A stretch of 27,764 nucleotides of DNA from a virus. The position numbers were made by a program, and so were the translations under genes. This document shows, one piece after another, positions 1-27,764 of the stretch. Numbering within the stretch: the first letter of the stretch is position 1; each line of letters opens with the position of its first letter. Below the pieces are notes generated by a model that saw nothing but the letters and a program-made list of their open reading frames with translations, was not told the DNA's origin and made no database searches. Where the stretch lies: positions 1-27,764 of the IMG/VR virus record IMGVR_UViG_3300006752_000163. One strand, given 5' to 3'.

Positions 1-1
1 C

Positions 2-226
2 CCTTCGGCTGGAGCATCGGAGTTTAGCGATGATGACCAAACCGTGGGTGAGATGAAGGCTGAATTCAAGTGCCGATGGATTAGCGACATCCGCTTCGAT
101 GATGTGATCATTTGGAATGGCGGTCGCTTCAATGTCTACTCTATCCTGCCTGTGGGTCGTCGCGAAGGTATGCGTGTCCGTGGCCGTCGCCGTGACAATC
201 AGAATGATACTAATCCTAACATCTGA
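2..226 (+). CDS. Head-tail joining (head closure) protein, 5' truncated
   Basis: The reading frame is open from the first bases of the window, so the 5' end lies outside it; the GTG at 44 is probably internal. The visible part contains the pattern FKCRWISDIRFDD, then IIWNGGRFNVYSI, then a basic end (REGMRVRGRRRD). This resembles the C-terminal half of the SPP1 gp16 / phage head-tail joining family (Phage_H_T_join), small proteins that close the capsid portal and dock the tail. Its place directly before a gp10-like tail completion gene and the tail-tube genes agrees with that role. The stop codon shares one base with the next start (TGATG), which suggests translational coupling. Family assignment rests on motif resemblance and gene order. 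Confidence 0.68.
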   Translation, partial: PSAGASEFSDDDQTVGEMKAEFKCRWISDIRFDDVIIWNGGRFNVYSILPVGRREGMRVRGRRRDNQNDTNPNI

Positions 227-690
227 TGGCGGTACGAGTAGGCAGATCAACGAGGACCAACTTTCACTTCATTGGGTTTGAGCGATCAGACCCTTTGCCG
301 CGATTGATGCGTAAGTATATGACTCTCCAAAAGAGGGAGGATGCTCTTATCAAGGCCATGAAGGATGCCGCCGATAAGATGAAGGAGAAGATGGCTAAGC
401 TGGCTCCACGTCGCACAGGGGAGTTGTCCCGATCCTATGCGGCGGTTAAGTTGAAGAAGGCACCCTCTGGCGTTATCGGTATCCGCGTGGGTGCCATCAG
501 CGGCAAGGGAGTTTTCAAGGGGCAATCTTTTGGCAAGGCGGGATGGCGTGATCACTGGGCCGAACTAGGCACAAGGAACCATCCCGGTAAGCCTCACGTA
601 CAACCCGCAATTAAGCAACACACTGGTCAGTACAGAGCTAAGCTACGTGCGAACCTTGCGGGCATACTCAAACAGTTAAACAGAATATAA
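226..690 (+). CDS. HK97 gp10-like tail completion protein
   Basis: This 154-aa basic protein has the layout of the HK97 gp10 family. A long amphipathic helix (about residues 30-58) is followed by a LAPRRTGELSRSY motif (about 59-71), a beta-rich middle, and the late WAELGTRNHPGKPHVQPA motif (about 111-128). In the family these are the conserved AP-x-xTG-x-L and E-x-GT...P-x-x-PA signatures. Members form the tail terminator/completion ring between head connector and tail tube. The start ATG overlaps the upstream stop by one base, and its own TAA overlaps the next ATG (TAATG). The length is normal for the family. Confidence 0.82.
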   Translation: MAVRVGRSTRTNFHFIGFERSDPLPRLMRKYMTLQKREDALIKAMKDAADKMKEKMAKLAPRRTGELSRSYAAVKLKKAPSGVIGIRVGAISGKGVFKGQSFGKAGWRDHWAELGTRNHPGKPHVQPAIKQHTGQYRAKLRANLAGILKQLNRI

Positions 691-1388
691 TGTCACTCCT
701 TAATGCAAATTTCATGGGGTTGTACGTCTATGATGGCTCCTCATCGACAGAACCCTATAAGGTGTACGTCAGCGACGACAACACCGACACTTTTGACGAA
801 GCCGTTGAAGCATTTTTCGATGCAGAAGGCAATAACGCTGTAGGCTTCCTCGTAACCTCCGACAAGGTGAAGCTCTTTCAGCAAGACGACACTAACCTTA
901 GTAGTGCGGAAGACGATCGTCCTGCGTTCGGTAGGGTCTTGGGCTCTTCTGGTAGCGCCACAGACTTTGAAGACTACACCGCCGACCTCGCTCTCGCTGC
1001 TGCTGCCACCAACACATCTATAGACATCTCTCGTACTGTAGACGAGGTCGTAGCCAAGGGTGTTCAGTGTGAGTCTGAGACTTACACGAGCCTCGGTGCT
1101 GCCTCTTGGACTGTCCAATGCGATGGATTGATCCAGGGTGTTGTCGCCGGTACTGAGCGCGGGGCCACGAACTTGATGGACCTGGCTCGAAATAAAGAGT
1201 ACGTGGTCGTCCGTTTCGTCACCAACATCAATCAGCAGAATGCTATCGGAGACTATGAATCCGGGGTAAACTACTTGGGTCAGGGCTTTATTGAAAGCAT
1301 CTCTCTTACCGGTAGCTTCGACTCAACTCAAACGTACAGCGCTACGATTCGTGGGTACGGCAACCTCTTCACTTGGTACAACGACTAA
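690..1388 (+). CDS. Tail tube protein, paralog 1 of 3
   Basis: This 232-aa acidic protein begins MSLLNANFMGLYVY and shares three landmarks with the next two genes: an N-terminal LLNAN/INAN strand, a central block ATNTSIDISRTVDEVVAK...SWTVQCDGLIQ (about residues 105-151), and a C-terminal block LTGSFDSTQTYSATIRGYG (about 205-223). That layout matches the TP901-1-type major tail protein family, whose subunits stack as hexamers to build the siphovirus tail tube. The region around residues 25-95 is longer than in the third copy and may be a surface insertion. Which of the three copies is the main tube subunit cannot be told from sequence alone. Confidence 0.72.
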   Translation: MSLLNANFMGLYVYDGSSSTEPYKVYVSDDNTDTFDEAVEAFFDAEGNNAVGFLVTSDKVKLFQQDDTNLSSAEDDRPAFGRVLGSSGSATDFEDYTADLALAAAATNTSIDISRTVDEVVAKGVQCESETYTSLGAASWTVQCDGLIQGVVAGTERGATNLMDLARNKEYVVVRFVTNINQQNAIGDYESGVNYLGQGFIESISLTGSFDSTQTYSATIRGYGNLFTWYND

Positions 1389-1400
1389 GACTTAAAACAC

Positions 1401-2084
1401 ATGTCACTACTTAATGCAAACAACCTCGGTGTTTATGTCCTGAAGAGTCACGAATACTCCAGCACCACGCCGTACAAGATTTTCGACAACTCCTCTTATT
1501 CTAACGCGGTTTCTGAAGCTCAGGCTGATGCGTCTGCCTCATTGAACGACATCATCATGATGGTCAATGGGAGCGATATGCACTCTGTCGGAACCGATCC
1601 CGCAATCTTCCGATACAACAATATCGAATCGGACCCGGCGAATGATCCTCACGGTGTAGTCAATGCAAATTCCTTGATTACTCTGGCTTATGCTGCGACC
1701 AACTCTACGTTGGACTTGAGCAACGCTACCGATGAAGTCGTGGCTAAGACTACCCAGTGCAACTCCGCCACATATACGAGTATCGGGGCTCAGAGCTGGA
1801 GTATCCAGGCCGACGGTTTGATTTCTTCCGAGGACCGTGATACGGGCTCGTATGACTCTTACGGAACGGATATCTTCGATATGTGCAACTACGGTTACTA
1901 CGTAATCGTTAAGTACACGTTGGACATTGACAATGACGAAGCTACTGGCACAGACGATCAAAACATCACCTACATCGGCCAGGGCATTGTTGAGAACGCC
2001 AACATCACCGGAACATTTGATTCCACTTCAACCTACTCAGCCACGATTCGCGGCTATGGTAAACTGTACAAATTCAATAACTAA
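1401..2084 (+). CDS. Tail tube protein, paralog 2 of 3
   Basis: This 227-aa protein begins MSLLNANNLGVYVL, nearly the same as the preceding gene. It repeats that gene's central (ATNSTLDLSNATDEVVAK, SWSIQADGLI) and C-terminal (ITGTFDSTSTYSATIRGYG) blocks. The first about 95 residues after the start differ strongly between the two, while the tube core is conserved. The pattern fits duplication followed by divergence of an exposed insertion. It lies 12 bases after paralog 1 with an A-rich leader. It is a TP901-1-like tail tube or tube-associated subunit by family resemblance and position. Confidence 0.72.
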   Translation: MSLLNANNLGVYVLKSHEYSSTTPYKIFDNSSYSNAVSEAQADASASLNDIIMMVNGSDMHSVGTDPAIFRYNNIESDPANDPHGVVNANSLITLAYAATNSTLDLSNATDEVVAKTTQCNSATYTSIGAQSWSIQADGLISSEDRDTGSYDSYGTDIFDMCNYGYYVIVKYTLDIDNDEATGTDDQNITYIGQGIVENANITGTFDSTSTYSATIRGYGKLYKFNN

Positions 2085-2096
2085 AACTAGAATATC

Positions 2097-2618
2097 ATGG
2101 CTGTAATCAATGCTAACTGCGTAGCCATCTACTACTACGAAGGGACGACGTCTAAGCGTCCCGTACTCGACACATCGGGATCTACATACACCGTCGGAGA
2201 CTTCGTCGTCAACGGAGACGAGTTCACCGGTATTGCGACCTCCACTAGTGCTGTGACTACAACTCTCACTCTTGTCGGCGCTGCCACGAACAGCGTCATC
2301 GAGGTGAGCAACGCTGTGGAGAACGTCGCTCGCGACGGAGCTGGGGGTATGCTCCAGCAGACCTCACAGACGTGGAGTGTTCAGGCTGATGGTCTCATCC
2401 AAGACACCAACGACGCTGGCACCGACCTCTTCAAAATCGCTCGCGATAAGAAGTATGTCGTCGTCAAGTGGTCCGTGGGTGAAACTGGCTCTACCGAAGA
2501 ATTCATCGGTCAGGCTCTGATCGACACGGTGACTCTCACGGGTTCCGTAGATGAGATCGCCAACTACTCTGTCTCTCTGACAGGTGTTGATGATATCTAC
2601 TACAACGATACACCCTAA
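2097..2618 (+). CDS. Tail tube protein, paralog 3 of 3 (short form)
   Basis: At 173 aa this is the shortest copy. It begins MAVINANCVAIYYYEG and keeps the shared blocks (ATNSVIEVSNAVENVARDG, then SWSVQADGLIQ with a preceding QT, and VTLTGSVDEIANYSVSLTG) while lacking most of the N-terminal insertion of the other two. A bare tube fold is usually about 150-200 aa, so this copy may be closest to a minimal tube subunit. It is followed directly by a GC-rich hairpin and T-run, a common arrangement after a highly expressed structural gene. Alternatives are a tube initiator or a decorated tube subunit. Confidence 0.7.
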   Translation: MAVINANCVAIYYYEGTTSKRPVLDTSGSTYTVGDFVVNGDEFTGIATSTSAVTTTLTLVGAATNSVIEVSNAVENVARDGAGGMLQQTSQTWSVQADGLIQDTNDAGTDLFKIARDKKYVVVKWSVGETGSTEEFIGQALIDTVTLTGSVDEIANYSVSLTGVDDIYYNDTP

Positions 2619-2624
2619 TTGAAC

Positions 2625-2663
2625 GGGGGCGGTGGTGTAGTTGCCACCGCCTCCTTAACTTTT
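2625..2663 (+). terminator. Intrinsic terminator/attenuator after the tail-tube genes
   Basis: An 11-bp GC-rich stem (arms 2625-2635 and 2644-2654, one G-U pair) has an 8-base loop. It is followed by TTAAC and then TTTT, ending just before the next gene's leader. The interrupted T-tract suggests partial rather than complete termination, which would lower downstream expression relative to the tube genes. Confidence 0.66.
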
Positions 2664-2676
2664 AATACAACCACAC

Positions 2677-3012
2677 ATGAACCAACTACGAGGCGAATTC
2701 ACCTTTAAGGTGGGCAAAAAGAAGTACGACGCAGTACTCACCCTGAACTCATTACGCTTGATGTGCCAGCACTTCAAGGTACCTATTGATAAAATCCAGG
2801 ACTGGATGGGCGAGGATGCCCTCACCGCCGTTCCTGCTTTTTGCTACTATGGCGTAAAGAACTTTGCTCTCCGTAAGGGTAAGAAAGCCGAACTCCCGGA
2901 TTTCGACGTATGGTGCGCTCAAGCACTCGATGACCCCGACACGCTGGATCAGATGATGAAGGCTGTGTCTTCTGCTCTGGGCGCCGATGAAGAGGCGGAG
3001 CCGGGAAACTAA
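2677..3012 (+). CDS. Tail assembly chaperone, gpG-like
   Basis: This 111-aa protein lies between the tube genes and the tape measure, the invariant place of the tail assembly chaperone. It starts MNQLRGEFTFKVGKKKY, with two beta strands followed by helices (LRLMCQHFKVPIDKIQDWMG), and ends acidic (LGADEEAEPGN). Chaperones of the lambda gpG type coat the tape measure during tail assembly and are absent from the virion. The stop codon follows immediately after a GGGAAAC slippery heptamer, so a fraction of ribosomes should shift to -1 and make the longer GT form. The ATG at 2677 follows an A-rich leader. Confidence 0.78.
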   Translation: MNQLRGEFTFKVGKKKYDAVLTLNSLRLMCQHFKVPIDKIQDWMGEDALTAVPAFCYYGVKNFALRKGKKAELPDFDVWCAQALDDPDTLDQMMKAVSSALGADEEAEPGN

Positions 3013-3043
3013 ATAGCTCTTCCTCATCTAGTGGGGAAGAGTT
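3003..3043 (+). promoter_or_regulatory. Programmed -1 ribosomal frameshift signal (G/GT)
   Basis: The heptamer G GGA AAC (3003-3009) is in the X XXY YYZ phase relative to the gpG frame (codons CCG GGA AAC TAA). A stem-loop begins 5 bases downstream: arms 3015-3026 and 3032-3043, 12 pairs including two G-U, with the five-base loop TCTAG. The -1 frame is open from 3009 and runs without a stop into the downstream coding region. Heptamer, spacer and hairpin together match the usual layout for -1 frameshifting in tail chaperone genes. Confidence 0.92.
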
Positions 3044-3338
3044 CACTTGGGAGGCCATGTACCAGACAGCCATTGAATTTGGGCTGTTACCCGATCAGTT
3101 CTGGGAAATGACGATGCGGGAATTCATCTGGTACAGGGAGGGAGTTTTGGGGAGACTTCGGAGAGACTGGGATCGGACATCATCTATGATGGCGTTGTTT
3201 GCAAATGCAAATGCCTCAAAGGGTAAACGATACGGTCCTGACGATTTCAATCCATTCAGTAAGTCTAAGCGTAATCAGGGAGGCGTCTCTTCTAAAGAAG
3301 AAGCAGCCGCTCTCCTGGAGAAAATGAAAAAGTTCTGA
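3009..3338 (+). CDS. T portion of the gpGT tail chaperone, made by -1 frameshift
   Basis: After slippage at 3003-3009 the -1 frame reads LNSSSSSGEEFTWEAMYQT and continues to the stop at 3336-3338. This gives a fusion of about 220 aa (111 from G plus 109). The junction provides a flexible serine-rich linker, then the typical T-domain opening (FTWEAMYQTAIEFGLLPDQFW, MTMREFIWYREG), which binds the tape measure. An ATG exists at 3057, but starting there would remove the conserved F-x-WE of the domain and leave the linker unexplained. A separate 93-aa protein is therefore the less likely reading. The tape measure gene follows after one base. Confidence 0.85.
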   Translation, partial: LNSSSSSSGEEFTWEAMYQTAIEFGLLPDQFWEMTMREFIWYREGVLGRLRRDWDRTSSMMALFANANASKGKRYGPDDFNPFSKSKRNQGGVSSKEEAAALLEKMKKF

Positions 3339-3339
3339 C

Positions 3340-6300
3340 ATGGCAAGTCTGTCCACCATAAGCCGGTTGTCGGCAATCATGACCCTCGACGTAACGAGGT
3401 TCATGACCAACTCCGAAAGGGTAAGCGCACAGCTAAAAAAGCTTAGAGGTGAAGCAGTAGCTTTTGGTCAGGGTTTTTCACGAACATTCTCTCTGGCCTT
3501 TGGTCTCGTAGCAGCCGCAGCTATTAAGACTGCAGCCGGTTTCGACCAGTTGCAAGCTCAGTTGCAAGCTGTTACGAGCGGCCAGGGATTATCGCTCTTA
3601 GAGAGCGAGGCCAAGAGACTGGGCCGTACCACGGTCTTTACAGCGACGCAGGTAGCTAACCTCCAGCTCGAACTTGCGAAGCTTGGCTTTGGTACAAGAG
3701 AAGTGGTCGGTGGCGTACAGGCAGCCACACGTATCACTGCTGTGTTCGGTGGCGACCTTGTTAAGACAGGAACCACCATCGCTGAAGCTGTACGTCAGTT
3801 CAGCAACGAAAACCTTAACGCCACCCGCGTAGCCGATGTGATGGCTGTGGCGTTTAAGGAGACAGCCCTGAGCACCGAGAACTTCGGTCAGGCTATGAAG
3901 AACGTAGGTTCGGTAGCCAACATCACGGGCAATGACTTTGAGACTACCGTAGCGCTCTTGGGTCTGCTTGCTAACGCAGGTCAGAAGGGCGGTATTGCAG
4001 GTACTCGACTCAAGGGGGTCATGATCCGCTTGGGTAAGCAGTTTGGTGTCACAGGCCAAGAACTGCAGCTACTCACTTCCGGACAGCTTGACTTCAATCA
4101 GCTCATTGAGATCTTCCGCAACAGGGCCGGTGTCGCGGCGGCGGTTATCTCGGAGATGGGCGAGGAATTCCAAGTACTCAAACAGAAGCTCCTCGACTCT
4201 CGCGGTGCGGCGGCTGCCCTAGAGAGCGCACTTAACGACAGGCTGTTCTTCTCTCTCAAGCGTATTGAAGCTGCGAGTGAGTCAGCGGGCATCACCATTG
4301 GAGAAGCTTTCGCTCCCACCCTTCTCAGTTTAGCGGATTCGTTTCAGAGTTTTGCTGAGTTCTTAGAGGACGCTGACAAGGGGACTATCAGGATGGTGGC
4401 TTCGATAGGGACATTCCTAGCGGTGCTTCCTATTGTTGTGTTCTTGGTTACTCAGGTTGGTACCGCTCTTGCCGCGACCTTCCTGTCTGCACCTGGCCTC
4501 ATCGCCGCTACCATTGCCGCAATCGTTAGCTTAGGTATCGCCTCTAAGGTTGAGATTGGCAAAACGCTTGGTGTTCTCAATAATTCTCGTGAGGGGTTCT
4601 TGAAGATCACTCAAGACCTGAAGAAGTTTGCGCAGGAGGGAGCTGAGCAGGTATCAGGATCCCTAAAGGTTCTTAACGAAGAACTCGATAAGGTAGCCAC
4701 CGACGATAGACTGGGTACTGTAGAGAAGATAGAGGCGACTCAAAGGCTCACAACGGCCATTGAGAGGACCTCCGATACGCTCAACGGCTTGGAGAGCTTC
4801 GGTACTAATCAGCTACAGGATTCCTTCAAAAACTTTGCGAGGGTAGTCGATCGAAACACCAGAAGGATTCGTCAAAATCTGACAGAGATTGATGATCTTC
4901 AAAGCACTATTTCCAATCGAACTGCTGAGCTTCGGGAGCTGGGTCTTGAAAACAACTTAGGTGTTGCTCAGGAGCAAATCGGGGATGAGAAGCAGCGTAG
5001 TATTGCGTTGATCCTTGACAACGCTGATTCACGAGCAGAGATAGATGCGTACTTAAATCTCGTCAAGACGAGGATTGATGATCTAGACCTTAGCATCTTC
5101 AGTTCAGAGCAACTGGCGGCTCAGGAGACTGAGATTGAGTTGGCGCTGAAGCGTATTGATGAAGCTCTTGCAACTGCAAATGCTCAGAAAGGTACTCCGT
5201 TCCAAAACTTCTTTACGGACCTCGGCACCGGCTTCCGTCAGGATGGCGCCATGCTCGTCGCGGAGCTTGACGCCTTGTTCTCTGGTGCCGGATTTCTTGG
5301 TGAGGGCGGTGCGTTTGAAGCGGACGCTAAAATCCTGGAGGAATTTGCTCCTCAGTATCGTACTATAGAAAACATCCTCTCGGAGATTGCTCAGCTCGAC
5401 GCCGATCGCGTAGTCCAAGCGGATCTGTTGGCTAAGTTCCAAGAGGAAAGTGCGAAGCGCCTAGAGGAGCAGCTTGCCGCTGCAAAGGCAGCGCAGTTCC
5501 TTGCGGAAGGTTTTGGCGGTATCTTCTCTGATGACGCTTCAGCTAAGGAGTCTATTGAGGCTTTCGATAAGCTGAAGGAAGCTCTCAAGGGCGTCGTCGC
5601 TGAGTTTGGAAACAGCAGTGGCGATATAAACTCTGTACAGGACGACATCGCAAGCTTGGCTCGTGAGTCACTCGATTTGCGTGACGTACTATTTACTCAA
5701 GATAGTGGCCTTGGCGGTCTGTTGGGTGAAGAGTTCGACGATGAGCAGGGTTCCATAGAAGATCGTAAGAAGGCTATTGACGGCATTGTCAAGTCCATTG
5801 ATGATTTTATCGTCAAGTCTGTCGCGGCAGGTAAGGTTGACCTCGCGCTCTTATTTGTAGAGACTAACAAGGCTTACAAGGATCTTCAAGCATCCCTAGA
5901 CAGGGAATTGAAGATTGAGGGGCTTAGAGAGGCATCGGCGTCGGCAGAGTCGCTGAATAAATTCCTAAGCGACCGGGGCATCACTGAGTCTCTTGCATTC
6001 GCTCGCTCTGAGGTATCCCGTCTGACGACCCTTATCTCTGGATTGCAGGGACAGGGAGTGGTTGATCAAGACGCCTTAGATCTGCTTGCGTTTTACAACA
6101 AAGAAGTTCAGCGACTATCGGCGATAACACAGACCACGAACTTCAAGATAGACCTGGGTCTTGCGGACGGTAGGCTTATTACTCAGATTGATAAGCTCAA
6201 CGCTAAGATCCGTCTCTTGGGTGACGATAGTGCGGCAGAGGTAGATAAGCTTGCAAAGAGTTTCAACGCTCTTCCGGACAAGGCTAACCTTATCGACGAC

Positions 6301-7161
6301 GCCTTTAGTCTCGGAGACGGCACGGCTCTCATCGACGTCCAGAAGATCGAACAAGCTATTGCTGGGCTGGTGTTGGAATCCACAAAACTCGACACAAGCA
6401 GTGATGAGTTTGCAGAAGTCAATAAGAAGATTGACGAATATGTGGCCTTCCGTAATCAGCTCTTAGAGACTAACGACGCAATCAGAGAAAACGCTCTCGC
6501 TATGGGAGAGCTGGGTGAATCTATTCAAGATTTCGCTGGACGAGAGGCGTTCCAAGATACTGCGCTCGGTCTGGAGCAGGTGACAGATCAGCTTACGCTT
6601 GGTTTCATCAAGCCGCTACAGGCTGCTCAAAGTGAGTTGTCCATCCTTCAGGACCTGATGCTTCGGGCATTCAACAATGAGGATGTTCTAGCGGGCTCTG
6701 GCTTTACCATGGAGACTTTGCAGTCGCAGCTTGCTACTGCCACCGCTACCGTGGAGCGACTGGAGCGTATCAATGCCATTGTCGGTGTCGTCCAGCAGCA
6801 GATGAGCTTTATCGGAGACGCCTTCGTAGAGGCCACTACCGACGGAAAGGATTTCTTCGAGTCTCTCAAGGAAGGGTTCCTGAAGATGTTCACTGCCATC
6901 ATCGGTAAACTCATAACACTTATCGCCGTCTTCGCAATCCTCTCCATCTTCATCCCGGGCTTTGGTGCCGCTGTTGGTGGTCTCGGTGGATTTATCGGTG
7001 CTGGATTCGGCATCCCTGGTGGTGGCACTAAGAGCGCTATGGTTGGCGGCCCGGGCATGGGCGGCTCTTCTCAACTTGCGCTTGGGGGACGCATCAGCGG
7101 CAACAATATCGTCCTTGCTAACGAGCGTGGCACACGCGCTATGGATCGTACATTCGGATAA
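3340..7161 (+). CDS. Tape measure protein
   Basis: This 1273-aa protein follows the chaperone directly, as tape measures do. Residues about 55-300 resemble the TP901 phage minor tail / tape measure core (AAGFDQLQAQLQAVTSG, FTATQVANLQLELAKLGFG, and NVGSVANITGNDFETTVALLG through GIAGTRLKG). A hydrophobic block at about 352-402 and another near the C terminus (about 1183-1228, then Gly-rich) could enter the host membrane during DNA ejection. The long middle is helical and charged, with coiled-coil character. By the rule of about 0.15 nm per residue for this protein class, the tail would be roughly 190 nm long; that number is an inference. The stop overlaps the next ATG (TAATG). Confidence 0.93.
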   Translation: MASLSTISRLSAIMTLDVTRFMTNSERVSAQLKKLRGEAVAFGQGFSRTFSLAFGLVAAAAIKTAAGFDQLQAQLQAVTSGQGLSLLESEAKRLGRTTVFTATQVANLQLELAKLGFGTREVVGGVQAATRITAVFGGDLVKTGTTIAEAVRQFSNENLNATRVADVMAVAFKETALSTENFGQAMKNVGSVANITGNDFETTVALLGLLANAGQKGGIAGTRLKGVMIRLGKQFGVTGQELQLLTSGQLDFNQLIEIFRNRAGVAAAVISEMGEEFQVLKQKLLDSRGAAAALESALNDRLFFSLKRIEAASESAGITIGEAFAPTLLSLADSFQSFAEFLEDADKGTIRMVASIGTFLAVLPIVVFLVTQVGTALAATFLSAPGLIAATIAAIVSLGIASKVEIGKTLGVLNNSREGFLKITQDLKKFAQEGAEQVSGSLKVLNEELDKVATDDRLGTVEKIEATQRLTTAIERTSDTLNGLESFGTNQLQDSFKNFARVVDRNTRRIRQNLTEIDDLQSTISNRTAELRELGLENNLGVAQEQIGDEKQRSIALILDNADSRAEIDAYLNLVKTRIDDLDLSIFSSEQLAAQETEIELALKRIDEALATANAQKGTPFQNFFTDLGTGFRQDGAMLVAELDALFSGAGFLGEGGAFEADAKILEEFAPQYRTIENILSEIAQLDADRVVQADLLAKFQEESAKRLEEQLAAAKAAQFLAEGFGGIFSDDASAKESIEAFDKLKEALKGVVAEFGNSSGDINSVQDDIASLARESLDLRDVLFTQDSGLGGLLGEEFDDEQGSIEDRKKAIDGIVKSIDDFIVKSVAAGKVDLALLFVETNKAYKDLQASLDRELKIEGLREASASAESLNKFLSDRGITESLAFARSEVSRLTTLISGLQGQGVVDQDALDLLAFYNKEVQRLSAITQTTNFKIDLGLADGRLITQIDKLNAKIRLLGDDSAAEVDKLAKSFNALPDKANLIDDAFSLGDGTALIDVQKIEQAIAGLVLESTKLDTSSDEFAEVNKKIDEYVAFRNQLLETNDAIRENALAMGELGESIQDFAGREAFQDTALGLEQVTDQLTLGFIKPLQAAQSELSILQDLMLRAFNNEDVLAGSGFTMETLQSQLATATATVERLERINAIVGVVQQQMSFIGDAFVEATTDGKDFFESLKEGFLKMFTAIIGKLITLIAVFAILSIFIPGFGAAVGGLGGFIGAGFGIPGGGTKSAMVGGPGMGGSSQLALGGRISGNNIVLANERGTRAMDRTFG

Positions 7162-10100
7162 TGGCTGTAAACTATACCTTCGACACAAAGTATGCTCAGC
7201 AGTATGGTGAGCCGTCTAACAATAGCGTCAAGCAAAAGTACCGCATCGTCATCGGTCATATCTCTGATGAAGACATTGCTGTTGGGGGTGAGATGGACCT
7301 CCTTTCTCCCGGGATGACGCTTGATTGGGGAGGGGACCAAGACAGGTTTATGTCTGCCTTTATGGGTTCTACGCTGTCATTCACGTCGGTGCTTGATGAT
7401 GCTCAGTTGGAGATTTGGGATGATCTACTCGATCTCGAAGAAGGCAGGGTCTTTGCTTTGTTCTTTGATAAATGGGGTACAGTATCGCATCCTTATTGGT
7501 ACGGTCATCTCGTCATTGAAAGTACAACCATTCGTATTGCCGACAGGCGCCACATCATCGACCTGGAGTTTACGGACGGCCTGGCTTCACTGCGCGGCAA
7601 GCCTTGGAAGACTCTGAGTGGTAACGAGTACGAGGGCTTTCAGGACCTGAGATATTGGGTTCACGAGATCATCAAAAAGCTACCGGCTAGGGCAGCCTTC
7701 GAGAATTACGTATTGACAAATCAGGGCGCCAGTACCCATGTAAGGGTGATGAGCGAGATTGGGTTTCCTGATGCGCGACCTAATGGAGACGCAAACGCAG
7801 AGTTCCATCATTACGACTCCAAGTTTGAATACTTACGAGTTCGTGGTGAAACCTTCATGAAGCCCAAGAAGCAGGTTGATCGTCACAGGGCGCTACCGGC
7901 TCTCCCGGACTATTTCGCCACATCAGATGTGTTGGAAGATGTCTGTAAGGCTTTTGGCGCTACGGCTTGTATGTTCGATGGATACATCAACTTCATGTGC
8001 CGACTCGATGTCGCGACGATGAAGGGTAAGAATGTAGCGAGTGTCAAGCACAAGTTCAACTCTACTCAGACGCCTACGTGGGAGACTCTTCACAATGTTA
8101 GCGCTTCCTCTGGCGATGTTATAGGCAGTAATGAAAATGACTATTTGATTACAGACGCCGACGATCTCTACGAGGTTTTGAACGGTGCTGTTAAGAGGCG
8201 TTCTTTGCCTATGTTTCAGGCTAACCTCACTCACGAAGAGGGGGGTAGCGACTGGCTCTACTGTCAGGGTTACTTTCTCGATGACACAATCTCCCACATC
8301 GACCTTTCTGCGGCTGCTGCCTATGTACAGCACGCAGCGTGGATATCATCGGGCTTGTTGGAGCCGTACCAAACGAGTCTGTTCGCTGCTGTGGATGGAA
8401 ACCGTAGGGACTTGTGGCATCAGTACTTGTATCGTTCGCCTAATTACATTGCCGGATCGCCCACCTCTACAGACCAGGGATTCCCCACAGACCCTGCCGG
8501 TCAGGATTCTGTAGATCTCCCATTCTTTAAGTTCCCGGCTGACATCACGGACTACACAGGCTTCCCTGCCAAGACCGTCAACGATCTGGAATTCCAGAGT
8601 GGGGAGACCATGAAGATTGAGTTCAGTGATACCACTAAGTTCACTCGTGAAAAGACTTTTAGCTATGCGTTGGAGAGCGACGCCTTCAGGGAGTTTCATG
8701 TGGGTAAGACGCTTATCATGCGTTTGCGTATTGAGGTCACCACAACAGACGGAACGAAGTATCGTCTAAGAAGGCCGGTGACTACTCACGTAAACACGAA
8801 TGGTAGCCCGGACGGGATCAACATTGATAATAATGGGTTGGGCTATTACTACTTTGACGACGGGACTGTTTTTCAATTTGGAAGTAACAGATCATACTAC
8901 CGTAAGGTCTATCAGGCAATAAACTGGGTTAAGGAGGAATCTCAGAATTTTAGTGATGCGTGGGTGGAGTTTATCATCCCTGATGGAAACATCGCCAAGG
9001 CTGATGATGGTTGGGGCACCGATACTTACGAAAATTATGACGCGCAGTACGGATTGTATGCGCCCGACTATGCACCTATCGGATGTCAATTAGAGAATGA
9101 TGAAGGCGAAGAGGGTCAGGGAGTCCAATATGAAAAGGGCGAAGACTCTACGTTCATTCAGTATTATGGAGGTCAGCTCGAAGTGAACCTTCCTTTTGAT
9201 TTTGATGACGGAAGCATTCTCGATTTTGAATCCTTCTTCTTCGAGCAGGGGTATTCGTACTGGAATCACGATGAAGGCCCGCGCCCCAACAATGGTGCGT
9301 CATATAACCCTATATGGAGAACGGCATACGCGGATGGAACTGGTGGTTATCGAAGGTACAATGGCTCTGGAAGTTGGAGAACTCTTCCTGAATACATCCA
9401 CAATGAGGCGATGCGTGTGACTGTCGGTAACGGAGAGGAGACTCAGGACTTTGTGACCAAGATTCAAGGTGGTGATGGATATGAGATCGCTCAGCTCGGA
9501 TCTTCACGCATTGGGTCTCGTTTGTCTTTCGTGAACACTCACGTTGGAGGCACCCTTTGGGCTAATAGGAAGGCAAGCAATGATCCGGACGACTTCCTCA
9601 CAGTTGCCGACAAATACACAGAGACTTTGCAGTGGAGGGGTCACTCAGCGGGTGATGTTGCGGGAAGCCTCGTTCCGGCTATCGTGTATGACTCCCTTCA
9701 CTCTTACGTGTGCAACGCCTTTCTCGATCTCTTTGGAGAGAGTCGCGTGGTGTATGATATGACTTTGATACCTAGTCAGTCGAGTCAGCAGGATGCGTTG
9801 CTCAGCCCCTTCCATGTTATTGAGTTTAAGAAGCTGGTGGGCGACAAGAGCAACACGGAGTTCCTTATGCCACTCAGTTTTAGCTGGACAATGGATGGGG
9901 GTATTCAAGGTTCGTTCTTGAAGGTTGGGCACGAAAGGGAGAAGAGCTCCCTGTTCGACTCACCCTTTCCCATCGGTATCGGTGGCGGTAAGGGTAAGGG
10001 CACGCCCACCGGTAAGTTTGCCCCAGGAAAAAATATCGGAGGCAGGATAAGTCGCAATGGCAGAAAGATGCACAAGATCACCATTGAAAACGCCATCGAC

Positions 10101-10277
10101 TTGGATCAGGAGAAGGGTAAGATCAATGACAATCAGAGTCAGATAGTTCTCGTTAAACAGGTTCAGGAAGAGGAAGAGATGAACAAGCTGTTGTCAACTC
10201 GCCCAACTACAGGCTTGACCTCGAAGGCGAATCCTAGTGTCCAAACTAGATCACACACAGATCGTACCGGAGATTAA
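7161..10277 (+). CDS. Tail hub/tip structural protein (putative, Dit/Tal-like position)
   Basis: This 1038-aa protein follows the tape measure, the place of the distal tail and tail-associated hub proteins. The first about 150 residues (GEMDLLSPGMTLDWGGDQD, YWYGHLVIESTTIRIADRRHIIDLEFTDGLASLRG) look like a beta-rich hub domain. The middle is rich in Tyr, Trp, Asp and Gly, suggesting a carbohydrate- or surface-contacting region. The last about 110 residues are a Gly/Lys-rich linker (GIGGGKGKGTPTGK) followed by a charged helix (QVQEEEEMNKLL). I see no catalytic motif. It could be a fused distal-tail plus tail-tip protein; this is inferred from position, size and composition. Its start ATG overlaps the tape measure stop. 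Confidence 0.58.
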   Translation: MAVNYTFDTKYAQQYGEPSNNSVKQKYRIVIGHISDEDIAVGGEMDLLSPGMTLDWGGDQDRFMSAFMGSTLSFTSVLDDAQLEIWDDLLDLEEGRVFALFFDKWGTVSHPYWYGHLVIESTTIRIADRRHIIDLEFTDGLASLRGKPWKTLSGNEYEGFQDLRYWVHEIIKKLPARAAFENYVLTNQGASTHVRVMSEIGFPDARPNGDANAEFHHYDSKFEYLRVRGETFMKPKKQVDRHRALPALPDYFATSDVLEDVCKAFGATACMFDGYINFMCRLDVATMKGKNVASVKHKFNSTQTPTWETLHNVSASSGDVIGSNENDYLITDADDLYEVLNGAVKRRSLPMFQANLTHEEGGSDWLYCQGYFLDDTISHIDLSAAAAYVQHAAWISSGLLEPYQTSLFAAVDGNRRDLWHQYLYRSPNYIAGSPTSTDQGFPTDPAGQDSVDLPFFKFPADITDYTGFPAKTVNDLEFQSGETMKIEFSDTTKFTREKTFSYALESDAFREFHVGKTLIMRLRIEVTTTDGTKYRLRRPVTTHVNTNGSPDGINIDNNGLGYYYFDDGTVFQFGSNRSYYRKVYQAINWVKEESQNFSDAWVEFIIPDGNIAKADDGWGTDTYENYDAQYGLYAPDYAPIGCQLENDEGEEGQGVQYEKGEDSTFIQYYGGQLEVNLPFDFDDGSILDFESFFFEQGYSYWNHDEGPRPNNGASYNPIWRTAYADGTGGYRRYNGSGSWRTLPEYIHNEAMRVTVGNGEETQDFVTKIQGGDGYEIAQLGSSRIGSRLSFVNTHVGGTLWANRKASNDPDDFLTVADKYTETLQWRGHSAGDVAGSLVPAIVYDSLHSYVCNAFLDLFGESRVVYDMTLIPSQSSQQDALLSPFHVIEFKKLVGDKSNTEFLMPLSFSWTMDGGIQGSFLKVGHEREKSSLFDSPFPIGIGGGKGKGTPTGKFAPGKNIGGRISRNGRKMHKITIENAIDLDQEKGKINDNQSQIVLVKQVQEEEEMNKLLSTRPTTGLTSKANPSVQTRSHTDRTGD

Positions 10278-10287
10278 AAATTAAGCA

Positions 10288-11712
10288 ATGGCAATAAATT
10301 ACAGAAGCAAGCAGCAGACTATATCTCAGGCAAGCTCAGACATAGTGCTACTTACGCCGGGGGCGGGTATCGACACGATCATCGTAAATTCTGTTGTATG
10401 CAAGTTTCAGACAGGTAGCGTACTGACCGGTGTGGAGTTGAAGATCGCGAAGAATGATGGGTCGGGTCTTACCAAGTCTTTCTTTCAGGCTGACTTTGGG
10501 GATCTCGATAGTGGAGCGGACTACCCAGCGAACAAGGCGGCGGAGTGTCTCACCGCGCCCATCGTTCTGGAGGATGGTGACGAACTTATCGCCAACATTG
10601 AAGGCGGGTCATTCACCTACTTCATTCAGTTTGCCGAGCGCACCACTGCCGCTGCTACGGGAGACATTGAGAACCTAAGCAATGTTTCTGCTGACTCGCC
10701 TAGCAACAATGACGTACTCATCTTTAATAGCGCTAGTGGTCAGTATGAGCCTGGATCTGTCTCTGCAGCGGGTACGGGGTCTATTACTGGAACCAATGGC
10801 TTGACTGAGGATGCCCCAAACAGGTTTATGAAAAGGCTGGACTTGCTTGATGACATCGCAAATGATGCTGCGGATTACCTTGCTACCTCTCCGAATACAA
10901 TCTTTCTAGTTCAGCCATCTGGGAACGGTAGCGTAAAGAAGATCACCTTCGAGGATATCATGGCTGCTATCGTTCAGTCTGGCGCCCAAACACTGATCGA
11001 CGCAGGTTATGGTACATCAACTACATATACGGCTGATGGATCATCGACTCTAGGTGACTTGGACGGTGACGGGTCTGTCACCACCTCTGACTTGCTCCAG
11101 TTCTTGGTTCAGTTCGGAAGTATTCTCGATGAGGTAACTGCCAGCTTCATCCAGAGCTTTGTCATTTTCCAAGCGAGTCCCGGGGCGGGTCAGGGACAAA
11201 CTGTGCTGCAAAACAACGGTACGGCGTATGTTATGCCACTGGGCACTCTGACCGGCAACTACGTTATTGATACAACCGGATCTCAAGATGTAACTGTAAA
11301 CACGACCGCCGGCTCAGTGACTTTTGAGGAGAATCAGACTGATTTTGCCGGTCAAGGTGCATTCAAGATTCGATTGGAGAATAATCCAGATGATCCAGCT
11401 ATCGAGGTGCTTTCTAAGGAAGACGGTACTGTGGTAGAGATCATCATTCGTCTAGTGTCTTTGAATGGGGTAGGTGGAACGATTGATTCAACGGAAATTG
11501 TACTTCACAATGGCACTTACCCATCATCAAGCGTATTTGTTGACGCTGGCTTTGCCAACGTTAAGACATACACACAAGCGCATTTCTCTGAGTTGAATAA
11601 TGAGGATGCTAAAGGTTACCAGGTTTCATTTAAGGCCAGAAGGCTTTCTTCAAACTCTCAGGTTCCGGCGGTGAGGTTCAACAATATGAAAATTAAGTTT
11701 CTAAAAGAATAA
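10288..11712 (+). CDS. Tail fibre/baseplate protein with a dockerin-type EF-hand loop
   Basis: This 474-aa protein sits between the hub gene and the lysis region and is Ser/Thr/Gly/Asn-rich with many short beta segments. Residues 1-115 look like a beta-sandwich attachment domain, followed by a short collar-like motif (DIENLSNVSADSPSNNDVL) common in phage fibres. Residues 257-268 (DLDGDGSVTTSD) form a complete 12-residue calcium-binding loop with Asp at positions 1, 3, 5 and 12, followed by LLQFLVQFG, as in type I dockerin repeats. Only one repeat is present. The C-terminal 170 residues are beta-rich and could be the receptor-contacting tip. It is a virion fibre by context; its receptor is unknown. 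Confidence 0.6.
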   Translation: MAINYRSKQQTISQASSDIVLLTPGAGIDTIIVNSVVCKFQTGSVLTGVELKIAKNDGSGLTKSFFQADFGDLDSGADYPANKAAECLTAPIVLEDGDELIANIEGGSFTYFIQFAERTTAAATGDIENLSNVSADSPSNNDVLIFNSASGQYEPGSVSAAGTGSITGTNGLTEDAPNRFMKRLDLLDDIANDAADYLATSPNTIFLVQPSGNGSVKKITFEDIMAAIVQSGAQTLIDAGYGTSTTYTADGSSTLGDLDGDGSVTTSDLLQFLVQFGSILDEVTASFIQSFVIFQASPGAGQGQTVLQNNGTAYVMPLGTLTGNYVIDTTGSQDVTVNTTAGSVTFEENQTDFAGQGAFKIRLENNPDDPAIEVLSKEDGTVVEIIIRLVSLNGVGGTIDSTEIVLHNGTYPSSSVFVDAGFANVKTYTQAHFSELNNEDAKGYQVSFKARRLSSNSQVPAVRFNNMKIKFLKE

Positions 11713-11714
11713 CC

Positions 11715-12779
11715 ATGGCTAATATCGTAGTCTATAACAAGAACGCTAAGGTAGTCATCCTCCTCGCCACAGGGGTGAGCTATGTAGACGAGAATGACGG
11801 AAGCTTCCTTGCCGAAGCAGATACGGGGACATCCGTCAAAATCAAGGATGTGGCAAAAAATCGACACATTTGTCTAGAGGTGCCCTTCGCGAATATCGTG
11901 GACAATGCTGGCGCCGCTATTGGAACCGATCAGGCTACCACTGTGTCTACGCTCAATGAGAGATTCTTTGACGTTTCTGACTCTATCCTCTTCAAGTCGC
12001 AGGTAAGGTCTGCGGTAGGCCATAGTAAGGGTGATTTGCTGACCATCTTTGGTTCATACAAGCAGGGTCTTGTCACAACGAAGCAAGCGAGTAACAACGC
12101 TGTTGCCGCTCTTGCCTTCGGTATGGCTACCGAAGCGACCTCAGCCGGGGCTATTGGAGAAGCTATCTCTGTGGGTCACTTTAGTGGTGTAGACACGAGT
12201 TCAATGAGCGTCGGAGACGCGATCTATCTTGATGGAGGAATCACCCAGGGCGACTTCACCAATGTTAGACCTGCTAATACCGGTGACATCATTCAGGCTC
12301 TAGGGTATGTAACTAAGTCCGACGCCACGGACGGAGAAGTGTTCCTCAACATAACTCCAGACCACCAGGTTGTACCGGCTCCAACGGTAAAAAACTTCAT
12401 TAGCGGCGCCTTCTTTGACAATACTATCCGGGACGTCTATCTCCCCGTTAATGCTACGGACAATGAGAATGCCTTTCTGCAGCGCTGGAACCGGTGGGTC
12501 TGCCCATACGATTGCAAGATTGTTGGCTTTAGGTTCCGTCGCGACTACACAACAGCGACAAGTGGCACCGTGACTTTCGGTGTGTACTCAAACAATACTG
12601 GGTCAGTCGTCACGCTGGTGGACGAAACCACCGTTACACCTCTCTACGGGAGTGGCACTCAGACCTACATCGCGGTTGATGCGGATGTCTCGGCGGGCAT
12701 CACATACGCCTTTAGACTTGAGAACGACTTAAATGTCGCCATGGGTAACTGCGTATTCTCTATCATAATCGAACAGTAA
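11715..12779 (+). CDS. Fibre-like structural protein
   Basis: This 354-aa protein has a small N-terminal beta domain, then a module at about residues 100-220 (GHSKGDLLTIFGSY, HFSGVDTSSMSVGDAIYLDGG, IIQALGYV, GEVFLNI). That module resembles beta-domains repeated in phage tail fibres, where the G-x-DTS...GD-x-(I/L)YL pattern recurs. The last about 120 residues (from SGAFFDNTIRD) form a separate beta-sandwich that could bind the host surface. It lies directly after another fibre-like gene (a gap of two bases), and its stop overlaps the start of the next small gene. No enzymatic motif is visible. A tail-tip or receptor-binding role is likely but inferred. Confidence 0.52.
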   Translation: MANIVVYNKNAKVVILLATGVSYVDENDGSFLAEADTGTSVKIKDVAKNRHICLEVPFANIVDNAGAAIGTDQATTVSTLNERFFDVSDSILFKSQVRSAVGHSKGDLLTIFGSYKQGLVTTKQASNNAVAALAFGMATEATSAGAIGEAISVGHFSGVDTSSMSVGDAIYLDGGITQGDFTNVRPANTGDIIQALGYVTKSDATDGEVFLNITPDHQVVPAPTVKNFISGAFFDNTIRDVYLPVNATDNENAFLQRWNRWVCPYDCKIVGFRFRRDYTTATSGTVTFGVYSNNTGSVVTLVDETTVTPLYGSGTQTYIAVDADVSAGITYAFRLENDLNVAMGNCVFSIIIEQ

Positions 12780-12928
12780 TGCCATTCAAAAGTTTAACAC
12801 TACAGTCCTTAACGCAGGACGCTGAGACAGATATCTCAGACCCTCAGTTCCTTATCCCAATTCTAAAAGAGGTTGACACAATCCTCTCCGATCTCGAATC
12901 CCGAGTAGCGGCCCTAGAGAAATCCTAA
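12779..12928 (+). CDS. 49-aa coiled-coil protein of unknown function
   Basis: A short frame starts with an ATG that overlaps the upstream TAA (TAATG) and ends three bases before the M43 protease gene. The product begins MPFKSLTLQSLTQDAETDIS and ends in a heptad-like helix (ILKEVDTILSDLESRVAALEKS). The tight packing on both sides and regular hydrophobic spacing support a real gene. It may oligomerise and act as a fibre adaptor or assembly helper, but the function is unknown. Confidence 0.6.
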   Translation: MPFKSLTLQSLTQDAETDISDPQFLIPILKEVDTILSDLESRVAALEKS

Positions 12929-12931
12929 AAC

Positions 12932-14836
12932 ATGACAAGACTTACCCTCTTCTTTCTCTTCTCACTTTTCTTTAACACGCTAACCGCTCAGGAGGAATGC
13001 TCCATCTTCAAGGGCGCCAAAATTATGGGGCTTGATGTTGCTAGGGTAGAGGTGGATTTGGATAATGTGGAGGTGCAGACACTTCCGATTGTTTTTCATG
13101 TCGTAAATACAGGGTCTTCAGAGGAGAATAACATCTCCGATGAGCAGATCTTATCGCAAGTAGATGTCCTAAATGAAGAGTTTGCTGACAGCAAGATTCA
13201 GTTCTGCATGGCGGCTCGCGATCCCGAAGGGAATCCAACGTCGGGCATCACGCGATACAATGCGAGCTGGAACGATGATTACGCACAGGGTGGTGTAGCT
13301 AACGCATCTGGGAATGCGGGGTGGTCTGATTCTCAAATGAAGGCCGCTTCGGGGTGCTGGAACCCTAATGAGTACCTCAACTACTACGTAGTGTCCGAAA
13401 TCAACGGGAATGACGCAGGAAATGGGGTCCAGGGCTACGCATATCTCGGCCCAACAAACGACTGTCGAGATGGTGTGGTCGTTCTGTACAACACCACTGG
13501 CGACGAGGGTGTATTAAAGCCAGGGCGAACGCTTGGCTTCACAGGCGTTCATGAGGTGGGGCACTACCTCAGCCTATATCACACGTTCTCAAACAGCAAC
13601 GATTGTATTGAAACAAACTGTGAGACTCAGGGCGATCAGGTTTGTGACACCCCTGTGACGCTGACAAATTACTCATGCACAAATACGTCTTGTGCTGATG
13701 CGTTGGTGGAGAACTTCATGGACTACACTTCAGAGACCTGTAAGGAGAGCTTTACGGTGGGTCAGGCTGAGCGTATGCACGAGCAGCTTCAAACCTTGAG
13801 GACTGAGCTAACAGACAACTTGTCCTGCGTGCCCGTCGTCGACTACGATGTAACCATTGGATATGCCTACTACGATGAGGAGTGGTGTACACCATTTCAG
13901 GACATCTGGGTAGATGTAGTTAATCAGGGGTCGGTGCCTTTCGATTTTGTCGAGGTTAGCCTTTTTTGCAGTGGTGAGGAGTACACCGACGTTGTTTTTA
14001 ACCTTTCTCCGGGATCGGAGACATTGCTTTTTGAGGACGTTATGGTTGACGGGGCTCAGATGTTCGAGGTTCAAGTCAGCAGCGTCTTTGATCAATACCC
14101 AGACAATGATTACGCATGGTTTCCGGTGACGACAATCGAGGGTGACTTGATGTCTATCACGGTGGCTACCGACGTGTGGGGAAATGAGACCTCTTGGTCT
14201 ATTTTGGATGAAAACGGTGAGGAGGTGATATCAGACTCAGGCTACCCCACTGAGGAGGCTACTTACGAGTACGAAACGTGTGTGTATGAAGGGTGCTATG
14301 AGGTTGTAATCACCGACACCAATGGTGATGGTTTCTGCTCCTTCGACTTTGACAATGACGGAGTTTGTGATTTTGGAGATGGATACCTCTTGGCTACCAT
14401 CGGGCAGGACACCGTGGCTTACACCGGAGTGGCAGCAGTGTTCTCCACCTACACTCAGCAGTTCTGCAATACACTACCTGCCTGTGAGCTTGACTACGAT
14501 GGCAATGGAACGATCGGAAATGGCGACGTATTGGTGATGCTCTCTAACTACGGGTGCGTGGAAAACTGCGCTTATGATCCCAATCAGGACGGAATCGTCA
14601 GTGTGCAGGACTTACTTTTTATGCTATGGAACGTGGGTGATTGCCCCTTGGAGCAGGATCTGTCACTCGGAACATACAAGGCGTTCTTTGAGCCCACTCG
14701 TCAGTTTTTCCCAACCGGGAAGCCGCGCATTTACGACATCACTGGACGTCGTGTAGATAAGCCCTTTGAGTCACTGGCACGGGGAGTTTACATCCTCAAG
14801 TGGAAAGGACACACCAAAAAAGTCTTTGTACAATGA
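12932..14836 (+). CDS. Secreted M43 (pappalysin-family) zinc metalloprotease with T9SS type A sorting domain
   Basis: Residues 1-20 form a Sec signal peptide ending TLTAQ. The catalytic domain spans about 48-296: the zinc motif HEVGHYLSLYH lies at 207-217 (H207, E208, H211, H217), and the Met-turn NFMDY at 261-265 is followed by C-x-x-x-FTVGQAERM, typical of M43 proteases. Paired cysteines fit an exported protein. After a beta region, residues about 405-512 form a domain common in Bacteroidota exoproteins (SWSILDENG, DTNGDGFC). Two dockerin-type calcium loops follow at 521-532 and 549-560. The end (about 590-634: RIYDITGRRV, LARGVYILKW, KKVFVQ) has the pattern of a T9SS type A sorting domain. 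The gene is embedded in the late block and its stop overlaps the next start (ATGA). The G-to-S change at the eighth position of the zinc motif need not abolish activity, since that position varies in M43. Confidence 0.9.
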   Translation: MTRLTLFFLFSLFFNTLTAQEECSIFKGAKIMGLDVARVEVDLDNVEVQTLPIVFHVVNTGSSEENNISDEQILSQVDVLNEEFADSKIQFCMAARDPEGNPTSGITRYNASWNDDYAQGGVANASGNAGWSDSQMKAASGCWNPNEYLNYYVVSEINGNDAGNGVQGYAYLGPTNDCRDGVVVLYNTTGDEGVLKPGRTLGFTGVHEVGHYLSLYHTFSNSNDCIETNCETQGDQVCDTPVTLTNYSCTNTSCADALVENFMDYTSETCKESFTVGQAERMHEQLQTLRTELTDNLSCVPVVDYDVTIGYAYYDEEWCTPFQDIWVDVVNQGSVPFDFVEVSLFCSGEEYTDVVFNLSPGSETLLFEDVMVDGAQMFEVQVSSVFDQYPDNDYAWFPVTTIEGDLMSITVATDVWGNETSWSILDENGEEVISDSGYPTEEATYEYETCVYEGCYEVVITDTNGDGFCSFDFDNDGVCDFGDGYLLATIGQDTVAYTGVAAVFSTYTQQFCNTLPACELDYDGNGTIGNGDVLVMLSNYGCVENCAYDPNQDGIVSVQDLLFMLWNVGDCPLEQDLSLGTYKAFFEPTRQFFPTGKPRIYDITGRRVDKPFESLARGVYILKWKGHTKKVFVQ

Positions 14837-15843
14837 AGAAGCTACTGTGGTTTTTGATTCCCCTGCTGTCTTATGGGCAGTGCGACATGGAGATTATTGG
14901 GTTCAACCCGATCTCCACGGACATGACGATCGCTGTAAATGGGGGATATTGCGGTACTCAAGCCGACTCTATCGGTGAGTTCTTGCTTGCGCTGACCTTT
15001 CAGCCACCTGTCGAGGATGTGCAGACGCAGTTCCCTTGTTTCTACGACAATGGGTGGGCTTCCCTAATCTTCCCCTTGGACTTCCCCGGATTTAACATTG
15101 GTGAGGGCGACGACGACATCCTGCAAACGGGAGATACTATCACATTCAACCTACTTGAGACACCGCTGTTTGGGAGCGGAAGTGCCGAGTGCTGGGTAGC
15201 TATTATGCAGAGCGGGGCCTATTTTGAGGAGTGCTTGGTGCTTACGATATGGCAAATCAACGATAGCGGCTGTTTAGACGGCTCCTGCGATGGCTTAGGG
15301 GGCTTCCCTTATCCAGATACTGACTTGTGGAACAACTGGGTTCAGTGGTCCTTAAATGGCGCCTGTGACCCACCACCACCACCCATCGTTGAGGGATGCA
15401 CCGACATGTTCGCGTACAACTACAATGAGATTGCGACACAGGATGACGGATCTTGTATATATCAAGGATGTGTTGATCCAGAAGCCATCAACTACTGCGA
15501 GGGATGCACCGTTGTGGGGCCTTGTGAATACTACCCTGAAGAGGGCGAGAACTGCAACGACCCTCTGATCTTTTGCCCTAACACCTTTACGCCAAATGGC
15601 GATATGCTCAACGACTACTGGAAGCCCGTTACCAAGGCCGACTGCTGGTGGAGATGGGAGCTTCAAGTTTACAACAGGTGGGGAACCCTCGTTTGGGTAA
15701 GCTACGACCCCTCCGACAAATGGCTCGGCAACAGGCTTGGCGCATTTGTTCCGGATGGCGTGTACGTGTGGCGCATTAAGGCCACAACTTTTCAATCAAC
15801 AAAGGCCGTAGACATAAACGGCACAGTAACAGTATTTCGATGA
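14833..15843 (+). CDS. Secreted protein with T9SS type B (gliding-motility-associated, CHU_C) C-terminal domain
   Basis: The start is placed at the ATG overlapping the protease stop (ATGA), because it gives a clean signal peptide (MKKLLWFLIPLLSYGQ). An upstream in-frame ATG at 14800 would bury it. The mature 336-aa product has a Cys-rich beta region (about 17-178), a short proline run (PPPPP), and a GCTD...NYN...DDGSC repeat at 188-208 with a degenerate second copy at about 212-232. Residues 247-336 show the type B sorting pattern: FCPNTFTPNGDMLNDYW, LQVYNRWGTLVW, W-x-G, FVPDGVYVWRI, GTVTVFR. This domain directs proteins through the type IX system, often to the cell surface. No catalytic motif is seen, so the cargo region may be adhesive or a protease partner. 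Confidence 0.87.
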   Translation: MKKLLWFLIPLLSYGQCDMEIIGFNPISTDMTIAVNGGYCGTQADSIGEFLLALTFQPPVEDVQTQFPCFYDNGWASLIFPLDFPGFNIGEGDDDILQTGDTITFNLLETPLFGSGSAECWVAIMQSGAYFEECLVLTIWQINDSGCLDGSCDGLGGFPYPDTDLWNNWVQWSLNGACDPPPPPIVEGCTDMFAYNYNEIATQDDGSCIYQGCVDPEAINYCEGCTVVGPCEYYPEEGENCNDPLIFCPNTFTPNGDMLNDYWKPVTKADCWWRWELQVYNRWGTLVWVSYDPSDKWLGNRLGAFVPDGVYVWRIKATTFQSTKAVDINGTVTVFR

Positions 15844-16043
15844 ATGTAGAAGATATGCTGACACTGATACCGTCACTTATCGGAGTGATTGGTGTTTGGG
15901 TGTCACTGAACAATGAAGTAGCAAAGCTCAAGGGTCGCGTGTACCGACTGGAAAGCGATCAGGGTGAGATGAAGGCTATGCTCAAGGAGTGTGTCGAGGG
16001 CATTCACGAACTCAAGCTCTTGCTCGCTAAAAAGGGGATGTGA
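15840..16043 (+). CDS. Small membrane protein with coiled coil; holin or spanin-like candidate
   Basis: This 67-aa protein has a hydrophobic segment at about residues 7-23 (LTLIPSLIGVIGVWVSL), then a charged coiled coil (NNEVAKLKGRVYRLESDQGEMKAML) and a helix ending LLLAKKGM. It starts inside the upstream stop (ATGA), and its stop overlaps the amidase start (TGATG). A membrane protein placed right before an endolysin that lacks a signal peptide is a candidate holin or inner-membrane lysis factor. A single transmembrane segment plus coiled coil would also suit an inner-membrane spanin. The exact lysis role is inferred from position. Confidence 0.6.
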   Translation: MNVEDMLTLIPSLIGVIGVWVSLNNEVAKLKGRVYRLESDQGEMKAMLKECVEGIHELKLLLAKKGM

Positions 16044-16594
16044 TGAGAGAGATAAACTTAATCGTGGTGCATTGCACCTACTCACCTCCGCGTATGGATA
16101 TTGGCGTGGAAGAAATTAGAAAATGGCATGTCGAAGGAAACTCCTGGACGGACATCGGGTATCATTACGTCATTCGTAGAGACGGCACGATCGAAGATGG
16201 TCGACCCATTGAAAGACCTGGCGCCCATGTTCAAGGTCACAATTCCCATTCGATCGGTATCGCGTGGGTTGGGGGGATGGCGGATGGCGCTGAGAAGCCT
16301 GAAGATAACCGGACTGAGGCGCAGAATGAAGCGCTGGTCTATCTCATTAAAAAGCTTCAGCAAGAGTTCCCGGGGGCCGCTTTGATCGGCCACAGGGACT
16401 TCAAGGGGGTAAAGAAGGATTGTCCGTGCTTCGACGTGCGTAAATGGTTTGCAAAAGAATGCAGTACAGAAAAAAAGGAAGCAGAGGAGCGAAGCCCAAG
16501 AGAAAGAATGGTTCGCCCGAGCACGATATTCAAGTTTTTATTGTCGATCACTTGGAAGCTATGGCGGTACCACCGCTCTACTCAGCGACGGTAG
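16043..16594 (+). CDS. N-acetylmuramoyl-L-alanine amidase (T7-lysozyme-like endolysin)
   Basis: It cleaves the amide bond between N-acetylmuramic acid and L-alanine in peptidoglycan. Conserved features match the T7 lysozyme / Amidase_2 fold: zinc ligands H10 (VVHCT), H117 (GHRDF) and C127 (KKDCPCFD), with Y40 (IGYHYVIRRDGT) and K125 in the places of T7 Tyr46 and Lys128, and PGAHVQGHNSHSIGI at 59-73. The ATG at 16043 is preferred to the GTG one codon earlier because it forms a TGATG overlap with the upstream stop. The fold ends near residue 140. The remaining 43 residues are basic with a hydrophobic helix (TIFKFLLSITWKLW) and lie almost wholly inside the overlapping nuclease gene. No signal peptide is present, so a holin-type release is expected. 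Confidence 0.93.
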   Translation: MREINLIVVHCTYSPPRMDIGVEEIRKWHVEGNSWTDIGYHYVIRRDGTIEDGRPIERPGAHVQGHNSHSIGIAWVGGMADGAEKPEDNRTEAQNEALVYLIKKLQQEFPGAALIGHRDFKGVKKDCPCFDVRKWFAKECSTEKKEAEERSPRERMVRPSTIFKFLLSITWKLWRYHRSTQRR

Positions 16595-16866
16595 GCGGAG
16601 TGAGGGTAGCCATGCACACGGCCCTAAAGATGAAGCGAGCGGGCTACAAGAAAGGTATTCCGGACTTGCTCATATTCGAGCCGAGAAAGGGGTATGCTGG
16701 ACTAGCTATTGAGGTCAAAACAGCCACAGGCCGAGCTAGTGAGCATCAAAAAGAGTGGATCAAGAACCTAAGAGAAAAAGGTTGGAAGGCCGAGATTTGC
16801 AAGGGGCTAAGCGCTTGCATCACGGAGATTGACAACTACTTCTCAAAAGAAAGCGACGTACTATAG
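16444..16866 (+). CDS. VRR-NUC family nuclease (PD-(D/E)XK)
   Basis: This 140-aa protein shows the stand-alone viral VRR-NUC layout: GGVRVAMHTALKMKRAGYKKGIPD at about 51-74, then AIEVKTATGRASEHQKEWI at about 88-106. The catalytic residues would be D74, E90 and K92, with Q102 following. Members cut branched or structured DNA, such as replication or recombination intermediates. The ATG at 16444 or the one at 16459 could be used; both overlap the amidase by at least 136 bases in another frame. The fold proper seems to begin near residue 25 (PEHDIQVFIVDHL). It is the last gene before the + strand terminator, an odd place for a replication-type nuclease, and may serve genome resolution before packaging. 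Confidence 0.88.
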   Translation: MVCKRMQYRKKGSRGAKPKRKNGSPEHDIQVFIVDHLEAMAVPPLYSATVGGVRVAMHTALKMKRAGYKKGIPDLLIFEPRKGYAGLAIEVKTATGRASEHQKEWIKNLREKGWKAEICKGLSACITEIDNYFSKESDVL

Positions 16867-16904
16867 ACTTCATTGTGGTTGGTGAAGGGCGGCTATGGTC
16901 GTCT

Positions 16905-16932
16905 AGAAGGGGGCTTCGGCCCTCTTCTTTTT
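16905..16932 (+). terminator. Strong intrinsic terminator of the late operon
   Basis: A 10-bp stem with one G-U pair (arms 16905-16914 and 16919-16928) is closed by a TTCG tetraloop, one of the most stable RNA loops, and followed by a run of five T (16928-16932). It lies about 40 bases after the nuclease stop and ends rightward transcription at the convergent junction. Confidence 0.92.
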
Positions 16933-16935
16933 GTC

Positions 16936-16970
16936 AATTATAAACCTGACAACATCTTGAGAATGTCAGG
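16936..16970 (-). terminator. Possible terminator for the leftward operon
   Basis: A 7-bp stem, CCTGACA/TGTCAGG (16945-16951 and 16964-16970), has a 12-base loop. On the - strand it is followed by TTTATAATT. It sits just past the last leftward gene. The large loop and broken T-tract make it a weak candidate, but its place at the convergent end fits. Confidence 0.48.
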
Positions 16971-16988
16971 CTATTGCCTTAATTTCTT

Positions 16989-17004
16989 TTCTCCCCGGGG
17001 AGAA
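16989..17004 (-). repeat. 16-nt palindromic hairpin, copy 1 (loop CCGG)
   Basis: A perfect palindrome abuts the TAA stop of the leftward gene ending at 17005. On the - strand it reads TAA then TTCTCC-CCGG-GGAGAA, a 6-bp stem with a 4-base loop, then A-rich DNA. A second copy with one loop change lies at 24331-24346 in exactly the same place relative to another stop codon. No T-run follows on the - strand, so it is not a standard terminator for that strand. Confidence 0.75.
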
Positions 17005-17289
17005 TTATTCTACCCTATCGTAGTAGTAGTCGAGGATGTCCCCTCGCTTCTCTTCCGGTGAACCCTCAAATGTGTACATATAGATGGGTGTAGCCGGGCC
17101 AACGTAGGCGTACCATACGTTGTACTCCAGGAATTCCACCGCATCCTCAAAGGACATGTCTGAATCCGCTGTCCTCAAGCAGTTGACCATAGCGTATTTA
17201 TCGTAAACGACGCGGGGAACGTCGTCGATCGTCAAGATGCCGATGATGCAGCTATCGAACCCGTCGGCGAACATTAGTCCTTCACTCAT
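17005..17289 (-). CDS. Conserved-looking small phage protein, unknown function
   Basis: This 94-aa acidic protein begins MSEGLMFADGFDSCIIGI and contains VVYDKYAMVNCL, SFEDAVEFLEYNVWYAYVGPATPIYMYTF. I recognise this layout (GFD...IIG, then VYD, then EAxEYxEFNV...YVGxxTP) as recurrent in marine phages and phage-like regions, but know no assigned function. Its ATG overlaps the stop of the phosphoesterase gene by four bases (ATGA), so the two are coupled. It is the last gene of the leftward operon and is followed at once by a palindromic hairpin. Confidence 0.72.
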   Translation of the reverse strand: MSEGLMFADGFDSCIIGILTIDDVPRVVYDKYAMVNCLRTADSDMSFEDAVEFLEYNVWYAYVGPATPIYMYTFEGSPEEKRGDILDYYYDRVE

Positions 17290-18038
17290 GAGATGGTGCG
17301 GTTTTCTACGTACACATTGCCCCTCTTGGTGACGTCGACAAGGGCAAATCCGTGCTGCCAGTCATTACGAGGGTGATAGTTTGGGGTAGGATCCCCCAAG
17401 TGTCCTACAACGTGACACTGAAGCAGCTTTCCTGCTCCGTCACGGGTGTAAAAGCTTTCAGGTCTGTGGAGGTGCCCACAGATAGCGCTTTTCTTCATCT
17501 TGTTGAAGAGCTTGCGGGAGGGGTTGACACCACCGACACCGCGCATCTCGTGACCGTGGATAAAGCTCATATCACCGCAGTGAATGAACCCATCCTGTAC
17601 CCAATTTATTTCTTGAGCATACAGGTCGAGCAGTCTCTCCAAACGCAGATCAGGCAGATCGGCGAATTCGCTTGCATTTTTTTGAATATAGGCATCTAGG
17701 CGGACCTCGTGGTTGCCTTGGATGTAGTGGATTTCTGCGTCCCTGAAGCTCTCTCTGATAGCGAAGAGCATCTCATTTCCAATCTCAATCTCTTTCGCAA
17801 ATGACAGGGTCTCGGGGTCGCTCGGATATCGGCTGATACGATGGAAGTCCATAATATCGCCGAGAAGAATGACCGTATCGACGTCCCATGACTGACCCCA
17901 AAAAAGGGCCTCATTGATGGCTTTTACGTCGTGATACGGGCAGTGAAGGTCACTTAGGACCAATATCTTGCGGTCCTTGCTCAACGTCACATCAGTTTTG
18001 CGACGCTTGTAATAACTTTTCGGTAGCGTTTCAGCCAT
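17286..18038 (-). CDS. Calcineurin-like metallophosphoesterase
   Basis: This 250-aa protein contains all the metal-binding motifs of the metallophosphoesterase superfamily: SDLHCP (D30, H32), LLGDIMD (D61), IQGNHE (N109, H110), then FIHGHE and ICGHLH toward the C terminus. Such enzymes hydrolyse phosphomono- or diesters, and phage members include polynucleotide or cyclic-nucleotide phosphatases and SbcD-like nucleases. The protein is compact with no extra domain, so substrate cannot be predicted. It overlaps its neighbours on both sides (8 bases upstream, 4 downstream). With the SF3 helicase and SSB-like genes nearby, a DNA-end or nucleotide role is plausible but inferred. Confidence 0.9.
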   Translation of the reverse strand: MAETLPKSYYKRRKTDVTLSKDRKILVLSDLHCPYHDVKAINEALFWGQSWDVDTVILLGDIMDFHRISRYPSDPETLSFAKEIEIGNEMLFAIRESFRDAEIHYIQGNHEVRLDAYIQKNASEFADLPDLRLERLLDLYAQEINWVQDGFIHCGDMSFIHGHEMRGVGGVNPSRKLFNKMKKSAICGHLHRPESFYTRDGAGKLLQCHVVGHLGDPTPNYHPRNDWQHGFALVDVTKRGNVYVENRTIS

Positions 18039-18570
18039 GGTAATCGACCTTGTAGTTTTCTAGGATAACCTCCCTCATCCATCCGCCAGCCGGAAGGCCA
18101 AGGGATCTTAGTAAGTCGTCTGCAATTTCTGATTGCTCGGGCTCATTGACATTGTCGTCAAACCACCCGCATGCCTTCTGAGCCGACCATAGCAGCCACG
18201 CTCGTTCTTTCACATCTTGTACGGTGCTTAACTCGACGTTTTTGGCGCCAAAATGAGCCCTTGAGATGTCGTCAAGACGCTCAATGGTGTCTCGGTACGC
18301 CTCATTCATAGTAACGGGAGTGCGCGTCTCTCCTGCGGCCTCTCTCAGCCTCTGAAGCGTCTGATTTACGTGCCAGGGGCGTCTATCAAAAATGTCCCCT
18401 ATCAAGCTACATGGCAGGTACAAAAATTCATTGAGGTAGTACTGAATGGCAGCACCTTCGGCTCTTGCGAACCACTCTCCGTCCGACACGAAGAGATTGA
18501 CGTACTCTTGTACGAGGTCTTCTGCTTCTTCAGCAGAGAAAAAATGACAACTATCGAGGCGCTTTCTCAT
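18031..18570 (-). CDS. Hypothetical protein with a possible helix-turn-helix
   Basis: The start is taken as the ATG sharing one base with the upstream TAA (TAATG) rather than the TTG two codons earlier. The 179-aa product is helical. The segment YLPCSLIGDIFDRRPWHVNQTLQRLREA (about residues 51-78) has the spacing of a helix-turn-helix, and later parts are rich in Asp, Glu and Trp (WLLWSAQKACGWFDD). It overlaps the phosphoesterase start by 8 bases. It could be a DNA-binding replication or regulatory protein, but I do not recognise a family. Confidence 0.65.
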   Translation of the reverse strand: MRKRLDSCHFFSAEEAEDLVQEYVNLFVSDGEWFARAEGAAIQYYLNEFLYLPCSLIGDIFDRRPWHVNQTLQRLREAAGETRTPVTMNEAYRDTIERLDDISRAHFGAKNVELSTVQDVKERAWLLWSAQKACGWFDDNVNEPEQSEIADDLLRSLGLPAGGWMREVILENYKVDYHG

Positions 18571-18806
18571 TAGCAAAAATTACCGTCTATGCCACCCCAG
18601 GCTGAATGATACCCGTAACCCTCTGTCACCTCTACCAAACACGACTCTTCTTCCCTCTTGATTTTGTATGTCAAGAATCCGAAAGAGACAACATAGCTGC
18701 CCCTGTCGGGATGCGCGTCGGCCAGAGCGGTGCAGAGATCCATCACCTCTGATTCCTCGATGTAGTGCTCATCAAGATCGAGTAGTATTCTTACCTGTAG
18801 GCTCAA
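18570..18806 (-). CDS. Small hypothetical protein (TTG start)
   Basis: The frame encodes 78 aa: SLQVRILLDLDEHYIEESEVMDLCTALADAHPDRGSYVVSFGFLTYKIKREE and onward, an alpha/beta pattern with an acidic N-terminal half. No ATG precedes the first strand, and the frame upstream of the TTG closes within six codons. TTG at 18806 is therefore the best start, with GAGG 13 bases before it. The stop overlaps the next ATG by one base. Function is unknown. About 50 bases separate it from the helicase stop upstream, enough room for an internal promoter although no clear one is visible. Confidence 0.55.
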   Translation of the reverse strand: MSLQVRILLDLDEHYIEESEVMDLCTALADAHPDRGSYVVSFGFLTYKIKREEESCLVEVTEGYGYHSAWGGIDGNFC

Positions 18807-18859
18807 AACTTGTTTCTTGCCTCAATTTATGTGCAGGTGTTGTGAGCGCCACGTAATCC

Positions 18860-20326
18860 TCACATCTTTAATGAACGACGCAATGTCAATAACTTTAGGT
18901 CCTTGACGTAGAAGGTGTAGCTGTGCTTCCCACCGTGACATCCGCTCTCATTCATATTCAGAGCACGTAGTCTTCCTTTGAAGCGCCGGATAGACCAAGA
19001 GTTGTACCCGTGGTTCGCGCAGTATGTTTTGAAGCTGTCGTGAAGGTCGTCTTGATGAACTGAGACGGTGTTGTGATGTTCCGGGTCCGTTGAGAGACCT
19101 GTGTTCTCCATCCAACTCAGGAATGGGTCGCCTTCAACCTTTAGGCGCTGCAATTCCTTCTCAATGACTTCAGGTCGCTCCAGCTTGCCATCTCCACGCT
19201 TTGCTTCCGCAAGTAACGCTACGCCAAGGCTTATGCCGATCCCTCCTCGTGACGATTCAGTAGCGAGCTTTTCGTGGAGCTTGATGTCGCGCTTCCTCAA
19301 GTCTTTTGCAGTCCTAAAGTTCACGATGTCAAAGCGTCGAGCCACACCGGGGTCACTGAGTACATAGCTCAGGCCCATCTCGTTTGAGGCCACGACAAGG
19401 CTGGCCCGTGGTCTTATCTCGACAGGCTCACTGTAAAGTTTTCGCGCTATGATAGGCTCCTTCGACACAATCATCTTGAGTGCATCCTTGTCACCAATTT
19501 TCTCGCTTGCGTCAGCGCTTACACAAAGCGTGGCATGAGCCAGCTTCATCCTGTGTCGGCTGTCGTCTTTGGTTATCTGAGCTAGGTTATCAGTACGCAT
19601 GACGTTTTGGAAGCCTATACAACCCGCGATGGCTTCGATCATCGTACTCTTTCCAGCACCTGCAGCACCAATTAGCAGCAGGATTTTTTGTGCGTTGAAA
19701 GGATCGCCAGCAACAGCATTCGCGAACATTGCGAGAACGTATTGCCGACTGCCCTCGTCAGGGATGGCCTCAACCATAAAGGCATCCCATACCACCGACC
19801 TTTCACCCTCCCTCCATTGAGCAGGAATGCAGTAGGTCGTGAGGTCTTCAGGCTTATGCCCAGGACGAAAAGCTTCTTCGCTTCCATTGATGGTGAGCAC
19901 ACCATCCATATAATTTATGCCCCTCACGCCACAGCCATAGCCAAATACAGCCTCGGGCTTTGCGCTTGAGGAGAAAGACCGCTCGAACTCCCGAGTAAAA
20001 TCACTCGTCAGAATTGATGGCTTGAGAAGACCAGCACCAAAGGCGAATGCCTTAACGACTTTAGACTTCTGAGCATCAGAGATAGGCTCGTAGTGAGTAC
20101 CGCACCAAATACTTGTGAGACCACCGATATCCAATACCGGAGTCCCACAAGCTTGGCTCAGAGAGGGGATGGCTATACCAAGCATAGCCGCAGCACTCTT
20201 GGCGCTGCATTTGTCGGGATCGTAGGGTACCTCTACAATCTCGCTGATCTTCTCAGGAGTTACAACATTTTCAGCAACTGCACAAAGGCTTTGTACACTG
20301 GCGTCAACTGTTGTTCCTGTTTTCAT
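18860..20326 (-). CDS. SF3-type (D5-like) replicative helicase / primase-helicase
   Basis: The ATG at 20326 is preferred over the TTG at 20347 because it is stronger and reduces overlap with the upstream gene to 23 bases. The 488-aa product has a central ATPase: Walker A GAAGAGKST at about 220-228, an acidic strand LCVSADAS at about 267-274, the sensor motif SLVVASNEMG around N315, and an arginine pair VARRFD near 330. This matches virus SF3 helicases of the D5/P4 group. The N-terminal 190 residues contain a D5_N-like region (GVRGINYMDGVLTING). I see no clear archaeo-eukaryotic primase catalytic motifs, so priming activity is doubtful. The C-terminal 100 residues look like a winged-helix extension. 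Confidence 0.88.
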   Translation of the reverse strand: MKTGTTVDASVQSLCAVAENVVTPEKISEIVEVPYDPDKCSAKSAAAMLGIAIPSLSQACGTPVLDIGGLTSIWCGTHYEPISDAQKSKVVKAFAFGAGLLKPSILTSDFTREFERSFSSSAKPEAVFGYGCGVRGINYMDGVLTINGSEEAFRPGHKPEDLTTYCIPAQWREGERSVVWDAFMVEAIPDEGSRQYVLAMFANAVAGDPFNAQKILLLIGAAGAGKSTMIEAIAGCIGFQNVMRTDNLAQITKDDSRHRMKLAHATLCVSADASEKIGDKDALKMIVSKEPIIARKLYSEPVEIRPRASLVVASNEMGLSYVLSDPGVARRFDIVNFRTAKDLRKRDIKLHEKLATESSRGGIGISLGVALLAEAKRGDGKLERPEVIEKELQRLKVEGDPFLSWMENTGLSTDPEHHNTVSVHQDDLHDSFKTYCANHGYNSWSIRRFKGRLRALNMNESGCHGGKHSYTFYVKDLKLLTLRRSLKM

Positions 20327-20693
20327 GAAGGCGTTTCTTGTAATCAAGCTCGATCTCGTTCAGCTTGTTGTTCAGAGCATAGATACATCCTTCAAGCAGT
20401 TCTATGCGAGACAATGGGTCAAACTTTTCCAACATTCCATTGTGGAAAACTGAGTCGTAGTCGTAGCTGAGATTTAGACCTTCGTTCTCTATGTCGGTGA
20501 TCCCGGGAGGTGTCTCATAGCCCTGAAAGTCGTCAGTCTCCTTGTAGACCGTGTAGAAGTCCACATGAGTCTTAAAGATGTCGTACACGGAGTCAGCATC
20601 ACTGCGTCCCTGTGCGTCTCCTTCAGCGTTGAAATATGTGTCGATGGACTCCTTAAAGTCCGTGAGCAGTTTGATGATAGCTTGTTTCTTCAT
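20304..20693 (-). CDS. Hypothetical protein upstream of the helicase
   Basis: This 129-aa acidic protein has an N-terminal helix (KKQAIIKLLTDFKESIDTYF), a middle rich in Asp and Tyr, and a C-terminal amphipathic helix (SRIELLEGCIYALNNKLNEIELDYKKRL). It starts only 8 bases after the T-run of an intrinsic terminator, leaving almost no leader and no Shine-Dalgarno sequence. Its end overlaps the helicase start by 23 bases, suggesting coupled translation and perhaps a helicase-loading or partner role. Function is not recognised. Confidence 0.68.
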   Translation of the reverse strand: MKKQAIIKLLTDFKESIDTYFNAEGDAQGRSDADSVYDIFKTHVDFYTVYKETDDFQGYETPPGITDIENEGLNLSYDYDSVFHNGMLEKFDPLSRIELLEGCIYALNNKLNEIELDYKKRLHENRNNS

Positions 20694-20701
20694 GTTGAAA
20701 T

Positions 20702-20731
20702 AAAAAAAAGGGCCGGCCTCTCAGCCGACCC
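20702..20731 (-). terminator. Intrinsic terminator between the SSB-like gene and the helicase module
   Basis: On the - strand an 8-bp GC-rich stem, GGGTCGGC/GCCGGCCC with one G-U pair (20724-20731 and 20710-20717), has a 6-base loop TGAGAG. It is followed by eight consecutive T (20702-20709). This is a near-ideal rho-independent terminator for leftward transcription. It splits the leftward block into at least two expression levels. Confidence 0.93.
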
Positions 20732-20751
20732 CCGTTTAACCAAAAACCCAT

Positions 20752-21057
20752 TCAGAACGGAAGGTCGTCATTCGAGCCTACTGACTCGGGACGAGACTCC
20801 TTCTGAGCTTGGGATCCTTCACCGATGCCCCAAGCCTTTCCGTTGCCCAGGATCGGGCCGCGTAGTCCCTGCTCTCGCAGTTCTTTGGGGATGTCCTGAG
20901 CGACGAAGTAGTCGTGCCCATAGGGACTTGTCGGTGTGTTGACGAGGCGGACGTTGATGTAGCGTCCCTTCTCGCCTTTTACGATGTGGCCTTTGTCGAT
21001 CTTATCGAGATTGATAGAGACCGAGATGGCCGAGGGGATGTGGTTGGTGTCAGACAT
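20752..21057 (-). CDS. Putative single-stranded DNA-binding protein
   Basis: This 101-aa protein has a beta-rich core (ISVSINLDKIDKGHIVKGEKGRYINVRLVN, then GHDYFVAQDIPKEL), a Gly/Gln/Ser linker, and the C-terminal acidic tip NDDLPF. A terminal D-D-x-P-F is the hallmark of bacterial and phage SSB proteins, used to recruit partner enzymes. The core is shorter than the usual SSB OB-fold and I cannot match it residue by residue, so it may be a divergent or phage-specific ssDNA binder. It ends just before a strong terminator, consistent with high expression, and its ATG overlaps the upstream TAA. Confidence 0.7.
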   Translation of the reverse strand: MSDTNHIPSAISVSINLDKIDKGHIVKGEKGRYINVRLVNTPTSPYGHDYFVAQDIPKELREQGLRGPILGNGKAWGIGEGSQAQKESRPESVGSNDDLPF

Positions 21058-21344
21058 TACTTAGTTATTTTCTTAATAAACTGATTGATTTCTTTCTTGC
21101 TTGGAGCGTAGAACTGCATGGGGTCCTGCTGATTTAGTTGTAGTCGAGAGATGATGTCTTGAATCTCATCGCTGGTCATCTCGATGTCGAAGTCGAGAAG
21201 TTCCTCGATGAGTTCATCTTGCTCCTCAATCGTATGGGTGGTTGTTCGGCACAAGCGAGCAGCAAATCGACGAGAGTTGTGATATACGTTGCTGTAGTCG
21301 TTCTCCGGACCACACTCAAACAATTCGTCAATCCAATCAGACAT
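21057..21344 (-). CDS. Hypothetical acidic protein coupled to the SSB-like gene
   Basis: This 95-aa protein begins MSDWIDELFECGPENDYSNVYHNSRRFAARL. It continues with a strongly acidic helical stretch (EEQDELIEELLDFDIEMTSDEIQDIISRL) and ends with a basic tail (KKEINQFIKKITK). The stop shares one base with the SSB-like start. The charge pattern could suit a protein that contacts DNA-binding partners, but no family is recognised. Confidence 0.66.
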   Translation of the reverse strand: MSDWIDELFECGPENDYSNVYHNSRRFAARLCRTTTHTIEEQDELIEELLDFDIEMTSDEIQDIISRLQLNQQDPMQFYAPSKKEINQFIKKITK

Positions 21345-21462
21345 ATCGGTTATTGTTTAGGTCTTTCCACAGGGCCTTGAGAAATCCATAGACAAATCCC
21401 GTCACAAGAAAGATTGTCCAGGCAGTAACAGCATACGTGAAAACCCTGAGAATCGTCGTCAT
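21337..21462 (-). CDS. 41-aa single-pass membrane protein
   Basis: A short frame encodes MTTILRVFTYAVTAWTIF followed by LVTGFVYGFLKALWKDLNNNRYV. There is one hydrophobic segment (about residues 4-28) with a charged, basic-to-polar tail. The start overlaps the upstream stop by four bases (ATGA), and its end overlaps the next gene by eight, so the frame fills an otherwise empty gap. That tight fit supports a real gene. Function is unknown. Confidence 0.66.
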   Translation of the reverse strand: MTTILRVFTYAVTAWTIFLVTGFVYGFLKALWKDLNNNRYV

Positions 21463-21881
21463 GACTCAATCTCGTCTTCCCCATAGACTCCTAATTCGTA
21501 CAGGTCAGCACTCTTCAAGACAGCCCTTGACAGCGCTCTCTTCTCCGCCATAGCGACGGGGTAAGAGTTGCGGCAGTTCTTTGGAGAAGCCTCACCATAC
21601 GTTTCCACAAGGCGCTGTGTCTCCTCCATCTTGCCCGTCTTGACGTTCACCTCTTGGCCTAGCTGAATGGCGATGGCCTTAACAACGTAGAACCCCTTCT
21701 CGACATTGCAGAGAGCAGTCTCAACTTCGTACTGAACAATCAACCCTATTCCGCGTTGAATCTTCTCGATGCCTGTCCTTGTGATGATCACGAATCCTTG
21801 AGGCGCCTTAAAGAAGTCGTCCTTGTTTAGATCGTACTTCTCCGTCAACTCCCGGAATCTTGCCTTTGTGCTATCGTTCAT
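21459..21881 (-). CDS. Possible DNA recombination/annealing protein
   Basis: This 140-aa protein has a beta-rich front (GFVIITRTGIEKIQRG, IVQYEVETALCNVEKGFYVVKAIAIQLG) and a helical end (NSYPVAMAEKRALSRAVLKSADLYELGVYGEDEIES). The order of a KGxYVVKAxA strand, an ETxGEAxPKNC segment and the YPVAMAEKRALSRA helix recurs in phages of Bacteroidota. It resembles ERF/Rad52-type annealing proteins in the Ala/Lys/Arg-rich helix, but that is a weak likeness. Its position beside the SSB-like gene fits a recombination role. Confidence 0.55.
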   Translation of the reverse strand: MNDSTKARFRELTEKYDLNKDDFFKAPQGFVIITRTGIEKIQRGIGLIVQYEVETALCNVEKGFYVVKAIAIQLGQEVNVKTGKMEETQRLVETYGEASPKNCRNSYPVAMAEKRALSRAVLKSADLYELGVYGEDEIES

Positions 21882-22137
21882 ACTTGATGATGTCTTGAAT
21901 CAAATTGCGTGTGTACTCAACCTCTTTGTGGTTCTGCCAAATGTAAGCAGACATGTGGTCGAGGCGCTTCAGTAGCTGATGTATTGCCTTGTCGCCACGC
22001 TTCATCGCGAGCATGTTCTCGCGAGCAGCCTTTATGCGAACCTCGGGAGCGTCGGGGTCAGACTCCAGCCATATCTCAATAGCTGTAGCCCGAGCCCCTA
22101 ACTCCAGAGCAATACGAGTGATATCTACATTAGTCAC
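21871..22137 (-). CDS. Small helical protein (GTG start)
   Basis: This 88-aa, almost wholly helical protein (VDITRIALELGARATAIEIW, RIKAARENMLAMKRG, KAIHQLLKRLDHMSAYIW) starts with GTG at 22137, as no ATG lies near the beginning. It overlaps the upstream gene by eight bases and the downstream one by eleven. It may be a small DNA-associated or structural adaptor. No family is recognised. Confidence 0.6.
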   Translation of the reverse strand: MTNVDITRIALELGARATAIEIWLESDPDAPEVRIKAARENMLAMKRGDKAIHQLLKRLDHMSAYIWQNHKEVEYTRNLIQDIIKYER

Positions 22138-22303
22138 GCTTCTTACGTCGGTCGCCAGTGATGGCGGTAATCAAGACATCGAGGTATCCAAATACCTGAT
22201 TATCGGATTCCGTGGGAGTCAAGTTAACGACGACCTTTCCAAAGGCCATCACCGCGATGAGCAACTCAGGCCAGTGCTCGATAAAAAAATTAGTCTCTTC
22301 CAT
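22130..22303 (-). CDS. 57-aa membrane protein of a recurrent phage type
   Basis: The ATG at 22303 is chosen because the longer frame upstream runs through the coding end of the neighbouring gene. The product has a hydrophobic stretch (WPELLIAVMAFGKVVVNL), then the pattern NLTPTESDNQVFGYLDVLITAI and a basic end (GDRRKKRD). I recall the same NLTP...DN...GxxD motif in small phage proteins lacking assigned function. It could be a holin-like or membrane-associated factor, but it sits in the early strand, not the lysis block. Confidence 0.64.
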   Translation of the reverse strand: MEETNFFIEHWPELLIAVMAFGKVVVNLTPTESDNQVFGYLDVLITAITGDRRKKRD

Positions 22304-22314
22304 AGTTATGGGGT

Positions 22315-22650
22315 TTAGTATTCGTAAAGTTCTCCATTGAGGTCGTAAAGTACAGTGGTCTCTGACTTCATCCCTTTGTCGACGAGCGTAATTATCAACG
22401 CCCAAAGAGGAGTTTTTACACCGTCGATAAAGATAGTGTCAATCCGGGAGTACATAGACGTGTCCTCACGTAACTCGAAATCAATAGGAACACTCCAGGC
22501 GAGACGATCAGGAATCACGCCCATGTTGAGCGAGTCTTGATCCGATCGAATCGAGAACGGGACATTCTTGAAGGTGAGTTTCGAGAAGAACCACTCGTAA
22601 TTATGATGCACTATCAGCGCGAGAGCGGAGGCGATAAGTAAAAGATTCAT
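22315..22650 (-). CDS. Membrane-anchored or exported hypothetical protein
   Basis: The ATG at 22650 gives an N-terminal hydrophobic segment (MNLLLIASALALIV) suited to a membrane anchor or uncleaved signal. It is followed by an approximately 95-residue beta-rich domain (FKNVPFSIRSDQDSLNMGVI, SVPIDFELREDTSMYSRIDTIFIDG). The start lies 50 bases inside the end of the upstream gene, an unusually long overlap for this region. The longer frame beginning at 22707 would hide the hydrophobic start. Function is unknown. Confidence 0.62.
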   Translation of the reverse strand: MNLLLIASALALIVHHNYEWFFSKLTFKNVPFSIRSDQDSLNMGVIPDRLAWSVPIDFELREDTSMYSRIDTIFIDGVKTPLWALIITLVDKGMKSETTVLYDLNGELYEY

Positions 22651-22936
22651 GATGAGCCATTTGCATAAACATTTGAGACAAAGAAGGTGCTTGGGTGTCA
22701 CGGCCACTGAGAGCTACGAGAAACTCGATGCGAGCGAGCGAGTTTTGACAGAGGGTCATGTGGTGACGGAAGCCATCAGCGTCATAGTCGCGAAGTTTGC
22801 GCATATAGAACAGGTGCTTGTGAATCTCAAAGATGTGGGTACACATCTCTCGTGAGTGCTTGTAATCAGCGTCAAGACTCATGTCCTGAGCTCCAACACT
22901 CTTGATCCACTTGAAGATTTTCTCGTCAACCTTCAT
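22601..22936 (-). CDS. Helical hypothetical protein
   Basis: This 111-aa protein begins MKVDEKIFKWIKSVGAQDMS and is rich in His and charged residues (HSREMCTHIFEIHKHLFYMRKL, GFRHHMTLCQNSLARIEFLVAL). The predicted structure is helical. The ATG overlaps the upstream stop by four bases (ATGA), and its last 50 bases overlap the next gene. No family is recognised; the four-helix pattern could serve a protein-protein role. Confidence 0.63.
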   Translation of the reverse strand: MKVDEKIFKWIKSVGAQDMSLDADYKHSREMCTHIFEIHKHLFYMRKLRDYDADGFRHHMTLCQNSLARIEFLVALSGRDTQAPSLSQMFMQMAHHESFTYRLRSRADSAS

Positions 22937-23337
22937 CGCGCCGGGTATTTGAATTTAACCATGCCCCATAGCAGAGAGGTCTCTTCGTAACGATCGGGCA
23001 TCTTCTCCAGGTCACGAATCTTATTCAGGATAGACTGCTCAGTGCGACCAAGAGTCTCACTGATAACCGAGACGTTAACACCTCGCTTGTAATACATCTG
23101 CTTCAGGGAGAGTATCTCTGCCGCTGTCCATCGGCGCTTGTGCTTGCGAGCGGCATCGCTTGATGAAGGAAGGTCCTGACCCTTAGTGATTCCAAGCTGA
23201 CTCTTTTTCTGAGCAACTTGAATTGCGCTCTTGCCAAGCATACTCCCGATGTCTTTGTTCGAGAGACCTTGTTTGTTGAGCTTAATCAGCATCTGCACTT
23301 CTGCACCGCTGAACTTTTGATAATTACGCTTTTTCAT
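22933..23337 (-). CDS. DNA-binding protein with two helix-turn-helix (Myb/SANT-like) units
   Basis: This 134-aa basic protein has two similar units. The first is YQKFSGAEVQMLIKLNKQ with GLSNKDIGSMLGKSAIQVAQK (about residues 5-43). The second is RRWTAAEILSLKQMYYKRG with VNVSVISETLGRTEQSILNKI (about 68-108). Each has an aromatic opening and an L-G-x-[ST]-x-x-x-[IV] recognition helix, as in Myb/homeodomain-like DNA-binding modules. It is joined to neighbours by ATGA overlaps. It is a good candidate transcription regulator or origin-binding protein of the phage; the target site is unknown. Confidence 0.76.
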   Translation of the reverse strand: MKKRNYQKFSGAEVQMLIKLNKQGLSNKDIGSMLGKSAIQVAQKKSQLGITKGQDLPSSSDAARKHKRRWTAAEILSLKQMYYKRGVNVSVISETLGRTEQSILNKIRDLEKMPDRYEETSLLWGMVKFKYPAR

Positions 23338-23702
23338 ACGTCATAGATTTTGCCGTCTTTGTAGACAGGGATGGAAATATACTTAGAAGGTTTGTCATGA
23401 GCAGTAGTCTTGAACCCAACGCGGAGTTGCCAAATGCTTTCTCCGTTGGAATTGTACGGGAGGATGTCGCAACTGAGACGACCGGGAACTTTGCGGTAGT
23501 GCTCGTCGAACATAGGCTCGGCACGCAGAGTGTCCCAATACCTGCGATTAGGCTTTCCCTTGAGGAAGCCCTCACGCAGAACCATGAGACGCTTAGGGAT
23601 GGGTGCAGTGTCTTTCTTACGGACACCCCTCCCAAGAACCCACAATATTACGTAAAGCAGCCACGCCTTGCAGATGAAGATACCTAGCTCGATAGGGCTC
23701 AT
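23334..23702 (-). CDS. Membrane-anchored hypothetical protein
   Basis: This 122-aa protein begins with a transmembrane segment (about residues 8-24, IFICKAWLLYVILWVLG), then a basic stop-transfer (RGVRKK), and a soluble region of about 95 residues with Pro, Arg and Tyr (KRLMVLREGFLKGKPNRRYW, YISIPVYKDGKIYDV). The positive charges after the helix suggest an N-out/C-in arrangement. It overlaps both neighbours by four bases. Function is unknown. Confidence 0.65.
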   Translation of the reverse strand: MSPIELGIFICKAWLLYVILWVLGRGVRKKDTAPIPKRLMVLREGFLKGKPNRRYWDTLRAEPMFDEHYRKVPGRLSCDILPYNSNGESIWQLRVGFKTTAHDKPSKYISIPVYKDGKIYDV

Positions 23703-24316
23703 ATCAGATCGTGTTGAATGTAATCACCCATGTCATGACGGTGCTTGTAAGATTGCAGCAGGTCACGACGTACAAGCGTGCCATACAAGTTGTGCTTGGC
23801 TACCTTCCAGTAAGTAGCCGAACCCTTGTCCAGCTCTATGGTGAAGGATGAGATTATCTCGTCTTGCACATCTTCCATGGCGTCAAACGCTTTGTCAAAA
23901 GTCTCATGCCACTTGTCAGATAGCCAGTTGTACTCATTGTACTCCTTAGTCACCATTGCATAGTCAGCAAGGTCTATTCGGGCGTCGACGTATTGATTCA
24001 GAGGCTTTAGGACATTGGTGTAGCTGTTGTACGTCACCCACTCTGGGTAGAGGTACTCTTTACGTCTATCGCTGAAGAGCTGATCCTCGACGCGATGAAC
24101 ACTCATCACCATCTTTTCAGTCTTGTCTTTACTCAGGAAAGAAAGACCCATCAGGTCCCCATCCTCGACGACTCTGGAGCATTGCTTCAGTCCTTTGTTA
24201 AGATACTTTTCTCCATACTGATGGATGTCAGTTCTTGCGTGGCCGTAGGTGGGCCACATCTTAATCGTGGGTTTGTCCCCACGATGAGCGCAGTGTACGC
24301 TGAAGTATATAGGCAT
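23699..24316 (-). CDS. Hypothetical protein, 205 aa
   Basis: The product is Tyr-, Asp- and Lys-rich (PIYFSVHCAHRGDKPTIKMW, SYTNVLKPLNQYVDARIDLADY) with a helical middle (HETFDKAFDAMEDVQDEIISSF) and a basic end. The start ATG follows an A-rich leader lacking a clear Shine-Dalgarno match at normal distance; the nearby hairpin copy ends about 15 bases upstream. No motif or family is recognised. Confidence 0.63.
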   Translation of the reverse strand: MPIYFSVHCAHRGDKPTIKMWPTYGHARTDIHQYGEKYLNKGLKQCSRVVEDGDLMGLSFLSKDKTEKMVMSVHRVEDQLFSDRRKEYLYPEWVTYNSYTNVLKPLNQYVDARIDLADYAMVTKEYNEYNWLSDKWHETFDKAFDAMEDVQDEIISSFTIELDKGSATYWKVAKHNLYGTLVRRDLLQSYKHRHDMGDYIQHDLI

Positions 24317-24330
24317 AGGTTTTTGGTTTT

Positions 24331-24346
24331 TTCTCCTCGGGGAGAA
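24331..24346 (-). repeat. 16-nt hairpin, copy 2 (loop CCGA)
   Basis: On the - strand the sequence is TAA, then TTCTCC-CCGA-GGAGAA, then a run of A. The 6-bp stem is identical to the copy at 16989-17004 and only one loop base differs. It lies directly after the stop of the upstream leftward gene and before the A-rich leader of the next. An RNA processing, stability or translation-control element is possible. Confidence 0.75.
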
Positions 24347-24610
24347 TTATGGAATATGTGATTCGTAGATTTCAAGCTCAAGGTCCGACTTGTCCAGGAT
24401 GAAGCAATACAGGTCGCTCCATGCAATCGAGACGTCCGGCGAATGAGGAGTGCGAACGAGAACATCAATCACCTCGACCTCATCCTCGTCGTGAGGAACA
24501 AAGTGAGGGTCAGAGGACTTCACGCCCACATGGTAGTGGTATATCGCAACAATCTCGTGCTCGCCGAAAGCGTCGGTGTGTTTCTCGGTGGTGTATTCAT
24601 ACCGTGTCAT
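24347..24610 (-). CDS. Small acidic hypothetical protein
   Basis: The ATG at 24610 is preferred; the longer frame runs through the upstream gene in another frame. The 87-aa product (MTRYEYTTEKHTDAFGEHE, IVAIYHYHVGVKSSDP, EDEVEVIDVLVRTPHSPDV) is acidic and beta-rich and ends LELEIYESHIP. It overlaps the upstream gene by 14 bases, and its stop is followed at once by hairpin copy 2. Function is not recognised. Confidence 0.62.
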   Translation of the reverse strand: MTRYEYTTEKHTDAFGEHEIVAIYHYHVGVKSSDPHFVPHDEDEVEVIDVLVRTPHSPDVSIAWSDLYCFILDKSDLELEIYESHIP

Positions 24611-24827
24611 AGCAGTATTCTTTAAGCTGTGTGACGCCATAGCACGTGACGCTCCAAGGAGAGCCGTTCTCTTTGAACTTTCTTGATAAGCCCTCAAGTT
24701 TCCGGTACAGCTTTGTTGCGTGAGGCATCTTGCAAACTTGACTGCCAATGTTGAAGTGACGAACTTCTCCTGTCTCACGGTTCTTTGCGTCGTAGTGGAA
24801 GACCCACTCTTTCTGTTCCCAAATCAT
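24597..24827 (-). CDS. Small hypothetical protein
   Basis: This 76-aa protein begins MIWEQKEWVFHYDAKNRETG. It has a beta-rich opening followed by a basic helix (MPHATKLYRKLEGLSRKFKE) and a short C-terminal strand (WSVTCYGVTQLKEYCYDTV). It lies ten bases after the ParB-like gene in the same direction, so the two probably share a transcript. No family is recognised. Confidence 0.6.
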   Translation of the reverse strand: MIWEQKEWVFHYDAKNRETGEVRHFNIGSQVCKMPHATKLYRKLEGLSRKFKENGSPWSVTCYGVTQLKEYCYDTV

Positions 24828-24837
24828 GTCTTAGTTT

Positions 24838-25572
24838 TTAGTAGCTGCTCGGGAGGTCGTCAGCATTCAAGCGACCCGCTCTCAGACCTTTGTTGTAAAA
24901 GCGAACGAAGTGTCGCGCCCAATTATCTTTGCCGCTCTGATTCAGGATGCTCTCGAAGTTCTGATCCAATGCACGGAACAATCGGTCGAGGTTGAAACCA
25001 TCGAGCTTTCTCATGTCTACGACCGCCATCAGCACAGCCTTACTCGTGAAGGATGAGTTCATCTTGCCGTAAGCAATCAGCTTTTTGAGGATGCGCTCCT
25101 TCTCAGGAGTCATCTCATAGACATACTTGCCGCTTGTGACAACCTTCGTGTGAGCACCTTCGTTCTCAGAGAGGAGGGCGCAGATAGAAGTCATCTTGTG
25201 CGGCCTGAACTTTTCTCCAGCTTCGCGCAACCTGATGTAGTTCTCGTTGCCTCCGGTAGCATAGTAATGAATCCAATCACTCATTCTCCAGGCCAACTGA
25301 TGTGCGTTCATCTCTGCGACATCAGCAATCGACATGTTCTTCTGAATGTAGGAGAGCTTGACGGGATTCTTGGCCGCCTTGTTGATGAGCCGGATAGCTT
25401 CTACCCTGTGCTGACCATCGAGGATAACATTCTTCTTTGAGACGGTGATAGGAACCTTCAAACCGACTCGCTTGATAGACTCTGCGAGACGGCGTACCGC
25501 TCCGCGATTTACGTACCTGTTCTGCTCGTGAAAACTGAACTGGTCGAGGTTGGTGGTGTAGTTAATATTCAT
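24838..25572 (-). CDS. ParB/sulfiredoxin-domain protein
   Basis: This 244-aa protein opens with a ParB-type domain (about residues 10-65): NRGAVRRLAESIKRVGLKVPITVSKKNVILDGQHRVEAIRL. It includes the conserved DGQHR box that binds nucleotide in ParB-family proteins. The remainder is helical (QLAWRMSDWIHYYATGGNENY, SKAVLMAVVDMRKLDGF) and differs from chromosomal ParB, so a partition role is unproven. Phage relatives often act as DNA-modification or regulatory factors. Its ATG overlaps the upstream stop by four bases. Confidence 0.82.
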   Translation of the reverse strand: MNINYTTNLDQFSFHEQNRYVNRGAVRRLAESIKRVGLKVPITVSKKNVILDGQHRVEAIRLINKAAKNPVKLSYIQKNMSIADVAEMNAHQLAWRMSDWIHYYATGGNENYIRLREAGEKFRPHKMTSICALLSENEGAHTKVVTSGKYVYEMTPEKERILKKLIAYGKMNSSFTSKAVLMAVVDMRKLDGFNLDRLFRALDQNFESILNQSGKDNWARHFVRFYNKGLRAGRLNADDLPSSY

Positions 25573-25790
25573 TGCTTTGAGTTTTCATATTTGTCAATGA
25601 GAGATTCGAGGTGTTCTTCAGGGAGATTGTAGAGCTTCAGTTTCTTCGCTTCAATGGAAGGGGCGACAAAGGTAGGACCTCCATCGCCATCATTCCAAAT
25701 CTCTACGTTACTCATGTTTGTTTGGCATTCATATCCGATACCTCGACGAGTTTCAAAGTACCTGACGCTTGTTACTTGTAGGTCTTTCAT
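25569..25790 (-). CDS. Small hypothetical protein
   Basis: The ATG at 25790 is preferred to the GTG at 25814, which would overlap the neighbouring gene; it leaves a 7-base gap. The 73-aa product (MKDLQVTSVRYFETRRGIGY, NVEIWNDGDGGPTFVAPSI, KLKLYNLPEEHLESLIDKY) is a beta-strand region with a C-terminal helix. It is coupled to the ParB-like gene by an ATGA overlap. Function is unknown. Confidence 0.6.
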   Translation of the reverse strand: MKDLQVTSVRYFETRRGIGYECQTNMSNVEIWNDGDGGPTFVAPSIEAKKLKLYNLPEEHLESLIDKYENSKQ

Positions 25791-25797
25791 AGTAATG

Positions 25798-26316
25798 TTA
25801 TTTCTTTTTGTCACACTTAGAGGGGTCGTAGATTCTTACACACCAGTCAGATTCTGATTTGTGTCTGTCATCAATGGTCGAGTCGTACAACTTAGCGCGG
25901 AGTTTGACCTCCTCCTTATCGACTTGGACTTCGAGATGCTCGACCTGCACCACGACATCTTCCTCACGGAATACACGAGCCCTTACGCCGTTGTTCGCAA
26001 AGAACTCGACGCACTTCTCTTGGTCCGTCATGTTCGGGCAGTAGAAGGGGTCGAAGTCGTAGGTGATAGCACCCTCATCATTGGCTGTGACATCCTCGTC
26101 ACTGAGTATGTTGATACCTTCAATCTCGTAGTTGGTATTGACTGTTCCTTTGTCAGTCCATACGGGGTAGATGGAAGCGCGAACTTGTCGCTCCTCGTAG
26201 TCAACAAAGACGTTGACGTCAAGGAATTGAGAGAGGCCGTACCACGCGTCCCCTCCGTCGATTTTGTCAATCGGCAACTCGATCGTGCCGAATAGTTCTG
26301 ATTTAATTCTTAGCAT
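25798..26316 (-). CDS. Acidic beta-rich hypothetical protein
   Basis: This 172-aa protein begins MLRIKSELFGTIELPIDKID. It is strongly acidic with alternating strands (VNVFVDYEERQVRASIYPVW, EEDVVVQVEHLEVQVDKEEV) and ends in a Lys-rich tail (YDPSKCDKKK). Acidic small proteins expressed early are sometimes DNA mimics or inhibitors of host nucleases, but nothing here proves that. No family is recognised. Confidence 0.6.
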   Translation of the reverse strand: MLRIKSELFGTIELPIDKIDGGDAWYGLSQFLDVNVFVDYEERQVRASIYPVWTDKGTVNTNYEIEGINILSDEDVTANDEGAITYDFDPFYCPNMTDQEKCVEFFANNGVRARVFREEDVVVQVEHLEVQVDKEEVKLRAKLYDSTIDDRHKSESDWCVRIYDPSKCDKKK

Positions 26317-26325
26317 AATAGTTTT

Positions 26326-26652
26326 TTATGAGTAAAAATATCCTTGGGCCGGGCAATTCTCAGGAGCATCGCCATTGTAGTAGTCACCGCACCTTGAGAG
26401 CGAGGGCGACTTGTGAGGTTCGACGCTGAACGATAGCTCGATACCTGCATCGCGACACCCAGACCCACCGTTCATCTCATCGAGAAGTTCGTAGAAGTCC
26501 TTGCCGCCAAACACGCCGTAGCCTTCGTAGTCCTCCTCTCGCCACCGGTTACCTTTGTCGTCAGTCATGGTGACTGAGAACACGGGCTCGATAGAATAAG
26601 AGTTACAGATACTCTCGCCTGTGTCTTGTGTAATCCAACTGAAAAATCCCAT
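26326..26652 (-). CDS. GFFSWITQDTGESI-type phage protein, unknown function
   Basis: The ATG at 26652 is chosen because it begins with MGFFSWITQDTGESICNSYS, a highly characteristic start that I recognise from small proteins of many Bacteroidota phages. The upstream extension lies in another gene's reading region. The 108-aa product continues with EDYEGYGVFGGKDFYELLDEMNGG and ends CPAQGYFYS. The conserved Tyr/Gly motifs suggest a defined fold. Its biochemical role is unknown to me. Confidence 0.74.
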   Translation of the reverse strand: MGFFSWITQDTGESICNSYSIEPVFSVTMTDDKGNRWREEDYEGYGVFGGKDFYELLDEMNGGSGCRDAGIELSFSVEPHKSPSLSRCGDYYNGDAPENCPAQGYFYS

Positions 26653-26654
26653 AT

Positions 26655-26876
26655 TTAATGTTTTGAATTTGATAAATAGCTTGACATACTGATTTCGTAG
26701 CGAGTATTGATGACGCCTCGGATAACCGAGGGCTTTCGAGGAGAAGCCTTGTGCTCTTCCGCAAGATGTATCGTTTGTTCCGGCTCTCGCAGTCGCAGGA
26801 ATTGAATCTTGATGTGTATGTTGACGTCGTTCTTGAATAGTCGACACAAATAGTCAAAGGCTTCCTTGTCGTTCAT
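26655..26876 (-). CDS. Small hypothetical protein
   Basis: This 73-aa protein begins MNDKEAFDYLCRLFKNDVNI. A helix is followed by a basic strand region (HIKIQFLRLREPEQTIHLAEE, KPSVIRGVINTRYEISMSSY). It overlaps the upstream stop by four bases (ATGA) and ends two bases before the next start. No family is recognised. Confidence 0.58.
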   Translation of the reverse strand: MNDKEAFDYLCRLFKNDVNIHIKIQFLRLREPEQTIHLAEEHKASPRKPSVIRGVINTRYEISMSSYLSNSKH

Positions 26877-27205
26877 GTGTTTTGAATTTCGCAGTGTATT
26901 TCTGTTCCGTCGGAAAGGTAGTTAACCTCGTCATCTAATTCGCATTCCCATGTCGTCCAATACAACATGTCCATGTTGAAGGCGAACTCAAGCCAGTCGT
27001 CGGTTGAGTAGTTGGTGTACATCTCGATGCGGTCGGCCTCATTGCTCTTGGGGTCGAGCACTCCGCCGGAGCACGTCTCCTCTGAGATAAGCCAAGCGAC
27101 AGCGTCATGAGCGTACTTGAAGTAGGCCGCCCCGTCATAGGCGACCCACCCCGAGTTCATGCCCTCTCCTGTGAAAGAGCACTTGCGTGGGAATATCTGT
27201 GTCAT
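26873..27205 (-). CDS. Hypothetical protein with CSFTGEGMNSGW motif
   Basis: This 110-aa protein begins MTQIFPRKCSFTGEGMNSGW, then VAYDGAAYFKYAHDAVAWLI, with several further Trp and Glu residues. The CxxTGxGMxxGWV...YFKY motif recurs in small phage proteins of Bacteroidota, and a single Cys near the start might join a metal site with later Cys residues (positions about 45, 88, 105). Role unknown. It is coupled to the next gene by an ATGA overlap. Confidence 0.66.
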   Translation of the reverse strand: MTQIFPRKCSFTGEGMNSGWVAYDGAAYFKYAHDAVAWLISEETCSGGVLDPKSNEADRIEMYTNYSTDDWLEFAFNMDMLYWTTWECELDDEVNYLSDGTEIHCEIQNT

Positions 27206-27215
27206 AATTTAGGTA

Positions 27216-27491
27216 TTAGATGTGTCCAACATTGCGTTCACCGAAGTGTGACTCCATATCCTGCGCAACCTTGTGGTCGTCATCGAACTCCAGGCGAATG
27301 AAGAACTCATCATCGGTGCGGTCGAGATTGTTAATCACATATAACCAATAGTGCTCCGGCACGAACCTGCCTTGGGAATCACGAAGCTCAATCATTTCAT
27401 ACTTATTGCGGCGATTGTAACTCCGGATGATGTCCTTGATTTCTCGCTTGGCTTCTTTGAGCTCTGAAGGATGGATCATAATATCAATCAT
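27216..27491 (-). CDS. Small hypothetical protein
   Basis: This 91-aa protein begins MIDIMIHPSELKEAKREIKD. An N-terminal helix is followed by short strands (MIELRDSQGRFVPEHYWLYV, EFFIRLEFDDDHKVAQDMES). The ATG at 27491 overlaps the upstream stop by four bases; an alternative ATG four codons in would lose this overlap. No family is recognised. Confidence 0.58.
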   Translation of the reverse strand: MIDIMIHPSELKEAKREIKDIIRSYNRRNKYEMIELRDSQGRFVPEHYWLYVINNLDRTDDEFFIRLEFDDDHKVAQDMESHFGERNVGHI

Positions 27492-27764
27492 GACTGTGAA
27501 ATTTCGGTGTCAGACTCTGGTGCGGGCTTGAACTTGGCGAGAGCGTTGTCGATATCCTCGATGCTTACCTCGGTGTCTTTCCAGTCGGTAGGCAGCTCGT
27601 TATCCTCAACAACCTCGGTAAGTCCAACATCATCGAAGTCGATGTCACCCGATATGCTAAAGTCACCGGCGCTGAACTCGACCCACTTGGTGTTGTAACG
27701 ACACGAATCGTGGATGGAGTCGTACTGTTGCACACGACCCGCAAACATGCCGGCCTTGAATACA
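27488..27764 (-). CDS. Acidic hypothetical protein, probably 5' truncated by the window edge
   Basis: The frame stays open from the right end of the window (reading VFKAG before the first visible ATG at 27748), so the true start probably lies outside. The visible part has AGRVQQYDSIHDSCRYNTKW, then a highly acidic stretch (FDDVGLTEVVEDNE, SIEDIDNALAKF). It is coupled to the next gene by an ATGA overlap. No function is recognised. Confidence 0.5.
   Translation of the reverse strand, partial: VFKAGMFAGRVQQYDSIHDSCRYNTKWVEFSAGDFSISGDIDFDDVGLTEVVEDNELPTDWKDTEVSIEDIDNALAKFKPAPESDTEISQS

Follow-up and report, generated by a model that had tools for sequence, protein, structure and literature searches.

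A dockerin-type predicted calcium loop in marine phage tail fibres and its likeness to a C-terminal tag of Flavobacteriales

Many marine phage fibres share a dockerin-type predicted calcium loop that stays fixed while the rest of the protein varies widely. We describe it in P0001, a tail fibre of 474 amino acids encoded by an open reading frame (ORF) at 10288..11712 (+) in the window, the 27,764 bases that make up one whole IMG/VR record (IMGVR_UViG_3300006752_000163) and include a siphovirus-like tail region. By its sequence, the motif is a genuine dockerin-type loop, beyond what chance would produce. We give about an even chance to a scenario in which a single-repeat dockerin-like loop was captured from the tag of flavobacterial secreted proteins and repurposed as a calcium-stabilised joint at the neck of the fibre. 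Dockerin-type loops are already known; the open-access papers searched, a set outside which most subscription journals lie, contain no report of such a loop as a conserved part of a phage fibre and none of the single-loop flavobacterial tag.

Tail genes and the fibre loop

The tail region runs from a tail completion gene through three tail-tube-like genes and the tape measure gene to P0005, P0001, P0003, P0002, and P0004, followed by an amidase gene and by replication genes on the opposite strand. The three tandem genes (690-1388, 1401-2084, and 2097-2618, +) each resemble the Phage_tail_2/phrog_1407 tail-tube family and apparently encode three paralogous major tail proteins. P0005 (7161..10277, +), a tail protein, lies between the tape measure and P0001, and some relatives have it fused with the loop fibre. 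The gene directly after the fibre, P0003 (11715..12779, +), is co-conserved with it and encodes a candidate partner whose N-terminal 95 residues are conserved and whose remainder is variable. Next come P0002, a secreted M43 protease (12932-14836, +), and P0004 (14833-15843), which carries a type B sorting domain of the type IX secretion system (T9SS). Farther downstream, the ORFs of the amidase endolysin and of a VRR-NUC nuclease (16040-16594 and 16444-16866, +) overlap by ~150 bases in different frames. Neither P0001 nor P0003 has a convincing named family in PHROGs, Pfam, or NCBIfam. Among phage isolate records, nothing usefully matched the fibre, and its 60-residue stem-loop segment had no match at all; thus, the loop-fibre group is known from metagenomic contigs.

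The motif, GDLDGDGSVTTSDLLQFLVQFG, spans residues 256-277 of P0001 (G256-G277; 11053-11118). It holds a 12-residue calcium loop, D257-D268 (11056-11091, +), recognised by its sequence, its conservation, and a pLDDT of ~90, with D257, D259, D261, and D268 at ligand positions 1, 3, 5, and 12 and a helix (residues 266-284) next. The first-pass annotation had proposed a full dockerin-type loop here, and the loop is indeed present, its ligands conserved in every homologue found. Like type I dockerins (PF00404), it combines a Gly-Asp start with D-x-[DN]-x-D-G-x-[VI]-x(3)-D and a following helix. Type I dockerins, however, carry two tandem repeats at the end of an enzyme, whereas P0001 has one loop-helix repeat inside a phage fibre, in line with the earlier remark that a single repeat is half a classical dockerin. 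The viral relative L020 has two repeats. A profile search against PF00404, suggested in the same annotation, gave a divided answer: the dockerin-type loop consensus is present, but the single-sequence score of P0001 is 13.4 bits, under the cut-off of 22.9, as is that of P0002 (11.6 bits). EF-hand models were also subthreshold for the loops of both proteins. When a profile of the phage loops was compared with solved proteins, the nearest were the dockerins 6kg9, 2y3n, 2mte, and 1daq (E ~3e-5 to 1e-4), with calmodulin at 0.07.

AlphaFold2 (AF2) was used to model the fibres as monomers without calcium. The model of P0001, built from a 30-sequence alignment, has a mean pLDDT of 77, with ~90 over residues 241-270. 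It starts with an N-terminal beta domain (residues 1-120; 10288..10647, +), the probable attachment part, whose nearest structural likeness is to cement and turret proteins of phages, which are trimeric (Z ~9). A stem helix (residues 221-238; 10948..11001, +) lies ahead of the loop, and the conserved helix after it (DLLQFLVQFG...; 11083..11139, +) leads to a TNF/C1q-like jelly-roll head (residues 286-474; 11143..11709, +; best VIA-align Z, 10.5, with an rmsd of 2.9 over 144 residues). This fold is that of receptor-binding tips that form trimers, and P0001 would likewise be trimeric. The same kind of head is found in Bdellovibrio Bd2734 (8okw; Z 10.5), the short fibre of cyanophage A-1(L) (8ke9; 9.8), and the receptor-binding protein of phage 1358 (4l92; 9.5), tips at whose necks we know of no calcium loop of the P0001 type. 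A second model, of the relative L005 (19-20% identical to P0001), has the same domain order and a TNF/C1q-like head (best Z 9.8), although with Z values of 8-10 on predicted models the head assignment for both proteins is a moderate one. As both models show helix, loop, and head in succession, the loop would sit at the neck, beneath a variable head with the look of a receptor binder. For calcium loops in phage proteins, the lysin LysGH15 offers a functional precedent; its EF-hand-like calcium-binding loop, as far as the account in PMC4022735 goes, lies in the enzyme domain, whereas that of P0001 lies in a structural fibre.

Conservation of the loop among viral contigs

Viral contigs were scanned with a degenerate DNA pattern of the 22-residue motif in which the calcium ligands were required. 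The pattern occurred in 39 contigs, against an expectation of 5.6e-8 per Gb under uniform composition; three of these (L023, L024, and L031) resemble bacterial secreted proteins, not phage. We then opened all four ligand positions, keeping the glycines and the hydrophobic framework positions. This ligand-free scan returned 48 contigs, nine beyond the first, and seven of the nine were spurious: they lay outside the reading frame, in short ORFs, or in low-complexity sequence. The other two, L249 in another protein and L256 in a fibre, are real loops whose position 5 is Ser or Asn; either residue is an acceptable ligand. Opening the ligand positions thus adds no real ligand-less loop, so the ligands persist in every genuine framework match. 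Homologous fibres without the Asp residues had been named beforehand as evidence that would count against a calcium loop; they were looked for, none was found, and the loop reading stands.

The members of the 30-sequence fibre alignment share 15-58% identity with P0001, and no column outside the motif is invariant or nearly so; within it, DLLxFL and FG are nearly invariant, although most rows were retrieved via the motif itself. A sample independent of the loop was therefore drawn by retrieving phages through the tail protein P0005. Among 13 distinct P0005 relatives with downstream sequence, the next or fused fibre carries the loop in 7; in the other 6, the C-terminal part of the fibre is unrelated and shows no sign of it. 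Since about half of these relatives lack the loop, a neck joint is not essential to the P0005 tail type. Across the eight loop fibres picked in this way (P0001 included), pairs of sequences are on average 65% identical over the loop, 31% over the stem, and 20% over the head, and the invariant residues are D257, G262, V264, D268, L269, L270, F272, L273, and G277.

A related C-terminal tag in Flavobacteriales

A pattern scan against a set of one genome per species (84,980 species) found the motif in bacteria as well; the named genomes among the matches listed are Bacteroidota, mostly marine Flavobacteriales metagenome-assembled genomes. Among these listed matches, the loop lies near the C terminus in 78/80 host occurrences, typically 4-5 residues from the stop and flanked by cysteines, and by a crude rule many of the carriers have signal-peptide-like starts. 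A profile of this tag gave 46-123 matches per genome, at E up to 1, in ten tag-rich genomes (G001-G010). With the limit tightened to 1e-8, the 299 genomes of the order divide into 82 with at least 8 matches, 22 with 1-7, and 195 with none; across the class the tag is rare. This single-loop, cysteine-flanked C-terminal EF tag, abundant in roughly a quarter of Flavobacteriales and missing from most of the rest, is apparently undescribed. NCBIfam does hold a C-terminal calcium-loop module, the GC-type dockerin NF041540. A double-loop host tag matches it (31.3 bits; cut-off, 29) and Dockerin_1 too, whereas the P0001 fibre does not match NF041540, and neither of two single-loop host tags examined matches any Pfam or NCBIfam dockerin model, NF041540 included.

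The P0001 loop fits the tag core, GD-x-[DN]-x-DG-x-V-x3-DLL-x-FL-xx-FG, and a comparison of the phage-loop and host-tag profiles gave a probability of 98.9 (E 1.1e-17). Given so close a match, a host origin of the loop is probable; this capture, with transfer from host to phage, is read from likeness and distribution, 22 residues being too few for a tree. Phage and host loops nevertheless differ in several respects. Both flanking cysteines are present in 110/116 host loops and in 0/28 phage loops, and the phage loops are internal, with a median of 201 residues after them. The absence of the cysteine pair is consistent with folding in a reducing cytoplasm. At helix positions x19/x20, host tags favour S/G and V/A and phage loops T/G and a mixture; loop position 11 is Pro in 40/116 host loops and in no phage loop.

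The first-pass annotation had also described two loops in the protease P0002 and taken them to match that of the fibre. Both are present as described, D521-D532 (DYDGNGTIGNGD; 14492-14527, +) and D549-D560 (DPNQDGIVSVQD; 14576-14611, +), but the match does not hold, since they are of a different subtype. The host-tag profile A1 scores the fibre loop at 34.6 bits and the protease loops at 8.7 and 12.2 bits, and the fibre loop shares 15-16/21 identities with host tags but 8-9/21 with the protease loops, which form a cysteine-bearing pair. A module shared by fibre and protease was rejected on these scores and identities. In most phage proteases the loop pair is followed by a T9SS-like tail; in L058, L063, L065, and L074, the protein ends at the pair.

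The relatives of P0002 in bacteria bear on the host of the phage. Its closest host relatives come from tag-rich genomes in 18 of the top 20, versus 82/299 overall (Fisher p 2e-9), and a sample of 12 agrees, which indirectly supports tag-rich flavobacteria as the likely host lineage. Some host relatives of the protease end in the tag (L214 and L216), others in a T9SS sorting domain (L213, L217, L218, L219, and L221), an alternation that resembles the one among phage proteases and suggests a sorting or anchoring function for the tag; tag-rich genomes also encode many T9SS sorting domains. A search for prophages with the P0005 profile, run without a positive control, found none in 399 genomes of the order.

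On the viral side, an M43 protease with a T9SS type A-like tail and a type B (CHU_C) sorting-domain protein adjoin in ~30 marine viral contigs (L043-L088). Such paired P0002/P0004-type secreted proteins are, by their predicted features, phage-encoded cargo of the host type IX secretion system; phage genes with T9SS sorting domains are already known (PMC7468147). P0004 carries a GCTD..A.NYN..A..DDGSC repeat, and secreted proteins of hosts have the same repeat ahead of their C-terminal tag, a further putative link to the tag-bearing lineage.

Candidate roles of the loop

If the loop is a calcium-stabilised neck joint, the fibre would fold and assemble in the host cytoplasm at low free calcium. 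Seawater calcium is ~10 mM, and after release D257, D259, D261, and D268 would bind the ion, the hydrophobic face of the DLLxFLxxFG helix would pack on the stem, and the head would be held rigid and protease resistant for adsorption. This reading fits both the rise in calcium from cytoplasm to seawater and the missing cysteines; calcium binding and a stiffening role are what we infer for the loop. The helix, conserved as much as the ligands, would also fit a docking surface.

Docking could take place within the virion. Here, the conserved N-terminal 95 residues of P0003 would bind the loop or its helix in a cohesin/dockerin-like manner to form a two-protein fibre tip, a scenario that we regard as a serious rival to the neck joint, though rather unlikely. 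The coupling of the two genes speaks for it. A P0003-like gene lies directly 3' of the loop fibre in ~29 contig records, and it is present in 7/7 loop-bearing but 0/6 loop-lacking P0005 relatives, two of the six having short downstream sequence; the exact probability of this split, calculated by hand and ignoring relatedness, is 1/1716. A scan with one P0003 subfamily found 11 loci, all on loop-fibre contigs, and P0003 pairs its conserved N terminus with a variable remainder. Yet co-occurrence may only reflect the joint exchange of two fibre genes, and the L015 group, L020, L028, and L042 have the loop with no adjoining P0003-like gene. In many relatives of P0003, the N-terminal part (11715-12011) contains an acidic D-x-D-G-[DE] stretch, GDPDGDFVAEAG, possibly a second calcium site beside the fibre.

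A partner on the host cell is also a serious rival explanation, but a less probable one. The fibre loop would then mimic the host tag and bind the cell-envelope partner that receives tagged proteins, either using it as an adsorption receptor or competing for it. Given 46-123 tag matches per tag-rich genome, such a receiver must be abundant, if one exists. In favour of mimicry, the 22 residues of the fibre loop, helix included, are nearly identical to those of the tag, and host orthologues of the protease have either the tag or a T9SS sorting domain. Against it, the phage loop has neither the cysteines nor the terminal position of the tag, it lies at the neck below a separate variable head that resembles a receptor binder, and host and phage preferences differ at helix x19/x20 and loop position 11. 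We likewise doubt, a little more strongly, that by taking over the tag phages came to share with bacteria a calcium-dependent docking code distinct from the known cohesins. Cohesins themselves had been proposed as partners of the fibre loop; none of the ten tag-rich candidate-host genomes has a cohesin domain (PF00963) over the Pfam cut-off, one subthreshold hit scoring 20.9 bits, so the proposal finds no support there.

Very improbable is a common surface partner for fibre and protease, which the first-pass annotation had raised. The two genes do belong to one module and both products have calcium loops, but the loops are of different subtypes, and those of the protease form a cysteine pair, mostly with a T9SS-like tail, whereas the fibre loop has neither. 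Finally, a chance or decayed sequence with no calcium function, to which the subthreshold single-sequence scores might point, is in practice refuted by the conservation seen in the ligand-free scan and the loop-independent sample, and we consider its likelihood negligible.

For the phages, the fibre loop predicts calcium-dependent fibre stability and adsorption, and the 22-residue signature, together with the neighbouring P0003 gene, provides a handle for receptor-binding proteins of phages on uncultured flavobacteria. For the bacteria, some Flavobacteriales genomes contain dozens of copies of the single-loop tag, whose putative receiver can now be sought.
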